Shown one piece after another: positions 1 to 64,000 of a stretch of DNA of 64,000 bases. Position numbers and translations under genes: made by a program. The stretch's first letter is position 1. Every line of letters starts with the position of its first letter. The notes beneath the pieces were generated by a model. It was given only the letters and a program-made list of their open reading frames with translations. It had not been told where the DNA came from and did not search any database. The stretch is taken from assembly GCF_900106835.1 (NCBI RefSeq), contig NZ_FNNR01000009.1, positions 1-64,000 of the forward strand. The letters run 5' to 3'. This DNA is from Arthrobacter sp. cf158. Its GTDB lineage: Bacteria > Actinomycetota > Actinomycetes > Actinomycetales > Micrococcaceae.

Positions 1-1737
1 TCCGATGTCCAGGACGCGGCCTTGGCTGCCGAGCAGGACGGGGATGATGTCGGCGTCGCAGGCGATTTTGCGGATGGTGTTGGGGTGTAGCGGGCCGGTG
101 AAGGTCGCTGTTCCGGAGCTGAGCGGGTTCGGGCCCGTGCCGGTGTGGCCGGTGTGGTTGGGCTTGTTGTGGTGGGTGAGTTGTTCGAAGAGGTGGCGGT
201 GGTCGATGGTGACGGTGAGTTGGGGTCGGAGTCCGCCGTTGGAGGGTAGTTTCCCGGTGCTCATCGCGAGGGCGCAGGCGCCGACGAGGCCGTTGAGGAG
301 TTTCTGGGCGCGGGTGCGTCGGTCCAGGTCCGGTCCGGTGGGGCCGTGGGCTGCTGCATGCGTGCCCGTTCCTGTGGGGGTGGTTCCGGTGGGGGTTCCG
401 TCGTCCGGGGTGTGACCGGGTTCTGTGGTGTCGCTGGGTTCGGTGGTGTGACTGGGTTCTGGTGTGGTGAGGCGGGGGTTGGTGGCGGTGTTCATGGCGG
501 TGGTGAGGGTTTCGATTTGTTCGTCGGTGGCGAAGATTTCGAGGTGGTGGAGTCCGTGGCGGCGTCGGCGGCGCAGGAACGCGCCTTGGAGTTGGCGGAG
601 GGCTTCTTCTGAGGGTTCCGGGCCGTCTTGGTCGATTCTGTCGGACCAGGCTTTGGCCATTTTGGCGACGAAGTCGGGGTCGGTTTCCTTCGCGGTGGTG
701 GTAAGGGCTTGTTCCATCAGGGTGATGGTGTCGTCGTCGGTGAGGTGGCGGGTTTTGTCCAACGCGGCACTGATGATGGTCGCGGAGCGGGACGGGAGCA
801 GGGCTGAGGAGTGGGCGTCGGCGAGGATCTCGCGGCGGGCGGGGATGTGCTGGCCGGTCATTCCTGTCTGGGGTAGGACGTCGTTGGCGAGGGCGAGCCG
901 GCGGCGGGCTTCGCTGATGCTGATCCTTAGCCGGGCGCGCAGGAATTCGGCGGCGTTCCGGTACCCGTCGTCCAAGGGACTGGCCGGGCTCCCGGCCTTC
1001 GCGGCACCGGCACTACCCGCCACCCAGGCGGCTGCGCCCGGTGTGGCTGCACTGTGTGTACCCGTGGCTGCGCCCGGTTGGGCTGCGCTGTATGTACCCA
1101 TGGCTGCGCCCGGCTGGGCTGCGCCCAACGCCACAGAGTCGACCGGGTTGTCCGCACCCACGGCCGGTTCAGCCCATCCAGTCCGCCACTCCGGCGCTGC
1201 AGATGACGACCCTCTCTGCGCGTTCTGCGCCTCGTTCCGGGTCCGTTCGACGGCTTGGGCCGCCACCACCTGCAAGTACTCCAGAACCCGGGCAACCTCC
1301 TCGACTTTGCCGGCAAAATCCGCAGCCTCTAAGAAACCAAATGACCGGGCCTCCGGAGCGGCGGATTCGCGGAGCGATGCCAAGGAATTGGCAGCCCGGG
1401 CAAGCGGGCCGACGGTGCCTGGAGCAGACTGCGTGCCCGATTCGATCAGACCGGCCATGCGCTTGATGTCGGCCGCCGGAATCACCCGCATGCCAAAACC
1501 ATCGCCATCCGGGCCGACGTAAGTACGTGCACTCACCTTTGAGGACCCGTTGATGGTGTCCAGACCCCACATCAGCCCTGTTCCCGGCCGCTCGCCCGAA
1601 AAGGCGGACATCGTTACGGGGCCGTTGAACGCGGCTCGGAGCGGGGCGGGCATGTCCGCAGATCGTCTGGACAGGCCACGCGTCAGCACGCCGGGCGTCC
1701 CTGCCCGCCGTGCCAAAACCTGCCCGTTGCTTCCCAT
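1..1737 (-). CDS. DUF222/HNH-type endonuclease-like protein, 3' end outside the window
   Basis: An open frame of 579 codons runs from an ATG at 1737 to the window edge and is still open there. The part seen looks like the DUF222 region that precedes a C-terminal HNH nuclease motif in a family present in many copies in Arthrobacter and relatives; the HNH motif itself would lie beyond position 1 and was not seen. An Ala/Pro/Gly repeat lies at residues 206-236 (12-residue period). A later Thr/Pro/Gly-rich stretch follows the core helical region, with repeats of the type EPSxTTEP. The cellular role of this family is unclear: stand-alone genes, sometimes proposed to be mobile or selfish. The start is the first ATG in the frame; nearby later starts are possible. 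Confidence 0.8.
   Translation of the reverse strand, partial: MGSNGQVLARRAGTPGVLTRGLSRRSADMPAPLRAAFNGPVTMSAFSGERPGTGLMWGLDTINGSSKVSARTYVGPDGDGFGMRVIPAADIKRMAGLIESGTQSAPGTVGPLARAANSLASLRESAAPEARSFGFLEAADFAGKVEEVARVLEYLQVVAAQAVERTRNEAQNAQRGSSSAAPEWRTGWAEPAVGADNPVDSVALGAAQPGAAMGTYSAAQPGAATGTHSAATPGAAAWVAGSAGAAKAGSPASPLDDGYRNAAEFLRARLRISISEARRRLALANDVLPQTGMTGQHIPARREILADAHSSALLPSRSATIISAALDKTRHLTDDDTITLMEQALTTTAKETDPDFVAKMAKAWSDRIDQDGPEPSEEALRQLQGAFLRRRRRHGLHHLEIFATDEQIETLTTAMNTATNPRLTTPEPSHTTEPSDTTEPGHTPDDGTPTGTTPTGTGTHAAAHGPTGPDLDRRTRAQKLLNGLVGACALAMSTGKLPSNGGLRPQLTVTIDHRHLFEQLTHHNKPNHTGHTGTGPNPLSSGTATFTGPLHPNTIRKIACDADIIPVLLGSQGRVLDIG
1030..1122 (-). repeat. 36-bp coding repeat inside the DUF222 gene
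   Basis: Two and a half copies of a 36-bp unit encode AAQPGAAMGTYS, then AAQPGAATGTHS, then AATPGAA. The repeat stays in frame, so copy-number change would lengthen a linker without breaking the protein. Confidence 0.75.
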
Positions 1738-1879
1738 GAATCAACCTTGTCACCAGGGTCTGACATTATTAGCCGCGGCCAGTGCCCACCGCAGAAATGC
1801 TTTTGTGGGTGGTCACTGGACACTCTGGAGCTGCCCGGATCCCGCCCGCTTCCTGCTCCGCCGCCACGGCTGCAGAGTA

Positions 1880-2252
1880 TGAACGACGGCGACCTCAGCC
1901 GTCGTGGGTGCGCGGGTCGAGGTGCCTGGAATCCATGTCTCCGAGGGAGGCGCGTCTCGTATCGGGTGACCTGTTGCACGATGGCGACCTGTTGAACGAT
2001 GGCGACCTGTTGAACGACGGCGACGTGCCGTCGTCGTGGGTGCGCGGGTCGAGCTGCCGGGACCTCACGTTACCGAGGGAGGCGCGTCTCGTATCGGGTG
2101 ACCTGTTGCACGATGGCGACTTTTTGAACGACGGCGACGTGCCGTCGTCGTGGGTGCGCGGGTCGAGCTGCCGGGAATCCATGCCTCCGGGGGAGGCCGG
2201 TCTTGTGCGTCGGGTGACCTGTTGAACGACGGCGACGTGTCGTCGTCGTCGG
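1880..2252. repeat. Imperfect tandem array, about 114-bp unit, non-coding
   Basis: The 15-mer GTCGTGGGTGCGCGG recurs at 1901, 2033 and 2147, so spacings are 132 and 114 bp. The 18-bp difference is one extra copy of an inner sub-repeat (GATGGCGACCTGTTGAAC) near 1980-2010. Each unit carries an ACGACGGC/GCCGTCGT inverted repeat resembling the terminator-like hairpins elsewhere in this window. The remainder of 1738-2290 shows no convincing gene; open frames over the array are repeats of Arg/Ser-rich text with no start signal. Confidence 0.8.
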
Positions 2253-2290
2253 CATATTGGTCCCACTGGGGCGTGCCGCGCGAAGGGTGG

Positions 2291-3160
2291 TTACGGTTTC
2301 TGTGACGCTGCGGCGGCGGGCTCCAGGTCGGCCAGGGCGAGGGGATGTGCGGGGGCGTCAGGGAAGGGCACTGTGGAGGTCACGGCAAGCTCGGCGTCCA
2401 CATGGACCAGCTGGCCTGCACCCAGAGGCCGCCAGCCCGGGTTGTGGTCCATGGGTTCGGTGGCAAAGAGGACATGCGGGGAACGGGCCAGCTCAGTACT
2501 GCGGGTATGGATTCTTTTGCTCCGGGCATCCAGCGGTGCGGGTGGATCAGGCGGGGAAGCGGGGTCCCGTTCCAGCATGAACAACGGGTGGGTGGCTGGG
2601 TACCTGAGGGCCCACATGTCCGTTGCCGTGGACAGGATGAAGTTCAGGCTGAAGACGGGGAGCTCGCGGGCAATCCAGGCGATGGCTTGGACGATGCCCG
2701 CGCCGACGTCCCCAGTTGCGCGGCGGGTCTCGGCGGTGATGAGCGCAAAGAGCCGCTCGCTGTCGGACTGACCCAGCACCAGGTCCATCACTCCGAGTTC
2801 GGTGAGGCGTTGATCGATCTGCTCGAGCCCGTGGAACACTCCGTTATGCGCAAACAAGCGTCCGTCCTGCTCGAACGGATGTGTGTTGACCATGGTGAGG
2901 GCGCCGGTGCTGGCGTACCGCACATGGGCCAGGAACGTGGTGCTTCTCAGGTCGCGCGCTTCACGGGCGAAGGCGTGATCCTCCCAGGCGGCCAGCGGCT
3001 GTTTGGCCACGTGCGCCTTGCCTGCCGCATCGAAGGTCCCAATGCCGGCCCCGTCCGGCTCCCGGCGGCTCTGGACGGAGAGGCTGTCAGGGGCATTCAA
3101 CAGCCAGAACGTGGCGCGCACCGGCCGGGGACCGGCATGCAATCCGAAGAGACGGCACAT
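2291..3160 (-). CDS. Class II glutamine amidotransferase (stand-alone)
   Basis: A 289-residue protein beginning Met-Cys-Arg-Leu-Phe-Gly. After Met removal, Cys2 would be the N-terminal nucleophile of an Ntn amidohydrolase that releases ammonia from glutamine. AHVRYAS and the TVNTHPF-like TMVNTHPFE segment, followed by FAHNG, are the usual substrate-pocket blocks. There is no synthase domain, as in the YafJ/EgtC-like single-domain proteins. The start is set by AAAGGAGG seven bases upstream of ATG 3160; the open frame continues upstream but would bury the Cys. It follows the glutamate decarboxylase gene by 22 bp on the same strand, suggesting glutamine to glutamate to GABA. Its acceptor, if any, is unknown. 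Confidence 0.85.
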   Translation of the reverse strand: MCRLFGLHAGPRPVRATFWLLNAPDSLSVQSRREPDGAGIGTFDAAGKAHVAKQPLAAWEDHAFAREARDLRSTTFLAHVRYASTGALTMVNTHPFEQDGRLFAHNGVFHGLEQIDQRLTELGVMDLVLGQSDSERLFALITAETRRATGDVGAGIVQAIAWIARELPVFSLNFILSTATDMWALRYPATHPLFMLERDPASPPDPPAPLDARSKRIHTRSTELARSPHVLFATEPMDHNPGWRPLGAGQLVHVDAELAVTSTVPFPDAPAHPLALADLEPAAAASQKP

Positions 3161-3182
3161 CCGGGGGCCTCCTTTCCGAACG

Positions 3183-4583
3183 TCAGTGGTGGAATCCTTC
3201 GGCCTGCTGATCCACAGGCATGGGTGCTGTGAGGCTATCGAGGTAGTCGACTTCCTTCTTGAGGTCGGCCAGGAAACTTGAGGCGAGGTCGCGCGTAAAG
3301 CCGTTGCGGACAACGATCCTTTGGACCGTGACTTCACTGAGCCCGTCGGGCAGTGGATACGACGGAACCAGCCAGCCGTTCATCCGCAGGCGCTCTGACA
3401 GGTGGTGGAGGTTCCAGTGTTCCGTGTGGCCATCAGTGAGTTGCCACGCAAACACCGGGATATCCGAGCCGTCGCTCCACAGGGTGAACGCGTCCATGGC
3501 TCCGATCTCGTTGGAAAGGTACAGCGCCACGTCGCGTGACGTTGCCTGGACGGACCGGTAGCCGGCGAAGCCAAGGCGAAGGAAGAGGTAGTACTGCAGA
3601 AGCACCTGGGCGCCGGGCCGGGAAAAGTTCAGGGCGAAGGTGGGCATGTCCCCGCCCAGGTAGCTGACATGGAAGATCAGGTCCTCGGGGAGTGCCGCCG
3701 CATCCCGCCACACCACCCATCCGAGGCCGGGATACACCAGCCCGTATTTATGGCCGGAGGTGTTGATCGACGCGACACGGGGGAGCCGGAAATCCCACAC
3801 TGTTCCGGGTTGCAGGAACGGGGCTACCATCGCTCCGGAAGCACCGTCCACATGGATGGGAATGTCCAGGCCGCGGCGTGCCTGGATATCGTCCAACGCC
3901 TCGGAGATCAGTTCCACGGGTTCGTACCTGCCGGTGTAGGTCACACCCAGGATGGCCACGACGCCGATGGTGTTCTCATCCACGTACTGATCCAGGTCAT
4001 GGCCGTCCAGCGTGGGGTGCTCGGCTGAAACCGGCACAAAGCGGGGCTCCACGTCCCAGTAGTTGCAGAACTTTTCCCAGCACACCTGCACTGCGGAGCT
4101 GAGGACCAGGTTGGGTTTATCCGTGGATTTGGCGGCGGCCTTCCGTGCATGTTGCCAGCGGCGTTTCAAGGCCAACCCGCCCAGCATGCAGGCCTCGGAG
4201 GATCCGATGGTGGAGGTGCCGATGCTCTTCTCAGGATCCGGCGCGTTCCACAAATCCGCCAACATCCGCCAACACCGGGTTTCGATGAGCGCCGTTTGGG
4301 GGTACTCATCCTTGTCGATCATGTTCTTGTCGAACGTTTCGGCGTAGAGCTTCGACGCTTCAGGCTCCATCCACGTCCCCACGAACGTGGCCAGGTTCAG
4401 CCGTGAGTTCCCGTCCAGCATCGCCTCGTCGTGGACCACCTGGTAAGCGGTGGACGGCAGGGACTCGCCTTCGGGGATGGTGAAGCGGGGAAAGATGGTG
4501 GATTCTCCCGGCCGGCTGAACAGCGGATTCAGTTCCACGGCGGTGTTGGCTTCATGCTTTGACGTTCGGTGGGATCTGCTCAA
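3183..4583 (-). CDS. gadB: Glutamate decarboxylase
   Basis: A 466-residue PLP enzyme, the same length as E. coli GadB, converting L-glutamate to GABA and CO2 with proton consumption. The PLP lysine is K279 in SINTSGHKYG; HVDGASG (D246) holds the pyridine nitrogen. The C-terminus ends Gly-Phe-His-His. In E. coli GadB a penultimate His (H465) closes the active site at neutral pH, and the same position is His here (inference). The start is TTG at 4583, with GAAGGAG eight bases upstream. No GABA antiporter gene (gadC) lies next to it. It is the first gene of a pair with the amidotransferase. Confidence 0.92.
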   Translation of the reverse strand: MSRSHRTSKHEANTAVELNPLFSRPGESTIFPRFTIPEGESLPSTAYQVVHDEAMLDGNSRLNLATFVGTWMEPEASKLYAETFDKNMIDKDEYPQTALIETRCWRMLADLWNAPDPEKSIGTSTIGSSEACMLGGLALKRRWQHARKAAAKSTDKPNLVLSSAVQVCWEKFCNYWDVEPRFVPVSAEHPTLDGHDLDQYVDENTIGVVAILGVTYTGRYEPVELISEALDDIQARRGLDIPIHVDGASGAMVAPFLQPGTVWDFRLPRVASINTSGHKYGLVYPGLGWVVWRDAAALPEDLIFHVSYLGGDMPTFALNFSRPGAQVLLQYYLFLRLGFAGYRSVQATSRDVALYLSNEIGAMDAFTLWSDGSDIPVFAWQLTDGHTEHWNLHHLSERLRMNGWLVPSYPLPDGLSEVTVQRIVVRNGFTRDLASSFLADLKKEVDYLDSLTAPMPVDQQAEGFHH

Positions 4584-4667
4584 GGGGCTGGCTCCTTCGA
4601 ATCGCCCGCTGGCAGCGGGGGCACGACCTGTCTGGGCCTCACGCTACCCGCCGGGGCAAGCGGACCC

Positions 4668-4726
4668 AAGCTTCCCGCCGAGCCGGCGGACCCAAGCTTC
4701 CCGAGCCGGCGAACGCAAGCTTCCCG
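4668..4726. repeat. Three copies of AAGCTTCCCG upstream of gadB
   Basis: The decamer occurs at 4668, 4694 and 4717, embedded in GCCGGCG-type spacers. It lies between the zinc-ribbon gene and gadB. It could be slippage-derived or regulatory; no promoter could be read with confidence. Confidence 0.55.
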
Positions 4727-4748
4727 CCGGGGCGGCGAACGCAAAGCG

Positions 4749-4773
4749 CCCGACGGCGGTACTCGCCGTCGGG
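4749..4773. terminator. CGACGGCG hairpin (10-bp stem)
   Basis: CCCGACGGCG, loop GTACT, CGCCGTCGGG. It sits just past the stop of the zinc-ribbon gene (stop at 4795 on the minus strand). There is no U-tract. It is a member of the recurring hairpin family of this window. Confidence 0.6.
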
Positions 4774-4794
4774 TGGTTCCTCCGTTTTGCGTGC

Positions 4795-5244
4795 CTACTT
4801 GGGATACGCCTGATCCGGTATTTCCATTTGGAAGCCGCACTCGTCGCAGTGCAGCACCCTGGTGTTGAGGTAGATCTCGAGCTCGGGATCGACCACCCGG
4901 TCCGTGATCCCCACGGCAAAGTGGTTCCGCTTCCCCGCCCCGGTGTGCATGGGTGCTCCGCAGTGCAGGAAGTGTTCGCCAGACTGGAGGAGGCCGGGGT
5001 GCTTGGCGGAGGTGTTCAGGACATTGGCCACGTCCGCCACGGTTGCTGCATGACTGCGGGAGGAGCCGCATTTCCGGCAGTTGTAGCCCACGTTGATGAG
5101 CCCGGCGGAGAGGTCGGAGTGGGCGTCGATGGTATCGACCATGAGGTGCTGGCCGGTTCCGCAGTGTTCACAGCGGGGTTGGGGCGCCGAAGAAGACGCC
5201 ACGGAAGAGGGGGGAAAAATGGGGTGTGCTGGCTGAGCAGACAT
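4795..5244 (-). CDS. Multi-cysteine zinc-ribbon protein, unknown function
   Basis: A 149-residue protein with a Ser/Pro-rich start and four Cys groups: C25-x2-C28, C56-x2-C59, C95 and C133-x2-C136. These could bind two zinc ions in ribbon folds. The stretch around LSAGLINVGYNCRKCG is typical of small actinobacterial zinc-ribbon proteins. There is no enzyme signature. The start ATG 5244 has AGGG six bases upstream. It could bind nucleic acid or act as a scaffold; I do not recognise the family. Confidence 0.75.
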   Translation of the reverse strand: MSAQPAHPIFPPSSVASSSAPQPRCEHCGTGQHLMVDTIDAHSDLSAGLINVGYNCRKCGSSRSHAATVADVANVLNTSAKHPGLLQSGEHFLHCGAPMHTGAGKRNHFAVGITDRVVDPELEIYLNTRVLHCDECGFQMEIPDQAYPK

Positions 5245-5402
5245 TGGTAACCCTGAGGTGATGGAGAGTGGATACCTTGGTCACAAGTATGGTTTCTCCA
5301 CTCATGAGACTAAGCGTGCCGGCACCCGTGTGGCAAGCGGTGGGTATCCGGACGCGACAACTGCGCCTATCGCAAAAGGGCCGGCGATGGGACGATTCTC
5401 AT

Positions 5403-5603
5403 ATGGGCGAACAAGAGAACTACCAGCCCGCTGCGCCCTCAAGCGCTGCGTCAGAAGACAGGGGAGACCCCACAACCCAGCAGATGCGGACCATCGGACA
5501 GCGCCGGCGTGAGGCCGAACGCAAGCTCGACCTGCACCTGGAGGAGGCACGCCACAGGGACGGAGCGTCTGCTAGCGAAAGCGAGGGTCATTCCGAAGCG
5601 TAG
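5403..5603 (+). CDS. Small charged hypothetical protein
   Basis: A 66-residue Glu/Arg-rich protein. The segment from MRTIGQRRREAERK through HLEEARHRD looks helical and amphipathic. The ribosome site is weak (GATGGGA). The last 32 bp overlap the 3' end of the convergent GH15 gene. Composition looks coding-like, but no family is recognised; it may be spurious. Confidence 0.4.
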   Translation: MGEQENYQPAAPSSAASEDRGDPTTQQMRTIGQRRREAERKLDLHLEEARHRDGASASESEGHSEA

Positions 5604-7434
5604 AGCTGCTCGCATGCCAAGGGTGCTTGGGATGATCCAGGGGTGTGTCGCTGCTGTGGGCCGCTCCGTGATGCAGTTGCAGGGCGCTGTGAATGAGTGG
5701 GAAGTGGCTGAACGCCTGCGGGGTGTTGCCAAGCTGCCGGTGGGTTCTTGGATCCCACTCCTCGCTGAGCAGGCCAACATCGTTGCGCAGGGTGAGCAGC
5801 CGCTCAAAAAGTGCGGTTGCTTCGGCTGACCGGCCGATTCCCAGCAGGGCGTCCACCAGCCAGAAGGAGCATGCAAGGAAGACGCCTTCGTCGCCGGGGA
5901 GTCCGTCATGGCCGGACTGGGTCCGGTACCGCATGACCATGCCGTCCTCCGTCAGTCCCCGCTGGATGGCATCCACCGTCCCGGCCACGCGTGGATGCCG
6001 GTGTGGAAGGAAGCCGACACGGGGAACCAGGAGCAGGCTCGCGTCCAGTTCCTTGCTGCCGTAGGCCTGGACAAAGCTGTTGAGATCCTCGTCGAACCCT
6101 TTGGTCATGACGTCGTTGTGGATTTCGCTGCGGAGGGCAGCCCACCTGTCAGCGGGGCCCGGCAGCCCGGAGGTCCGGATGCCTTTGACCATGCGATCAG
6201 CAGCCACCCACGCCATTACTTTGGAGTGGGTGAAGTGCTGCCTTGGCCCGCGGACTTCCCACAGCCCATTGTCCGGCTGGTCCCAGGCTCCCTCGAGGTA
6301 CTCCATCAACGCGACCTGGAGGTCCCAGGAATTGTCCACGGCACCATCCGGTGCTGCCGCCCTGGTGAGCGAGAGTCCGTCCAGGACTTCGCCCCACACA
6401 TCCAGTTGCAGCTGCGGCGCAGCGGCATTGCCGGTCCGGACCGGTTGTGAGCCTTCGTAACCGGACAACCAGGGGATCTCTGCCTCCGGAAGCCTCCTGG
6501 CGCCGTCGAGCCCGTACACAATCTGGAGCTCGGACGGGTCTCCGGCGATAGCCCGCAACAGCCAATCCCGCCACGCCGCGGCCTCTTCCGTGTAGCCGGC
6601 GGCGAGGAGGGACTGCAGTGTCAGTGTGGCGTCGCGCAGCCAGCAGTACCGGTAATCCCAGTTGCGCGGTCCGCCGATTTGTTCGGGCAACGACGTGGTG
6701 GCTGCGGCCACAATGCCGCCGGTGGGCGCGTACGTCAGTGCTTTGAGGGTGATCAGGGACCTCTCTACAGGCTCCTTGTACTTGCCGGTGATCTCGCTGC
6801 GGGCAATCCATTCCAACCAGAACGACTCCGTGGCTTCAAGTGCCCGCAGGGGATCGATCCTTCGCGGTTCAGGCTCGTGGCTTGGAGCCCACCGCAGGAC
6901 GAACGGGACTTTTTGGCCGGCGCGGACAGTGAAATCGCTGAAGGTTTTCTTGTCGCGGCCTTCCAAGGGGGCGTGCGTGGTGAGATACGCCGAGTCGGGT
7001 CCGGCCACGGCGCTGATGCCGTGGCTGCTGTGCCGGACCCAGGGCACCACGCTGCCGTAGTCGAAGCGGAGCACCAACTCCATGTGCATGTCCACTGAGC
7101 CGGAGAGTCCTTCGACGATTCGGACAAGGTCCACGGCCTCATCACGGACGGGCATGAAGTCGGTGACGCGGACGGATCCGCCGTCCACTTCCCACTCCGT
7201 CTGGAGGACCAGGGTGTCCTCGCGGTAGTAGCGGCGTGTGCAGTCGGCTTGGGCGGCAGCGGCGCCGGCAGGGGCCAGAAGCCAGCGGCCGGCGTCGGGG
7301 GTGTGCAGGAGTGCCGCGAAGCAGGATGGAGAGTCGAAACGCGGCAGGCACATCCAGTCGATCGAGCCACTGCGCCCCACCAGTGCTGCCGTGTTTAGAT
7401 CCCCGATGATCGCGTAGTCCTCAATCCTGGCCAT
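5572..7434 (-). CDS. GH15 family glycoside hydrolase (trehalase/glucoamylase type)
   Basis: A 620-residue cytoplasmic protein. The N-terminal beta-sandwich domain begins IEDYAIIGDLNTAALVGRSG and includes SIDWMCLPRFDSPSCFA. The catalytic (alpha/alpha)6 domain carries WDYRYCWLRDA (259-269), the first candidate catalytic Glu near E349 (DVWGE) and the second in SEEWDP (558/559). GNTPQAFSH near the end is typical of the family. Actinobacterial members of this layout include trehalases that split trehalose to two glucoses; glucoamylase or dextranase activity is the alternative. It stands alone on this strand, with no trehalose synthesis genes in the window. Confidence 0.87.
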   Translation of the reverse strand: MARIEDYAIIGDLNTAALVGRSGSIDWMCLPRFDSPSCFAALLHTPDAGRWLLAPAGAAAAQADCTRRYYREDTLVLQTEWEVDGGSVRVTDFMPVRDEAVDLVRIVEGLSGSVDMHMELVLRFDYGSVVPWVRHSSHGISAVAGPDSAYLTTHAPLEGRDKKTFSDFTVRAGQKVPFVLRWAPSHEPEPRRIDPLRALEATESFWLEWIARSEITGKYKEPVERSLITLKALTYAPTGGIVAAATTSLPEQIGGPRNWDYRYCWLRDATLTLQSLLAAGYTEEAAAWRDWLLRAIAGDPSELQIVYGLDGARRLPEAEIPWLSGYEGSQPVRTGNAAAPQLQLDVWGEVLDGLSLTRAAAPDGAVDNSWDLQVALMEYLEGAWDQPDNGLWEVRGPRQHFTHSKVMAWVAADRMVKGIRTSGLPGPADRWAALRSEIHNDVMTKGFDEDLNSFVQAYGSKELDASLLLVPRVGFLPHRHPRVAGTVDAIQRGLTEDGMVMRYRTQSGHDGLPGDEGVFLACSFWLVDALLGIGRSAEATALFERLLTLRNDVGLLSEEWDPRTHRQLGNTPQAFSHFPLIHSALQLHHGAAHSSDTPLDHPKHPWHASSSTLRNDPRFR

Positions 7435-7489
7435 GGATCAGATCCTAGCCGCCGCCCCTGGGCAAACGGCTGAGGGCAAACGGCTGACG

Positions 7490-8152
7490 TCAATCGGCTG
7501 AGGCCAGTCGGCTGAGGCCGTCCAGGATGAGGTTCAGGCCGAACGCGAATTCGTCGCCGAAGTCGTAGCCGGGTTTGAGGACATGTTCGACGGCGATCTC
7601 CACCATGTGCGGATACTCGCCGGTGGAGAACCGCTCCATGATGGGGTTGGTGATCTCTGCGGCGGTGTCGCGCCCTTCGAACGGCAGCGCTGCCTCCTGG
7701 AGCGCGAATCCGTAAATGTAACTGTCCAGCAGGGCATACGCGTGGGCTGTCAGCTGCACGGAGAATCCGGCGGCCCGGAGTGTGGCGAGCGTTGCTTCGT
7801 GGTGGCGGAGGGTGGCCGGGCCGGGGGCGGACCTGCTTTCCAGCAGTCCAACCGCCCAGGGGTGTCGCTTGAGTGCCGAACGAACCGCATGTGCCCTTCG
7901 CTGCATCTCCTCCCGCCAGTCTCCATCGGGTAACGGCAACTCGATCTCACTGAAGACCATGTCCACGATGCCGTCCAGGATCTCGTCCTTATTGGCCACG
8001 TAGTAGTACAGCGACATGGGCTTGGTTCCCATGCTCTGGGCGAGCGTGCGGATGGTCAGGGCCGCGATTCCGGACTCATCGGCGAGCGCTACGGCGCACT
8101 GAAGCACTCTTTCCCGGCTCAGTGGGAGGCGTTGGGATGCTGCGGCAGGCAC
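7490..8152 (-). CDS. TetR family regulator (tetracycline-repressor-like C-terminal domain)
   Basis: A 220-residue protein with an N-terminal helix-turn-helix ([32 protein letters not shown], about residues 29-60) and a TetR_C-like ligand domain with a long helical bundle. It is divergent from the MDR oxidoreductase gene. Two near-palindromic 11-mers lie in the 117-bp gap, so it probably represses that gene and itself. The ligand is unknown. Confidence 0.88.
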
Positions 8153-8191
8153 TGGATCTCCTTGGAATCGGGGGTTGCCCCTAGCGGATTA

Positions 8192-8226
8192 GTACAGTGT
8201 ACGGTAACGTCGTTGGTACAGCGTAC
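8192..8226. promoter_or_regulatory. Paired operator for the TetR regulator
   Basis: GTACAGTGTAC at 8192-8202 and GTACAGCGTAC at 8216-8226 are palindromic except at the centre and start 24 bp apart. They lie between two divergent genes, a classical place for TetR repression. Confidence 0.7.
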
Positions 8227-8269
8227 GAAAAAATCCAGGCAGCAACCGCACTCAATGAAAGGACCGGCC

Positions 8270-9319
8270 ATGATCAATGGTCAGCAAGCCACGGAAGGCG
8301 GAGTTCCGGCATCCCAGCCCGCTTCCGGAACCATGCGGGCGATCGTGCAGGAGGCGTACGGTCCGGCCGATGTCCTCCACCAAGCCCGGATTCCCCTCCC
8401 CGCCATTGCAGAGGACCAGGTGCTGGTCAGGGTCCGCGCCGCAGGGCTGGATCGCGGCACCTGGCACGTCACCACCGGACGGCCCTATGCCTTGCGCCTG
8501 GCCTACGGATTCCGTGCCCCGAAGAACCCGGTCCCCGGAATGGACCTCGCCGGAACGGTGGAGGCCGTTGGGGCAAAGGTGACAAGGTTTGCCGTGGGTG
8601 ACCAAGTGTTCGGGACCGGAAAGGGCACCTTTGCCGAGTATGCCGCCGCCCGCGAAGACCAGCTTGCCCACAAGCCGGCGAACATCAGCTTCGAACAGGC
8701 CGCGGCGGTGCCCGTTTCTGCGTGCACTGCCCTGATCGCAGTGCGGGCCGGCGGCCTGGACGCCCGTCGCGGCATCCCGCAACGGAGGCTCAAGGTCCTT
8801 GTCACCGGCGCCTCCGGCGGTGTGGGCGGCTATGCAGTGCAGTGCGCCAAGGCGGCCGGAGCTGAGGTGACGGGTGTGTCCAGCCCGGCCAAGCTGGATC
8901 TGGTGCGCGCCCTTGGCGCCGATCATGTGGTGGACTACACGGCTCAGGACTGCGCGGATGGTACCGAAAAGTACGACGTGATCATCGACATCGCAGGCAA
9001 CCCCTCCGTCTCCCGCCTCCGCCGTGCCCTCACGCCCAGGGGGACGGCGGTCATCACCGGCGGCGAGGAAGGTGGCTCCTGGACGGGAGGCCTGGACCGC
9101 CAGTTCCGGGCCCTTGCGCTCTCGCCGTTCATCCGCCAGAAGCTCACCATGATCGTGGGCACTCAAAGCGCGGCGGATCTTGGGTACCTCGCCGGGCTCT
9201 TGGAGGCGGGAACCATCTCGCCAGCCATCGATCGCACCTTTCCGCTGGCCAAGGCGCCGGAAGCCATGCGCTATTTCGACGCCGGCAAGGCCCGCGGCAA
9301 GGTGGTTATCACCATCTGA
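8270..9319 (+). CDS. NAD(P)-dependent MDR oxidoreductase (quinone-reductase-like, zinc-free)
   Basis: A 349-residue medium-chain dehydrogenase/reductase. The GroES-like N-terminal domain contains GMDLAGTVEAVGAKVTRFAVGD. The Rossmann domain carries VTGASGGVGGYAVQ, with the coenzyme motif AxGGVGG. The Cys/His zinc ligands of alcohol dehydrogenases are missing, so it fits the quinone oxidoreductase/zeta-crystallin branch. The start ATG 8270 has AAAGGA six bases upstream; an upstream ATG at 8255 would overlap that site. Probably controlled by the divergent TetR gene and induced by an electrophile or quinone (inference). Confidence 0.88.
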   Translation: MINGQQATEGGVPASQPASGTMRAIVQEAYGPADVLHQARIPLPAIAEDQVLVRVRAAGLDRGTWHVTTGRPYALRLAYGFRAPKNPVPGMDLAGTVEAVGAKVTRFAVGDQVFGTGKGTFAEYAAAREDQLAHKPANISFEQAAAVPVSACTALIAVRAGGLDARRGIPQRRLKVLVTGASGGVGGYAVQCAKAAGAEVTGVSSPAKLDLVRALGADHVVDYTAQDCADGTEKYDVIIDIAGNPSVSRLRRALTPRGTAVITGGEEGGSWTGGLDRQFRALALSPFIRQKLTMIVGTQSAADLGYLAGLLEAGTISPAIDRTFPLAKAPEAMRYFDAGKARGKVVITI

Positions 9320-9401
9320 GCGACACACGCCGCAAGCCGCGCCCCGCCGCAAGCGACACCCCGCAAGGCGCAGGCACTGCAAGCGGCACCCACCGCAAGC
9401 A

Positions 9402-9433
9402 ACGCACGACGGCGACCTGCCGCCGTCGTGCGT
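9402..9433. terminator. CGACGGCG hairpin, perfect 13-bp stem
   Basis: ACGCACGACGGCG, loop ACCTGC, CGCCGTCGTGCGT. It lies between two convergent genes and overlaps the last base of the EamA gene region, so it can serve both directions. The 80 bp before it hold several copies of a CCGCAAGC-like word. Confidence 0.7.
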
Positions 9434-10359
9434 CAGGCCTCCTTGGTGGGGCTGGTGCTGGACGCAACCTCCGGCGCGGGTCCCAGTGTGGTGGGTTCGG
9501 CGAGCGGTGGCGCGTTCCTGGTTCCGCCACGCTGGGATGCAGCGCCCGCGAATACTACGAGGGCGATTCCGAGGAACTGGACAAGGGATGGTTGCTGATG
9601 CAGCACCAGCAGCCCCAGCAGGACACCGAATGCCGGTTCCAGGGACATCAGCGTGCCGAAGGCTGTGGAGGTCATGCGACGCAAGGCCTTCAGCTCCAGC
9701 ACGAACGGCAGGACCGGCATCAGCACAGCTACCCCCAGAGCGCCCGAAAGAATGCGAAGGTCCAGATGCCCCACGGCCTGCGGAATTCCGACGACGGCAG
9801 CCGTCACCGCGGCAATGGGGACAGTCAGTGAGAGGGCTCCAATTCCCGTGAAGCGATCACCGATTTTCTGGGTCAGCAAAATGTAGGCACCCCACCCGGC
9901 TGCCGCAATAGCCGCGAACATGACGCCCAACAGGTCCACTTGGCCGTGCCAGGGCTCCGTCAGGAGGACCACGCCCAGCAGTGCCAGCAGGGGCCAGGCC
10001 AAGGCGCGCCGGTTATGGCTGCGGACCGCCGCCACGGTCAGCGGGCCCAGGAATTCGATGGCCACCGTGGTTCCGAGCGGAATGCGTTCCACGGCGCCGA
10101 GGAACATGATGGTCATCAGTCCGGTGGCAACGCCGAGGCCCAGCAGAGGCAGGACGTCGTGCCTTCGCACCGAACGCAAAGGTGGGCGGGCAATGGCCAG
10201 GAAGATGATCGCTCCCATGCTGAGCCGCAACCACGCCGTCCCGGCCGGGCCAACCTCGGCGATCAGGCCTACGGACAAGGCGGAGCTCAACTGGACGGAG
10301 ATCATGGCGGCAACAGCGAGTCCCCACGGAGGAACCGGGCCACGGTTTGCCGTGCTCAT
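9433..10359 (-). CDS. EamA family transporter (RhtA-like exporter)
   Basis: A 308-residue membrane protein with about ten predicted helices in two EamA halves. GAVERIPLGTTVAIEFLGPL and LEPAFGVLLGLLVLHQQP are characteristic of RhtA-type exporters of homoserine, threonine and related compounds. The start ATG 10359 overlaps the stop of the upstream XRE-cupin gene (ATGA), so the two are translationally coupled. That regulator probably controls export in response to the exported compound. The substrate is not determined. Confidence 0.88.
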   Translation of the reverse strand: MSTANRGPVPPWGLAVAAMISVQLSSALSVGLIAEVGPAGTAWLRLSMGAIIFLAIARPPLRSVRRHDVLPLLGLGVATGLMTIMFLGAVERIPLGTTVAIEFLGPLTVAAVRSHNRRALAWPLLALLGVVLLTEPWHGQVDLLGVMFAAIAAAGWGAYILLTQKIGDRFTGIGALSLTVPIAAVTAAVVGIPQAVGHLDLRILSGALGVAVLMPVLPFVLELKALRRMTSTAFGTLMSLEPAFGVLLGLLVLHQQPSLVQFLGIALVVFAGAASQRGGTRNAPPLAEPTTLGPAPEVASSTSPTKEA

Positions 10360-10976
10360 GAGTCCTGTCCCGCGGTGGTGGCGGTGTCCTGGCGATGACC
10401 GGAGCCTACGCCGGGTTCAAAGACTGCCAGGATGAACCGGGCTGGCCCGGTACCAAGGTTGGCATAGGAGTGGGGAATGTCGCCCGGGAAGGTCATGGCG
10501 TCACCTGCTTCCAAGGTGATCACCTGCTCGCCGGCCTCCACGGTGACCGCGCCTTCCTGAACCTGCAGGAGTTCCTTGGTGCCGGCGGCGTGGGCTTCGC
10601 TGCCGTGGTGGTCGCCGGGTCCCAACGTCCAGTCCCACAGTTCCACCACGTCAGGAGATTCGGTGCCGGCCACCAGGAGTCCGCGGCCACCTTGATCGCT
10701 GCTCCACAGCTCGGCGCCTTCCCCGCTGCGGGTGACTTTGATGGGTTTCGGGCGGGGAGGCTCCACCAGTGCGGGCAGCCCAACGCCCAGGGCATCGCTG
10801 ATCCGGAGCAGCGTCCCAACGCTGGGGTTTGCCGCGCCCTGCTCCACGTTGACGATCATCCGGCGGCTGACGCCGGCTGCCTCGGCCAACTGGTCGAGTG
10901 TCCAGCCGCGGTGCTGGCGTTCTTGCTTTACCCGCGCGCCAATGGCCAGGGAGAGGGTGGAGGTGCTTTCATCCAT
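10356..10976 (-). CDS. XRE family regulator with C-terminal cupin domain
   Basis: A 206-residue protein with an XRE helix-turn-helix at about residues 14-65 (ARVKQERQHRGWTLDQLAEA, then GVSRRMIVNVEQGAANPS) and a cupin domain at 110-190 (GDHHGSEAH, DAMTFPGDIPHSY). Such proteins sense small ligands through the cupin. ATG 10976 is chosen over GTG 10994, which would lie inside a palindromic operator. No Shine-Dalgarno is visible, so the transcript may be leaderless. It is the first gene of a two-gene operon with the EamA exporter. Confidence 0.88.
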   Translation of the reverse strand: MDESTSTLSLAIGARVKQERQHRGWTLDQLAEAAGVSRRMIVNVEQGAANPSVGTLLRISDALGVGLPALVEPPRPKPIKVTRSGEGAELWSSDQGGRGLLVAGTESPDVVELWDWTLGPGDHHGSEAHAAGTKELLQVQEGAVTVEAGEQVITLEAGDAMTFPGDIPHSYANLGTGPARFILAVFEPGVGSGHRQDTATTAGQDS

Positions 10977-10977
10977 G

Positions 10978-11006
10978 AGTGCAGCATACTGCACTTTGAG
11001 TGCACT
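10978..11006. promoter_or_regulatory. Nested palindromic operator overlapping the XRE-cupin start
   Basis: AGTGCAG-CATA-CTGCACT (10978-10995) overlaps TGCACT-TTG-AGTGCA (10990-11004). The half-site AGTGCA therefore appears three times. The position at the start codon suggests autorepression. Confidence 0.65.
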
Positions 11007-11086
11007 AGGCGCCCCGGGTGGAGGTCTAGCCGTGGGAACGGGCTCGTGCTACCACTGACTTTAGGAACAACCCCTAAGGAGAAACT

Positions 11087-11983
11087 GTGGCCGAAGATCT
11101 GCCTGTCCTTGTTGTGGGTGCCACGGGTTTCCTGGGCAGCCAAGTTGTGGATGAACTGCTCAAGCGCGGCAAGAGTGTCCGCGCGCTGGTTCGGCCACAA
11201 TCCAACGCCGCCAAGCTTGAAGCCAAAGGCGTCCGGATTGCACGTGGCGACATGCTGGATGCTGCATCGCTGATTGCGGCCATGACCGGGGTTTCGGCGG
11301 TGGTTTCAACCGCGGCCGGGTACACGCGCAACGACAAGAATGCCCACGCGATCGATACCTACGGCAACAGCAACCTCGCCGTGGCCGCCAAGTATGCCGC
11401 CGTACCCCGGTTTGTGCTGATCAGCATTGTCACCAGCGACCAGACTCCGCAGATCCCGCATTTTTGGAACAAGAAACTCGCGGAGGACAGATTGGAGGAA
11501 CTGGGCGTCCCGTTTGTGGCGCTCCGACCGGGCGCCTTCTTCGACCAGGCCGTGGGCATGGGTGGCGATCCGTTCAAGAAGGGCCGCTTCGTGTGGCTCG
11601 GCTCCAAGGATGCGAGGCTCACGTTCGTCCTGGCCAGCGACGTCGCCTCCTATCTGGCGCAGGCGGTGGATGCGGACATTGTTGAGGGTGAGCGGATCGA
11701 TATTGGGTGGACCCGCCCAGTGACCATGCAGGAAGCCGCGGAGCTGGCGGAGCGCCATGCGGGCAAGCCGATCAAGGTGATGGCTGTTCCTTCCGGTGCC
11801 ATCGCAGGACTGGGCAAGGTCACCTCCAGGATCATGCCGTTGGTCAGCGACATGGCCAGCATGGTGGCGTGGTTCGAGACGGGCAAGTACGTTGCCGACG
11901 TCACGCGCCAGGAGCAGGTGTTCGGGCCCCCGCCCACGCCTGAAGAAGCAATCGCCCAGGTGGCGGCCCGCTACGGCCACTAA
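11087..11983 (+). CDS. NmrA-like NAD(P)-binding protein (atypical SDR)
   Basis: A 298-residue Rossmann protein. LVVGATGFLGSQVVDELLKRG at residues 8-28 is the GxxGxxG coenzyme site, followed by VRALVRP. There is no YxxxK catalytic pair in the usual place, as in NmrA/HSCARG-type redox sensors and NADH dehydrogenase-like 'NAD(P)H-binding' proteins. GTG 11087 has AAGGAG six bases upstream. Single gene with its own short leader. Function unknown: oxidoreductase or sensor. Confidence 0.82.
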   Translation: MAEDLPVLVVGATGFLGSQVVDELLKRGKSVRALVRPQSNAAKLEAKGVRIARGDMLDAASLIAAMTGVSAVVSTAAGYTRNDKNAHAIDTYGNSNLAVAAKYAAVPRFVLISIVTSDQTPQIPHFWNKKLAEDRLEELGVPFVALRPGAFFDQAVGMGGDPFKKGRFVWLGSKDARLTFVLASDVASYLAQAVDADIVEGERIDIGWTRPVTMQEAAELAERHAGKPIKVMAVPSGAIAGLGKVTSRIMPLVSDMASMVAWFETGKYVADVTRQEQVFGPPPTPEEAIAQVAARYGH

Positions 11984-12009
11984 GGAAGTCAACCCATTTA
12001 TCCGATTTC

Positions 12010-12024
12010 ATAAGTATCCTGATG
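12010..12024 (+). promoter_or_regulatory. Shared element ATAAGTATCCTGATG upstream of the DUF6458 gene
   Basis: This AT-rich 15-mer lies 57 bp before the DUF6458 start. An identical copy lies at 22708, upstream of the Ser/Thr kinase gene. It may be a promoter or stress-sigma element; two copies are too few to prove it. Confidence 0.4.
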
Positions 12025-12080
12025 GTACAGATTCGGCTGGAGCTACTGACCCTGCGCCGAACAGACTCGAGGAGCACGTT

Positions 12081-12311
12081 ATGAGAATAGGTTCTTCCAT
12101 TGCCCTGATTGCCGTCGGAGCTATTCTGGCCTTCGCGCTGGCCCCGGGACTTATCCCCTTCCTGGACCAGGTCCTGGTGGGTTACATCCTGATGGTGGTG
12201 GGCGTCGTCGGCCTCATCATTTCCATCGCGATGTCCAACAGGACCCGCCGCACGGTGGTAGAGCGGCGCACCGCCCCGGAAACCATTGTTGAGCGGCGCC
12301 CCGAGGTCTAG
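12081..12311 (+). CDS. DUF6458-type small membrane protein
   Basis: A 76-residue protein with two hydrophobic helices (about 5-25 and 31-50) and a basic tail rich in Arg, Thr and Glu. It begins MRIGSSIALIAVGAILAFAL, which is characteristic of a small actinobacterial family usually annotated DUF6458. GAGGAG lies six bases before ATG 12081. Probably an inner-membrane stress or homeostasis protein; no function is established. Confidence 0.8.
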   Translation: MRIGSSIALIAVGAILAFALAPGLIPFLDQVLVGYILMVVGVVGLIISIAMSNRTRRTVVERRTAPETIVERRPEV

Positions 12312-12330
12312 CAGCCGCAATTAACAAAAG

Positions 12331-12370
12331 AAGCGCACGACGGCGGGCTGCCGCCGTCGTGCGCTTTTCT
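12331..12370. terminator. Bidirectional terminator, CGACGGCG hairpin with U-tract
   Basis: A 16-bp stem (arms 12331-12346 and 12351-12366) closes on a GCTG tetraloop; TTTTCTTT follows on the plus strand and CTTTTGTT on the minus strand. It lies between the convergent DUF6458 and nitrilase genes. It is the clearest true terminator in the hairpin family. Confidence 0.85.
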
Positions 12371-12390
12371 TTCGTTAAGGGCGGTGCCGC

Positions 12391-13293
12391 TTATGCGGAG
12401 GCAATTCCGCTGCGATGGCCCGCGGTGCTGGAATCACTCCACTCCGGTGACTGGAAGTGGGCGCCACCGAACATCGGGAAGGGTAACAGGCCCTCCTGGT
12501 CCCGGAGTTGGGCCCAAGGGCGGTTGATGCCGTGGGTTCCGTAGCGGCGCAGCTGGGTGACCCGGTCCAGATCCAGCACGGCGAAGAGCACCTCTTCCCC
12601 GCCCTGTGCGTGCTGCATGATGGTGCCCTCGGGGTCCACGATCACGCTTTCGCCCACGCCGGCTGGGGCAGCACCGTTCACATTCACCACATACACCTGG
12701 TTGGCAAAGGCATTGGCCTGGGACATGACGATCTCCATGGCCCTGTCGCGGGTGGTGGTGAGCGTGGGTTGGATAATGACTTCGGCTCCCAGCCATGCCA
12801 ACTGCCTGGCAACCTCGGGGAAGCTGCCGTCGAAGCAGATGGCCAGGCCAATGCGTCCGCAGCCGGGGATATCGAACGTGACGAACGAATCCCCGGGGGT
12901 GGTGGTTTCGAAAGGACGCCACGGGAAGAGCTTCCTGTAGCGGGCCACAATCTCGCCTTGCGGTGAGACTGCGATGGCCGTGTTGTAGGTGTTGCCGTTG
13001 TCTGTTTCCAGCAATGAGCCGGGCACGAGCCACACGTTCAACCTGCGGGCCAGGGCGGAAATCCGGTCGGTGAGCGGGCTGGGGATGGGCGCGGCAGAGC
13101 GTGTTTCCCCTTCCGGGTCCGGTATCAGGAACTCGCCGGGTGCGGACAGCAGCAGTTCCGGAACCACGATGACGTCAACGTCGGGCCCGAGCTTCTTGGC
13201 CGACTCGGCTTGGGCCTCGAACCGTGCCCAGGTTGCTTCAAGATCGCCGGGGACGGGGTTGGTCTGGATTGCTGCGATGGACAGGATGCGCAT
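12391..13293 (-). CDS. Carbon-nitrogen hydrolase (nitrilase superfamily)
   Basis: A 300-residue cytoplasmic amidase/nitrilase. The catalytic triad is visible: Glu in VVPELLLS, Lys in RYRKLFPW and Cys in LAICFDGSFPE. The FDGSFPE context, rather than WED, points to aliphatic amidase or formamidase-like branches. Start ATG 13293 follows the permease stop directly (TAA-ATG), so the two are cotranscribed. The APC permease may import the amide or amino-acid substrate. The exact substrate cannot be called. Confidence 0.86.
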   Translation of the reverse strand: MRILSIAAIQTNPVPGDLEATWARFEAQAESAKKLGPDVDVIVVPELLLSAPGEFLIPDPEGETRSAAPIPSPLTDRISALARRLNVWLVPGSLLETDNGNTYNTAIAVSPQGEIVARYRKLFPWRPFETTTPGDSFVTFDIPGCGRIGLAICFDGSFPEVARQLAWLGAEVIIQPTLTTTRDRAMEIVMSQANAFANQVYVVNVNGAAPAGVGESVIVDPEGTIMQHAQGGEEVLFAVLDLDRVTQLRRYGTHGINRPWAQLRDQEGLLPFPMFGGAHFQSPEWSDSSTAGHRSGIASA

Positions 13294-14856
13294 TTATGCC
13301 TCGGTTTCGTTGCTGAGAATTGCTGGAAGATGGTGGCGGGTGGTGACGTTTCCCCGGGGAATGGCTTCGCCGGAGAAGAAGCGGCGGAGCCTGGGCTTCA
13401 GGATCGCGGTGACCATCAGCCCAAGGGCCAGGGCGCCGACGCCAATCCAGAACACGGAGCCGATGCCCAACCAGGAAAGGCCGGCGTAGTCAGGGGAGAG
13501 CATGTCCACGGCGCTGTACGCGAACGCTCCGATCATCAGGAGTGCGCCGAGGCCGGGAAGGATGCCCTTCAGGACCAGGGTTGATGCGGAACCGCGCATC
13601 TGCGGTGCGAAGTACACCACCGAGGCCAGGGCGGTGGCTGCGTAGTAGGCCGCGATCATCAGTCCTACGGACAGGATGGCCAGCCCGATGAAGTCGGCGC
13701 TGACGGCCGTCAGTCCCAGGGTTATTGCCATGGTGATAACCGCCCACCAGGCAATGGACGTGGTGGGAGTTCCGCGTTTGGGGTGCATGGTGGTGGTGGC
13801 CCGGTGAAGGGCGCCGTATGTACCCATGCTGAGCCAGGTCCGTGGGGTGCTGACGGCCACGGTCATCAGGGCTGCCAGTGCGGAGAGGCCCACTGCCAGC
13901 ATGATGACCTGACCAAACACCTCGCCGGTCGCTTGGGGGCCCAGGACGGAGAGGACGTCCGAGACGGTGTCCGGATTGGTGATCCCTGCGGTTCCGGCGA
14001 ATCCGACGGCCGCTGTGGCTGTGACGACATAGAAGAACAGCAGGATGACCGTTGTGATGACCACAGCCTTCCCGGGGGTTCCTTTGCGGTCTGTGGTTTC
14101 CTCATTGACGGCTATCAGGGCATCCCAGCCCCAGTAGATGAACAGGCAAAGGATGACGCCTGACACGAGTCCGGACATGTCGCCCGACGCGAAGGGATTG
14201 AACCAGTCCAGGCTTGGTTGTTCTGCGCCACCTTCTGCCGTTCCTGCAGAGGTGCCAGTGGCCATCGCGGTGAACGCCGCCACGCAGAAGCCTCCCAGAG
14301 CCACCAACTGCAAGGCAATCAGCGCGTACTGGACCCAGGCTGACAGCTCGATGCCCCTCGCTGCGATCCACGCACTGAGGACAATCAGCCCGCACGCTAT
14401 CGCGGCCACGGCGATTGGCTCTGCTGCGATCCACGCCAAGCCCAGGAAGTTGAGCAGATAAGTGGTGGCCACTTGGGCCAGTGCAGCGCTGGCTATGAAC
14501 GTTGCCATCTGGGGGACCCAGCCGCCGAGGAACCAGCCGGCTGCCGGCCCGAAAACGCGGGTGATCCAGACGAAAACACCGCCGCAGTCCGGCATTTCCT
14601 TGTTGAGGTCCCGGAAAGCCAGGGCGGTGAACAGGATCGGAACGAATCCCAGGAGAAAGGCCGCCGGAGTGCTTGCGCCAACAGCCAGGACCACAAAGCC
14701 CAGCGTGACGGCCAAGCTGTAGGCGGGGGCGACGGCGGCCAGGCCCAGGGCAACGGTGGGTCCGATTCCGATGGAACCGGCCTTGAGGCCTTTGGAGGTT
14801 GGGTCCTTGGGTGTTGGATCTTTGGCGAGCATGGGCGGGGATGGGGGTTGTGACAT
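13294..14856 (-). CDS. APC family amino acid permease
   Basis: A 520-residue integral membrane protein with about 12 helices. It begins with a Pro/Lys-rich cytosolic tail, then GSIGIGPTVALGLAAVAPAYS, the first helix typical of APC transporters. DCGGVFVWITRVFGPAAGWFLGG is the conserved helix 3 region. RBS GAGGAGT lies upstream of ATG 14856. It is first in an operon with the nitrilase and divergent from a TetR gene, with the tandem operator between them. Confidence 0.88.
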   Translation of the reverse strand: MSQPPSPPMLAKDPTPKDPTSKGLKAGSIGIGPTVALGLAAVAPAYSLAVTLGFVVLAVGASTPAAFLLGFVPILFTALAFRDLNKEMPDCGGVFVWITRVFGPAAGWFLGGWVPQMATFIASAALAQVATTYLLNFLGLAWIAAEPIAVAAIACGLIVLSAWIAARGIELSAWVQYALIALQLVALGGFCVAAFTAMATGTSAGTAEGGAEQPSLDWFNPFASGDMSGLVSGVILCLFIYWGWDALIAVNEETTDRKGTPGKAVVITTVILLFFYVVTATAAVGFAGTAGITNPDTVSDVLSVLGPQATGEVFGQVIMLAVGLSALAALMTVAVSTPRTWLSMGTYGALHRATTTMHPKRGTPTTSIAWWAVITMAITLGLTAVSADFIGLAILSVGLMIAAYYAATALASVVYFAPQMRGSASTLVLKGILPGLGALLMIGAFAYSAVDMLSPDYAGLSWLGIGSVFWIGVGALALGLMVTAILKPRLRRFFSGEAIPRGNVTTRHHLPAILSNETEA

Positions 14857-14881
14857 GGAGACTCCTCGTTGAATCAGTAAT

Positions 14882-14913
14882 TTGAATCACATTCAAATTT
14901 GAATGCCATTCAA
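14882..14913. promoter_or_regulatory. Tandem TTGAATNNNATTCAA operator
   Basis: Two 15-bp palindromes, TTGAATCACATTCAA (14882-14896) and TTGAATGCCATTCAA (14899-14913), start 17 bp apart. They lie between the divergent permease-nitrilase operon and the TetR gene. Adjacent arms also form a wider palindrome. Confidence 0.8.
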
Positions 14914-14969
14914 TACCCGTCTAGAGTCAATGTCAACAGAAATCTTCAGGAGTTCACGGGGGAGCCGCA

Positions 14970-15614
14970 GTGGTCAGGGTCGACAAGAAGGAAATCCGGC
15001 GCCAGGAAATTGTGGCCGCCGCCCAGGCTGTGGCCGCACGCGACGGCGCTGAGGGAGCCACCCTCCGGGCCATCGCCGCAGAGGCAGGCATGGCCGCCAA
15101 CGCTGTGCTCTACTACTTCGGCAGCCATGCAGAGATCATCGCCGCAGCCGTGCACGCATCTTCGAACAGGTTCCTGGAAAAGCTCGCCGAGGCTGTTGAA
15201 CCAGACATGGGTCCCACAGCACGGCTCGCCGCGGTGATCAGCGCCGGAACCACCGCCGGACTGGACGACGACGTCTCCCGCATTCTCTACGAGTACTGGC
15301 CCCACATGCTGCGTGACGCCGGGCAGCGCCGGATCCAGGAGGAACTTACCCACGCCCAGGAACGCGTGTACCGGGAAATCATCGACGCCGGAACACTCTC
15401 CGGCGAGTTTTCGCCCGTTCTGGACCCCGCCAAGATTGCCCGAACCCTGGTTGCGCAGGAGGACGGGCTGGTGATGGATGTGCTGGCCGGCAGTGCCGCC
15501 AGCGGGTACGTGCTGGATTTGATGGGCAGCCTGGCGGCCACACTCCTGGGTATCAAAGAGCAGACCTTGCTGGAGCTGATCAGCGCCCGGAACGAGTCAT
15601 CACCGGTCTGCTGA
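14970..15614 (+). CDS. TetR family regulator
   Basis: A 214-residue protein with HTH at about residues 11-55 (GAEGATLRAIAAEAGMAANA, then VLYYFGSHAEIIAAAV). GTG 14970 has GGGGGAG five bases upstream. It is divergent from the APC permease-nitrilase operon and probably binds the TTGAATNNNATTCAA pair. The inducer may be the transported amide or amine (inference). Confidence 0.88.
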   Translation: MVRVDKKEIRRQEIVAAAQAVAARDGAEGATLRAIAAEAGMAANAVLYYFGSHAEIIAAAVHASSNRFLEKLAEAVEPDMGPTARLAAVISAGTTAGLDDDVSRILYEYWPHMLRDAGQRRIQEELTHAQERVYREIIDAGTLSGEFSPVLDPAKIARTLVAQEDGLVMDVLAGSAASGYVLDLMGSLAATLLGIKEQTLLELISARNESSPVC

Positions 15615-15631
15615 CGGCGTAGGCTGCTGCC

Positions 15632-15916
15632 ATGGAGAAGTCATTCGACATTGAACTGGTTAATCAGAACGAGTACTTGGTGCGCTGGGCATCCGAAGGG
15701 CAGACCGGCGAATCCCTGGTCCACACCAACCCCGAATTTCTTGCCGAGGTTGGGCTGGGCGGCATCGACGAGCAACGCATCGTGGAGGAAACCACCACCT
15801 ACTTGGCGGAACACCAGCCCGTCATCGACTTCCCGCAGACGGTGGATCTTGAAGAGATTGCCGCAGCCTACGGCGACTACGCGGAGCAGCTGAAGGCGCG
15901 CCTGGACGCCAAGTAG
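15632..15916 (+). CDS. Small acidic hypothetical protein
   Basis: A 94-residue acidic protein, with a beta-rich start (FDIELVNQNEYLVRW) and an alpha-helical end (VDLEEIAAAYGDYAEQLKAR). It follows the TetR stop by 17 bp on the same strand. Conserved small actinobacterial proteins of this look have no known role. There are no membrane or metal-binding features. Confidence 0.7.
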   Translation: MEKSFDIELVNQNEYLVRWASEGQTGESLVHTNPEFLAEVGLGGIDEQRIVEETTTYLAEHQPVIDFPQTVDLEEIAAAYGDYAEQLKARLDAK

Positions 15917-15920
15917 CTGG

Positions 15921-16505
15921 CTAAACCCCGGCGTCGGCGGTGACGCGCTCGCCGTTGAAGTACTCAAGCTGCCAACCGTCCGAAGCGTCGTGGTGGGCCA
16001 AGTTGAGGGCCGCGTTCTGGACGCTGTCCAGGGTGCGTCCGATTGCGCGGTTGAGTGTCAGGCGAATCAGCGTGCCGTGCGCGACCACCAGTACGCGCTT
16101 GCCAGCGAACTCCTGGGCGAGCTCTTCGAGCGCGCCCAGGCCGCGGCTGGCGGCGTCGTCATCGCTCTCGCCTCCGCGGAACCCACCCGGAATGCGGAGT
16201 GCTTCCAACTCGGGGCCGGCCTGCAACCCCTCGGCCGGTCCAAAGCTGCGTTCGGTGAGCGCGGGGACCAACCGGGACACCGTGAGGCCCAGCCCTTCCG
16301 CGATGATCTGGGCCGTCTCCGCTGCACGGCCCAGCGGCGAGGACACCACAGCATCCCACTGGCGGTCCGCGAGCACGGCGACGGCGTCGCGCGCCTGGCC
16401 GCGACCGACGTCGTTCAGCGGAATATCCGTGGACCCCTGCAACCGGCGCTCCGCGTTCCAATCGGTTTGGCCATGGCGGACGAGGGCAAAGGTTGTAAGG
16501 GTCAT
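15921..16505 (-). CDS. Histidine phosphatase family protein
   Basis: A 194-residue phosphoglycerate-mutase-like phosphatase. LVRHGQTDWN near residue 10 holds the phosphoaccepting His; VVAHGTLIR holds the second His; SSPLGRAAETA is the Arg-containing block. ATG 16505 is preferred because homologues start just before the RHG motif, although an ATG nine bases upstream (16514) is equally possible. Stops face the plus-strand neighbour with 4 bp between them. Substrate unknown. Confidence 0.87.
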   Translation of the reverse strand: MTLTTFALVRHGQTDWNAERRLQGSTDIPLNDVGRGQARDAVAVLADRQWDAVVSSPLGRAAETAQIIAEGLGLTVSRLVPALTERSFGPAEGLQAGPELEALRIPGGFRGGESDDDAASRGLGALEELAQEFAGKRVLVVAHGTLIRLTLNRAIGRTLDSVQNAALNLAHHDASDGWQLEYFNGERVTADAGV

Positions 16506-16583
16506 GCCTTCCATTCTGCCCTGAGGCCGTGCCGGACCGCAGTTCCGTGCGTCACGTAGGACCCTTGCGTTACGCAGCCACAC

Positions 16584-16613
16584 CGCCCGACGGCGGGAGG
16601 TCGCCGTCGGGCG
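16584..16613. terminator. CGACGGCG hairpin, perfect 12-bp stem
   Basis: CGCCCGACGGCG, loop GGAGGT, CGCCGTCGGGCG. It ends 1 bp before the stop codon of the alpha/beta hydrolase gene and so closes the long minus-strand operon. There is no U-tract. Confidence 0.7.
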
Positions 16614-16614
16614 T

Positions 16615-17520
16615 TCAGCGTTGCCGCAGGTCGGTCAACAATCGCTGGACGGTGTCAGGCTGCTCCACTGTTGCGAAATGCCCGCACCGCGGCACCGTGA
16701 CCGTGCGGACATGCGGGCAAAGCGCCGCCAGCTGCTCAAGGTCGGACTGCGGTGTGAAAACGTCCTGGTCGCCGCGGATCGCCAGCACCGGGCAGCAAAT
16801 GCTGCGCCACTGGCCGGCGTTGTACAGTGCGGCAGCCCGCGCGGCGGCGCCGAAGCTTGCGGGGCGGGCCTCTTGCGCCAGCCTGCGGATCACCCTCTCC
16901 GGTATGGCCGCCGGGTTCGCGAACAGCGGCCCCAGGAGCAGCCGCATGATGGGCGTTTTCCCTACTCCACGGATCAGTGCCGTTCCGGCGCTTCCGAACC
17001 GTGCCGTGGAGCGCATGAGCAGCAGTATGAACACGAAAAACGGGAGCAGGAACAGCCCGCGCCACGGGTGCCGGATCGAGTCCGTCACTCCAAAGGTGGT
17101 GGCCGAAATCGTGGCAACACTGGCTGTTTGCGCAGGCCACGCCGCCGCAATATGCAGCGCCAGAAAGCCGCCCATGGAGTGGCCCACGATGTTCCAACGG
17201 CGGTGCCCGAGGACCGTCAAAACCTCGACGACGGCACTCGCCATGGCCTCGATGGTGGCACCTTCCAAGCGGGCGGCCTGGGTGGAATCTCCCCAACCCG
17301 GCAGGTCGATCAGGATGCGATCGTTCTCCGGAGCGCGCGACATCAACGGCAGGAAGGTGGTCCAGGACCCGGCCGCTCCATGGAGGTACACGTCTGCGGT
17401 TCCTGACTCCGGACCTGCGCCGTCCTGGATCCGGACGGTGCACGGGCCCAGCTCCGTTGGCACGGTGATGCGCCAGGTGTCCGTTACCCGTACCGGTCCT
17501 GTTTGCTGCTGAACGTCCAT
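16615..17520 (-). CDS. Alpha/beta hydrolase
   Basis: A 301-residue hydrolase. The nucleophile elbow is GHSMGG (S115), the acid is likely Asp in IRGDQDVFT and the base His in RCGHFATVEQP. HGAAGSW near residue 48 is the oxyanion segment. A hydrophobic stretch (FLLPFFVFILLLM) lies in the cap region and could bind membrane or a greasy substrate. It is last in the NCS1 permease operon, 104 bp after the amidohydrolase, and probably hydrolyses an ester or amide of the same pathway. Confidence 0.85.
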   Translation of the reverse strand: MDVQQQTGPVRVTDTWRITVPTELGPCTVRIQDGAGPESGTADVYLHGAAGSWTTFLPLMSRAPENDRILIDLPGWGDSTQAARLEGATIEAMASAVVEVLTVLGHRRWNIVGHSMGGFLALHIAAAWPAQTASVATISATTFGVTDSIRHPWRGLFLLPFFVFILLLMRSTARFGSAGTALIRGVGKTPIMRLLLGPLFANPAAIPERVIRRLAQEARPASFGAAARAAALYNAGQWRSICCPVLAIRGDQDVFTPQSDLEQLAALCPHVRTVTVPRCGHFATVEQPDTVQRLLTDLRQR

Positions 17521-17598
17521 GATGACCTGCTGCTCCTCACCTCTGACGGTGATTCGGAGCAGCGGGTGCGCTGGATCGGCCCGCGGCAGGTCCTTTCC

Positions 17599-17624
17599 GT
17601 GCCCGTTACTTCTTCGTGTGCCCG

Positions 17625-17636
<12 letters not shown>
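17599..17636. repeat. Perfect 19-bp tandem duplication over the amidohydrolase stop
   Basis: GTGCCCGTTACTTCTTCGT occurs at 17599-17617 and again at 17618-17636. The second copy contains the amidohydrolase stop (complement of 17625-17627), so the duplication leaves the protein unchanged. Confidence 0.85.
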
Positions 17637-21909
<4,273 letters not shown>

Positions 21910-21969
21910 CGCTGTTCCTCTCGGGCAAGGCCAGCTCCGCAACGTTGGGAAACCGACCTGTGGGCACTA

Positions 21970-22011
21970 TTGGTCATGCGACCAACGTGCTATTGGTCAC
22001 TAATCCAATAG
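21970..22011. promoter_or_regulatory. Two palindromic operators between NCS1 operon and TetR gene
   Basis: TTGGTCATGCGACCAA (21970-21985) and a second palindrome with arms CTATTGG and CCAATAG around an 8-bp centre (21990-22011) share the TTGGTC/ATTGGT word. The second ends 4 bp before the TetR ATG, so the regulator may be leaderless and self-repressed. Confidence 0.75.
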
Positions 22012-22015
22012 ACTG

Positions 22016-22663
22016 ATGGGCATGGTGTCAAGCCCCGCATCCCAACGCGTCCGAAAATTACCTGACGAGCGCCGGGCCGAGATCCTGGCGGAGGCCGCGT
22101 CCATCGCGCTGACCGAGGGTCTTGAGCGGATCACGCTCCGGGCCGTCGCTGACCGCCTTGGCGTGCGCCCAGGGTTGATCAGCCACTACTACCCGGCGGC
22201 GGAGGACCTGGTGATCGCGGCGTTCATCCGCGCCGTTTCGGAGGAGCGGGAAGAACTGTTTCCCGACGCCGGGACGCCGCTGGAGCGCATGGCCCACCTG
22301 ATTTCGCGCATTGAAGGGAGGGGAGCCTTTGAGCTGACGCGGCTCTGGCTCAACGCCCGGCATCTCTGCCGGTTCACCCCGGCCTTGGCGGAGGCGCTGC
22401 TGGCGCAGGAGCACCTGGACCGGACCCGGCTTACGGCCCTCATCGAGGACGGCGTGGCCTCGGGTGACTTTGCTGTGGACGACCCCTTCGCGGCCTGCAT
22501 CCGGATCTGGGTGGCGATCGACGGCGTGGGCTCCTACGTCAACAACCTGGGTTCCTTCGATTTCGAGGCTTTCCAGCGGTTCGTCACCGACGTAGCAGAG
22601 TGGGCACTTGGCCTTCCGGGGGGCGGGCTGCGCGCAGCCGTGGACCGGCAGGGAGCCGGATAG
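22016..22663 (+). CDS. TetR family regulator
   Basis: A 215-residue protein. HTH is at about residues 20-65 (ITLRAVADRLGVRPGLISHYYP). The C-terminal domain resembles BetI-like ligand domains. Divergent from the NCS1 permease operon. No ribosome site is seen; the ATG lies directly after an operator palindrome. Probably represses the NCS1-NylB-amidohydrolase operon. Confidence 0.87.
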   Translation: MGMVSSPASQRVRKLPDERRAEILAEAASIALTEGLERITLRAVADRLGVRPGLISHYYPAAEDLVIAAFIRAVSEEREELFPDAGTPLERMAHLISRIEGRGAFELTRLWLNARHLCRFTPALAEALLAQEHLDRTRLTALIEDGVASGDFAVDDPFAACIRIWVAIDGVGSYVNNLGSFDFEAFQRFVTDVAEWALGLPGGGLRAAVDRQGAG

Positions 22664-22665
22664 CC

Positions 22666-22688
22666 TGCGGGGTCACCGACTCCCCGCA
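22666..22688 (+). terminator. Small hairpin after TetR gene
   Basis: TGCGGGG and CCCCGCA arms flank a 9-base loop two bases past the TetR stop. The stem is short and the U-run is only two bases, so this is a weak call. Confidence 0.4.
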
Positions 22689-22707
22689 TTGTCCTTCCGC
22701 CGCTTTA

Positions 22708-22722
22708 ATAAGTATCCTGATG
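22708..22722 (+). promoter_or_regulatory. Shared element ATAAGTATCCTGATG upstream of the Ser/Thr kinase
   Basis: Identical to the copy at 12010. Here it lies 168 bp before the kinase GTG. The rest of the 226-bp gap holds TTGACG at about 22816 without a good -10 partner. Confidence 0.4.
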
Positions 22723-22889
22723 AGTATCTGGTGAAACCGGATGATGCTGTTTGGGCAGGGTTGCCCAAGCCGTGAGGGCTGAAGCAGGCGGTCACGCGGC
22801 TATCGTGAAAGTTAGATTGACGGCATTGCCTGGTATCCGCGGACAGCGGTTGCGTGACACCCAGGTGGGCCTGAAGGACGTGACAATTC

Positions 22890-24221
22890 GTGGGCAACAA
22901 TGACGAAGCTGTGGACTCCCGTGTCCCGGATTCCATCGACGACACACTGGACGGCCGCTACCACTTGGGAGCCATCCTGGGCAGGGGCGCCATGTCCGCT
23001 GTGTACCAGGCTACCGACCTTCTGCTGGGCCGTGAGGTGGCCATAAAAATCTTCCTCCCCGGCTCGGGTGATGACTCCTTCCGGGCTCGCCAGGAAACCG
23101 AAATGAGGCTTCTGGCCGCGTTTGACCACCCCGGGCTGGTGGCGGCCTTTGACGCCGGGGTGGATACCCGGAACGATGAAGAGCGCGCCTATCTGGTGAT
23201 GGAACGCGCTGACGGACGCGATCTGCGCGCAGTGCTCGCAGAGGGGCCGCTCACTGTGCCCGAGGTGGCAAGGATCGGCGTTGCTGTTGCCGGTGCGTTG
23301 TCCCAGGTGCACGGGCACGGAGTCATCCACCGCGACATCAAGCCTGCCAACATTCTTGTCTCCGACGACGACGGCCTGGCCCAGTCCGTGAAGCTGGCTG
23401 ACTTCGGTGTTGCCCTGGTCATGAAGGACAGCCGCCTCACCGCAACAGGCTTCACCGTGGGAACCGCCCAATACCTTAGTCCTGAGCAAGCCCAAGGCCT
23501 CAGCCTGACTCCCGCCAGTGATATCTACTCGCTGGGACTGGTGCTCCTGGAGTGCCTCACCGGCAGGGCCGAGTATCCGGGAACGCCCATGGAAACGGCG
23601 TCTGCCCGACTGCACCGGGCACCGCAGGTTCCCTTGGAACTGCCCGCTCCGCTGCGTTCGCTCCTGGAAGCCATGACGGACATGGATCCCGCAAAGCGAC
23701 CGAAAGCGCAGGAGGTAGAGGAAGCGCTCACCCAGGAAGGAATCCAGTCGGGACGAAGGACCGCGGTGCTCCCTCCCGTGCCGTCACGGCTGCCGCTCCG
23801 CACCCCCACCAGAAAGCAGGCGGCGGTTTCGGGACTGGTGGACTTTGGCAAGCGACGGCCCAAAACAGTTCGGGGTCTTGCCGCTGCTGCCGTGACCATA
23901 CCCATCGCAGCGCTGATCGCTTTCCAAGGGTTCGCTCCTGCTGGCAACACCACGGATACATCCCTGCCCGCCGATTCCGGTGTCTCGCAGGCTGAGCCGC
24001 AGCCCATCCCGGCAGTGCCCAGTGACCCTGCGGTACCGGTACCCACGGAAGCAGTGCCCGCCGAGGCAGTCATTGTGCAGGAGCCCGGGCCCGCCACCGT
24101 GGTTCAGGAGCCGGCTCCAGTTCCGGCGGCGGAAACAGGCATGGAAAACGCAGTCAAAAAGAGCGCCGGCAAGAGCGGCAAAGGGGACGAAAAGAGCCAC
24201 GGAAAGGGCTCCGACAAGTAG
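22890..24221 (+). CDS. Ser/Thr protein kinase (PknB-type, single transmembrane segment)
   Basis: A 443-residue Hanks-type kinase. The ATP loop is GRGAMSAVY (31-39), the ATP lysine K53 (VAIKIF), the catalytic loop HRDIKPANIL (D149) and the metal-binding DFG 171-173. A juxtamembrane Arg/Lys stretch precedes one hydrophobic helix at about 330-350. The outside part is short, Pro/Val/Glu-rich and ends in a Lys/Gly/Ser tail; PASTA repeats are absent. GTG 22890 has AAGGA about 12 bases upstream. It likely phosphorylates cytosolic proteins in response to an envelope signal; no phosphatase is adjacent. Confidence 0.9.
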   Translation: MGNNDEAVDSRVPDSIDDTLDGRYHLGAILGRGAMSAVYQATDLLLGREVAIKIFLPGSGDDSFRARQETEMRLLAAFDHPGLVAAFDAGVDTRNDEERAYLVMERADGRDLRAVLAEGPLTVPEVARIGVAVAGALSQVHGHGVIHRDIKPANILVSDDDGLAQSVKLADFGVALVMKDSRLTATGFTVGTAQYLSPEQAQGLSLTPASDIYSLGLVLLECLTGRAEYPGTPMETASARLHRAPQVPLELPAPLRSLLEAMTDMDPAKRPKAQEVEEALTQEGIQSGRRTAVLPPVPSRLPLRTPTRKQAAVSGLVDFGKRRPKTVRGLAAAAVTIPIAALIAFQGFAPAGNTTDTSLPADSGVSQAEPQPIPAVPSDPAVPVPTEAVPAEAVIVQEPGPATVVQEPAPVPAAETGMENAVKKSAGKSGKGDEKSHGKGSDK

Positions 24222-24254
24222 GCCGGACCATCTCAAGCAACGCACGACATGCAG

Positions 24255-24290
24255 TAACGCACGACGGCGGGCTGCCGGCGTCGTGCGTTA
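24255..24290. terminator. CGACGGCG-type hairpin, 12-bp stem
   Basis: TAACGCACGACG pairs with CGTCGTGCGTTA around a GC-rich inner part. It lies between the convergent kinase and histidine kinase genes. The inner arm differs from the family consensus (GGCG where GCCG is usual). Confidence 0.7.
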
Positions 24291-24308
24291 CCTCTCCCGC
24301 CGCTGAGG

Positions 24309-25538
24309 CTAGGAGCCGGCGGGAAAACTAATCGCAACCGTGGTTCCGCCGCCGGGCGTTTCAGCCAGCGTGAGATCGCCGCCGTGGGCCTTGGCGATGT
24401 TGCTGCACGTGGCCAGGCCAAGTCCGGTGCCCGGACCGTCACCTTCCCGGCGCAGACGGACCAGGGGTTCCAGGCACTTGGCGCGGTCCTCTGGCTTAAT
24501 GCCCTTGCCGTTGTCCTCGACGTAGACCGTTGCGCCGTGATAGTTGGAGATGCCCCTGATCCTGACGTGCAGGGTTCGCTCACGGCTCCGGTAATTCATG
24601 GCGTTGGACACCAGGTTCTGCAAGAGGATGCGCAACTGCCCGCGGTCCGCGTGGACCGTCAGATCCTCAACCTCAACGATGCCCTGGTCCTCAATGCCGA
24701 GGTCGCGGATAACCTCTTCTGCAACACTGCGCAGTGAGACCTGCCCGGCCTGGATCCCGCCTCCCACGCGCGAGTAGCTGAGGACATCTTCCAGCATGCC
24801 AAGCATCCGCCGTCCGCTGGTCCCGATGCGGTCCAGATACCGCGCAGCCGTGCTCTGGGGCTCCATGTCCGGATCGTCTTCCACCAGTTCCACATAGCCA
24901 AGGATGGTGGTCAGGGGAATCCGCAGATCATGGCTGACGCGTCCGGCGAACCCGGCGAGTTTGGCGTTGGAATCCTTCAGCTCGGCATAGGTGCGGTCCA
25001 GTTGGACGGTCCGGTGCTGCAGTTCCAGCAACTCCACCACTTGCTTGGCCAGGACCTCCAGCATGCTGACTTGTTCGGGGCGCAGTTCCTTTGTCTGGTC
25101 GGAGAAAACGCACAAGGTCCCCGGGACAAAGCCGGATTCTGTTTGCAACGGCACGGAGGCATAAAAGCGGACGTTGCCTATTTCGCCCGTGACAAAGGGG
25201 TTATCCGCAAAACGGGGATCCTGGGATGCATCTGCCACCACTGTCCGCTCGCGGGACAGGAACACCTTGGCGCACATTGAATCCTCGCGCGAGCAGATGC
25301 CGGGGTCTACACCCCAGGCCCCGATCTGGTGCTGGTATTCCGCGCTGATGATGTTGACCACGCCAAAGGGGGCACCGCAGAGCTCCGTGGCCAGCCGCAC
25401 CAGGTTCTGCAGCGCGCTCATCACCGCCGCATTGGGCAGGAGGGTGGAATCCGCTGCCGGGTCCAGGCCGTACTCCTGCAGTTCCAGGTCCCGGCTCACG
25501 TCGTCGGTAAAAGCGAGCTGCCCTTGTGCACGCGTCAT
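24309..25538 (-). CDS. GAF-domain sensor histidine kinase, orphan
   Basis: A 409-residue soluble kinase. The GAF domain spans roughly 40-175; a short coiled linker at 165-195 leads to the dimerisation helix with VSHDLRIPLT (phospho-His H203). ATPase boxes follow: NLVSNAMNY, VEDNGKGI and GTGLGLATC. There is no membrane segment, so it senses a cytosolic cue (redox, light or small molecule). No response regulator lies nearby. It is divergent from the MFS transporter gene with a 78-bp gap. Confidence 0.9.
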   Translation of the reverse strand: MTRAQGQLAFTDDVSRDLELQEYGLDPAADSTLLPNAAVMSALQNLVRLATELCGAPFGVVNIISAEYQHQIGAWGVDPGICSREDSMCAKVFLSRERTVVADASQDPRFADNPFVTGEIGNVRFYASVPLQTESGFVPGTLCVFSDQTKELRPEQVSMLEVLAKQVVELLELQHRTVQLDRTYAELKDSNAKLAGFAGRVSHDLRIPLTTILGYVELVEDDPDMEPQSTAARYLDRIGTSGRRMLGMLEDVLSYSRVGGGIQAGQVSLRSVAEEVIRDLGIEDQGIVEVEDLTVHADRGQLRILLQNLVSNAMNYRSRERTLHVRIRGISNYHGATVYVEDNGKGIKPEDRAKCLEPLVRLRREGDGPGTGLGLATCSNIAKAHGGDLTLAETPGGGTTVAISFPAGS

Positions 25539-25616
25539 TGAACAATTCCCCCAAGCGTCTTTAGGATTCCCTGCCGATACTACCGGGAGCTTGGGAGCGG
25601 TGGTTTACTGGGACCC

Positions 25617-27032
25617 ATGACCGAGCAGGAACCGGCCATGGCCGCGGCTTCCGACGCAATCGACATGTCTGTGCGCACTCCGGCGCAGCGATCCCGCACC
25701 TTTGCCGGGATCCTGGTGAATACCGCCCTGGCCAACATCACCACCAGCTATTTATGGTTCGCCTTGACTTTCTGGGTGTACCTGGAGACCCGCAATGTCA
25801 TTGCCACCGGGGTGATCGGTGGAGCGTACATGCTCTTGATCGCCCTTTCCAGCATCAGCTTCGGCACCTTCGTGGACCGCTACCGCAAACTGGCCGTGAT
25901 GCGCTTTGCGGCCTGTTTCACCCTGGTGATGTTCATCCTGTCCGGCGTCATGTTTCTGCTGACGCCGGAAGAGGCTTTACTCGACCTGACCCAGCCATGG
26001 TTTTGGATTTTCACCATGATCATCCTGATCGGTGCAGTGGTGGAGAACATGCGGAACATCGCCCTGTCCACCACGGTCACCATCCTGATCGAGCCTGACA
26101 AGCGGGCCAACGCCAACGGACTGGTGGGGATGGTGCAGGGGCTCATGTTCATTGTCACCTCGGTCCTGTCCGGCTTGTCTGTGGGCCTGCTGGGCATGGG
26201 ATGGACAGTGGTAGTGGCCTTGGTTCTTACCGCCTTGGCCTTCGCGCACCTGCTCACGCTTCGCCTGCCGGAGGAAGTGCGGGCTGCCGCCTCCGACGCG
26301 CAGGGTGGCTTCGACCTGCGCGGCTCCTGGGCCGCCGTCATGGCGATTTCCGGACTGTTCGCCCTGATCCTGTTCTCGACGTTCAATAACTTCATCGGCG
26401 GCGTCTACATGGCGTTGATGGACCCTTACGGGCTGGAAATGTTCTCGGTGGAAATCTGGGGAACGGTGTTTGCCGTGGGCGCAACGGGATTCATCCTGGG
26501 CGGCGCACTGATCGGCAAATTCGGACTGGGTTCCAACCCGCTGCGGACCATGCTGATCGCCGTCGGGTTCATGGGTCTCATCGGCGCGGTCTTCACGCTG
26601 CGCGAATGGGCGTGGCTGTACATCGTGGGCATCTGGATCTATATGGCCCTGGTGCCCGTGGTGGAAGCAGCCGAGCAAACCGTCATCCAAAAAGTGGTCC
26701 CGTTGCCCCGGCAAGGGCGGGTGTTTGGCTTCGCCATGGCATTCGAATCCGCGGCAGCGCCCATCACAGCGTTCCTCATTGCACCGATCGCGCAGTTCTG
26801 GATCATTCCCTATGCACGCTCTTCCGAAGGCGCTGCACAGCTTGAGCCCCTGCTGGGTGAGGGAATCTCCCGCGGTATTGCCCTGGTGTTCCTGGTGGCG
26901 GGCCTCATGATGATCGCCGTGGCCCTGATCGCCTTCCTCACCCCGGTGTACCGCAGGGTTTCGGCATCCTATGCGCAGACGGCCGCGGAAGAAAAGGACA
27001 ACGAAAGCGCAGACTCCCCTTCCGCGGGATGA
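25617..27032 (+). CDS. MFS transporter
   Basis: A 471-residue membrane protein with 12 predicted helices in two halves. FGTFVDRYRKLAVMR is the loop 2-3 signature with a DRYRK variant. The branch resembles tetracycline/multidrug efflux-like MFS proteins with N- and C-terminal hydrophilic tails. The ribosome site before ATG 25617 is weak (GGGA). Divergent from the GAF kinase; direct regulation between them is only a guess. Confidence 0.85.
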   Translation: MTEQEPAMAAASDAIDMSVRTPAQRSRTFAGILVNTALANITTSYLWFALTFWVYLETRNVIATGVIGGAYMLLIALSSISFGTFVDRYRKLAVMRFAACFTLVMFILSGVMFLLTPEEALLDLTQPWFWIFTMIILIGAVVENMRNIALSTTVTILIEPDKRANANGLVGMVQGLMFIVTSVLSGLSVGLLGMGWTVVVALVLTALAFAHLLTLRLPEEVRAAASDAQGGFDLRGSWAAVMAISGLFALILFSTFNNFIGGVYMALMDPYGLEMFSVEIWGTVFAVGATGFILGGALIGKFGLGSNPLRTMLIAVGFMGLIGAVFTLREWAWLYIVGIWIYMALVPVVEAAEQTVIQKVVPLPRQGRVFGFAMAFESAAAPITAFLIAPIAQFWIIPYARSSEGAAQLEPLLGEGISRGIALVFLVAGLMMIAVALIAFLTPVYRRVSASYAQTAAEEKDNESADSPSAG

Positions 27033-27150
27033 CCGGACAGCAAAAATCACTCGTTTCGGATGAGACCGTATGATCGTCGGCAGGTGCAGGGTGGAGTCAG
27101 TTCGAGGCGCACGGGCAATCGGGCGATCCACCGGAAAGGGAGATGGTTCC

Positions 27151-27546
27151 ATGGCTCAGACGGACGCCGGCGATTACGACATCCGGTTCCAGTCCTCCGG
27201 CGTCATGTGGTTGGCCTGGAAACCCGGAGTCCGCATCGAAGCCCACAATGCCCGGGCCGCGGTGGACGCTGTGAACAACATCGCCGACGGCCGCCGCTAC
27301 CCCCTGCTGGTGACGATGGCCGATGCCGGCCACCTCAGCCACGCAGCCCGCGAAGTCTTCCTGGAGCCCTGCGCGGCGTCCAGGATCGCGTTGCTGGGAA
27401 ACAACCCCGTGGACCGCATGCTCGCGCAGTACCAGCTGGCCGTTCAGGAGCCGCCGTGCCCCACCCGTTTCTTCGTCTCCGAGGACGAAGCCATGGCCTG
27501 GCTTCAGGACGCGGATGAAGCCGAGCCTGCACGCACCGGACCGTGA
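27151..27546 (+). CDS. Small STAS/SpoIIAA-like protein
   Basis: A 131-residue cytoplasmic protein. The pattern VMWLAWKPGVRIEAHNARAA, then YPLLVTMADAGHLSHAA, then a C-terminal FVSEDEAMAWLQ resembles a one-domain STAS-like fold in which the last helix carries the EAMAWL motif. The classical phospho-Ser is not clear. ATG 27151 has AAAGGGAG eight bases upstream; upstream starts lack a site. Could serve as an anti-anti-sigma-like switch; not proven. Confidence 0.65.
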   Translation: MAQTDAGDYDIRFQSSGVMWLAWKPGVRIEAHNARAAVDAVNNIADGRRYPLLVTMADAGHLSHAAREVFLEPCAASRIALLGNNPVDRMLAQYQLAVQEPPCPTRFFVSEDEAMAWLQDADEAEPARTGP

Positions 27547-27549
27547 CAA

Positions 27550-27581
27550 ACGCACGACGGCGGGAGGTCGCCGTCGTGCGT
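27550..27581. terminator. CGACGGCG hairpin, perfect 13-bp stem
   Basis: ACGCACGACGGCG, loop GGAGGT, CGCCGTCGTGCGT. Located between convergent genes. Stem is identical to that at 9402; the loop is identical to that at 16596. Confidence 0.75.
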
Positions 27582-27603
27582 CCTCAAGGCCGCAACCGGC
27601 TGC

Positions 27604-28608
27604 CTAAGCCGTGAACGCCAGGTCTTCAACCGTCACCGGGAACCGCAACCCTTCCCCCCGGGACAGCCGGCGGGCCTCCTCCACGGCGCTGGCTGCCATA
27701 CGCTCCAGTTCGTTGCCCAGGGACCCTGCCACATGCGGCGTGAGCAGCACGTTGGGGTGGGTGTAGAAACGGGATTCGGCGGGCAGCACCCAGGGCGTTG
27801 TCACGTCCAGGATGGCGTAAAGATCGCCCTGTTCCACCCGTGCCAGGAGGGCATCCTGGTCCACCAGCTCACCGCGGGCCGTGTTGATGAAGGTGGCGCC
27901 CGGCTGCATCCGTTCGATCAGCCCGGCGTCGATGAGGTTCTTGGTGGAAGGCAACGACGGCGCGTGGAGGCTGACGATGTGGCTGCTTGCCACCAGTTGG
28001 TCCAGGGACGTTAGCCCGACGCCCAGGGCCCGGGCTTCCCCGGGGGACAGGTACGGGTCCGAGACCACGACGTCCAGATCATATGGAGCGAGCAGCCGGA
28101 TAACGTGCCGGCCGATCTTTGACGCCCCGATGATGCCTACGCGCTTGCGGTAATTGCCCATGTCCGGGAAGAGCTGCTCAGCGAGGACGTCGGTGCGGGT
28201 GGTGTGCAGCGCACGGGCGATCTGGAGGACACGCTTGTTCGCCAGGACGATCATGGCCACCGTGTACTCGGCCACGGGGATGGCGTTGGCGTCCGCGGCT
28301 GAGCTGACCTGGATGCCGCGTTCCCAACAGGCGTCCCCGATGTGGTGCTTCACGCTGCCTGCTGCATGCAGGACGTATCGCAGGCGGGGGGCAGCGTCCA
28401 GGACGGCATCGTCGATCATCGGGCAGCCCCAACCGGTGAGGAGGACGTCTGCCTGTTCAAGGATTGCCCGGCTTTCCGGGGCGTGAAAGTCCTGGATGGG
28501 TTCCCGGCTCAGGAGCCTCAACGCGGGCTCCAACGGATCGAGGCTCCGCGGAGGAAACACGGCCCGCGCCGTGTGGGCCGGCATGGCCAACGCAACGTTC
28601 AACCTCAT
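27604..28608 (-). CDS. D-isomer-specific 2-hydroxyacid dehydrogenase family protein
   Basis: A 334-residue NAD-dependent dehydrogenase. GIIGASKIGRHVIRLL is the Rossmann loop (GxSxxG variant), followed by DVVVSDPYLS with the NAD-selecting Asp. NTARGELVDQDALLARVEQG carries the substrate Arg; TPHVAGS provides the catalytic His. ATG 28608 overlaps the upstream permease stop (ATGA), so it belongs to the sugar importer operon. It may reduce or oxidise a sugar-acid intermediate. An in-frame extension to 29235 is only antisense-like text over the permease gene. Confidence 0.88.
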   Translation of the reverse strand: MRLNVALAMPAHTARAVFPPRSLDPLEPALRLLSREPIQDFHAPESRAILEQADVLLTGWGCPMIDDAVLDAAPRLRYVLHAAGSVKHHIGDACWERGIQVSSAADANAIPVAEYTVAMIVLANKRVLQIARALHTTRTDVLAEQLFPDMGNYRKRVGIIGASKIGRHVIRLLAPYDLDVVVSDPYLSPGEARALGVGLTSLDQLVASSHIVSLHAPSLPSTKNLIDAGLIERMQPGATFINTARGELVDQDALLARVEQGDLYAILDVTTPWVLPAESRFYTHPNVLLTPHVAGSLGNELERMAASAVEEARRLSRGEGLRFPVTVEDLAFTA

Positions 28609-29519
28609 TTGACGCTCCCTGCCGTGAGGCCTGATTTCCAGAAGCGCTGCAGCATGATGAAGGCCACCAGCAACGGAATGATGGACAGTAGCGAGCCTGT
28701 GATGACCATGGGGGTGAATTCGGGCTGCGGAACCGAGTAGCCCTGCCAGATGGAGATGCCGACGCTGACGGGGAGCAACTTCTGGTCCTGGAGCATCACC
28801 AGCGGGAGCATGAAGTTGTTCCATACTCCTACGAACTGGAACAGGGCGATGGTGATGTAGCCGGGCATCATCATGGGCAAGCCCAGGGAGAAGAAGGACC
28901 GGATGGGTCCTGCACCGTCCACGCGGGCTGCCTCCAGGGTCTCGGCGGGAACGTAAGCGGCCGAGTAAACCCTGGCCAGGTAGACGCCGAAGGGATTGCA
29001 CAGGACCGGGATGAGCACGGCCCAGATGGTGTTGGTGATGCCGAACACCGAGGCCAACAAGTACATCGGAAGGACCGTGGCCGTGTTGGGAATCAGGACG
29101 CCCACCAGGACGATGCCAAAGAAGGAATCCTTGCCGCGGAACTGGAATTTGTCGAACGCGTAGCCGGCCATGACGGAGATCAGCCCTCCCAGCACCGCGC
29201 CGAATGCCGCGTAGAACATGGAGTTTGCCATCCACTGGAGGAACACTCCACCGTCCTGGTTAAGGACCGCCATGACGTTGTCCAAGAACGCAGGCTCTCC
29301 TAAGGCATAGGCGGGTGTTCCGTAGAGGTCCGCGGTGTTCTTGGTGGAGGCAAAGAACAGCCACACCACGGGAAGGACCATGTAAGCGCAGCCCAGGATC
29401 AGCAGGGCGTTCACCGTGAAGGTGCTGCCAAAGCCGCCGGCACGGGCAGCGGAGCGGCGACGCCTGGGCGGCAGTGCCGGGGCCGAAGTACTTGCGCGGG
29501 ACATCGTGGAGGTGCTCAT
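28605..29519 (-). CDS. Carbohydrate ABC transporter permease (MalG-like)
   Basis: A 304-residue inner-membrane protein with six predicted helices. The EAA loop is ETLEAARVDGAGPIRSFFSLGLP. The cytosolic N-terminus is rich in Ser and Arg. Start ATG 29519 overlaps the previous permease stop by 4 bp. Works with the 29516-30472 permease and the lipoprotein at 30534; no ATPase gene is present, so a shared MsiK-like ATPase elsewhere is likely. Confidence 0.9.
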   Translation of the reverse strand: MSTSTMSRASTSAPALPPRRRRSAARAGGFGSTFTVNALLILGCAYMVLPVVWLFFASTKNTADLYGTPAYALGEPAFLDNVMAVLNQDGGVFLQWMANSMFYAAFGAVLGGLISVMAGYAFDKFQFRGKDSFFGIVLVGVLIPNTATVLPMYLLASVFGITNTIWAVLIPVLCNPFGVYLARVYSAAYVPAETLEAARVDGAGPIRSFFSLGLPMMMPGYITIALFQFVGVWNNFMLPLVMLQDQKLLPVSVGISIWQGYSVPQPEFTPMVITGSLLSIIPLLVAFIMLQRFWKSGLTAGSVK

Positions 29520-30472
29520 GCTTTGTTCCTTGAGCTGAAGCGGGTCACGGCCCAGGACAGTACTGCGGCCATGAGCGCGATGATGATGGAGGCAGCTGCG
29601 GCCTGGTTGAGGTTATGCCGGTTGAACGCGGCGTCATAGGCCCACATGTTGGGCACCCAGGTGCTGGTGACGGACGCGGTGGCTTTGGAGATGATGGACG
29701 GTTCGGTGAACAGCTGCAGGGTGCCAATCACCGTGAAGAGCATGATCACGCTCAACGCCGGAAGGATCAGCGGGAGCTTGATGCTGACGGCGGCCCGGAT
29801 TTCGCCCGCGCCGTCCACTCGGGCGGCCTCCAGGACGTCCCGGGGTACGGCCTGCAGTGCTGTGAAGAGCACAATCACGTTGTAGCCGGTCCACTCCCAT
29901 ACGGCGATGTTGACGATGGATGGCAGGATCATCTGGTTGTCCAGGAAGTTCAGCGAGATCCCGCCGGTCTGCAGGACTGAGACGATCGGGCTGACCCCCG
30001 GGGTGTAGAGGTAGGCCCAGATCAGCGCCGCGATCACGCCGGGCACAGCGTGGGGAAGGAAGACCAGGAGTTGGAAGAGTTTCCGTGCACGGGTCACGGC
30101 GGCATCCAGCAACAGGGCAAACGCCAGGGCACCGCCCACCATGCAGGGGATGTAGAGCAGGCAGTACAACGCCAGGCGGCCGATACCGCCTACGAAGGTC
30201 TCGGACTGGAGGACCTGCAGGTAGTTCTCCAAGCCCACAAACGACGTCTTGGCTTCGCCGAAGCCCAATCCGGACTTTTGCTGCGCGAAGAAGCTCAGCA
30301 CCATCGCATAGACGACGGGCGCAACCATGGCGAGGGCGAAAATTGTGAAGAACGGGGTGAGGAACAGTGCGGCGGTGCGGCCACCGGTTCCGGACATTGC
30401 GCGGGGTCTACGAGGGGCCCGGGTGGCGGACTGGACGGCGGTGGACGGCTTTGTGGATGCCTGGGTGAGCAT
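29516..30472 (-). CDS. Carbohydrate ABC transporter permease (MalF-like)
   Basis: A 318-residue protein with six helices and an EAA loop DVLEAARVDGAGEIRAAVSIKLP. ATG 30472 is selected because GAGGAG lies seven bases upstream; the frame upstream is junk. Second gene of the importer operon after the binding protein. Confidence 0.9.
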   Translation of the reverse strand: MLTQASTKPSTAVQSATRAPRRPRAMSGTGGRTAALFLTPFFTIFALAMVAPVVYAMVLSFFAQQKSGLGFGEAKTSFVGLENYLQVLQSETFVGGIGRLALYCLLYIPCMVGGALAFALLLDAAVTRARKLFQLLVFLPHAVPGVIAALIWAYLYTPGVSPIVSVLQTGGISLNFLDNQMILPSIVNIAVWEWTGYNVIVLFTALQAVPRDVLEAARVDGAGEIRAAVSIKLPLILPALSVIMLFTVIGTLQLFTEPSIISKATASVTSTWVPNMWAYDAAFNRHNLNQAAAASIIIALMAAVLSWAVTRFSSRNKA

Positions 30473-30492
30473 GATTAATCTCCTCGCTGGCA

Positions 30493-30521
30493 GGGCGGCT
30501 CCGCAGTCGCGATAGCCGCCC
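30493..30521 (-). terminator. Intra-operon hairpin between binding protein and permease genes
   Basis: GGGCGGCT and AGCCGCCC arms (8 bp). Such a stem after a binding-protein gene commonly stabilises its mRNA or gives partial termination, making the binding protein more abundant than the permeases. Confidence 0.5.
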
Positions 30522-30533
30522 CACCGTGCGGGC

Positions 30534-31847
30534 CTACTCCTTGACGGAGAGGCCGTTCTGCTTGAGTCCGGCCACCGTGGCGCTCTGGGCCGTGTCAACA
30601 GCTTCCAGGACCTTGCCGCCGCTGGTCAGCTTGCCGTAGGCGTCCTTGAGCGCAGTGTTGGTGATGTCCCAGTTGGGACCCCACTGCCAGCCCGGGGTGA
30701 TCGAGGCGTAGGCCTTATCAAAGACGGAATAGATGTCGTTGCCGAAGTAGCTGGAATCGAACGCCTTCTGTGCCACCGGCGTCAGGCCCGGGAAGGCCAG
30801 GAAGGCAGAACCGGTGTTGCCTCGGGCCTTGATGGCATCCTGGCTGGTGGCGAGGAACTCGATGAACTTGGCAGCGGCGGCAGGGTTCTTGCTGCTCTTG
30901 GTGATGTTGAAGCTGGAGCCGCCGTAGAAAGCGTCGGCGGGTGAGCCCCAGTTGGGAACCTCGGCTGCAATCCACTGGCCCTTCTGGCCGCTGGCTTCCG
31001 TACGCTTCTGGATACCGGTTGCGCTCCAGTTGGCACCAAGAACACCCACGACGGCGCCACTGGCCAGGTCCGCGGACCACTCGTCGCTGAAGGATTGCTG
31101 GACCTTGACGATCTTCTGGTCAATCAGCTTCTGCCAGTAGTTGGCCACCTTCTGCGTAGCGTCGTCATTGACGCCCACCTTCCAGCTGTCGCCTTCTGTG
31201 CCGAACCACGTGGCGCCGGCCTGCCAGGACAGGGCTGCAGTCAGTGCGGCTTCATTTGGGTTGAAGCTTGCAAGGTGAGCCTCCGGGGCAACGGCCTTCA
31301 GCTTCTTGCCGGCCTCCTCGAAGTCCTGCCAGGTCTTGGGAACTCCTACGCCGGCTTTGTCCAGCATGTCCTTGCGGTACCACATGATCATGGGGGCAGC
31401 ATCGTAGGGGAGTGCGTAGGTTGCATCGCCGAACTGCACCAAGGCTTTGGTCTGGTCCGTGAGCTTGTCCACGGTCTCTGCCTTGTTGATGTAGCCATCC
31501 AGGGGCTGGAGTTGTCCGTTGGAGACGAACTGGGGCAACTGCGGGTACTCGATGGTGGCAACATCCGGGCCATTGCCTGCCGTGATGGCGGTGGAGAGCT
31601 TGGCATAGCCGCCTGCGCCGCCGTTGGGGATGGTTTCGAAGGTGACCTTGATCTTGCTCTGGCTGGCGTTGAACGCCTCGGCCACCTTGTCCATGCCTGC
31701 CATGGATGACCAGAAGGTGATGGTGCCGGAGGGGTCTTCGGCGGGGGTGGGATTTGGTGCGGCAGCCTGGGTGCTGCCACAGCCGGTGATGAGGGCAGCA
31801 CTGGCCATGAGGCTGACTGCTCCAAGCAGAAGCTGGCGACGCTTCAT
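30534..31847 (-). CDS. Sugar ABC transporter substrate-binding lipoprotein (family 1)
   Basis: A 437-residue lipoprotein. The N-terminal MKRRQLLLGAVSLMASAAL signal is followed by lipobox ITGC (Cys23). The mature protein has two lobes typical of extracellular solute-binding family 1 (ITFWSSMAGMDKVAEAFNAS). First gene of the importer operon. An operator-like site lies 85 bp upstream. Substrate likely a sugar or oligosaccharide; sequence alone does not say which. Confidence 0.9.
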   Translation of the reverse strand: MKRRQLLLGAVSLMASAALITGCGSTQAAAPNPTPAEDPSGTITFWSSMAGMDKVAEAFNASQSKIKVTFETIPNGGAGGYAKLSTAITAGNGPDVATIEYPQLPQFVSNGQLQPLDGYINKAETVDKLTDQTKALVQFGDATYALPYDAAPMIMWYRKDMLDKAGVGVPKTWQDFEEAGKKLKAVAPEAHLASFNPNEAALTAALSWQAGATWFGTEGDSWKVGVNDDATQKVANYWQKLIDQKIVKVQQSFSDEWSADLASGAVVGVLGANWSATGIQKRTEASGQKGQWIAAEVPNWGSPADAFYGGSSFNITKSSKNPAAAAKFIEFLATSQDAIKARGNTGSAFLAFPGLTPVAQKAFDSSYFGNDIYSVFDKAYASITPGWQWGPNWDITNTALKDAYGKLTSGGKVLEAVDTAQSATVAGLKQNGLSVKE

Positions 31848-31931
31848 TCTGTTCTCCTTTGAAGTTCACGATGCGAAGTTCGTGGTGTGGGCTAGGCACC
31901 ATGAAATCCACAAAAATGAACATCATCAACA

Positions 31932-31949
31932 AAGTGAACAGAAGTAAAC
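31932..31949 (-). promoter_or_regulatory. Operator site 1, upstream of importer operon
   Basis: On the minus strand this reads GTTTACTTCTGTTCACTT, 15 of 18 positions identical to the site at 33080. It lies 85 bp before the binding-protein start and is likely bound by the DeoR/LacI hybrid repressor. Confidence 0.6.
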
Positions 31950-31959
31950 AAGTTTGGAG

Positions 31960-33060
31960 CTATACCTGCGTCGATTCCCTGATCACCAGCGCGGGGGACA
32001 GGTTGACCCGCTGCAGCGCTGAGGTGCTCCCGCGCCTTCCCCCGATCCGGTTCAGACACATCACCAAAGCCTGATGTCCGACGTCGTATTTTGGCGGTGC
32101 CACTGCGGTGAGCGGAACGGCCCCCAGGGCCGCGATCTCGTCGTCATAGGAGACGATCGCGAAATCCTCAGGCACGCGGAGCCGCCGCTCCTGGCAGGCA
32201 CTCACAAATTGGAGCGCGTCCTCATCGGTGTGGACAATGGCGGCTGTCACCTGCGACTCTGCGCACCAGTCCAGGATTGCATCCACCAGCACGCGGTGAG
32301 CCTGGGGATCGTTCTGTGCCCGGGACATGGCGCGGACCATCGAGTCGTCGCGGGAATGCCCGGCGCGCTGCATGGCCAGATGGAAACCATCGATGAGTTG
32401 CGGCGCGGTGGGGCTGTTCTCCCGCAGGCAGATGGCGATCCTTTGGTGCCCCAGGGCCAGGAGATGGTTCACCGCGATCTCGGAGCCGCGCACGTGGTCG
32501 CTGCGCACAGATTCCAACCGGCCGCGGTCCAGGGCGTCGTCGATTGACCGTTCCACCACCACCACGGGCACATCGGCTTCGGCGAGCAGGTCCAGCGTCT
32601 CCGTACCGGCCAATGATTGCTCGCTGGGCGTGATGAGGATGCCGTCCACGCCGTGTTCGTACAGCCGCCGCACCTGACGCCGCTCTTCAGCTCCCGAGTA
32701 GTTGGAAACGCCCAGGACCAAGCGCACGCCTGCTTCCTGGGCGGCGGCCTCCGCGCCGCGGATCACGCCCGGAAAATAGTACGACGCCGACGGTACGATC
32801 ATCCCGATCGTCGCCAGCGGCCGCCTCCCGCCTGGACGCCAGGACGTGGACTGTTGAGCGGCAGGACCCGCGGGTTTGCCTCCCGAGGACACGGCGCCAC
32901 CATGCACACGCTCCAGCAAACCCTGCTCAGCGAGCACGGCGAGATCACGCCGGATGGTCATTCCCGACGTCCCCAGCTTGGCCGCGAACTCACCGGCATT
33001 GAGTGAGCCATGCAGGGCAAGCTCCCTCAGGATGAGCTGTTGTCGATCCTCGGACAGCAT
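31960..33060 (-). CDS. DeoR-type HTH / LacI-type sensor hybrid transcription regulator
   Basis: A 366-residue regulator. The DeoR-like winged helix lies at residues 1-56 (SLNAGEFAAKLGTSGMTIRR, then DLAVLAEQGLLERVHGGAV). The rest is a LacI/RbsB-type periplasmic-binding fold (TIGMIVPSASYYFPGVIRGA, then VDGILITP and FAIVSYDDE). The fusion of a DeoR head with a LacI body is less common than either family alone. It lies upstream of and on the same strand as the importer operon. It probably represses the importer, itself and the DUF2264 gene and is released by a sugar. Confidence 0.88.
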   Translation of the reverse strand: MLSEDRQQLILRELALHGSLNAGEFAAKLGTSGMTIRRDLAVLAEQGLLERVHGGAVSSGGKPAGPAAQQSTSWRPGGRRPLATIGMIVPSASYYFPGVIRGAEAAAQEAGVRLVLGVSNYSGAEERRQVRRLYEHGVDGILITPSEQSLAGTETLDLLAEADVPVVVVERSIDDALDRGRLESVRSDHVRGSEIAVNHLLALGHQRIAICLRENSPTAPQLIDGFHLAMQRAGHSRDDSMVRAMSRAQNDPQAHRVLVDAILDWCAESQVTAAIVHTDEDALQFVSACQERRLRVPEDFAIVSYDDEIAALGAVPLTAVAPPKYDVGHQALVMCLNRIGGRRGSTSALQRVNLSPALVIRESTQV

Positions 33061-33079
33061 GCAGGTCTCCGCCTATCAA

Positions 33080-33112
33080 GTTCACTTATGTTCAGTTTGT
33101 TCATTATGAACC
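33080..33112. promoter_or_regulatory. Operator site 2 and palindrome upstream of the regulator gene
   Basis: GTTCACTTATGTTCAGTT (33080-33097) followed by TTCATTATGAA, a palindrome centred near 33106. The site starts 20 bp upstream of the regulator ATG and suggests autoregulation. Confidence 0.7.
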
Positions 33113-33144
33113 AGAACAGCGTGCCTCTGCGCTCCAGCGGTGTC

Positions 33145-33513
33145 CTACACGCCTACCTTTACAACCGAAACGTCGACGGCGGCCGGCCGGGGGAGCAGGT
33201 GCCGCCGCACCGCTTCGGCTACTTCACGCGCCACGGCTGGAGCCGGACGGGACGTGCCCACCGCGATCCTGGTCTTCACGGCCAGCACTCCTGCCTCGTC
33301 CGTGAGGGTGATCAGGGCGGGAGTGTCTCCGGTGACCACGGACAACACAGCACCTGCGATGGACTGCCACAGCGGCTGGGCGGGGTAGACGGAACTGACA
33401 CCCTCCACGGACTGGACTACGCCGAGCAGCTGCTCGGCCAGGATGCCCAAGTCTGCCGAGGCGGCGGAAGCACTTGCGGGGGCTGCAGCCCCAACGTCCA
33501 TCGGCTCGGTCAT
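33145..33513 (-). CDS. Small Asp23-cluster protein, unknown function
   Basis: A 122-residue Ala/Val-rich protein without membrane segments. Its C-terminal half (TRPAPAVAREVAEAVRRHLL, then VDVSVVKVGV) has the alternating pattern of an Asp23-like helix and strand, but it is a distant member at best. Start overlaps the upstream gene stop by 4 bp, so it is translated as part of the sigma operon. Last gene of the cluster. Confidence 0.6.
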   Translation of the reverse strand: MTEPMDVGAAAPASASAASADLGILAEQLLGVVQSVEGVSSVYPAQPLWQSIAGAVLSVVTGDTPALITLTDEAGVLAVKTRIAVGTSRPAPAVAREVAEAVRRHLLPRPAAVDVSVVKVGV

Positions 33514-34118
33514 GGCTGCTCCTCGGTAGTGGCATCTGCGGGGCTTGCTGGGTGTGGTGGCTCCAGCACATCGGTGACAGTGATGTTGATGGCTTGAATG
33601 GTCAGTTCAGTTTGGACGGCCAGGGTCTCTGCCAGCTCCTGGCGGAGCGCGGCGGCACGTTCCTCCATGGGGTGTCCATACACCACTGCTATCTCCACTT
33701 CCACGGTGATGTCGGCGCCGGGGGTGGTGACATCGCCGTGCAGGCGGCACTTGCCGGCGGCTGTTCCCGGCAGGGCATCGGCCACGGAACGGATGAGTGC
33801 GGAGATGGAGCCCTCGGTTTCCCAGAGGGTGTCCTGAGGGTTGCCGGACTGCAAGGGAATGCTGCGTCCCGGCCGCAACTCCAGCCGGAGGTTGTCCAAG
33901 ATTGACTGCATCCAGTCGTCAGTGCCGGAGCCTGCCTCCGCCACGTCTGAGCTGAGCAATTCTCTCCCCAGCTCTGAGAGGTGGCGCAGCGAGGCCAACC
34001 CTGCCTGGCATTCGGGGCATGTTTCCACGTGGACGGGATCGGCAATCTGTCCGGTGTCCAGGTAGGCGCTTAGCTCTGCGAGGCTGTGGCCGCATTCGAG
34101 GGTGTCGCTGGTGTTCAT
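33510..34118 (-). CDS. Zinc-finger anti-sigma / Asp23-like fusion protein
   Basis: A 202-residue protein. The N-terminal 45 residues hold CGH and HVETCPEC, the HxxxCxxC signature of zinc anti-sigma (ZAS) domains. Residues about 125-190 (DVTTPGADITVEVEIAVVYG, then a helix and IQAINITVTDVLEPP) match the Asp23 core seen in the 36884 gene. It has no membrane segment. Start ATG 34118 overlaps the sigma stop (ATGA) and has GGAGGA six bases upstream; an ATG two codons earlier lacks spacing. Likely inhibits the adjacent sigma factor, with the Asp23 part linking it to the Asp23/AmaP-like layer (inference). Confidence 0.78.
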   Translation of the reverse strand: MNTSDTLECGHSLAELSAYLDTGQIADPVHVETCPECQAGLASLRHLSELGRELLSSDVAEAGSGTDDWMQSILDNLRLELRPGRSIPLQSGNPQDTLWETEGSISALIRSVADALPGTAAGKCRLHGDVTTPGADITVEVEIAVVYGHPMEERAAALRQELAETLAVQTELTIQAINITVTDVLEPPHPASPADATTEEQP

Positions 34119-34699
34119 CGCCATTCCTCCATGGTGCGCGCAAGAGTGATCCGTGCCCGGGCCAGGCGGCCGCGGACACTGGCTGGGCTGATGTTCAGTG
34201 TCAGCGCAATTTCCTCGTAGCTTTGGTCATTGAACTCCTTGAGCACCCAACAGCGCCGTTGTTCCTCCGGAAGCTTGGCGAGCGCCGCCTTCAGGGCCTC
34301 AATCCGGGAGCTGTTGACGGCGTTGGTTTCCGGGTCCTTGTTCTTGGGCCGGGAGTCGGGGTCCACTGCGTTTTCAACGGTGCCAAGGTCCGCGTGGTGG
34401 CGGCGTTTCCGGAGATGGTCGATGCTGCGGCTGCCAACGATGCGAAGCAACCAACCCTTCACCGCGGCCGGGTCCCGCAAGCCGTCCAGTTGTTTCCAGG
34501 CCTGGACGAGTGTCTCCTGGACGACGTCGTCGGCGTCGGCCAGTGAGCCGGTCAACCGACGGGCCGTGGCCCGCATCAGGGGGCCGTGGCGTCTGGCCAA
34601 GGCCTCGAAAGCGGCAGTGTCACCATCTGCGGCCCTGCCAGCCAGCAGGGCATCGGGAACCAGGTCCAGTTGGTGCTGCGCCGCGGGTGAACCAGTCAC
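34115..34699 (-). CDS. ECF-type RNA polymerase sigma factor
   Basis: A 194-residue sigma-70 family protein. Region 2 includes GDTAAFEALARRHGPLMRAT and DADDVVQETLVQAWKQ; region 4 is LKAALAKLPEEQRRCWVLKE, then YEEIALTLNISPASVRGRLA. GTG 34699 is chosen because homologues begin shortly before the DALLAGRAADGD block; AGGA is four bases upstream. The next gene overlaps it and carries a ZAS motif, the standard arrangement of an ECF factor with its anti-sigma. Probably directs envelope-stress genes including the Asp23 cluster. Confidence 0.9.
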   Translation of the reverse strand: MTGSPAAQHQLDLVPDALLAGRAADGDTAAFEALARRHGPLMRATARRLTGSLADADDVVQETLVQAWKQLDGLRDPAAVKGWLLRIVGSRSIDHLRKRRHHADLGTVENAVDPDSRPKNKDPETNAVNSSRIEALKAALAKLPEEQRRCWVLKEFNDQSYEEIALTLNISPASVRGRLARARITLARTMEEWR

Positions 34700-34767
34700 G
34701 TTTCCTGCCTTCCCAGTGCACAGTCGATACGAGTCAGAATCTTGGGTCTTGAATCGTGGCGGTATCC

Positions 34768-34803
34768 CCGGGACGGTTCCTGGTTTCGGTGGAACCGTCC
34801 CGG
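34768..34803 (-). terminator. Perfect 13-bp hairpin between csbD-like and sigma genes
   Basis: CCGGGACGGTTCC and GGAACCGTCCCGG flank a 10-base loop. No U-run follows on the minus strand. It could end or attenuate the upstream transcript, so the sigma pair may have its own promoter. Confidence 0.7.
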
Positions 34804-34811
34804 CCCAAGGA

Positions 34812-35042
34812 CTACTTGTTGGTGAAGCCGTCTTTGAGCTTCTGGGCGGCATCCTTGATGTTTTCGCTGATGTCCGCTGCAGCATCCTTGACCTTTTCGC
34901 CGGCCTGCTGGAGCTTGGCCTGGGCTTGGTCCTGCTGGCCTTCGCGCTCCAGGGACTGATCGCCGGTGAGCTTGCCTGCGCCTTCCTTGGCAGCGCCCAG
35001 GTGTTCGGTGGCTGCGTTGTTGATCTTGTCGTTGATACCCAT
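34812..35042 (-). CDS. CsbD family stress protein
   Basis: A 76-residue hydrophilic protein, rich in Ala, Glu, Gln and Lys. MGINDKINNAATEHLGAAKE and GKLTGDQSLEREGQ are the family core. AAAAGGGA lies five bases before ATG 35042. CsbD proteins are general-stress proteins of unknown mechanism; in Staphylococcus a CsbD gene accompanies asp23 (recalled). Confidence 0.88.
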   Translation of the reverse strand: MGINDKINNAATEHLGAAKEGAGKLTGDQSLEREGQQDQAQAKLQQAGEKVKDAAADISENIKDAAQKLKDGFTNK

Positions 35043-35138
35043 GGTGTTCCCTTTTCTTGTCATGCGCGGTCATTGAGGGCCGCGCCGGTTTTATTCGGTA
35101 AAGAAGCTGTTCTTACTGCGGTGACTGATAAAAGGCGG

Positions 35139-35744
35139 TCACCGGGCACGACGGGAACCGGACACCCTGCTCCGGGCGCCGCTGGTAATTCGGACCAGGA
35201 CCGGTAGTGGATGGCCCAGCCACGCGTCGATTCCCTGGACGAGTTCTTCGGCGGTATCGGCAAGCTCGCGGGGTGAGGTTCCCTTGCGGGCTTGCATGCG
35301 GAGCCGCAGCGCCGTCCCGCTCCGTGATTCCCAAGCGGAGACTGAGGCGGACAGAACGTCCTTGTTGCCCTTCAGAGCCTCGTGTACTGCTGCGGAGATG
35401 AGTCCCACATCCACCACGGTCCGGCCGTGGGTCCCGTCGGATTCCTCTGCCAGACGGGGTGTTCGTCCGCCACCCTGGGACGCCAGCCAGGCGGCGCTCA
35501 GTGCGGCGGCCAGCAGCAGGACTGCTATGCCGGCGGCCAGCCACCAGCTCCGCACCGGGCCAGGCCCGGGTGCATTGCCGGCAAGGCTGCGGGCTTGATC
35601 CGTCAGGTTGGAGCCAATTGCCCACCATGTGTCCGATGCTCCCGGCAGGGTTCCGGCCGCGATGAGTGCGGCTCCGGCGCCCAGAATTGCAAGGCCCACG
35701 ATGGTGAGCAGGATGCGGTTCACAGCACGGTTGGTCCTTCTCAT
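35139..35744 (-). CDS. DUF6286 / AmaP-like two-helix membrane protein
   Basis: A 201-residue protein with a hydrophobic helix at about 9-31 and a second at about 67-89, then a cytosolic domain with an Asp23/AmaP-like strand-helix pattern (TVVDVGLISAAVHEALKGNK). In Gram-positive bacteria AmaP anchors Asp23 to the membrane; that role is inferred. Starts with ATG overlapping the previous stop by 4 bp. Confidence 0.75.
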   Translation of the reverse strand: MRRTNRAVNRILLTIVGLAILGAGAALIAAGTLPGASDTWWAIGSNLTDQARSLAGNAPGPGPVRSWWLAAGIAVLLLAAALSAAWLASQGGGRTPRLAEESDGTHGRTVVDVGLISAAVHEALKGNKDVLSASVSAWESRSGTALRLRMQARKGTSPRELADTAEELVQGIDAWLGHPLPVLVRITSGARSRVSGSRRAR

Positions 35745-36322
35745 TGCCCCACGGCTCCTTCGTTCAGTACCCGTACGTTGCGCTTGACCGGCCGGTTCAG
35801 CCCATAGGCGGCCAGTTCGGCGTCGAGCGCTGTTGTGATGGACTCAAGGTGCAGCGGAACGCCCGACGTCGGACGCACCTGGACCCGTACGGACTGTCCA
35901 CCCACCGTGGTGGTCACCTGCCCTGGCGCCAGGCCAGCTGCTAGGCGGGTTTTGCTGGATACGGCGGCGGCGATGACGTCGTCATCCACCACCGTTGCCA
36001 TGCGGTGGCTGGCCAGGGCGCGCCTGGGCCGGCGTCCCTTGCCTACCGCCGTGCCGATCACCAGCAGCCCCAGAATCCCCAGGCCAACACCAGCGGCGGT
36101 CATGCCCGCCGGGATGGTGTTGGCAGGAAGGTCAAGCAGCCACTGCCGCAGTTGGGCCGGGCTTGCAAGCAGGGGCTGTTCCTTGAGGAGCCACAGCACG
36201 GATTCCAACGCCAGCCAGAGGAACGTGACCAGGAGGATGGAGGCGGCCACGATGGACGGGACTGACCTGGAAGAGTGCGTCTCCCGCCGGATCATGCGCC
36301 GGATACGTCGATCCTGCTTCAC
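35741..36322 (-). CDS. DUF6286 domain membrane protein (AmaP-like)
   Basis: A 193-residue protein, Arg-rich cytosolic start, helices at about 23-45 and 72-92, and a C-terminal soluble domain with VVDDDVIAAAVSSKTRLAAG and VQVRPTSGVPL. Same layout as the next gene, suggesting an ancient duplication. ATG overlaps the upstream stop by 4 bp. Confidence 0.75.
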   Translation of the reverse strand: MKQDRRIRRMIRRETHSSRSVPSIVAASILLVTFLWLALESVLWLLKEQPLLASPAQLRQWLLDLPANTIPAGMTAAGVGLGILGLLVIGTAVGKGRRPRRALASHRMATVVDDDVIAAAVSSKTRLAAGLAPGQVTTTVGGQSVRVQVRPTSGVPLHLESITTALDAELAAYGLNRPVKRNVRVLNEGAVGQ

Positions 36323-36699
36323 TGCACCCTCCTTTCCTTGGACTGGTTTTCCTTAAGCTGTGCCGGCTTTGCGCCGGTGAGCCGGATGTCTACCCGGCCG
36401 AGCTCCATGCCGGTGAGTTCCATGCTGCGGGCCACGAGTTCTGCCCGCGCAGCCTGTGCCTGGTCAAAAACGGTGGCTGCACCTTTCCGCGGCGCCAGGA
36501 GCGGCGGGAGCGCCAACTGGACCGAAAGCCGGACTCCCAGCTTTCCGGAGTCGTCTTCCAGGTCAGCGGTGACGTTGCTCCCACCCACTCCGAAAGCGCG
36601 TGCCGTCATGGTTTCCACCGTTTTGCGGAGCGCGGTGCGGGCAATCCGGGTGTGCCCGGCCCTTTTTTCGGATGCCGGGCCGCCGGCCTGGCTGGTCAT
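36319..36699 (-). CDS. Asp23-like short soluble protein
   Basis: A 126-residue protein. TRIARTALRKTVETMTARAF and VSVQL-type strands resemble the N- and C-terminal parts of Asp23 (Gls24) proteins, and MELGRVDIRLTG matches the INITITDI strand of the longer copy at 36884. ATG overlaps the 63-residue gene stop. Function presumed structural in the Asp23 layer. Confidence 0.65.
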   Translation of the reverse strand: MTSQAGGPASEKRAGHTRIARTALRKTVETMTARAFGVGGSNVTADLEDDSGKLGVRLSVQLALPPLLAPRKGAATVFDQAQAARAELVARSMELTGMELGRVDIRLTGAKPAQLKENQSKERRVQ

Positions 36700-36887
36700 G
36701 AGGAGGAGCGCTTGCCCCGCAGGGCATCCAGCACCCCGCCCAGGTCAAGCTTTCCCTCGGCGGAGCGGCCCAGCACAGCCCCGATTCCTACGAACAGCGC
36801 TGTCAGCAGCAGTCCCCAAAATCCGAAGGCCAGTCCGGCCAGTGCCAGGACCGCTCCTACGGCCATGCCGGTAACTGTGGGGCTCAT
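36696..36887 (-). CDS. Small two-helix membrane protein (DUF2273-like)
   Basis: A 63-residue protein, almost all one hydrophobic hairpin (MAVGAVLALAGLAFGFWGLL, then LFVGIGAVLGR) and a charged tail (GGVLDALRGKR). DUF2273 proteins sit between amaP and asp23 in Firmicutes, and this occupies the same slot. Overlaps both neighbours by 4 bp. Confidence 0.72.
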   Translation of the reverse strand: MSPTVTGMAVGAVLALAGLAFGFWGLLLTALFVGIGAVLGRSAEGKLDLGGVLDALRGKRSSS

Positions 36888-37390
36888 GCGACCCTCGGCT
36901 CACGGGTGGCGTCATCGGCCTCGGAGTCCTCGGACGGCACGTGGATGTCCGTGATGGTGATGTTCACTTCGGTGACTTCCATGCCCACCAGGTCTTCGAT
37001 GGCGGTGTACACGGCGTCGCGGGCGTTGTCTGCCACTTCCTGGAGCGGGTGCGGGTATTCAACAACCAGGGTGACGTCCACCGCCACCTGGGTCTGCCCA
37101 ACTTCCACGCTGACGCCCTGCGTGAGGTCCTTGTGTCCAACCTTTTCGCGGAGGTTTCCGATTGCGCGGGCCGCGCCGCCGCCCAGGGCGTGGACGCCGG
37201 GGATTTCCTGGATGGCGATGCCGGCGATCTTGGCTACGACGCCGTCAGCCACAGTGGTTGCTCCCCGGCCGTCCTTGCCCTTGTCCTGGGCTGTCAGGTC
37301 CCGTGCCGTCTTATCCTGTGCCGACGCCGGGGTGGCGGCCGGGGTGTTCTTTGCGGGGACGTCTGCGGGGGTGTGGGTCTGGATCGTCAT
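36884..37390 (-). CDS. Asp23/Gls24 family envelope stress protein
   Basis: A 168-residue protein. After a Thr/Ala/Lys-rich start comes the Asp23 core: TTVADGVVAKIAGIAIQEIP, then GVHALGG, VDVTLVVEYPHPLQEVADNA and VGMEVTEVNITITDIHVP. Asp23 is a soluble protein that polymerises at the membrane in stressed Staphylococcus. ATG 37390 has AGGAG eight bases upstream. It is the first gene of the overlapping operon. Confidence 0.9.
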   Translation of the reverse strand: MTIQTHTPADVPAKNTPAATPASAQDKTARDLTAQDKGKDGRGATTVADGVVAKIAGIAIQEIPGVHALGGGAARAIGNLREKVGHKDLTQGVSVEVGQTQVAVDVTLVVEYPHPLQEVADNARDAVYTAIEDLVGMEVTEVNITITDIHVPSEDSEADDATREPRVA

Positions 37391-37480
37391 GGCAATCACT
37401 CCTGTCCGTTGTGTGCGGCGTTCTTTTGCGCCGTCATGAATAGGACGTAGCCCGGCAGGGATTCCTCACGGTGAAATTTA

Positions 37481-37496
37481 TGTGAGCTGCATCACG
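37481..37496 (+). promoter_or_regulatory. CRP/GlxR-like site
   Basis: TGTGAGCTGCATCACG matches TGTGA-N6-TCACA at nine of ten conserved positions. It lies 24 bp upstream of operator site 3 and 106 bp before the DUF2264 gene. Suggests cAMP-linked catabolite control. Confidence 0.6.
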
Positions 37497-37504
37497 TAGA
37501 GTGC

Positions 37505-37522
37505 GTTCACTATTGTTCAGTT
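37505..37522 (+). promoter_or_regulatory. Operator site 3, upstream of the DUF2264 gene
   Basis: GTTCACTATTGTTCAGTT matches the regulator-proximal site GTTCACTTATGTTCAGTT at 16 of 18 positions. It lies 64 bp before the DUF2264 ATG and places that gene in the DeoR/LacI hybrid regulon. Confidence 0.7.
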
Positions 37523-37586
37523 CACCCCGCGCCAAGCCGGGGCAACTTACTGTAATGAAGCTGGAACTACAGCCCGCAGGAGACTC

Positions 37587-39482
37587 ATGGCCATCGGCTT
37601 CACCATGCCCGCCCCGGATGATGACCTCAGCCCCATCACCGGATGGACGCGGGAACACTGGGTTGCCTTCGCAGACCAGCAGTTGCTCGCGGTGCGTCCT
37701 TACTTTTCGCCCCGGAAGGCGACCATTCGCCTGGGCGGCAGGCCGTCGTCGTCGGGCGTTATGTCCGATGGTCTGGAAGGATTCGCCCGCACGTTCCTGA
37801 TGGCAGCCTTTCGCGTGGCAGGCGAGCGCGGCAGCGATCCCCAGGGCCACATGGAGTTCTACCGCGAAGGCCTGCTGGAGGGAACGCGGGCGGGCGGTCC
37901 TGAAGAGTGGCCACCCATCCGTGACCGCTCGCAGCCCATGGTGGAAGCTGCGTCCCTTGTCCTGGGTCTTCAACTGACCAAAACCTGGCTGTGGGATACA
38001 TTGACCACCCAACAGCAATCCCAGGTGGCCGCTTGGCTGCAGGGTTCCTCCACCAGCATCTGCGTGGACAACAACTGGGTGCTGTTCCAGGTGATGATTG
38101 CCGAATTCCTGGCCGGTGCCGGATTGGAACACAACGCTGCACAGATTGACCACGGCCTGAAGAGGCTGGAGGACTGGTATGCGGGCGGGGGCTGGTACCG
38201 CGACGGCGATAACAATGGCACCGGGGACTTCTTCGACTACTACTGCGGTTGGGCCATGCACCTCTACCCCATCCTCTGGGCAGAGTTTGCCGCGAACCGT
38301 CACCCGGAGGCGGCGCCGCGCATGGAGGTCTACCGGACCCGGCTCGCGGCATTCCTGGAGGACCACGTCAGGTTTTTCGGCTCCAACGGGGCCCCGGTCT
38401 TCCATGGCCGTTCCCTGATCTACCGCTTCGCGGCCGTGGCGCCACTGTTCATGGGCGAGGCCGTCTCCGCAACGCCACTGACCCCTGGCCAGACCCGGCG
38501 GATCGCCAGCGGCGCGGCCAAGTACTTCCTGGACAACGGAGCTTACGACCGCGGGCTGCCGTCCCTTGGGTGGCTTGGCGCTTTTGAACCCATGACCCAG
38601 GAGTACTCCGGCCCCGCCTCGCCGTACTGGACATCCAAAGCCTTCGTCGGGCTGCTCCTTCCCCCGGACCACCCCGTGTGGACCGCTGTGGAGGAGCCTT
38701 CGCCGTCGGAAGCAGCGGACGGACTCAAGCACGCGGAGGCACCCAACTACTTGCTCCACTCCACAGCCGGCGATGGCATAGCGCGGCTGCTCAACCACGG
38801 CAGCGACAAGTATTACGCGCCGGGCCCTGATGATCTCCTGTACCGCCGCCTCGCCTACTCCAGCCACACGGCACCGATGTTCACCCGCGATCCGGTCGAT
38901 AACCACTTCGCCATCCTCAACCAGTCCGGCACTCCCAGTCGCCGCGCCAGGATCCACCGCCTCGGGGCATCGAACAATCAAGCGGCCAGTTGGCACGCCC
39001 CCGTGTGGAACGGAGATGACCCTGCCCTGTCACCATGGCGGGTGGCGACGGGCACCGCAGCGGCCGGCGGCTATGAGCTGCGGGTGCATGTTGTGGAAGC
39101 CGATTCCGGGCTGACGGTCCGCGATGGCGGCTACGCGCTCGCCGGAGCCTCGCCGGTGGAGGACAGTCAGGGCATACTCAGCAACGGTCACCTGCAGGCA
39201 GCCGTCTGGCCCCTTCACGGCTACACGGGCGGCGGCATCTACCGGGCGGAGGGCGTCTCACCACTCGGTGGGCACGCCGCATGCGGCTACCTGGAAGGAC
39301 AGCTGACCGGCAGCCGCAACTGTTTCGCCTCGCTGATGTACCTCGGGGGTGAGGCGCCCACGTGGGTGCCTCCCGCCGTCGTGCCTCCTGGGACTTTCAC
39401 CCTGCACGACGACGACCATCGCGTCAGCGCCCGCCTCACCTTGGGCTCAGGGCAGGTACTGGAAGTGTCGTTCGCCAGCTGA
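37587..39482 (+). CDS. DUF2264 domain protein, carbohydrate-related
   Basis: A 631-residue cytosolic protein. The N-terminal two-thirds has the Trp/Tyr/Asp-rich helices of an (alpha/alpha)6-like toroid (DNNWVLFQVMIAEF, GGGWYRDGDNNGTGDFFDYY, GLPSLGWLGAFEP). The C-terminal third looks beta-sandwich. DUF2264 proteins occur in sugar-utilisation loci and are thought to be glycan or uronide enzymes; no activity is proven. AGGAG lies four bases before ATG. The operator and CRP-like site upstream link it to the sugar importer operon. Confidence 0.87.
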   Translation: MAIGFTMPAPDDDLSPITGWTREHWVAFADQQLLAVRPYFSPRKATIRLGGRPSSSGVMSDGLEGFARTFLMAAFRVAGERGSDPQGHMEFYREGLLEGTRAGGPEEWPPIRDRSQPMVEAASLVLGLQLTKTWLWDTLTTQQQSQVAAWLQGSSTSICVDNNWVLFQVMIAEFLAGAGLEHNAAQIDHGLKRLEDWYAGGGWYRDGDNNGTGDFFDYYCGWAMHLYPILWAEFAANRHPEAAPRMEVYRTRLAAFLEDHVRFFGSNGAPVFHGRSLIYRFAAVAPLFMGEAVSATPLTPGQTRRIASGAAKYFLDNGAYDRGLPSLGWLGAFEPMTQEYSGPASPYWTSKAFVGLLLPPDHPVWTAVEEPSPSEAADGLKHAEAPNYLLHSTAGDGIARLLNHGSDKYYAPGPDDLLYRRLAYSSHTAPMFTRDPVDNHFAILNQSGTPSRRARIHRLGASNNQAASWHAPVWNGDDPALSPWRVATGTAAAGGYELRVHVVEADSGLTVRDGGYALAGASPVEDSQGILSNGHLQAAVWPLHGYTGGGIYRAEGVSPLGGHAACGYLEGQLTGSRNCFASLMYLGGEAPTWVPPAVVPPGTFTLHDDDHRVSARLTLGSGQVLEVSFAS

Positions 39483-39603
39483 GGGTGGCGGCTGGATTCT
39501 TGAGCCAATCTTGAGATGACCCGGCGTGGTTCTTGAGGACCCCATCCGATGGTTGAAACATCAGCCAATCCGCTGATGGGAGCTTCCAGGAAGGACCACC
39601 GAA

Positions 39604-39807
39604 ATGACTGACCAGATCACCGCCACGTCCTCACGCACCGGCGCTGCCCACGTGAAGTCCGACGCCTTTGCCGGCACCGCGGAGGCTGTCCGCCACGCAG
39701 GTGAAGTTCTGGGCCAGGCCCGGGCAGTGGTGGCCGTCCGTGAACAGTTCAACCCGCTCGGCGTAGGCCTCCGGAGCATTTGGCCGCAATCGGTCTGCGG
39801 ATTCTAG
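39604..39807 (+). CDS. Small hypothetical protein
   Basis: A 67-residue protein, Ala/Val-rich, with no membrane helix and a central amphipathic stretch (AEAVRHAGEVLGQARAVVAV). AAGGA lies 8 bases before ATG 39604. A strong terminator follows 16 bases after the stop. No family recognised. Confidence 0.6.
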   Translation: MTDQITATSSRTGAAHVKSDAFAGTAEAVRHAGEVLGQARAVVAVREQFNPLGVGLRSIWPQSVCGF

Positions 39808-39823
39808 GACCCGAAAAATTTGA

Positions 39824-39861
39824 GTCGGGCAGGCACCCAGGGTGCCTGCCCGACGTCGTTT
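39824..39861 (+). terminator. Rho-independent terminator
   Basis: A 14-bp perfect stem (GTCGGGCAGGCACC / GGTGCCTGCCCGAC) with a CAG loop, then GTCGTTTT. One of the best terminators in the window. Confidence 0.85.
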
Positions 39862-39905
39862 TAAGGGACGATGGAGACCAGAACCAAAAAATAAGGAGGC
39901 TTGCC

Positions 39906-40721
39906 ATCAAAGAAGAGATCCGCAAGGCCGCTGATGTGGCTGAGGATGCTGCGAACTCGCGATCCTTCGAGATTGTTGCCCGGGCAGGCTACGCCGTCAG
40001 TGGGTTGCTGCATGTCCTCATCGGCGCAATCGCCCTGCAACTGGCCTTCGGGCGCGTTGGCGAGGCCGATGTCTCGGGAGCCGTGGCGTCGCTGGCCAGC
40101 CAACCCGCAGGACCCTTCCTGCTCTGGGCCTGTTTTGCCGCCTGCGCGGCGCTCGCCGTGTGGCAGTTGAGCAACGCACTTCTTGGGTACAAAAGAGATT
40201 CGGACAACAAGCTTGGCAAAAGGCTCTCCGCCGTGGGGCAGGCGATCGTTTTCGCCGCCCTTGCCACCACCATCACTTCCTTCATCGTCGGCAAGGGGCA
40301 GAACAGCCGCGAGTCCACCACCGATGTGACCGTGACCCTCATGAAGGCGCCGTTCGGGGTGTTCCTGCTGGTCGCCATCGGGGCGGGTATTGCCATCACG
40401 GGCATCGTGTTCGCGGTGCGGGGTTTCCGGCAGACCTTCAAGAAGGACATTTCACTGTCATCCGCCCGGACGGTCCGCAAGTTCCAGCTGGGCGTAGGGG
40501 TTGTGGGCTATATCGCCAAGGGGATTGCCCTCTTCCTGGTGGGCCTCCTGGTGGTCATTGCCGCCGTGCGCGCCCAACCCGAGCAGTCCACCGGGCTGGA
40601 CGGCAGCTTGAAGGCGTTGAAGGAGCAGCCATATGGTCCGTACCTGCTGGCCGCGGTGGCCGTAGGGCTCATCGCCTACGGACTGTTCCTCATGGTCAAA
40701 GCGAAAACACTCAAGACGTAG
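39906..40721 (+). CDS. DUF1206 membrane protein with a possible AUC start
   Basis: A 271-residue protein with six predicted helices in three DUF1206 repeats (ARAGYAVSGLLHVLIGAIAL; GQAIVFAALATTITSF; VGYIAKGIALFLVGLLVVIA). The best start by spacing is ATC at 39906, with TAAGGAGG seven bases upstream. No ATG, GTG or TTG in this frame lies nearer; GTG 39935 is the next in-frame choice without a ribosome site. Function unknown; the family is often stress linked. Confidence 0.75.
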   Translation: MKEEIRKAADVAEDAANSRSFEIVARAGYAVSGLLHVLIGAIALQLAFGRVGEADVSGAVASLASQPAGPFLLWACFAACAALAVWQLSNALLGYKRDSDNKLGKRLSAVGQAIVFAALATTITSFIVGKGQNSRESTTDVTVTLMKAPFGVFLLVAIGAGIAITGIVFAVRGFRQTFKKDISLSSARTVRKFQLGVGVVGYIAKGIALFLVGLLVVIAAVRAQPEQSTGLDGSLKALKEQPYGPYLLAAVAVGLIAYGLFLMVKAKTLKT

Positions 40722-41580
40722 CGCCTTCTTCCCGTTCGATGGGAATCCAGAGCTGTCCGCTGCCATGCGTTCCCCCGGGCTCCACCTGGACGCTGAGCAT
40801 CTCAGGACCGGGCACCCACCTGTACGGGTTGGCCGGGAACCATTCTGTGGCGGCGTCGGCCCACATCCGCTGCAGAACCTCGGGGAACTTCCCTTCTGCC
40901 TCGAACACCACCCACAGCCCGGCCGGGACTTCCAACGTGTCAAAGCCTTCCTGCGGCGGCCGGCTGGAGGCGACGGCGTGCCAGTAGTCCAGCTCGCTGC
41001 CTTCGCTCCGCCGCTCGTCGATGTTGTCAGTCACCGACACCGGGCCGGACGGTTGTATATCCGCAAAATCGAGCATGTGCTGGGTGACGGCCGGATCCAG
41101 GCTCCTCTGAAAGTCGATGATGGCCTGGTTGGGTCCTTTGTGGACCAGGGGGACGCGTGCTTTCAGTCCTATGAGGCGGAAAGCAGGTTTGTCTTCGATG
41201 CGGTGCTTCATGTCGGTATTCCCTTCGACTCGGAGGTGGAACCTCAGCTGAGGTTGGGAATGGAGAACGGCGCCGGGTTGCCGTGCCTCGGACGGCGTGA
41301 GCCCATGCATGGCCTTGAACGCCCGCGCGAACGCTTCCGCCGAGCCATATCCGTAGCGGACCGCGACGTCCAGGACTGTTCCGCCCTCAAGGATTTCCGC
41401 AGTGGCTGCCGTGAGCCTCCTCCTGCGGATGTACTCCGAGATGGGAAGACCCGCCAAGGAGGAGAACATCCGCCGGAAGTGATACTCGGACGTCAAGGCG
41501 GTCCGGGCCAGGGTGCTCACCTCCACGTTGGCCGTCAGATCATGCTCGATCAATTCCACGGCCCGGTTCCATTCCTGCAC
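40711..41580 (-). CDS. AraC family regulator with GyrI-like effector domain
   Basis: A 289-residue protein. Two AraC helix-turn-helices occupy residues 1-105 (NVEVSTLARTALTSEYHFRR, then LDVAVRYGYGSAEAFARAFK). The C-terminal half is a GyrI-like ligand domain (PAFRLIGLKARVPL, then WVVFEAEGKFPEVLQRMWAD), as in Rob/BmrR-type drug sensors. GTG 41580 has GGAGG five bases upstream; an ATG 12 bp upstream is too close to AAGGA. Stop overlaps the DUF1206 stop by 11 bp in convergent orientation. Confidence 0.87.
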   Translation of the reverse strand: MQEWNRAVELIEHDLTANVEVSTLARTALTSEYHFRRMFSSLAGLPISEYIRRRRLTAATAEILEGGTVLDVAVRYGYGSAEAFARAFKAMHGLTPSEARQPGAVLHSQPQLRFHLRVEGNTDMKHRIEDKPAFRLIGLKARVPLVHKGPNQAIIDFQRSLDPAVTQHMLDFADIQPSGPVSVTDNIDERRSEGSELDYWHAVASSRPPQEGFDTLEVPAGLWVVFEAEGKFPEVLQRMWADAATEWFPANPYRWVPGPEMLSVQVEPGGTHGSGQLWIPIEREEGATS

Positions 41581-41686
41581 AGTTGCCTCCATTCCTTGCA
41601 CCGACGCTACGCGGGCCACTGCTCTGATGGCCCAACAATCCTTGCCCGAAAGTATCAGGCCGGACAACGCAAGAGCCCGGACAACG

Positions 41687-41726
41687 CAAGAGCCCGGGGG
41701 CTGCAGCTGCAGCCTCCGGGCTCTTG
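41687..41726. terminator. Long hairpin after the GlsB operon
   Basis: Arms CAAGAGCCCGG and CCGGGCTCTTG (11 bp) continue inward through CTGCA/TGCAG. It lies between the minus-strand GlsB operon and the AraC gene. A duplicate of ACAACGCAAGAGCCCGG sits just before it. Confidence 0.75.
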
Positions 41727-41756
41727 GACTTGTCCAGTAAATACGGTGTTCAGGTA

Positions 41757-42017
41757 TTACGGCCTGCTGGAACCAGAAGCTTCGTCATCCGGTTCGGATG
41801 AGAATGGCCGGTCCTTGGGGGTGTCTTCCGTGTTGTGTTCGTCCAACTCGGCGTCAGCCGAAGGAACCGTCTTCTCGGCATAATCACCTTCGGTGTAGTC
41901 ACCGCCGGCGTCATCCTTCAGCGTTTCCGGAGAGACGCCGGCATCGCCGTAGTCCCCCTCGGAGTATTGGCCCTCAAGGTCATCGTCCTTGGCATTGTGG
42001 TTCTGGTGATCAGCCAT
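41757..42017 (-). CDS. Acidic repeat-containing small protein
   Basis: An 86-residue, highly acidic protein. The words EGQYSEGDYG and GGDYTEGDYAEK form a degenerate repeat of Asp/Glu-Gly-x-Tyr. No folded domain is visible; it is likely disordered. Starts with ATG overlapping the GlsB-like gene stop by 8 bp, so it is translated with it. Confidence 0.65.
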   Translation of the reverse strand: MADHQNHNAKDDDLEGQYSEGDYGDAGVSPETLKDDAGGDYTEGDYAEKTVPSADAELDEHNTEDTPKDRPFSSEPDDEASGSSRP

Positions 42018-42279
42018 GAGAAGCCTTGCGGCCAGTAACCAGGCCGTAGATCAGCAGCACGATGATGGAGCCGCCGATGGCCAGGAGCCACGTGGTGAGG
42101 GAGAAGAACTCCTGCAGTCCGGTGCCGAAGATCAGCCCGCCGATCCAGCCGCCCAGAAGAGCGCCGACGACGCCCAACAGAAGTGTTACGAACCAGCCGC
42201 CACCTTGGCGGCCGGGAAGAATAAGTTTTGCGATAGCGCCGGCCAGGAGGCCCAGCAGAAGAAAACCAAAGAAACCCAT
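42010..42279 (-). CDS. GlsB/YeaQ/YmgE family membrane protein
   Basis: An 89-residue protein with three hydrophobic segments. GFLLLGLLAGAIAKLILPGR and GWFVTLLLGVVGALLGGWIG are family hallmarks. In Enterococcus glsB lies beside gls24 (Asp23), so its presence in this stress region fits the Asp23 theme. AGTAGGAG lies five bases before ATG. Stress membrane protein of unknown mechanism. Confidence 0.9.
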   Translation of the reverse strand: MGFFGFLLLGLLAGAIAKLILPGRQGGGWFVTLLLGVVGALLGGWIGGLIFGTGLQEFFSLTTWLLAIGGSIIVLLIYGLVTGRKASHG

Positions 42280-42584
42280 TTTTGCTCCTACTTTCTTGTC
42301 AATGGAAATTCCATGAACGTGATGAAGCGAGTAATTTCACCGGGTGCCTGTTCCAAGTTGTAGGCACCGTAATGGGGCCCTTGCAGGCCCTATGGAATGT
42401 GGGGGAGTGGAACTCTTTATGCAACCCCGATGAATTTGTGAAATGCAGCCAATAAAGCACTCCTGCCGATTGGGTCAGACTCGGTACTACACCAGTAACG
42501 CTAGCGGCTCGAGAGACTAGTAGCAAGTAACCTGTCTATTAGGGTGACCTTGCCTCAAGGGCCCGCGTCGCGCGAATTGGCGGC
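42280..42584. other. Non-coding gap upstream of the GlsB-like gene
   Basis: 305 bases without a supportable gene. It holds the leader of the GlsB-like gene, is more AT-rich than the surrounding genes, and has short inverted words (CTAG around 42500-42525). No terminator with a U-run or clear sigma-70 pair was found. Confidence 0.5.
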
Positions 42585-42782
42585 CTAGTGGCCACCCAGT
42601 GAGTCCTTGATGTCCTTGGCGGCGTCCTTGACTTTCTCGCCGGCCTGCTTGAGATTCGCTGCCGATTGCTCGGCCTGCCCCTCGGCTTGAAGATCCGGGT
42701 TGCCTGACGTTTCGCCGGCCTTTTCCTTGACCTTGCCTACCGCTTCTTCGGCAGCGTTCTTGATTTTGTCGCCCAGTCCCAT
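42585..42782 (-). CDS. CsbD family stress protein
   Basis: A 65-residue protein, starting MGLGDKIKNAAEEAVGKVKE, the same helix-rich pattern as the 34812 copy. GAGGAG lies eight bases before ATG 42782. Divergent from the YtxH-like gene with a 184-bp promoter region between. Confidence 0.88.
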   Translation of the reverse strand: MGLGDKIKNAAEEAVGKVKEKAGETSGNPDLQAEGQAEQSAANLKQAGEKVKDAAKDIKDSLGGH

Positions 42783-42966
42783 GGCTTTCACTCCTCGGGT
42801 TGAGATGCGGGATGCCTGCGATTGTTCGCTGGATGGCATAACAGTTTAGTCGGGCTTTTTATTTCAGCAAATCCCCTTTTGCCGGACCCTGGGCTTGGCG
42901 CAGGTGACATGGTGCCGCCCGCCGGACTACTGTCATTGGATAAACACCTCGGAAGGAGTGATTGCT

Positions 42967-43389
42967 GTGAAAGGCAAAGCATTGTTCGCCGTTGGCGTGG
43001 CTGTGGGCTACGTGTGGGGATCGAAGTCCTGGCCGGAGGTGTACCGGCGGATCCGCGGAGGCACGGAAAAGGTCTGGAAGAACCCGGACGTCCAAGAGAA
43101 CGTCCATCAAGCCACCGAAGCCGTCCAGGAGTCGGTTCCGGACATCCTGGACAACCTGTATGAGGCAGGTAAGAAGCTGATGGAGAAGGCGGAGACCATG
43201 TTCCCGGGTATTGCCACCCCAAAATCCGGCCAGCACACCGACTCATCCTCCGGAGCCAGGACCGTGCCCACCATCAAGTCGGATGTTGTGTCTGATCCAG
43301 CCCTGGATGACACCACAGGCAGTGACTGGACGGGCGAGGGCGGCGCGGCCCCGGAAGGACCGGCGACCAACACACCGCCCCGCCCGTAG
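42967..43389 (+). CDS. YtxH-like small protein
   Basis: A 140-residue protein. GTG 42967 has AAGGAG eight bases upstream. A short N-terminal hydrophobic segment (ALFAVGVAVGYVWGS) is followed by Glu/Lys-rich coiled-coil-like helices and an acidic tail. This is the YtxH-like layout of stress proteins. Divergent from the CsbD gene. Confidence 0.72.
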   Translation: MKGKALFAVGVAVGYVWGSKSWPEVYRRIRGGTEKVWKNPDVQENVHQATEAVQESVPDILDNLYEAGKKLMEKAETMFPGIATPKSGQHTDSSSGARTVPTIKSDVVSDPALDDTTGSDWTGEGGAAPEGPATNTPPRP

Positions 43390-43401
43390 CGGCGCGGCTC
43401 C

Positions 43402-44106
43402 CTAGCTAATGCTGTTTACGGCCGTCAGGATGGCTTCGCCCAGTTCCTTCGGCTTGGTGAACTGTGGCCAGTGGCCCGTGGGCAGGTCGATGTAGTCCAC
43501 TTCCCGGATCCTGGCGAGCTCGGCCGTGAACGGGTGCCCGGCGTCCATCCACTCCTTGAGGAGCGACGACGGGAACTGGCACGCGATGATCGTGGCTGGG
43601 ACGTCGTAGCGTCGGACGTCGCTGAGGTGCTGCTGATCGAAGGCGACGCCTTTGGGTTCCGGGATGGCCCGTGCACGGAAGGCAGCTTTGAGGTCTTCGG
43701 TCATGTCGATGAGGTCTTCGTCCTCGAACAGCTCCCACGGCGGCAGGGGAAGGTCGTCGCCGTCGTCGGGCAGTTCATCATTGATGACGCCGCCCTCGCC
43801 GAGCGGTCCGCTGTCCACGTAAATGGCCCGGGCTACCCGGTCAGGGCGGGCATCCGCCACGCCGTGAATGATGGCACCGCCGCCCGAGTGGCCCACCAGC
43901 ACCACCTTCCCGTCCAGGGAGTCCACCTTCTCCACCACGGCATCGATGTGTGTCCGGAGCCCAATGCCGGCGCGGTCGGAATCCGCGGACTCCAGCCCGG
44001 GCAGTGTGAGCGGATGAACCGTGTGCCCTGCCGCCTCCAGCGGCGGGGTCACCTCCTCCCATGACGATGCGTCCAACCAGAAACCGGGTACAAGGATGAT
44101 GTCCAT
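43402..44106 (-). CDS. Alpha/beta hydrolase (small esterase-like)
   Basis: A 234-residue hydrolase. The nucleophile elbow is GHSGGG and the likely base is His in LPTGHWPQ near the end. It opens MDIILVPGFWLDASSW, which is typical of the pimeloyl-carrier/salicylate-esterase-like small hydrolases. Stands alone; substrate unknown. Confidence 0.85.
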   Translation of the reverse strand: MDIILVPGFWLDASSWEEVTPPLEAAGHTVHPLTLPGLESADSDRAGIGLRTHIDAVVEKVDSLDGKVVLVGHSGGGAIIHGVADARPDRVARAIYVDSGPLGEGGVINDELPDDGDDLPLPPWELFEDEDLIDMTEDLKAAFRARAIPEPKGVAFDQQHLSDVRRYDVPATIIACQFPSSLLKEWMDAGHPFTAELARIREVDYIDLPTGHWPQFTKPKELGEAILTAVNSIS

Positions 44107-44233
44107 GCCGGTACCCTACGGGAGGCCACCGACAGGATGCACTCATTTTTTGCTGGATCATTCGGCCCCTCATGTGGCCGGACCCGCGTCACGGCGCGGA
44201 ACGGCTCCAGCCGGGGTGGGATGATCCAGCAAA

Positions 44234-44803
44234 TTAGTCGCGCTCCGCCAGGCGATCCAAAGCTTTCGTCAGCGCTTTTCCGCGGAGCTGGGGAGTGCGG
44301 GCTTTGAGGATCTGCAGGATGATGAGGTAACGCTCAGTCTTGCCGAGCCGATCGAAGGCTTTGTTGGCGGCGTCGTCGCTGGCGAGGGCTGCCCGCAGAT
44401 CGTCCGGAACCTGGGCGTTGGCCTGCGAAACGTACGCCGCCTCCCAGCGGCCGTCAGCCTTCGCGGCGTCTATCTCGGCGAAGCCCGCCGGCTGCATGCG
44501 GCCCGCCTGGATCAGGGCTTCCACCTTGCCCACATTCACCTGCGACCACGAACTTCGGGCCCGGCGCCGCGAGTACCGCTGCAGGAAAGTCTCCTCGTCG
44601 TGTCCGCGCCGTTGGCCATCGATCCAGCCGAAGCAGAGGGCTCCGTCAAGGGCGTCCTGGATCTCAATGAGGCCTGCGCCTGAGTTCTTCTTGCCGATCA
44701 CCAGCCAGGCCTCGGCTTCAGTGGCATGGTTCGCGGAGAGCCAGTTTTCCCATTCCGGGCCATCGGCAAACGTCAACAGCTCCGGATCGTCCCTGCGCTC
44801 CAT
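44234..44803 (-). CDS. YdeI/OmpD-associated family protein
   Basis: A 189-residue protein. WLVIGKKNSGAGLIEIQDALDGALCFGWIDGQ and RYSRRRARSSWSQVNVGKVE are the recognised blocks of the YdeI/OmdA family. ATG 44803 is used because AAGGGA lies four bases upstream. Role unknown; the family is linked to cell-envelope and peptide resistance in some bacteria (recalled). Confidence 0.82.
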   Translation of the reverse strand: MERRDDPELLTFADGPEWENWLSANHATEAEAWLVIGKKNSGAGLIEIQDALDGALCFGWIDGQRRGHDEETFLQRYSRRRARSSWSQVNVGKVEALIQAGRMQPAGFAEIDAAKADGRWEAAYVSQANAQVPDDLRAALASDDAANKAFDRLGKTERYLIILQILKARTPQLRGKALTKALDRLAERD

Positions 44804-44925
44804 GGTTTCCCTTCCCCGCTCCTCCACACCTACGTACCCAGCATCCCCCAACTAAGTATCAGTTCGGGGCGTTGTGGACGCTCACAACGGTTCGAGCTGT
44901 TATCTGCTTGGGTGCGAAGAGGGGG

Positions 44926-44968
44926 TTGACGCGGATCACGTTTCCGGTTCATAGTTATCGTATACGAT
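44926..44968 (+). promoter_or_regulatory. Promoter and GntR-type operator of the homoprotocatechuate operon
   Basis: TTGACG (44926-44931) and CATAGT (44950-44955) are spaced by 18 bases. ATCGTATACGAT, a perfect 12-bp palindrome at 44957-44968, lies just downstream and fits the TNGTNNACNA pattern of FCD-type GntR operators. The operon's own GntR (46509) is the likely binder. Confidence 0.75.
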
Positions 44969-45004
44969 TTCGTACTTGATGCAGCTCTACCAAGAGGAGG
45001 CGCC

Positions 45005-46516
45005 GTGACACTGGAGTTCCGGACCCAGGAACTGAGCCAGGACATGCTGGCCCGGACGCGCAAAGTGATTGCCGTCCACATCAACTACCCCAGCCGTGCG
45101 GCCCAGCGCGGGCGTACTCCCGAGCAGCCGTCGTACTTCCTGAAGCCGTCCTCGTCTCTGGCGCTCGGCTCCGCGGATGCTCCCGGAACTGTTGAGCGTC
45201 CGGCCGGTTGCGAACTGCTCGGTTACGAGGGCGAGATCGCCCTGGTGATCGGCAAGTCAGCCCGCCGGGTTGGCCTCGAGGATGCGTGGAGCCACGTCGA
45301 AGGGGTCACCGCGTCCAACGACCTCGGCGTCTACGATCTCCGCTACGCGGACAAGGGCTCCAACGTCCGGTCCAAGGGCGGCGACGGCTTCACGCCGGTG
45401 GGTCCCACGCTGATTCCGGCCGACGCCGTGGACCCCACCCAGCTGCGGATCCGTACCTGGCACAACGGGGACCTCGTGCAGGATGACACCACCGAGGACC
45501 TGCTCTTCCCGTTCGCGCAGCTCGTCGCGGACCTTTCCCAACTGCTCACGCTCGAAGAGGGCGACATCATCCTCACCGGCACCCCGGCCGGCGCTTCGGT
45601 TGCCAAGCCGGGTGACGTCGTCGAAATTGAGGTCACCGGCGGCGAGTTCAGCAGCGGCCGTTTGGCCACCCAAGTAACGGAAGGCACGACGCCGTTCGCG
45701 GACTTTGGCGCCCGGCCCAAGTCCGATGACACCCAGCGGGAGGAAGCGTACGGATCGCGCGAAGCCGCCGGACTGCCTGCTCCCGACAATGCTTCCGTGC
45801 TGACTCCGGATCTCAAGAAGAAGCTGGAATCCGTCGCCACCGCCACATTGTCCTCCCAGCTGCGCAAGCGCGGACTGAACAATGTGAGCATCGACGGACT
45901 GCGGGCCACCCGCCCGGACCGCAAAGTAGTGGGCCTGGCCCGGACCCTGCGTTATGTGCCCAACCGCGAGGATCTCTTCAAGACCCATGGCGGCGGTTTC
46001 AATGCCCAAAAGCGCGCCATCGACTCCGTGAATGAGGGCGAAATCCTGGTGATGGAAGCCCGCGGCGAGAAGGGCACCGGCACTGTGGGGGACATCCTCG
46101 CACTGCGTGCCCAGGTCCGCGGCGCAGCTGCCATCATTACCGACGGCGGCGTCCGCGACTACTCGGCCGTGGCTGACCTGGAGATGCCCACGTACTTCGC
46201 GAACCCGCACCCCGCAGTGCTGGGCCGACGCCACATTCCGTGGGATACGGACATCACCATCGCCTGCGGGGGAGCCACCGTCCAGCCGGGCGACATCATC
46301 GTGGCCGATTCGGACGGCATCCTGGTGATCCCGCCCGCCATCGCCGAGGAACTGGTGGATGACTGCATCGCCCAGGAAAAGGAAGAGACGTTCATCTTCC
46401 AGATGGTCCAGGAAGGCAACAGCGTTGATGGGCTTTACCCCATGAACAAGGAATGGCAGGCGCGGTACGCGGAGTGGTCCGCCCGGCAAAGCCCGGAAGG
46501 AGCCCACGGTGACTGA
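45005..46516 (+). CDS. FAH-domain / RraA-like domain fusion, homoprotocatechuate pathway
   Basis: A 503-residue two-domain protein. Residues about 20-235 are a fumarylacetoacetate hydrolase (HpaG-like) domain with metal motif YEGEIALVIG (E75, E77), NDLGVYDLR and LTGTPAGASVAKPGD. Residues about 270-485 are RraA-like, with GTVGDILALRAQVRGAAAI, TDGGVRD and GATVQPGDIIVADSDGI, as in aldolases and decarboxylases of 2-oxo acids. HpaG normally has two FAH halves for decarboxylation and isomerisation; here an RraA unit takes the second place. GTG 45005 has AAGAGGAG upstream. First gene of the hpa operon. Confidence 0.87.
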   Translation: MTLEFRTQELSQDMLARTRKVIAVHINYPSRAAQRGRTPEQPSYFLKPSSSLALGSADAPGTVERPAGCELLGYEGEIALVIGKSARRVGLEDAWSHVEGVTASNDLGVYDLRYADKGSNVRSKGGDGFTPVGPTLIPADAVDPTQLRIRTWHNGDLVQDDTTEDLLFPFAQLVADLSQLLTLEEGDIILTGTPAGASVAKPGDVVEIEVTGGEFSSGRLATQVTEGTTPFADFGARPKSDDTQREEAYGSREAAGLPAPDNASVLTPDLKKKLESVATATLSSQLRKRGLNNVSIDGLRATRPDRKVVGLARTLRYVPNREDLFKTHGGGFNAQKRAIDSVNEGEILVMEARGEKGTGTVGDILALRAQVRGAAAIITDGGVRDYSAVADLEMPTYFANPHPAVLGRRHIPWDTDITIACGGATVQPGDIIVADSDGILVIPPAIAEELVDDCIAQEKEETFIFQMVQEGNSVDGLYPMNKEWQARYAEWSARQSPEGAHGD

Positions 46517-47216
46517 GACCGCCGTCGGAAGTTCCGCCGTCGAGAGCGCCGCCGCCCTGAAGGCTCATCCTGAGAGCAAGTCCCAGCAGGCCTATGCGGC
46601 CGTGAAGGCGCGGATCGTGGAGGGCGCCTATACGCCGGGTTACCGGCTGGTGCTCGCCAAGATCGCCGAGGACCTGGGCTTCAGCGTGGTCCCCGTGCGG
46701 GAAGCGATCCGCCGGCTGGAAGCTGAAGGGCTGGTGAAGTTCGAGCGGAACGTGGGCGCCACGGTGTCCGGGATCGACCCCACCGAGTACCTCTATACGA
46801 TGCAGACCCTGAGCATCGTGGAAGGTGCGGCCACGGCGCTGTCCGCTCCCTTGATCGACTCGGTAGCCATAGCCCGGGCGCGGGCGGTGAACCAGGAGAT
46901 GCGGGAGTGCTTGGAGCACTTTGACCCCGTCCGATTTACCGCGCTGAACCAGGACTTCCACAGCGTCCTGTTTGAGCACTGCCCCAATCCGCACATCCTG
47001 GACCTGGTCCACCGGGGCTGGAACAGGCTGGCCTCGCTGAGGTCCTCGACGTTCCGTTTTGTCCCCGGCCGCGCTCAGGAATCGGTGCGCGAACACGAGG
47101 CCCTGCTGCAGCTCATTGAGGGCGCGGCAGACGCCGACACCATTGAAAAAGCAGCCCGCCAACACCGCGCCGCCACCCTGGACGCTTACCTCGCACAAGC
47201 AAACCCTGATCACTAG
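46509..47216 (+). CDS. GntR family regulator (FCD)
   Basis: A 235-residue regulator. The wHTH at about 25-95 (VLAKIAEDLGFSVVPVREAI, then RRLEAEGLVKF) is followed by an FCD ligand domain with metal-type His (NQDFHSVLFEHC, REHEALLQLI). Start GTG overlaps the upstream stop by 8 bp. Probably represses the hpa operon at 44957 and is released by a ring-cleavage intermediate. Confidence 0.9.
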   Translation: MTETAVGSSAVESAAALKAHPESKSQQAYAAVKARIVEGAYTPGYRLVLAKIAEDLGFSVVPVREAIRRLEAEGLVKFERNVGATVSGIDPTEYLYTMQTLSIVEGAATALSAPLIDSVAIARARAVNQEMRECLEHFDPVRFTALNQDFHSVLFEHCPNPHILDLVHRGWNRLASLRSSTFRFVPGRAQESVREHEALLQLIEGAADADTIEKAARQHRAATLDAYLAQANPDH

Positions 47217-47232
47217 CAAACCCTGATCACTA
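47199..47232. repeat. Perfect 17-bp tandem duplication at the gntR stop
   Basis: GCAAACCCTGATCACTA occurs at 47199-47215 and 47216-47232. The gntR stop (47214-47216) lies across the junction, so the second copy is non-coding. Confidence 0.85.
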
Positions 47233-47247
47233 GTTAGGACTTCAACG

Positions 47248-48759
47248 ATGACGACCTCCGTAGAGACCACCAAGCATTACATCCCCGAGAACCTCCCGTC
47301 CCACATCCAGCACTTCATCAACGGCGAGTTTGTTGACTCCGTTTCCGGTAAGACCTTCGACGTCCTGGACCCGGTATCCAACGGCAACTACGCCACCGCT
47401 GCTGCAGGCCAGAAGGAAGACATCGACCTCGCCGTTGCAGCCGCACGCGAAGCGTTCGTCAACGGCCCGTGGCCGAAGATGAAGCCGCGTGAGCGTGCCC
47501 GGGTGCTGAACAAGATCGCCGATGCCGTGGAGGCGCAGGAAGCCCGGCTCGCCGAGCTCGAAACGTTCGATACCGGCCTGCCGATCACCCAGGCCAAGGG
47601 CCAGGCACTGCGCGCTGCCGAGAACTTCCGTTTCTTCGCGGACCTGATCGTGGCCCAGTTCGACGACGCCATGAAGGTCCCGGGCTCGCAGATCAACTAC
47701 GTGAACCGCAAGCCGATCGGCGTCGCGGGCCTGATTACGCCGTGGAACACCCCGTTCATGCTGGAGTCCTGGAAGCTCGCCCCGGCCCTGGCCACCGGCA
47801 ACACCGTGGTCCTCAAGCCCGCCGAGTTCACGCCATTGTCCGCCTCCCTGTGGGCACAGATCTTCAAGGACGCAGGCTTGCCTGATGGCGTGTTCAACCT
47901 GGTCAACGGCTTGGGCGAGGAAGCCGGCGACGCCCTGGTGAAGCACCCCGACGTACCGCTGATCTCCTTCACCGGCGAGACCACCACGGGCCAGACCATC
48001 TTCCGCAACGCCGCAGCCAACCTCAAGGGCCTGTCCATGGAGCTCGGCGGCAAGTCCCCGTGCGTCGTGTTCGCCGATGCGGACCTGGACGCCGCGATCG
48101 ATTCGGCCCTGTTCGGGGTGTTCTCCCTCAACGGCGAACGCTGCACCGCCGGCTCCCGCATCCTGGTGGAACGCGCCATCTACGACGAATTCTGCGAAAA
48201 GTACGCCGCCCGGGCCAAGAACATCGTGGTGGGCGACCCCCACGATCCCAAGACGCAGGTTGGTGCCCTGGTTCACCCGGAGCACTACAACAAGGTGGCG
48301 TCGTACGTGGAGATCGGCAAGTCCGAAGGCAGGCTCCTGGCCGGCGGCGGCAGGCCCGACCACCTGCCCGAAGGCAACTACATCGCACCCACGGTGTTTG
48401 CCGACGTCGCGCCTGACGCGCGGATCTTCCAGGAAGAAATCTTCGGTCCCGTCGTGGCCATCACGCCCTTCGAGAACGACGACGAAGCCCTCGCCTTGGC
48501 CAACAACACCAAGTACGGCCTGGCGGCCTACATCTGGACCCAGAACCTGACCCGGGCCCACAACTTCTCCCAGAACGTGGAGGCCGGCATGGTGTGGCTC
48601 AACAGCCACAACGTCCGCGACCTTCGTACCCCGTTCGGCGGCGTCAAGGCGTCCGGCCTGGGCCACGAGGGCGGCTACCGCTCCATCGATTTCTACACGG
48701 ACCAGCAGGCCGTGCACATCACGCTCGGCTCAGTGCACACGCCCAAATTCGGCGCCTAA
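47248..48759 (+). CDS. hpaE: 5-carboxymethyl-2-hydroxymuconate semialdehyde dehydrogenase
   Basis: A 503-residue aldehyde dehydrogenase. TPWNTPF (N167), FTGETTTG, MELGGKSP (E265) and FSLNGERCTAG (C299) are the catalytic blocks. In this operon the substrate is the ring-cleavage product of homoprotocatechuate, oxidised with NAD. Closely follows gntR by 31 bp. Confidence 0.93.
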   Translation: MTTSVETTKHYIPENLPSHIQHFINGEFVDSVSGKTFDVLDPVSNGNYATAAAGQKEDIDLAVAAAREAFVNGPWPKMKPRERARVLNKIADAVEAQEARLAELETFDTGLPITQAKGQALRAAENFRFFADLIVAQFDDAMKVPGSQINYVNRKPIGVAGLITPWNTPFMLESWKLAPALATGNTVVLKPAEFTPLSASLWAQIFKDAGLPDGVFNLVNGLGEEAGDALVKHPDVPLISFTGETTTGQTIFRNAAANLKGLSMELGGKSPCVVFADADLDAAIDSALFGVFSLNGERCTAGSRILVERAIYDEFCEKYAARAKNIVVGDPHDPKTQVGALVHPEHYNKVASYVEIGKSEGRLLAGGGRPDHLPEGNYIAPTVFADVAPDARIFQEEIFGPVVAITPFENDDEALALANNTKYGLAAYIWTQNLTRAHNFSQNVEAGMVWLNSHNVRDLRTPFGGVKASGLGHEGGYRSIDFYTDQQAVHITLGSVHTPKFGA

Positions 48760-48796
48760 AACGTCCCACCTACCCTTTCAACGAAGAGAGAATCCC

Positions 48797-49891
48797 ATGA
48801 GCAACTTCACCGGCCCCATCCCCACGCCCACAGTCCCGGCACCGGACATTGTTCGCTGCGCCTACCTGGAACTCGTGGTCACGGACCTCGCCAAGTCCCG
48901 CGCGTTCTACGTGGACCTCCTGGGCCTGCATGTCACCGAAGAGGACGAGAACACCATTTACCTGCGCTCCTTCGAGGAGTTCATCCACCACAACCTGGTC
49001 CTCCGTAAGGGACCCGTTGCCGCAGCCGCAGCCTTCGCGTACCGGGTGAAGTCCCCGGCCGAGGTGGACGCCGCCGAGGCGTACTACCGCGAGCTCGGTT
49101 GCCGCGTGGAGCGCCGCAAGGAAGGCTTCACCAAGGGCGTGGGCGACTCCGTCCGCGTGGAGGACCCGCTGGGCTTCCCCTACGAGTTCTTCTACGACGT
49201 GGAGCACGTGGAACGCCTCACCCAGCGCTATGACCTCTACTCCGCCGGTGAGCTGGTCCGCCTGGACCACTTCAACCAGGTCACCCCGGACGTCCCGCGC
49301 GGCCGCAAGTACTTGGAAGACCTCGGCTTCCGCGTCTCCGAAGACATCAAAGACTCCGACGGCGTCACGTACGCCGCGTGGATGCACCGCAAGCAGACCG
49401 TGCACGATACCGCCCTGACCGGTGGCAACGGCCCCCGCCTGCACCACATCGCGTTCTCCACCCATGAGAAGCACAACATCATCCAGATCTGCGACAAGAT
49501 GGGTGCCCTGCGCATCTCCGACAGGATCGAACGCGGCCCCGGACGCCACGGCGTATCCAACGCGTTCTACCTCTACATCCTGGACCCGGACGGCCACCGC
49601 GTGGAGATCTACACCCAGGACTACTACACCGGCGATCCGGACAACCCCACCGTCACCTGGGACGTCCACGACAACCAGCGCCGCGACTGGTGGGGCAACC
49701 CCGTGGTCCCGTCCTGGTACACCGAGGCCTCCCTGGTCCTGGACCTCGACGGCAACCCCCAACCCATCATCGAACGCGAGGACAAGTCCGAAATGGCTGT
49801 CACCGTGGGCGCCGACGGCTTCTCCTACACCCGCCCGGAAGGTGCGTCCGGCGAAGCGGCCGAGGGCTTCAAACTGGGAGCGCAGGTCTAA
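48797..49891 (+). CDS. hpaD: 3,4-dihydroxyphenylacetate 2,3-dioxygenase (extradiol)
   Basis: A 364-residue type I extradiol dioxygenase, the same length as the Brevibacterium fuscum enzyme. Metal ligands fall at H158 (LVRLDHFN), H217 (RLHHIAF) and E270 (GHRVEIYT). Second-shell residues H203, W195, R246, H251, Y260 and R295 match recalled positions of that enzyme with a +3 offset. Opens the catechol ring to 5-carboxymethyl-2-hydroxymuconate semialdehyde. AAGAGAGAA is the ribosome site before ATG 48797. Confidence 0.95.
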   Translation: MSNFTGPIPTPTVPAPDIVRCAYLELVVTDLAKSRAFYVDLLGLHVTEEDENTIYLRSFEEFIHHNLVLRKGPVAAAAAFAYRVKSPAEVDAAEAYYRELGCRVERRKEGFTKGVGDSVRVEDPLGFPYEFFYDVEHVERLTQRYDLYSAGELVRLDHFNQVTPDVPRGRKYLEDLGFRVSEDIKDSDGVTYAAWMHRKQTVHDTALTGGNGPRLHHIAFSTHEKHNIIQICDKMGALRISDRIERGPGRHGVSNAFYLYILDPDGHRVEIYTQDYYTGDPDNPTVTWDVHDNQRRDWWGNPVVPSWYTEASLVLDLDGNPQPIIEREDKSEMAVTVGADGFSYTRPEGASGEAAEGFKLGAQV

Positions 49892-49894
49892 CAG

Positions 49895-50680
49895 ATGCTG
49901 GACGCGAAGACGATCGAAGCTATTGCCGACGAGCTGCTTGAGGCCGGCAGGAACCGCACGCCGGTTCCTCGGTTGACTGCCCGCTACCCGGAGATGACGG
50001 TGGAGGATTCCTACGCCGTGCAGCAGTTGTGGAGGCGGCGGAACGAGGAAGCCGGGCGCACGTTGGTGGGGCGGAAGATCGGCCTGACGTCCAAGGCCAT
50101 GCAGGCCGCTACGGGCATCACGGAACCGGATTACGGTGCCATTTTTGATGACATGGTCCTGGATACCGGGTGCTCCGTGCAGTGGGACAAGTACACGCAC
50201 CCACGGGTGGAGGTGGAGCTGGCCTTCGTGCTGCAGTCGGGGCTGAAAGGCCCCGGCTGCACCATCTTCGATGTCCTCAACGCGACCGATTACGTGGTTC
50301 CGGCCCTCGAAATCCTGGACTCCAGGATTGAGATGGAGGGCCGGACCATCGTGGACACCATCTCGGACAACGCCGCGATGGGCGCCATGGTGGTGGGTGG
50401 CCGCCCGGTGCGGCCCGATGCCGTCGACCTCCGCTGGGTGTCCGCCATCCTGTACAAAAACCAGACAGTGGAGGAGACCGGCGTGGCAGCCGGTGTACTC
50501 GACCACCCAGCAAATGGAGTCCACTGGCTGGCCAATAAGATCGCCGCGCACGGGGACTCGATGAAGGCCGGAGATATCATCCTGGCGGGCTCGTTTACCC
50601 GCCCGATGTGGGTGTACAAAGGGGATACCGTGCACGCGGATTACGGACCGTTGGGAGTGGTGACATGCCAGTTCGACTAA
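49895..50680 (+). CDS. hpaH: 2-oxo-hept-4-ene-1,7-dioate hydratase
   Basis: A 261-residue hydratase-decarboxylase-family protein. VGRKIGLTSKAMQAATGITE, then DYGAIFDDMVL and VEVELAFVL are the core blocks. Adds water to 2-oxohept-4-ene-1,7-dioate. It starts 3 bp after the hpaD stop and its last 16 bp overlap hpaI. Confidence 0.93.
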   Translation: MLDAKTIEAIADELLEAGRNRTPVPRLTARYPEMTVEDSYAVQQLWRRRNEEAGRTLVGRKIGLTSKAMQAATGITEPDYGAIFDDMVLDTGCSVQWDKYTHPRVEVELAFVLQSGLKGPGCTIFDVLNATDYVVPALEILDSRIEMEGRTIVDTISDNAAMGAMVVGGRPVRPDAVDLRWVSAILYKNQTVEETGVAAGVLDHPANGVHWLANKIAAHGDSMKAGDIILAGSFTRPMWVYKGDTVHADYGPLGVVTCQFD

Positions 50681-51468
50681 GCCCCACCTTCTATTCGGCA
50701 CTCTCCGAGGCAGGAAGGCCGCTGGCCGGCATGTGGGTCTGCTCCGGCAGCCCACTGGTGGCGGAGATCTGCGCTGGGTCCGGTCTGGACTGGGTGCTGA
50801 TCGACGCCGAGCACAGTCCCAACGGCCTCGAATCCATCCTCGCCCAACTCCATGCCGTGAGCGGTTACCCCGTGCAAGCCATGGTCCGTCCACCGGTCAA
50901 CGACACCGTGGTCATCAAGCAGTACCTGGACCTCGGTGTGCAGAACCTGATGATCCCCATGGTGAACTCGGCCTTTGACGCCGCAACTGCGGTTGCCGCT
51001 GTGCGCTACCCGCCGCACGGTGTTCGCGGCGTCGGATCCGCACTGGCCCGGTCCGCCCGCTGGAACCGCGTCCCGGACTACCTGGCTACCGCCTCGGAGA
51101 CCATCAGCCTCACGGTCCAGATCGAATCCGAAGCTGCGGCGTCGGCGGTGGAGGAGATCCTGGCCGTCGACGGCGTGGACGGCATTTTCCTGGGCCCCTC
51201 GGACCTCGCAGCCTCCATGGGCTTGCTGGGACAGCAGGAAAATCCCTTGGTGAGGGCCGTCGTCGAGCATTGTCTTGAAGCCGCGAAAGCGGCAGGTAAG
51301 CCCGCCGGCGTGAACGCCTTCAACGAATCAACCGCCCGTGCCTATCTCGACTCCTGTGCCTCCTTTGTGCTGGTCGGCGCCGATGTTGCGGTGCTGGCCC
51401 GTGCGTCCGAGGGCTTCGCGTCAACCTTCATCCCCGTGTCCGAGACCGCGGAGCGTGACAGCTACTGA
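50665..51468 (+). CDS. hpaI: 4-hydroxy-2-oxoheptane-1,7-dioate aldolase
   Basis: A 267-residue class II aldolase of the HpcH/HpaI family. DWVLIDAEHSPN, QNLMIPMVNSA, RSARWNRVPDYL and DGIFLGPSDLAASMG mark the TIM-barrel active site, with a metal-binding Glu in VQIESEAA. Cleaves the last intermediate to pyruvate and succinate semialdehyde. Last gene of the operon; ATG 50665 has GGGAG seven bases upstream. Confidence 0.92.
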   Translation: MPVRLSPTFYSALSEAGRPLAGMWVCSGSPLVAEICAGSGLDWVLIDAEHSPNGLESILAQLHAVSGYPVQAMVRPPVNDTVVIKQYLDLGVQNLMIPMVNSAFDAATAVAAVRYPPHGVRGVGSALARSARWNRVPDYLATASETISLTVQIESEAAASAVEEILAVDGVDGIFLGPSDLAASMGLLGQQENPLVRAVVEHCLEAAKAAGKPAGVNAFNESTARAYLDSCASFVLVGADVAVLARASEGFASTFIPVSETAERDSY

Positions 51469-51484
51469 CCCGCCGGGGTGGACT

Positions 51485-51506
51485 AGGCTCTACGAAACGA
51501 GAGCCT
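51485..51506 (+). terminator. Hairpin after hpaI
   Basis: AGGCTCT and AGAGCCT arms with an 8-base loop, 17 bp past the hpaI stop and before the next lipoprotein gene. Stem is short and lacks a U-run, so moderate confidence. Confidence 0.45.
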
Positions 51507-51520
51507 GAGGGGGCAGAGCG

Positions 51521-51958
51521 ATGCGTGGTGGTGGGTTAGCTGTAGTTGCCGTTATTGCTGTGCTGGGACTGGCCGGTTGTTCGTCGCCGGCAAGCCCGAA
51601 AGTCCTGGCGCGGGAAGCGACGGCGGAGGACCAGCTTCCGGAGTCCGTGAGCCTTGGCGGCGTGGATATGGACATTACGGCCGGGACGGCGCGGTTGCTG
51701 GCAACCCACGAGGACGTGAAGTACTTCGCCGCCAAGAGTTCCACTGGCGGGTCCGCATGTTTGATTGTTGTGCCGGTCGGAGTCCCGGAGCAGTGGGTAG
51801 CGGGCTGCGCAGCGGCATCAACAGGTGAGGAGATCGTCACCCTGACCGGCGTGGACGGTTCGATGACCAAGCTGATCAACGACCGCGTCGACGCCAGCCA
51901 GCCGAAATACCAAGGGTGGACCAAGATCCACGAGAATGTGCTGGTCGGCTCCCGCTGA
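51521..51958 (+). CDS. Small secreted lipoprotein, unknown
   Basis: A 145-residue protein with a lipoprotein signal ending LAGC (Cys20). The mature part is about 120 residues with two Cys (ACLIVVP; VAGCAAAS) that could form a disulfide. No enzyme signature. GAGGGGG is the ribosome site. Not obviously part of the hpa pathway, though it follows it. Confidence 0.75.
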   Translation: MRGGGLAVVAVIAVLGLAGCSSPASPKVLAREATAEDQLPESVSLGGVDMDITAGTARLLATHEDVKYFAAKSSTGGSACLIVVPVGVPEQWVAGCAAASTGEEIVTLTGVDGSMTKLINDRVDASQPKYQGWTKIHENVLVGSR

Positions 51959-51970
51959 TCCCTGCAACGC

Positions 51971-52327
51971 CTACTTGCGCGCCATGTACCACTCGGTGAA
52001 CTCGCGGGCTCGTCCGTCCTCGGCGAAGCGGATGACCCACAGGTTGTCGTAGGTGGGCTCTCCGTTGAGGTAGGTGGTCAGGCCTTGCACGAAAGCGGTG
52101 TCACCGTCCTGGCCAAGGAGTGTCCACTCGAACGTCCAGTCCTCCGGCTTGTCGCCGGCGTCCGCCCACGCTTTGACGATCTCTTCGTGGCCGTTCCATT
52201 GTTTTTCAGTGTTCGGGCGGTCGTTATAAACGGCGTCCTCCGTGAAGAGGGCCCTGATGTCGTCGGGCTCATTCGACGTCCACGCGCGTTCGTAATTGTC
52301 CATCCAGGAGTTCACGTCGTTGGTCAT
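51971..52327 (-). CDS. NTF2-like (SnoaL-type) protein
   Basis: A 118-residue single-domain cone-shaped fold: a helical start (WMDNYERAWTSNEPDDIRAL), FTEDAVYNDRP, then a curved sheet ending LWVIRFAEDGRAREFTEWYM. Members are isomerases, dehydratases or ligand-binding proteins. No catalytic set can be assigned. Confidence 0.82.
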   Translation of the reverse strand: MTNDVNSWMDNYERAWTSNEPDDIRALFTEDAVYNDRPNTEKQWNGHEEIVKAWADAGDKPEDWTFEWTLLGQDGDTAFVQGLTTYLNGEPTYDNLWVIRFAEDGRAREFTEWYMARK

Positions 52328-52380
52328 CTACCCGTTCTACCAACCGTGATGGCAGGGTTCAACGGTGAGGGCAAGGGAAC

Positions 52381-52923
52381 TCAGGCCGGCCGGGCAATTC
52401 CCCGCGTTGATCGGCGGATGTGGTCCGGAGTGAGTCCGGTCAGCGAGGCAAGCTCCAGGTCATCGCATACCTGGTTGCGGAGGGCCATCACGATCAAGGC
52501 CTCGCGGCGTTCAGTGATCCGGTGGCGATGCTGTTCGGCGGCCCTGAGTTCCTCACTCTTCTGCTTTAAAGCCGCCACATGTGCGCTGCGTGGGACTCCG
52601 CCCGGATGGAGATCGTCATAAGCCAAAGCGATGGTCCTGACGGATTTCATGTTCTCACCAGTGACCGCCGAAACAGTGGCAATGGTGAGTCCGTCCTCGA
52701 TCGCCTGGGCAATCAGCTCGTTTCTGGCAGCAGTCAGGGTACGGATGGCACTCTGTGCGTGGGAGAGGAGTTGCCGATGCACTCCCAGGGCGTACGCCAG
52801 CTTGGCGTGTTCCGCGTAATCCGATGCCTCCGGCCGGGGTGCTTTCGCCCGGTAGGCATACCGTCCGGTGGCTGCGCGGCCTTGCAATGAAACGGCGGGG
52901 GCTGACCCGGTGTGGGGTGGCAT
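52381..52923 (-). CDS. Hypothetical protein, HTH-like helices
   Basis: A 180-residue, mostly helical protein. The blocks DGLTIATVSAVTGENMKSVR and DDLELASLTGLTPDHIRRST each look like a helix-turn-helix, suggesting DNA binding. The middle (AALKQKSEELRAAEQHRHRI) is probably coiled coil. No family recalled. Confidence 0.68.
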   Translation of the reverse strand: MPPHTGSAPAVSLQGRAATGRYAYRAKAPRPEASDYAEHAKLAYALGVHRQLLSHAQSAIRTLTAARNELIAQAIEDGLTIATVSAVTGENMKSVRTIALAYDDLHPGGVPRSAHVAALKQKSEELRAAEQHRHRITERREALIVMALRNQVCDDLELASLTGLTPDHIRRSTRGIARPA

Positions 52924-53050
52924 TGACTCCCTTTCGGATGCGGAACAGGCACTTCTGACTCTTCGAATCTAGGCAGTGTTCACCGAAGCAAGGAAATACC
53001 AATACCGCGTGAACCCATAAGCAAACTACATGGAAGAAACGCCTCAGAGT

Positions 53051-53231
53051 GCGTTAACGCGGGTTCTGTATGGGGGATGAGCGCTGATAGCGCACAAAGA
53101 GATCCGGGTCATAAGACCCTCTTATAGATCCACGCACATTAGGTCTTATCCACAGCGCTCACGGATCCCTAGTCTCGAAAAAGGGGATACGCGAATCCGC
53201 GCGTCCCGAGTTCCACATTCCTGGAGGAGAC
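53051..53231 (+). promoter_or_regulatory. Regulatory region of the aminotransferase gene
   Basis: The 308-bp gap 52924-53231 is unusually rich in inverted words: GCGTTAACGC at 53051, GCGCTGATAGCGC at 53081, GGGTCATAAGACCC at 53106 and ATTAGGTCTT at 53138. ATAAGACC and GGTCTTAT form an inverted pair across 53111-53149. GGAGGAG lies before ATG 53232. The repeated GGTCTT half-site also occurs upstream of pxpA. Confidence 0.55.
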
Positions 53232-54440
53232 ATGCCGCACTACCTGCCGGCGTCGAGGGTCACCCGCATCAAGTCCTCAGCGAGCGTCGCCGCGGCCGCC
53301 CGCGTCCGCGAACTCAAAGCCGAAGGCATCCCGATCATCGACCTGACGGTCGGCGAGCCGGACTTCGATACCCCGGACCACATCAAGGCAGCCGCAATAG
53401 AGGCGATCAACAACGGAGAGACCAAGTACACCTCGGTGACAGGCACGCCGGAGCTGCAGACCGCCATTCTGCGCAAGGTCGAAAGCCACACCGGTCACCA
53501 CTATGAGCGGAACCAGCTGACCATTGGCGGCGGGGCCAAGCAGGTCCTGTACGTGGCGCTGATGGCGTCGCTCAACGCGGGCGACGAAGTGATTGTCCCC
53601 GCGCCGTACTGGGTTTCCTATCCGGACATGGTCCTGGCCAACGACGGAACTCCTGTGATCGTTGCTTGCGGCGAAGAGACAGGCTTCAAGCTCACCCCTG
53701 ATGCCCTGGCGAAGGCCATCACCCCCAAGACCAAATGGCTCATCCTCAACGCCCCGTCCAACCCCACGGGCGCCGTGTACACGCGTGAGGAACTGCAGGC
53801 ACTCGGCGCAGTGCTTGAGGAACACCCGCACGTCTTCGTCCTCACCGACGAGATCTACGACGAAATCCACTTTGGTGACGGGCGTGTGACCAGCCTGGTC
53901 ACAGCCGTACCGGCGCTGAAGGACCGCATCCTGCTGGTGAACGGCGTCTCCAAGGCCTACGCCATGACGGGTTGGCGGCTCGGCTATGGAGTGGGTCCCG
54001 CACCGCTGATTGCGGCCATGAACAAACTGCAGTCCCAGACGTCGTCGTGCCCATCGTCCATCAGTCAAGCCGCCGCGGTGGCGGCGCTGAACGGAGATCA
54101 GTCCTTCGTCCGCGACAGCGTGGAGGTGTACCGCAAGCGCCGGGACGCCGCCGTCGAGGGCCTTAACGCCATCAATGGACTCTCCGTCGCGCCAGCGGAA
54201 GGGGCGTTTTATGCCTACGTGAACTGCAGCGGCGTGATCGGCAAGACCACCCGGTCCGGGTCCGTCATCGAGAACGACCAGGACTTCACGCTCTACCTGC
54301 TGGACGCCGCCCGCGTGGCCGTCATCCAGGGTTCGGCCTACGGCCTGGGCCCGTACTTCCGGATCTCCTTCGCCACCTCGCTGGAGACCATCAACGCCGG
54401 CGTGGACTCCATCCGCGATGCCGTCAACGCCCTCACCTAG
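53232..54440 (+). CDS. PLP aminotransferase, aspartate-aminotransferase family
   Basis: A 402-residue class I/II aminotransferase. IIDLTVGEPDFDTP is the N-terminal signature, NAPSNPTGAVYT and DEIYDEIHF flank the cofactor, and K241 in NGVSKAYAMTGWRLGYG forms the aldimine. It is followed 13 bp later by an RraA-type aldolase gene, which suggests it makes a 4-hydroxy-2-oxo acid from an amino acid for that aldolase. Aspartate or glutamate-type substrates are most likely. Confidence 0.9.
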   Translation: MPHYLPASRVTRIKSSASVAAAARVRELKAEGIPIIDLTVGEPDFDTPDHIKAAAIEAINNGETKYTSVTGTPELQTAILRKVESHTGHHYERNQLTIGGGAKQVLYVALMASLNAGDEVIVPAPYWVSYPDMVLANDGTPVIVACGEETGFKLTPDALAKAITPKTKWLILNAPSNPTGAVYTREELQALGAVLEEHPHVFVLTDEIYDEIHFGDGRVTSLVTAVPALKDRILLVNGVSKAYAMTGWRLGYGVGPAPLIAAMNKLQSQTSSCPSSISQAAAVAALNGDQSFVRDSVEVYRKRRDAAVEGLNAINGLSVAPAEGAFYAYVNCSGVIGKTTRSGSVIENDQDFTLYLLDAARVAVIQGSAYGLGPYFRISFATSLETINAGVDSIRDAVNALT

Positions 54441-54453
54441 AAAGATTCAGACC

Positions 54454-55128
54454 ATGATCCACGTCAAGACCAAGTTCCAGCGCCCTGATGCCGACGTCGT
54501 CAGCCGCCTCGCCGCCTTTTCTTCCGCCACGATCCACGAGGCACAGGGCCGCCGCGGCGCGTTGAGCTCCAGGATCAAACCGATCGACCGCTCCATGTCC
54601 TTCTGCGGCCCGGCCGTGACTGTCGCTTGCGCTCCGCAGGACAACCTCATGCTTCAAGTGGCCATCCACTACGCACAGGCCGGCGACGTGGTCCTGGTGG
54701 GTGCGCAGGAAATGGCCGAGGCCGGCACGTTCGGTGACGTCCTGGGCAACGCCATGAAGGCCAAGGGCATCGCTGCGATGGTTACCGATTCCGGTGTGCG
54801 CGATACCCAGGACCTGATCGAACTCGGCCTGCCTGTTTTCTCCGGCAGTGTCAGCATCAAGGGCACGGTCAAGGAAACGCTCGGGCCCATCAACCACCCC
54901 ATCGTCTTTGGCGACGAGATCATTTACCCCGGCGACATCCTCCGCGGCGACGCTGACGGTGTTGTGGTGGTCCGCCGCGAAGAAGCCGAGGAAGTCATCG
55001 CACTGTCCCAGGCCCGCGATGACCACGAGCGCGAACTCATCAAGCTTTACCACGACGGCGGCAACACCATTGAGCTCTGTGGCCTCACGGAGAAGCTCAA
55101 GGAGAAGGGCCTCCTGGTGGAGGACTAG
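54454..55128 (+). CDS. RraA family aldolase (4-carboxy-4-hydroxy-2-oxoadipate aldolase-like)
   Basis: A 225-residue RraA-fold protein. TDSGVRDTQDLIELGLPVFS contains the RD active-site pair; PGDILRGDADGVVVVRRE is the second block. Length and blocks fit LigK/GalC/ProA-type aldolases, which split 4-hydroxy-4-carboxy-2-oxoadipate or 4-hydroxy-4-methyl-2-oxoglutarate and also decarboxylate oxaloacetate. ATG 54454 is used, 13 bp after the aminotransferase stop. Products are likely pyruvate plus a second keto acid. Confidence 0.85.
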   Translation: MIHVKTKFQRPDADVVSRLAAFSSATIHEAQGRRGALSSRIKPIDRSMSFCGPAVTVACAPQDNLMLQVAIHYAQAGDVVLVGAQEMAEAGTFGDVLGNAMKAKGIAAMVTDSGVRDTQDLIELGLPVFSGSVSIKGTVKETLGPINHPIVFGDEIIYPGDILRGDADGVVVVRREEAEEVIALSQARDDHERELIKLYHDGGNTIELCGLTEKLKEKGLLVED

Positions 55129-55140
55129 GAGCATCTGTCA

Positions 55141-55183
55141 GGGCCGGTCACGCATCGTTGAAAGACGAGGTGGCCGGCCCCTT
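55141..55183 (+). terminator. Terminator after the RraA aldolase gene
   Basis: GGGCCGGTCA pairs with TGGCCGGCCC (one G-T wobble) around a 20-base loop, followed by CTTT. Ends the aminotransferase-aldolase transcript. Confidence 0.65.
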
Positions 55184-55210
55184 TGGCGTGTTCTTCAGAG
55201 CACAACAAAA

Positions 55211-55252
55211 GGCGCCTTGCCCGGACTCTTAAGTCTCTACGGGCAGGGCGCC
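55211..55252. terminator. Second hairpin after the aldolase gene
   Basis: GGCGCCTTGCCCG and CGGGCAGGGCGCC form a 13-bp stem with one wobble; the loop holds a smaller GACT/AGTC palindrome. Lies between the aldolase gene and the minus-strand 73-residue gene. Confidence 0.7.
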
Positions 55253-55347
55253 TCAGTGGGTGCAGCTGAGGGGGAGTACGACGGCGGGTGGCCGGGTTGT
55301 GTGGCTACGCCCGCCGGGGCTGTTGGCTGGCGGCGTCAGTGGCTGGC

Positions 55348-55569
55348 TTAGTCCAGTCCGGAGTGCCCTGGCCGGGTATCCACCAAATGCCATTCGATGC
55401 TGTTGCCTGCGTGGGTGGGCATCAGGCTGCCTTCAAAGACGAACAACGGCTCGCCGATCCCGCCGAGCGGACGCCAAAAACCATTCCGGGGGCAATGGAA
55501 TCCGGTCCGTGCGCTGACAGTTCCGCGGGTTGGATTCGACACCCATCCGGCTGTGCTGATCTTTTTCAC
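55348..55569 (-). CDS. Small hypothetical protein
   Basis: A 73-residue protein. GTG 55569 has AAAGGAA six bases upstream, a good site. STAGWVSNPTRGTVSARTGF and CPRNGFWRPLG give a Gly/Trp/Arg-rich compact look, with one Cys. Similar small proteins occur in Micrococcaceae, but I cannot name the family. It lies between the aldolase and lysR genes, on the lysR strand. Confidence 0.6.
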   Translation of the reverse strand: MKKISTAGWVSNPTRGTVSARTGFHCPRNGFWRPLGGIGEPLFVFEGSLMPTHAGNSIEWHLVDTRPGHSGLD

Positions 55570-55650
55570 CGTTGTTTCCTTTGAACTTGCCCGCAGAATC
55601 CGTGGGCTGGTTTCGAATTGTTTGCTAATTCGATATTAGGAAATTAAAAC

Positions 55651-55666
55651 GGTCTTGAATAAGACC
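55651..55666. promoter_or_regulatory. GGTCTTGAATAAGACC palindrome
   Basis: A perfect 6-bp inverted repeat, 82 bp upstream of the 73-residue gene and 28 bp after the lysR stop. On the minus strand it is followed by GTTTTAATTT, so it could be the lysR terminator. Alternatively, since GGTCTT recurs at other promoters nearby, it may bind a regulator. Confidence 0.5.
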
Positions 55667-55693
55667 AAAGCTGTCTGTCCGGATAAGGCTTTG

Positions 55694-56638
55694 TTATGGA
55701 TGGGCCGGGAGTTGCACGGGGTCGGTCCCGTACTTGTTGATCAGTTGTTGATGCAGCATCTCTTTGACCACCAGCAGTACGGCAGAAGCAGCCTCGGACA
55801 AGGGCTCGTGGTCCGGGGTGCACAGGGCGATCTTGCTCTGCAGGCCAGGTTCCACGATCCGCAACACTTTGAAGTCCTGGTCCGGGAACAGGGCGTCCGC
55901 GGCAGACTTGGGCAGAACTGTGCCGCCGAGGTTGGCGCGGATGAGCCGGGTGAGGGAGGGAACGGACTCCACTTCGCCCACCAATTTCAAGGGAAGATCC
56001 TGTTCTGCCAGGCCCTTCTCGATGAGCTGGCGCAGGGTGTGGTTCTTTTCCGGGAGGAACAGCCCTACTGTGCTGGCTTCGGCGAGGGTGACGGTGTCCT
56101 TGCCGTGATCGATGTCCACATCCGGGTGCACCACCAGATGAAGGTCTTCCACAATCATGGTGGTGAACTGCACGCCCCGAATCTTTCCGGGCTCGTAGAT
56201 CAAGGCCATGTCCAGGCGGCCGTTCTTGATGGCCTCACTCAGTACGCCGCCAAAGATCTCGGTCAGATGGACCACGATGTCAGGGTACCGCCGGCCAACT
56301 TCGCTGATGATCTGGGGCGTCAGGCTACTGGCCATGCTGTAAGGCGCGATCGCAATGGAGACGCGGCCGGAGGGTGCGGCTCCGGAGGAGGCGACGTCCT
56401 GCCTGGCCTGTTCCACAAGTCGAAGAATCGACTGCGCGTGCCGGTACAGCGTGTGCCCGGCGGCGGTGGGCTCGACTCCTTGTTTGCTGCGGATCAGCAA
56501 ACGCTGCTTGAGGTCGTTCTCCAGTGCCGATACCTGCTGGCTCAAGGCCGGCTGGGCCACGTGGAGCGCCGCCGCAGCCTTGGTGATGCTGCCGGAATCA
56601 ACGATCTGCACGAAGTATGAAAGCTTGCGCGTATCCAT
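55694..56638 (-). CDS. LysR family regulator
   Basis: A 314-residue regulator. HTH is in the first 60 residues (SGSITKAAAALHVAQPALSQ, then QVSALENDLKQRLLIR), followed by the two-lobed co-inducer domain. The Nac-like branch is suggested by GSITKAAAALHVAQPALSQQ. ATG 56638 has GGAAGG seven bases upstream. Divergent from pxpA with palindromic sequence between, so it probably controls pxpABC and neighbours. Confidence 0.9.
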   Translation of the reverse strand: MDTRKLSYFVQIVDSGSITKAAAALHVAQPALSQQVSALENDLKQRLLIRSKQGVEPTAAGHTLYRHAQSILRLVEQARQDVASSGAAPSGRVSIAIAPYSMASSLTPQIISEVGRRYPDIVVHLTEIFGGVLSEAIKNGRLDMALIYEPGKIRGVQFTTMIVEDLHLVVHPDVDIDHGKDTVTLAEASTVGLFLPEKNHTLRQLIEKGLAEQDLPLKLVGEVESVPSLTRLIRANLGGTVLPKSAADALFPDQDFKVLRIVEPGLQSKIALCTPDHEPLSEAASAVLLVVKEMLHQQLINKYGTDPVQLPAHP

Positions 56639-56750
56639 GGGTCTGCCTTCCTGGAGGGCCACGTCCCCGGGTGGCATGCGTTAGGGAAATTCTATCCGGG
56701 CGACTGTGGGACCCAAGACACAGTACAGGGTGGTGCAGGTCATAACGGAG

Positions 56751-56778
56751 AGCTATCACGGGATAGCTATTAGGTCTT
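56751..56778 (+). promoter_or_regulatory. LysR-type palindrome and GGTCTT element upstream of pxpA
   Basis: AGCTATCACGGGATAGCT (56751-56768) is a perfect 7-bp inverted repeat with a 4-bp centre, containing TATC-N4-GATA. ATTAGGTCTT (56769-56778) follows and is identical to the element 85 bp before the aminotransferase gene. Sits between divergent lysR and pxpA. Confidence 0.65.
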
Positions 56779-56903
56779 TGTGCAACGTGGTTGACCGGTG
56801 CGAGACTTTTGGAAAGAACTTCAGGCGACGCTTTGGGAATCCACTGGCGTTCGGTATTTACCGGAAATTCAATTCCACTGCAAAACCACGGAAAGAGAAA
56901 CAC

Positions 56904-57692
56904 GTGAACCCGACAATTGATCTTGTAGCGGATCTTGGAGAGGGATTTGGCGCCTACACCATTGGCGACGATTCCGAACTCCTGGAAATCGTTTCAAGTG
57001 CCAATATCGCATGCGGGTTCCATGCCGGTGATCCGGACATCATGGCCGCCACTGTTGCTGAATGCGTTCGCCGCGGAGTAGGCATCGGGGCTCACCCGAG
57101 CTTCCCGGATCTGCGGGGGTTCGGACGCCGGGACATGGGCCTCACTGCCACCGAAGTCCAAAACGATGTCTTGTACCAACTGGGTGCCCTGAACGGTTTC
57201 GCGTCCTTCCACGGCACCAAGGTCACGCACCTCGCTCCACACGGCCGGCTCGGCAACCTCGTCGCTGTCCGCTCCGACTATGCCCAGGCTGTGGCTGAGA
57301 CCGCGGCCCGTGTGGACAACGAGCTGATCGTGGTGGCCCAGGAAGGCGAACTGGCCGTTGCTGCACGCAACGCCGGGCTGGACGTTGCGATCGTTGGCAT
57401 CGTGGACCGGGCTTACCAGGAAGACGGCACGTTGGTTCCCCGCAGCCAGCCCGGTGCTGTGCTGCATGATCCCGCAGAGATCGTGGACCGCACGCTTCGT
57501 ATGGTGATTGATGGCAAGATCCGCTGCGCCAACGGCGTGGACATGGACATCGACGTCGACACCGTCCTCCTTCACGGAGACAACCCCGGCGCTGTTGAGC
57601 TGGCGCGCCGGATCCGCTCCGAGCTCATCTCCGCCGGCGTCAGCATCGCACCGCTGGCCGAGGTCATGGATGCCAAGAGGAAGGCGGCCTGA
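56904..57692 (+). CDS. pxpA: 5-oxoprolinase subunit A (LamB/YcsF family)
   Basis: A 262-residue protein. DLVADLGEGFGAY, ANIACGFHAGDP and GAHPSFPDLRGFGRR are the family blocks. PxpABC hydrolyses 5-oxoproline to glutamate using ATP; PxpA is the hydrolase subunit. GTG 56904 has GGAAAGAG six bases upstream. First gene of pxpABC and the transporter run. Confidence 0.92.
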   Translation: MNPTIDLVADLGEGFGAYTIGDDSELLEIVSSANIACGFHAGDPDIMAATVAECVRRGVGIGAHPSFPDLRGFGRRDMGLTATEVQNDVLYQLGALNGFASFHGTKVTHLAPHGRLGNLVAVRSDYAQAVAETAARVDNELIVVAQEGELAVAARNAGLDVAIVGIVDRAYQEDGTLVPRSQPGAVLHDPAEIVDRTLRMVIDGKIRCANGVDMDIDVDTVLLHGDNPGAVELARRIRSELISAGVSIAPLAEVMDAKRKAA

Positions 57693-57693
57693 C

Positions 57694-58461
57694 ATGTCCG
57701 TTCTTGCAGCGGCCCCCACCGAGATCTACGAATCGGGAGACTCCGCACTGCGTGTTGTCGCGATCTCCGAAGCCAGCGAACTCAACTGGCTGACCGTCCA
57801 CGGACTGGCCGACTGGCTGGAAAGCTGCGGCGCTGAAGGCCTGCACGGCGCAGTTCCCACCTATGACTCCGTGCTTGTTGAGTTTGATCCCATCCTCGTT
57901 TCCGCACGCCAGGTGCGCGCCTTCGTCAAGCTTGGTCTTCTGGAACTCGGACGTTCCGCCGCCTCGGCTGCCGCTCCGCGGGAGTTCGACGTTCCCGTGG
58001 TCTACGGAGGCGAGTACGGTCCGGACCTGGAGCGCGTCGCCGATCACCAGGGCATCTCCGTGGAGGAAGTCATCCGCCTCCACACCGGGAAGACCTACAC
58101 CGTTCGCTGCCTGGGCGCGCCTGCAGGCTCACCCATGATGGACGGCCCGGCATTCCCCAAGCCGGTGCCGCGCCTCAAGGACCCACGGCTCAGCGTTCCA
58201 GCTGGTGCAGTGGCCGTAGCCGGGCGACAGGCAGTCATCGCTCCCGCGTCGGCTCCCGGAGGCTGGTGTGTCATTGGACAGACCCCGCTTTCGGTCCTGA
58301 ACATTCGCCGCGAACCGTTGGTGCCCTACAAGCCGGGTGACATCCTGCGTTTCCGGCAGATCCGAGCCGAAGACTTCAGCGGGTTCGTGGGCATGGAACT
58401 CGAGCCCCGCGCAGTGGAACCTCACGCGCTCGAACCCCTCACATCAGGGGCTCAGCCATGA
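57694..58461 (+). CDS. pxpB: 5-oxoprolinase subunit B
   Basis: A 255-residue KipI/AHS1-type protein. FDVPVVYGGEYGPDLERVA and FPKPVPRLKDPRLSVPAGAV match the family; GGWCVIGQTPL follows. Works with PxpC in ATP-dependent lactam activation. Starts 1 bp after the pxpA stop; its stop overlaps pxpC (ATGA). Confidence 0.92.
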   Translation: MSVLAAAPTEIYESGDSALRVVAISEASELNWLTVHGLADWLESCGAEGLHGAVPTYDSVLVEFDPILVSARQVRAFVKLGLLELGRSAASAAAPREFDVPVVYGGEYGPDLERVADHQGISVEEVIRLHTGKTYTVRCLGAPAGSPMMDGPAFPKPVPRLKDPRLSVPAGAVAVAGRQAVIAPASAPGGWCVIGQTPLSVLNIRREPLVPYKPGDILRFRQIRAEDFSGFVGMELEPRAVEPHALEPLTSGAQP

Positions 58462-59471
58462 GCGGCGAAATCCTGATCCAGCAGCCCGGTAACGCCGTCG
58501 TCACAGACCTCGGCAGGACCCGCGGCCCCCGCTTCGGTCTTCCCGTCAACGGCGCACTGGACCAGTACTCGGCCCGTGCCGCCAACATCCTGGCAGGCAA
58601 CCTGGACAACCACCCCCTGGTGGAGATCACGGCACTCGACTTCCGGATGAAGGCCACCACCGACATCCTGATCGCCGTCACCGGCGCTCCGCTCACGCTC
58701 ACTGTTGGTGGCCGCCCGTCCAGCCAGTGGGAACCGGTGTCAGTCCGTGCAGGAGAAACGGTCTCCATCCGCGGAATCCACCGCGGCCTCCGCGCCTACC
58801 TGGCCATTCACGGCTCCATCGAAGCTGAGACACTGCTGGGCAGTGTAGCTCCGGACACCGTGGTGGGCTTCGGGCTGCAACTCAAGGAAGGCACCCGCCT
58901 CCTGACCCGCAGGAGCGTTGGCCCCGTTCGTCAGCCGTACTTTGATCTTCCGCTCTTCCGGCTGGGCCTTGACCGGCCCCGCATGGACTCAGACTTGTTG
59001 GTCGATGTGACCGACGGGCCGGACGTCGCCGAGTTTGGCGAATCCGGTGAACTGCTCTTCACCTCGGAATACGCCGTCAGCGGCCGCAGCAACCACATCG
59101 GCCTGCGGCTCGGCGGGGAACTTCCGGAAAGAACCTCAAGCGGCGAAGTCCTTTCCCGCGGAGTGCCAGTGGGCGCCGTCGAGGTTCCTTCACGGGAAGA
59201 GCTGCTGGTACTGCACCGGGGACGCGGCGTCACCGCCGGGTATCCCGTCCTGGCAGTAGTCACCAGCACCGGACTGGATGTCCTGGCCCAAGCGAGGCCA
59301 GGGGACAAAGTCCGTTTTCGGAAAACCACAGTGGCAGAAGCAACTGCCGCCCATAGGCGCTCGCGGGCCCACCTTGAAACCCTCCGCGAATCCGTCAACA
59401 CCGTCTTCGGACTCCTCGGCATCGGATGCCGTCCCCAGTGGCAGGACCTACCAGTTGCGGCATGCAGCTAA
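58458..59471 (+). CDS. pxpC: 5-oxoprolinase subunit C
   Basis: A 337-residue KipA/AHS2-type protein. VTDLGRTRGPRFGLPVNGAL and NHPLVEITALDF are typical. ATG 58458 overlaps the pxpB stop by 4 bp. Forms the 5-oxoprolinase with PxpA and PxpB. Confidence 0.92.
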   Translation: MSGEILIQQPGNAVVTDLGRTRGPRFGLPVNGALDQYSARAANILAGNLDNHPLVEITALDFRMKATTDILIAVTGAPLTLTVGGRPSSQWEPVSVRAGETVSIRGIHRGLRAYLAIHGSIEAETLLGSVAPDTVVGFGLQLKEGTRLLTRRSVGPVRQPYFDLPLFRLGLDRPRMDSDLLVDVTDGPDVAEFGESGELLFTSEYAVSGRSNHIGLRLGGELPERTSSGEVLSRGVPVGAVEVPSREELLVLHRGRGVTAGYPVLAVVTSTGLDVLAQARPGDKVRFRKTTVAEATAAHRRSRAHLETLRESVNTVFGLLGIGCRPQWQDLPVAACS

Positions 59472-59526
59472 AACCCTGTCGTCACACCAGTAGGCGTTGC
59501 TACGCTCATCTCAGTAAGGAAAAGTC

Positions 59527-60867
59527 ATGACCGCAAGCACCAACGCTGCGCCAGTGCAGCATGAGCGGCTCACCAGCCGCCAAACCCGCAAGGTTGTCAC
59601 CGCAGGTTGTGTTGGCATCTTCGTGGAACTGTACGACAACGGCATTTTCGCCTTCATGGCGGGAACGCTGGCGCTCGTCTTCCTGGCCCCGGGCAACCCG
59701 GACAACGCCCTGCTCTTCGTTTTCGCCGGTTACGCGGTCTCGTTCTTCGTTCGTCCGCTCGGCGCCGTGGTGTGTGGCTACCTCGGAGACCGGATCGGCC
59801 GGCAAAAGCTACTGGTCTTCGTCATCCTCCTGATCAGTGTTGCCACCGCCGGTATCGGTTTGCTGCCCCCCTTTGCGGCCATCGGCGTGGCAGCCCCCAT
59901 TCTGCTGGTCCTCCTGCGCCTCCTGCAGGGCTTCTCCGTCGGTGGCGAGGCTGCCGGCGCCATGACCTTCCTCGCTGAGCACGCCCCTGAAGGCAAGCGC
60001 GGCATCATTACCTCCTACGCCCAGATCGCCTCCTTCGCAGCACTGCTCACCGGTACTTTGGTGGCCTACTCCATGTCCCCGTGGCTCACCCAGGCAGCGA
60101 TCGACGGCGGCGGCTTCGGTTCGTTCGCATGGCGCATCCCGTTCCTGGTGGCCATCCCCATGGGCATCATCGGCTGGTACATCCGCAAGGCCATCAGCGA
60201 TACCCCCAATTTCGAGAAGCTGAAGGAAGAGGGCGGCCTCTCCAAGAACCCGCTCAAGGAAGCCTTCCAGTCCAAGGAACACCGCCGTGCCATGCTCCTG
60301 GCCCTCTTCATCCCGCTGATGAACGGCTCCGGCTACTACGTCCTGTTCTCCTACATGCCCACGTTCCTCAAGGGCAAGCAGCTGAACTTCACCATCGGCG
60401 AAGCCCTCCTGGTCACCGCCTGCAGCCTGGTGGTCATCTGCATCGCCATCCCGTTCATGGGCGCCCTGTCCGATCGCGTTGGCCGCAAGAAGGTCATCGC
60501 AGGCTCCGCAATCGCCATGGCAGTCCTCGGTATCCCGTCCTACGCCCTGATCGCCACCGGTCAAATGGGCTTGGCCATCCTGGGCGCCTGCATCATGGCC
60601 ATCGTCTTTGCCGGCCACACCGCAGTCATCCACATCCTGATCGTTGAACTGTTCCCCACCCGTGTCCGCTACTCCGCCTACGGCCTCGGCTACAACATCT
60701 CCTCGGCCCTCTTCGGCGGCACCGCCCCGCTGCTCATGACCTGGCTGATCGGCAGCACCGGCAACATCTACATGCCGGCCTTCTACGCAGTCATCACGGC
60801 GCTGGGCACCCTCATTGCGGTCAGCACGGTCAAGGACCGCGCCCACGAGCCACTGCGCGACGCCTAG
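59527..60867 (+). CDS. MFS transporter (metabolite:H+ symporter type)
   Basis: A 446-residue, 12-helix transporter. CVGIFVELYDNGIFAFMAGT and LGDRIGRQKLLVFV (loop 2-3) plus LLQGFSVGGEAAGAMTFLAE are the MHS-family blocks of organic-acid and proline/betaine importers. It follows pxpC by 55 bp and likely imports the substrate of the cluster. Confidence 0.88.
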   Translation: MTASTNAAPVQHERLTSRQTRKVVTAGCVGIFVELYDNGIFAFMAGTLALVFLAPGNPDNALLFVFAGYAVSFFVRPLGAVVCGYLGDRIGRQKLLVFVILLISVATAGIGLLPPFAAIGVAAPILLVLLRLLQGFSVGGEAAGAMTFLAEHAPEGKRGIITSYAQIASFAALLTGTLVAYSMSPWLTQAAIDGGGFGSFAWRIPFLVAIPMGIIGWYIRKAISDTPNFEKLKEEGGLSKNPLKEAFQSKEHRRAMLLALFIPLMNGSGYYVLFSYMPTFLKGKQLNFTIGEALLVTACSLVVICIAIPFMGALSDRVGRKKVIAGSAIAMAVLGIPSYALIATGQMGLAILGACIMAIVFAGHTAVIHILIVELFPTRVRYSAYGLGYNISSALFGGTAPLLMTWLIGSTGNIYMPAFYAVITALGTLIAVSTVKDRAHEPLRDA

Positions 60868-60885
60868 CCTCCACCCACCTCCGGC

Positions 60886-60917
60886 AAGTGCGCCGGGCTT
60901 CCACGTCCGGCGCACTT
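60886..60917 (+). terminator. Hairpin between MFS and SDR genes
   Basis: AAGTGCGCCGG and CCGGCGCACTT form a perfect 11-bp stem with a 10-base loop. No U-run. Could reduce SDR expression relative to the transporter. Confidence 0.65.
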
Positions 60918-60950
60918 CGCTCACCGATTCCCCACCTTTTGGAGAACCCC

Positions 60951-61700
60951 ATGTCTTTTTCTGACTACACCACCGCCCTGGTCACCGGAGCATCAACCGG
61001 TATGGGTGCAGCCATTGCTGAACGCCTCGCCAAGCGCGGCCTGACCGTTCACGCCGTGGCGCGCAACGAGGAACGCCTTGCCGAGTTGGCCGACCGCACC
61101 GGAGCCATCCCGCACGTAGTGGACCTGACCGACACAGCCGCGTTGGCCGCCGTCGTGAGCGACCTCAAGGTGGACGTCCTGGTGAACTGCGCCGGGGTTT
61201 CCCGGCCGGGCAACATCCTGGACTCGTCCGAAGAGGACATTGACGAACTGGTGGACGTGAACCTCCGCGGTCTCCTGCAGCTCACCCGACTGGTCCTGCC
61301 GGGCATGGTGGAGCGCGACCTCGGCCATGTCATCAACATCAGCTCGATCGCCGGCGTCTACAACTTCTACGGCCACACGGTCTACCACGCCACCAAGGCT
61401 GCCGTGCACCAGATCTCCCGCCAGCTCCGTAACGATACCGTCGGCAAGCGCATCCGTGTCACCGAAATCTGCCCGGGCCGCGTGGAGACCGAGATCTTCG
61501 GACGCAACATGGGCGGCACTCCCGAGGCCATGGAAGAAGCCTGGCAGACCTACTACGAGGGCTACGAGTCGCTCACCACGGACGACATCGTCAATGCCCT
61601 GGACTACGCCATCGAAACGCCGCGCCACGTCAATGTAGGCATGCTCGAACTCATGCCGACGTTCCAGGTGCCTGGTGGCCTGACGTTCGACCGGCGCTGA
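60951..61700 (+). CDS. Short-chain dehydrogenase/reductase
   Basis: A 249-residue classical SDR. TGASTGMG (12-19), NCAG (79-82), S131/S132 and YHATK (Y145, K149) are the catalytic and coenzyme sites. VNCAG and NISSIAGVY are standard. GGAG lies six bases before ATG. Last gene of the pxp cluster; may act on the hydroxy group of the pathway substrate (inference). Confidence 0.9.
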   Translation: MSFSDYTTALVTGASTGMGAAIAERLAKRGLTVHAVARNEERLAELADRTGAIPHVVDLTDTAALAAVVSDLKVDVLVNCAGVSRPGNILDSSEEDIDELVDVNLRGLLQLTRLVLPGMVERDLGHVINISSIAGVYNFYGHTVYHATKAAVHQISRQLRNDTVGKRIRVTEICPGRVETEIFGRNMGGTPEAMEEAWQTYYEGYESLTTDDIVNALDYAIETPRHVNVGMLELMPTFQVPGGLTFDRR

Positions 61701-61746
61701 CGTTCCACCGGCGCTGACCCCTCTCGGTCCAGGCGCCCCACAAGTT

Positions 61747-61772
61747 CCGGTGACACACACTCCCGTCACCGG
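61747..61772. terminator. Hairpin after the SDR gene
   Basis: CCGGTGAC and GTCACCGG (8 bp) with a 10-base loop. Followed closely by a stronger stem. Confidence 0.5.
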
Positions 61773-61780
61773 ATATATAG

Positions 61781-61811
61781 GCTGGCGGCCGCGTTAATCG
61801 CGGCCGCCAGC
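61781..61811. terminator. Perfect 13-bp stem
   Basis: GCTGGCGGCCGCG, loop TTAAT, CGCGGCCGCCAGC. Stable, without a U-run. Separates the SDR and zinc-ribbon genes. Confidence 0.7.
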
Positions 61812-61851
61812 ACCCGTATAAGCGCTGTTTACTACTCGAAAGCCACAGCCG

Positions 61852-62085
61852 ATGAGAAGGGCACTGTGCCTCGCTGACCGGAAAGACTGGGATGCCGAGG
61901 ACTTCGATAACCTCGACGATTACCGGCAGGAACCGCGGCGGCAGCAGCTGGTCTGCCTGGCGTGTGGGGGCAAGGCAATGTTCCGCTCCGCAGGGGTTGG
62001 CCGGAAGGCGACCTTCAGTGCACGGCATACCGCCGACTGCTGTCTGAACTCCCGGACGTGGACGGTGTTCCGGTACCTGCAATAG
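61852..62085 (+). CDS. Small zinc-ribbon-like protein
   Basis: A 77-residue protein. CLACGGKAMF and HTADCC suggest a CxxC-HxxxCC zinc site. Could be a stand-alone ribbon or a remnant of a larger DNA-processing protein. Weak ribosome site. No family recalled. Confidence 0.5.
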   Translation: MRRALCLADRKDWDAEDFDNLDDYRQEPRRQQLVCLACGGKAMFRSAGVGRKATFSARHTADCCLNSRTWTVFRYLQ

Positions 62086-62158
62086 TGCCGTTGCCGCACG
62101 GGTAATGCCTGCCCTGAACCAACGCTGCGCGGCACTGAAGCGCCCGACGGCGCGTGGT

Positions 62159-62593
62159 TCAGTCTTCGTCGAGCGTTTCCGTCAGGTGGTGCGTGGGGAT
62201 GCGGTCCCGGTCGTAGGTGATTTCTGTGTAGCCATGAGGCTGCGGGCGGCCGTCTGAGCCGAGGTTCACGAAGACGATTTCCTCGATGGTCAGGATGGCC
62301 TGACGCGTGATCATGTTGCGGACCTCCGCGCGCATGGTCAGCGAGGTACGGCCGAAGCGTTTCGCCGTCAGCCCCATCTCGATCAGGTCGCCTTGGACCG
62401 CCGAGCTCACAAAGTTAATCTCCGAGATGTACTTGGTGACTGCCCTGCCGTTGCCCAGCTGGAGGATGGCGTAGATAGCGGCCTCTTCATCGATCCACTT
62501 CAGCAGGCTCCCACCGAAGAGTGTGCCGTTGGCGTTGAGGTCCTCGGGCCGCACCCATTTACGGGTGCGAAAGGTGATGTCTGCTTTTTCCAT
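62159..62593 (-). CDS. Acyl-CoA thioesterase (hotdog fold)
   Basis: A 144-residue hotdog thioesterase of the YciA type. ANGTLFGGSLLKWIDEEAAI (with the catalytic Asp) and FVSSAVQGDLIEM are the core. Hydrolyses acyl-CoA. Stands alone. Confidence 0.88.
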   Translation of the reverse strand: MEKADITFRTRKWVRPEDLNANGTLFGGSLLKWIDEEAAIYAILQLGNGRAVTKYISEINFVSSAVQGDLIEMGLTAKRFGRTSLTMRAEVRNMITRQAILTIEEIVFVNLGSDGRPQPHGYTEITYDRDRIPTHHLTETLDED

Positions 62594-62658
62594 ATTCCGA
62601 GATTATCGAACTGCCGCGGCCTCCGCTTGATATTGCGTCCCCATCCCAGGCTCCTCCG

Positions 62659-63162
62659 CTACGCCATTGCTGTGTGCGAGGCACTGTGCGAATCGAGTCG
62701 CTTGGAGTAGCAATACGATTCGTTGACGCCTATGTACGGGCCGAAGTTCGGTACAGGGGCAAAACCGGCACTTTCGTAGAAGCTCCGGCCATCTGACTGT
62801 GCTGATCCGGCTTCGGCTGCAATCACGGTGGATCCGTGCGAATGAGCCTGGGCTTCGAGGGCTGCCAGAATGGAGCTCGCCACTCCCGAGCCCCGGGCGT
62901 AGGGGACCACATACAGCCTTTTGATTTCGGCCGTGTTCTCGTCCAGCATGCGGAGCCCGCCACATCCCAGTGGCTGTCCCGAGCATTTCTCATAGGCCAC
63001 CACGAAGACCGCAGTGTCCGCTTCCGACGGTGGGGGTCCGGGCTCATGGTCGGTGCTTCCGAAACGTGAATCCAGTTCTGCCTGCTGCGCGGCTCGGAGG
63101 TCAGCGCCCACGGGGTTGGCCCACGTGACCTGCCGAATGTTGAGCCGTGGGTTCGTCTGCAT
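62659..63162 (-). CDS. GNAT family N-acetyltransferase
   Basis: A 167-residue acetyltransferase. AEIKRLYVVPYARGSGVASS is motif A with the acetyl-CoA loop (ARGSGV, the RGxG type), followed by FYESAGFAP. Substrate unknown. Confidence 0.88.
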   Translation of the reverse strand: MQTNPRLNIRQVTWANPVGADLRAAQQAELDSRFGSTDHEPGPPPSEADTAVFVVAYEKCSGQPLGCGGLRMLDENTAEIKRLYVVPYARGSGVASSILAALEAQAHSHGSTVIAAEAGSAQSDGRSFYESAGFAPVPNFGPYIGVNESYCYSKRLDSHSASHTAMA

Positions 63163-63323
63163 TTGTGCCTCAATTCGCCGGGTTTCGTCGGAGGTGTCTA
63201 TGCGACTTAAGCCTAGGGAGCTGTGGTTACCGTGGTGTTTCCTGCGCGTAAGCGTCGGGAGAATTGCTGCTGCCCCTGGGTTGGGGCGCAGAGAGGGCCT
63301 CGCAACGTCTCTTGCAGTACCTC

Positions 63324-63980
63324 TTAAAGCGCCTCGCCGGTTGGGTCGTCTACGGTTTGATCGGCCAGGGCCAAGCCGCCCACGGGAATTTGATCCCAGT
63401 GCAGTACCTTCCAGCCGTTCTTGGGATTGCCTTCAAGAGCCACGATGCCCGTGTTGGGGAGCTGATGCGTCTCGGCGAACACGGTGTCGATGTCCGTGGC
63501 CCGCCGGCCCGCCCAGCAACGAATGGCCGCGCCGTGGCTGACAATCGCGGCCGTCTGGTGTCCTGCGGCCGCAACTTTCTCTACGGAAGCATCGAAGCGG
63601 GCGAAGAAGTCGTGCCCGTTGAAAGCTCCGGGCATCCGAACGTCCAAGTCGCCATCCGTCCAGGCGAACACTGTGCTCATGTACCGTACGTGTGATTCGT
63701 GATCGGTCTTCTTTTCCAGCGCCCCCGCCTCGATTTCGTGGACTCCGTCCAGAATTTCCGGTTCCAATCCTGTTGCTTTTGCCAAGGGTGCAGCTGTCCG
63801 CTGGGTTCGCAGCAACGTCGAGGTGTACAAGGCTTGGATGCCTTCGTCAGCCAGGGCTTCCGGCAGGGCCGCCGCTTGACGCTCGCCCAGTTCGGTCAGT
63901 CCCGGTCCAGGGAATGCAGTGTCCAGCTGGCCTGCAACATTGCCGGGTGTTTGTCCGTGCCTGATCAACAGGAGCTTCAT
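63324..63980 (-). CDS. Histidine phosphatase family protein
   Basis: A 218-residue PGM-like phosphatase. LIRHGQTPGN (catalytic His), TSTLLRTQRTAAPLA and VSHGAAIRCWAG (second His) are visible. A second, paralogous member relative to 15921. Start ATG 63980 follows a weak AACC region; no clear ribosome site. Role unknown. Confidence 0.87.
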   Translation of the reverse strand: MKLLLIRHGQTPGNVAGQLDTAFPGPGLTELGERQAAALPEALADEGIQALYTSTLLRTQRTAAPLAKATGLEPEILDGVHEIEAGALEKKTDHESHVRYMSTVFAWTDGDLDVRMPGAFNGHDFFARFDASVEKVAAAGHQTAAIVSHGAAIRCWAGRRATDIDTVFAETHQLPNTGIVALEGNPKNGWKVLHWDQIPVGGLALADQTVDDPTGEAL

Positions 63981-64000
63981 GGTTGCTCCGCTCCTCTACG

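Follow-up and report, generated by a model that had tools for sequence, protein, structure and literature searches.

The window, by which the whole analysed stretch of 64,000 nucleotides from Arthrobacter sp. cf158 is meant, carries on its minus strand an asp23 operon, a csbD-like gene and a module of three overlapping genes, the middle one of which encodes an unusual fusion protein. In the order in which they are read, the genes are as follows.

36884 to 37399, minus strand: Asp23 protein, operon-specific paralog
36696 to 36887, minus strand: DUF2273 small membrane protein
36319 to 36699, minus strand: 126-aa protein, no strongly hydrophobic segment and no family above cut-off
35741 to 36322, minus strand: membrane protein, very weakly AmaP-like (12.8 bits, cut-off 55)
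35139 to 35744, minus strand: AmaP-like membrane protein (22.4 bits, E 8e-5, cut-off 55)
34812 to 35063, minus strand: CsbD-like protein
34115 to 34699, minus strand: ECF sigma factor, 194 aa from a GTG start
33510 to 34124, minus strand: probable anti-sigma factor, putative class I anti-sigma domain and C-terminal Asp23 domain, 204 aa
33145 to 33513, minus strand: third module gene, 122 aa, with an ATGA overlap with the anti-sigma gene

Gene order and conservation of the module

Both AmaP-like products, those of 35139 and 35741, contain strongly hydrophobic segments and both miss the curated cut-off of 55 of the AmaP model NF033218. The GTG start of the sigma gene was placed from homolog lengths, and the longest open frame extends to 34885. 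The stretch ATGGCGATGA contains the sigma stop together with both candidate ATGs of the fusion gene, which therefore shares 10 nt with the sigma gene from the first ATG and 4 nt from the second; the overlap of the start with the sigma stop, which a preliminary description of this DNA had pointed out, is thus visible in the window and is conserved among loci. The length of 202 residues given there holds if the second ATG is the start, but the full open reading frame of 33510 to 34124 encodes 204 residues. The fusion protein has no membrane segment, as had been stated: its 19-residue hydropathy maximum is 0.91, while the three membrane proteins of the operon reach 2.2–2.5 by the same measure.

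The coupling to an ECF sigma gene, also part of that description, proved to be very general, as the sigma gene directly overlaps the fusion gene in 86 of 88 distinct loci under an automatic rule (by 10 nt in 75 loci and by 4 nt in 11), and an overlapping sigma frame was seen by inspection in the remaining two, L106 and L112. Among the 39 named loci, which come from Arthrobacter, Paenarthrobacter, Pseudarthrobacter, Acaricomes, Microbacterium and unclassified Microbacteriaceae, the sigma gene lies immediately 5′ of the fusion gene in every case. In 29 of these 39 loci the order is asp23, DUF2273, the 126-aa gene, the two AmaP-like genes, csbD, sigma, anti-sigma and third gene; within these 29, csbD is present in 24, and the third gene of L081 was recognized by profile only. 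Two of the named loci, L058 and L061, end at a contig edge. In the four loci of Microbacteriaceae, the asp23 operon lies 3′ of the module in L080 and L082 and is divergent in L083 and L084. The remaining four of the 39 loci, L075, L076, L078 and L086, have no asp23 operon within the 6 kb fetched on either side. The fusion protein is therefore genetically fixed to the ECF sigma gene and, in most loci, to the asp23 operon, and the module is present in several families of the class.

Plasmids also carry these genes. The sigma/anti-sigma/third-gene module and the asp23 operon occur on a 754 kb plasmid of Arthrobacter sp. ERGS1:01 (L182) and on a 358 kb plasmid of Streptomyces anulatus (L183); on the latter the arrangement is divergent and the fusion protein is annotated as Asp23/Gls24 family envelope stress response protein. 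In L079 (Arthrobacter sp. OVS8, 6001–6998), the anti-sigma gene is broken into two frames beside a sigma frame of normal length, which represents either a natural inactivation or a sequencing error. The gap between csbD and the sigma gene contains a strong hairpin with 11-bp arms according to single-sequence folding (34770 to 34801, minus strand); across 25 such regions the sequences differ, and strong hairpins recur in most of them, those of L059, L061, L063 and L085 being weak. This hairpin perhaps sets the sigma and anti-sigma factors below the level of the scaffold proteins.

The asp23 gene of the operon is not the only one of its kind. With an E cut-off of 1e-8 for homologs, a single asp23 gene is present in each of 20 genomes of the same genus in which the fusion protein has no match, and two are present in each of the three module-bearing genomes tested. 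The second asp23 locus of the window's own genome lies on another contig (G000 contig 8, 22008–22929; L002, L005, L157) and has no promoter motif of the kind described below; it is this sort of asp23 that all 20 module-less genomes possess.

The third gene belongs to the sigma/anti-sigma module: BLAST finds it in 33 of the 39 named loci and a profile search in the remaining six, and on the S. anulatus plasmid there is a weak match (E 0.04) in the same place. In a wider set of 54 rows, in which some genomes occur twice, its profile found no match in 15 and reached only E 0.001–0.1 in 12 more. No Pfam family matches the 122-aa product above cut-off. Profile comparison gave a weak similarity to the anti-sigma protein (E 5e-4, probability 31%) and no significant similarity to Asp23 (probability 3%). 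The third protein may regulate the sigma/anti-sigma pair.

Domain composition of the fusion protein

Two domains make up the fusion protein, and both are supported by profile comparison, in agreement with the earlier proposal that a soluble protein combines an anti-sigma-type domain with an Asp23 domain.

33867 to 34124, minus strand: anti-sigma domain, residues 1–86, with four predicted helices and the CHCC ligands C11, H32, C36 and C39
33564 to 33863, minus strand: Asp23 domain, residues 88–187, b-b-a-b-b-a-b in the predicted model

The zinc anti-sigma signature HVETCPEC was correctly recognized in the preliminary description; it occupies residues 32–39 and has the form H-x3-C-x2-C, and C11 is a likely fourth zinc ligand. 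All four ligands, C-H-C-C, are retained by 74 of the 86 distinct orthologs (sets were cut at 50–55 bits and then de-duplicated, from 115 to 86 rows for this count). The other 12 have lost the histidine; seven of them depart from C-H-C-C at three of the four ligand positions, and C11 is replaced by H in two of these seven. These seven orthologs, all from a single taxonomic family (f4), retain the sigma gene and the Asp23 part; the family is taken to be Microbacteriaceae because its member L090 shares N-terminal sequence with the named Microbacterium locus L082. Not all members of the family thus have the zinc site, and the changed ligands of one clade make a redox switch at this site improbable as the general mechanism.

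The relationship of the N-terminal domain to zinc anti-sigma factors was followed at the level of profiles. With Pfam zf-HC2 (PF13490), the window protein scores 13.7 bits and does not reach the curated cut-off of 22.2, and weak matches occur in 24 of 38 family members, the best at E 0.008. When the domain was compared by hhalign with a profile of 24 zf-HC2 domains, the probability was 94% and E was 1.4e-7 over residues 10–80; of the 26 matches found in six genomes, these 24 score above the curated cut-off, and about five of the 24 resemble the zinc domains that end sigma factors rather than separate anti-sigma proteins. The probability falls to 23% against six RsrA-like zinc domains alone, which counts against the best explanation, and is 91% against the remaining 18 domains. 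The profile score of 39.7 lies above every one of 60 column shuffles that keep the ligands (31.2 at most) and of 60 full shuffles (17.6 at most), and control profiles of the third gene, Asp23 and the sigma factor score 11–16 against the zf-HC2 profile. The spacing C-x9-Y-L-D from the first cysteine to Y-L-D is the same in the zf-HC2 protein of L187, which is taken to be RsrA-like, and other zf-HC2 proteins are off by one residue.

Structure prediction with AlphaFold2 places helices at residues 15–24, 30–35, 37–64 and 70–83 in the whole protein (mean pLDDT 86.6), and the same four helices are obtained from the N-terminal domain alone (mean pLDDT 82.2; third helix 37–64/65). It has been reported that class I anti-sigma domains consist of a three-helix bundle, a linker and a fourth helix (PMC7406223, available text), and the predicted order 1-2-3-linker-4 of the fusion protein is this same layout. 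A fold search with the N-terminal model retrieved no anti-sigma structure at significance (best E 2.8, best Z 2.6), and the PDB search with the full-length profile was headed by 9o8u_D, an unrelated-looking chain (E 0.014), both of which count against the best explanation. Second in the PDB search was chain 3hug_B (E 0.028), matched over the zinc motif and helix 3 and labelled in the PDB as a probable conserved membrane protein; we take 3hug to be the SigL–RslA complex and this chain to be RslA, the anti-sigma factor of M. tuberculosis SigL. Taken together, profile comparison, helix order and ligands give the first 85 residues the appearance of a zinc-type domain of the class I anti-sigma factors. 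Paired covariation between sigma and anti-sigma proteins (84 pairs, Neff 52) is too shallow to use; with this depth, pairings of helix 4 with sigma region 2 are enriched 2.2–2.7 fold, as expected, those of helix 1 with region 4 are not enriched, those of helix 1 with region 2 are enriched 3.6–5.7 fold, and the Asp23 domain takes part in both top pairs.

The likeness of the C-terminal part to the Asp23 protein of 36884, noted at the outset, was borne out by profile comparison (probability 95%, E 2e-8, residues 136–193). Pfam Asp23 (PF03780) matches residues 136–186 with 28.7 bits and E 1.8e-6, barely above the cut-off of 28. Of the two HMM searches that had been suggested for the fusion protein, the one with Asp23 passed the Pfam cut-off and the one with zf-HC2 stayed under it, yet the profile comparison for the latter was significant. 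Ten orthologs were also scanned with Pfam Asp23: three are above cut-off, six match below it, and L039 gives no match. In L159 the match covers positions 3–107 of the 108 of the Asp23 profile at 41.5 bits, above cut-off, and in L103 it covers the same positions at 23.4 bits, below cut-off. The predicted model shows the C-terminal part as a whole alpha/beta domain. Since L159 matches nearly the full profile and the model contains a whole domain, the Asp23 region must be more than a terminal core: the preliminary description was right in recognizing Asp23 at the end of the protein but drew it too small, and the Asp23 domain is complete but divergent.

In fold searches with the whole model only the C-terminal domain was matched, the top structures being the C-terminal domains of cation transporters, and residues 103–186 match MamM with Z 11.0 and rmsd 2.0 over 75 residues. 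The match is read as a common alpha/beta arrangement and not as a sign of metal transport. No Asp23 structure was found among PDB sequences with the profile of the operon's Asp23.

A putative promoter upstream of asp23

Two conserved elements lie upstream of the asp23 gene of the operon.

37481 to 37496, minus strand: CRP-like box TGTGA-N6-TCAC (in the window CGTGA-N6-TCACA), just upstream of the -35 element
37441 to 37470, minus strand: putative ECF-type promoter CGTGA[CG]-N17-CGTC[CT]TA, by pattern

They emerged from an alignment of the upstream regions of asp23, in which a GTGA-N6-TCAC palindrome is followed by CGTG and, at a constant spacing from it, C[GA]TC in 27 of 27 rows; 29 loci had been submitted, L056, L073 and L081 were dropped as the anchor was not found, and the 27 rows include the window. 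Such spacing and a CGTC -10 element are typical of ECF promoters. An earlier candidate for the -35 element, GGAA[TC], occurs in 7 of 34 upstream regions of asp23 and 1 of 38 of the sigma gene and was replaced by the CGTGA[CG]-N17-CGTC pattern of the alignment. As the CRP-like box lies upstream of the promoter, a second regulator, of the CRP/GlxR type, may act on the operon.

Of the named Micrococcaceae loci, 29 have a linked operon; the pattern GTGA[CG]-N17-CGTC[CT] is exact in 26 of them and is altered, near-matching, in L074, L077 and L081. Among four loci of Microbacteriaceae, CGTGA[CG]-N17-CGTC[CT] is found within two mismatches in three (L082, L083, L084) and is not recognized within this limit in L080. 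In three genomes of the A. agilis group with an unlinked operon (L176–L178), a two-mismatch promoter precedes one asp23 copy, and a partial CRP-like box stands at the same spacing to it; in 13 further loci from across the class, the motif with N16 is present in three (L158–L160) and most of the others have none. Upstream of the ubiquitous asp23 paralog, the motif is found in 0 of 24 regions even when one mismatch is allowed, and the exact CRP-like box likewise in 0 of 24, against 3 of 4 exact motifs upstream of the operon asp23 in the same comparison.

A search of whole genomes with the exact 30-base pattern gives a single match in the window's own genome. Across 15 module-bearing genomes it gives 13 exact matches, spread over 12 genomes; 11 of the matches are at the operon by coordinates, and the backward-read control has nine. 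For 20 module-less genomes the number is three, with 13 in the control. Given these control counts, a single match has little weight, and the claim is carried by position and conservation. In genome G092 the motif stands at the asp23 operon 155 kb away from the sigma and anti-sigma genes, which is the arrangement that a trans-acting sigma factor would need. The promoter travels with the asp23 operon, and by this association the sigma factor of 34115 to 34699 is the candidate to read the promoter at 37441 to 37470.

Proposed regulation and relation to known systems

An anti-sigma function of the fusion protein in some form is very probable, as three anti-sigma readings together add up to it. 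Among them, we lean towards a soluble anti-sigma factor whose Asp23 domain would read, or join, the layer formed by the Asp23 and AmaP-like proteins of the same operon. The comparisons establish the domain anatomy, the fixed pairing of the genes, the absence of a membrane segment and the promoter's staying with the operon; we infer that the fusion protein binds and inhibits its sigma factor, that this sigma factor reads the promoter, and that the fusion protein contacts the Asp23 layer. The four-helix N-terminal domain would keep the sigma factor off RNA polymerase, and the Asp23 domain would be the input, docking on or co-assembling with the Asp23 layer, which the AmaP-like membrane proteins of the operon would tether beneath the cell membrane. 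Envelope stress would alter this layer and release the sigma factor, and the freed sigma factor would transcribe the operon from the promoter at 37441 to 37470, so that both the layer and its own inhibitor are rebuilt in a feedback loop. A stricter form, which we put forward tentatively and regard as somewhat doubtful, is that the membrane-lining polymer gates the sigma factor directly, with the anti-sigma factor built into the Asp23 layer and the third protein as the release partner; damage to the layer would then free the sigma factor, and the layer would be made again. If true, this would be an assembly-state sensor that works without a transmembrane anti-sigma factor, a protease or zinc.

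The third gene also gives rise to an explanation by partner switching, in which the third protein or free Asp23 of the operon binds the Asp23 domain as an anti-anti-sigma factor and displaces the sigma factor. Its presence in 39 of 39 named loci, the weak match on the S. anulatus plasmid (E 0.04) and the weak profile similarity between third protein and anti-sigma protein (E 5e-4, probability 31%) fit such an arrangement, but the likeness of the third protein to Asp23 is not significant (probability 3%), and 15 of the 54 rows have no match to the third gene and 12 more match only at E 0.001–0.1, so that we consider it unlikely. A thiol-redox anti-sigma factor of the RsrA/ChrR type, whose zinc site senses oxidation while the Asp23 domain merely places or stabilizes the protein, appears more unlikely still. 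It would agree with the intact C11, H32, C36 and C39 of 74 of 86 distinct orthologs, and the available text of PMC7406223 reports that the zinc motif is enriched in soluble class I anti-sigma factors (~72%) and that cytoplasmic class I anti-sigma factors are linked to redox sensing; against it, the 12 of 86 orthologs that lack the histidine, including the seven with three changed positions, have kept both sigma gene and Asp23 domain, and the only target seen is a set of envelope-scaffold genes, not thiol genes.

It is very unlikely that the protein is no anti-sigma factor at all but an accessory structural protein of the Asp23 family, with an N-terminal zinc hairpin that has another role and a sigma gene that came to be co-transcribed by chance as the operon grew. 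The zf-HC2 score below cut-off, the N-terminal model without an anti-sigma fold match and the shallow covariation (84 pairs, Neff 52) are in keeping with this, whereas the zf-HC2 profile match lies above all shuffles and the sigma gene overlap is found in 86 of 88 loci, even where no asp23 operon is nearby. The preferred reading of an anti-sigma factor with an Asp23 input has a wider meaning: the cells of these soil actinobacteria may read the state of the Asp23 scaffold that lines their membrane in order to decide when to rebuild the lining, and given an Asp23-bearing anti-sigma factor together with a known sigma factor and promoter, sigma activity could serve as a readout of what the layer senses. 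According to the available text of PMC6954212, it was still unclear in 2020 what Asp23 does at the molecular level.

The preliminary description had expected a new way of connecting an envelope scaffold to transcription, which holds only in part. The promoter, the third gene and the broad distribution of the module in the class go beyond that description. It has been reported in a 2022 review (PMC8999054, available text) that sigma genes of the groups ECF286 and ECF292 adjoin soluble proteins of the Asp23 family predicted to be anti-sigma factors; the groups are cited there from Casas-Pastor et al. 2021, and the zinc-domain groups ECF270/271 are listed apart from them. The description of ECF286/ECF292 in the available text of this review differs from the present system in that it mentions no zinc anti-sigma domain, promoter or third gene; the fusion anatomy may already be stated in Casas-Pastor et al. 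2021. No further paper on the pairing of ECF sigma factors with Asp23-family proteins was found among the matches listed from the open-access literature. In view of this earlier prediction, we regard the fusion protein as a variant of the soluble class I anti-sigma systems that had been predicted in outline.

It has been reported that in S. aureus Asp23 is fixed under the membrane by AmaP from the same operon and that loss of Asp23 or AmaP strongly induces the cell-wall stress response (PMC6954212, available text), which supports a link between layer and signalling, though in a different phylum. As in S. aureus, the asp23, DUF2273 and AmaP-like genes here share one operon; unlike there, an ECF sigma gene and a gene for an Asp23-bearing anti-sigma factor are added. 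The fusion protein resembles RslA (3hug) in a weak profile match over the zinc motif and helix 3 (E 0.028), whereas RslA is labelled a membrane protein in the PDB and no Asp23 match was seen in it. The soluble zinc anti-sigma factors ChrR, RsrA and RshA, which are of the redox type, have a C-terminal cupin domain or nothing in that place. Like these, the fusion protein lacks a membrane segment, has ligands of the form C...H-x3-C-x2-C and a four-helix N-terminal domain in the predicted model, and is encoded beside its sigma gene; unlike them, it has an Asp23 domain at its C-terminus, and its zinc ligands are changed in one clade.
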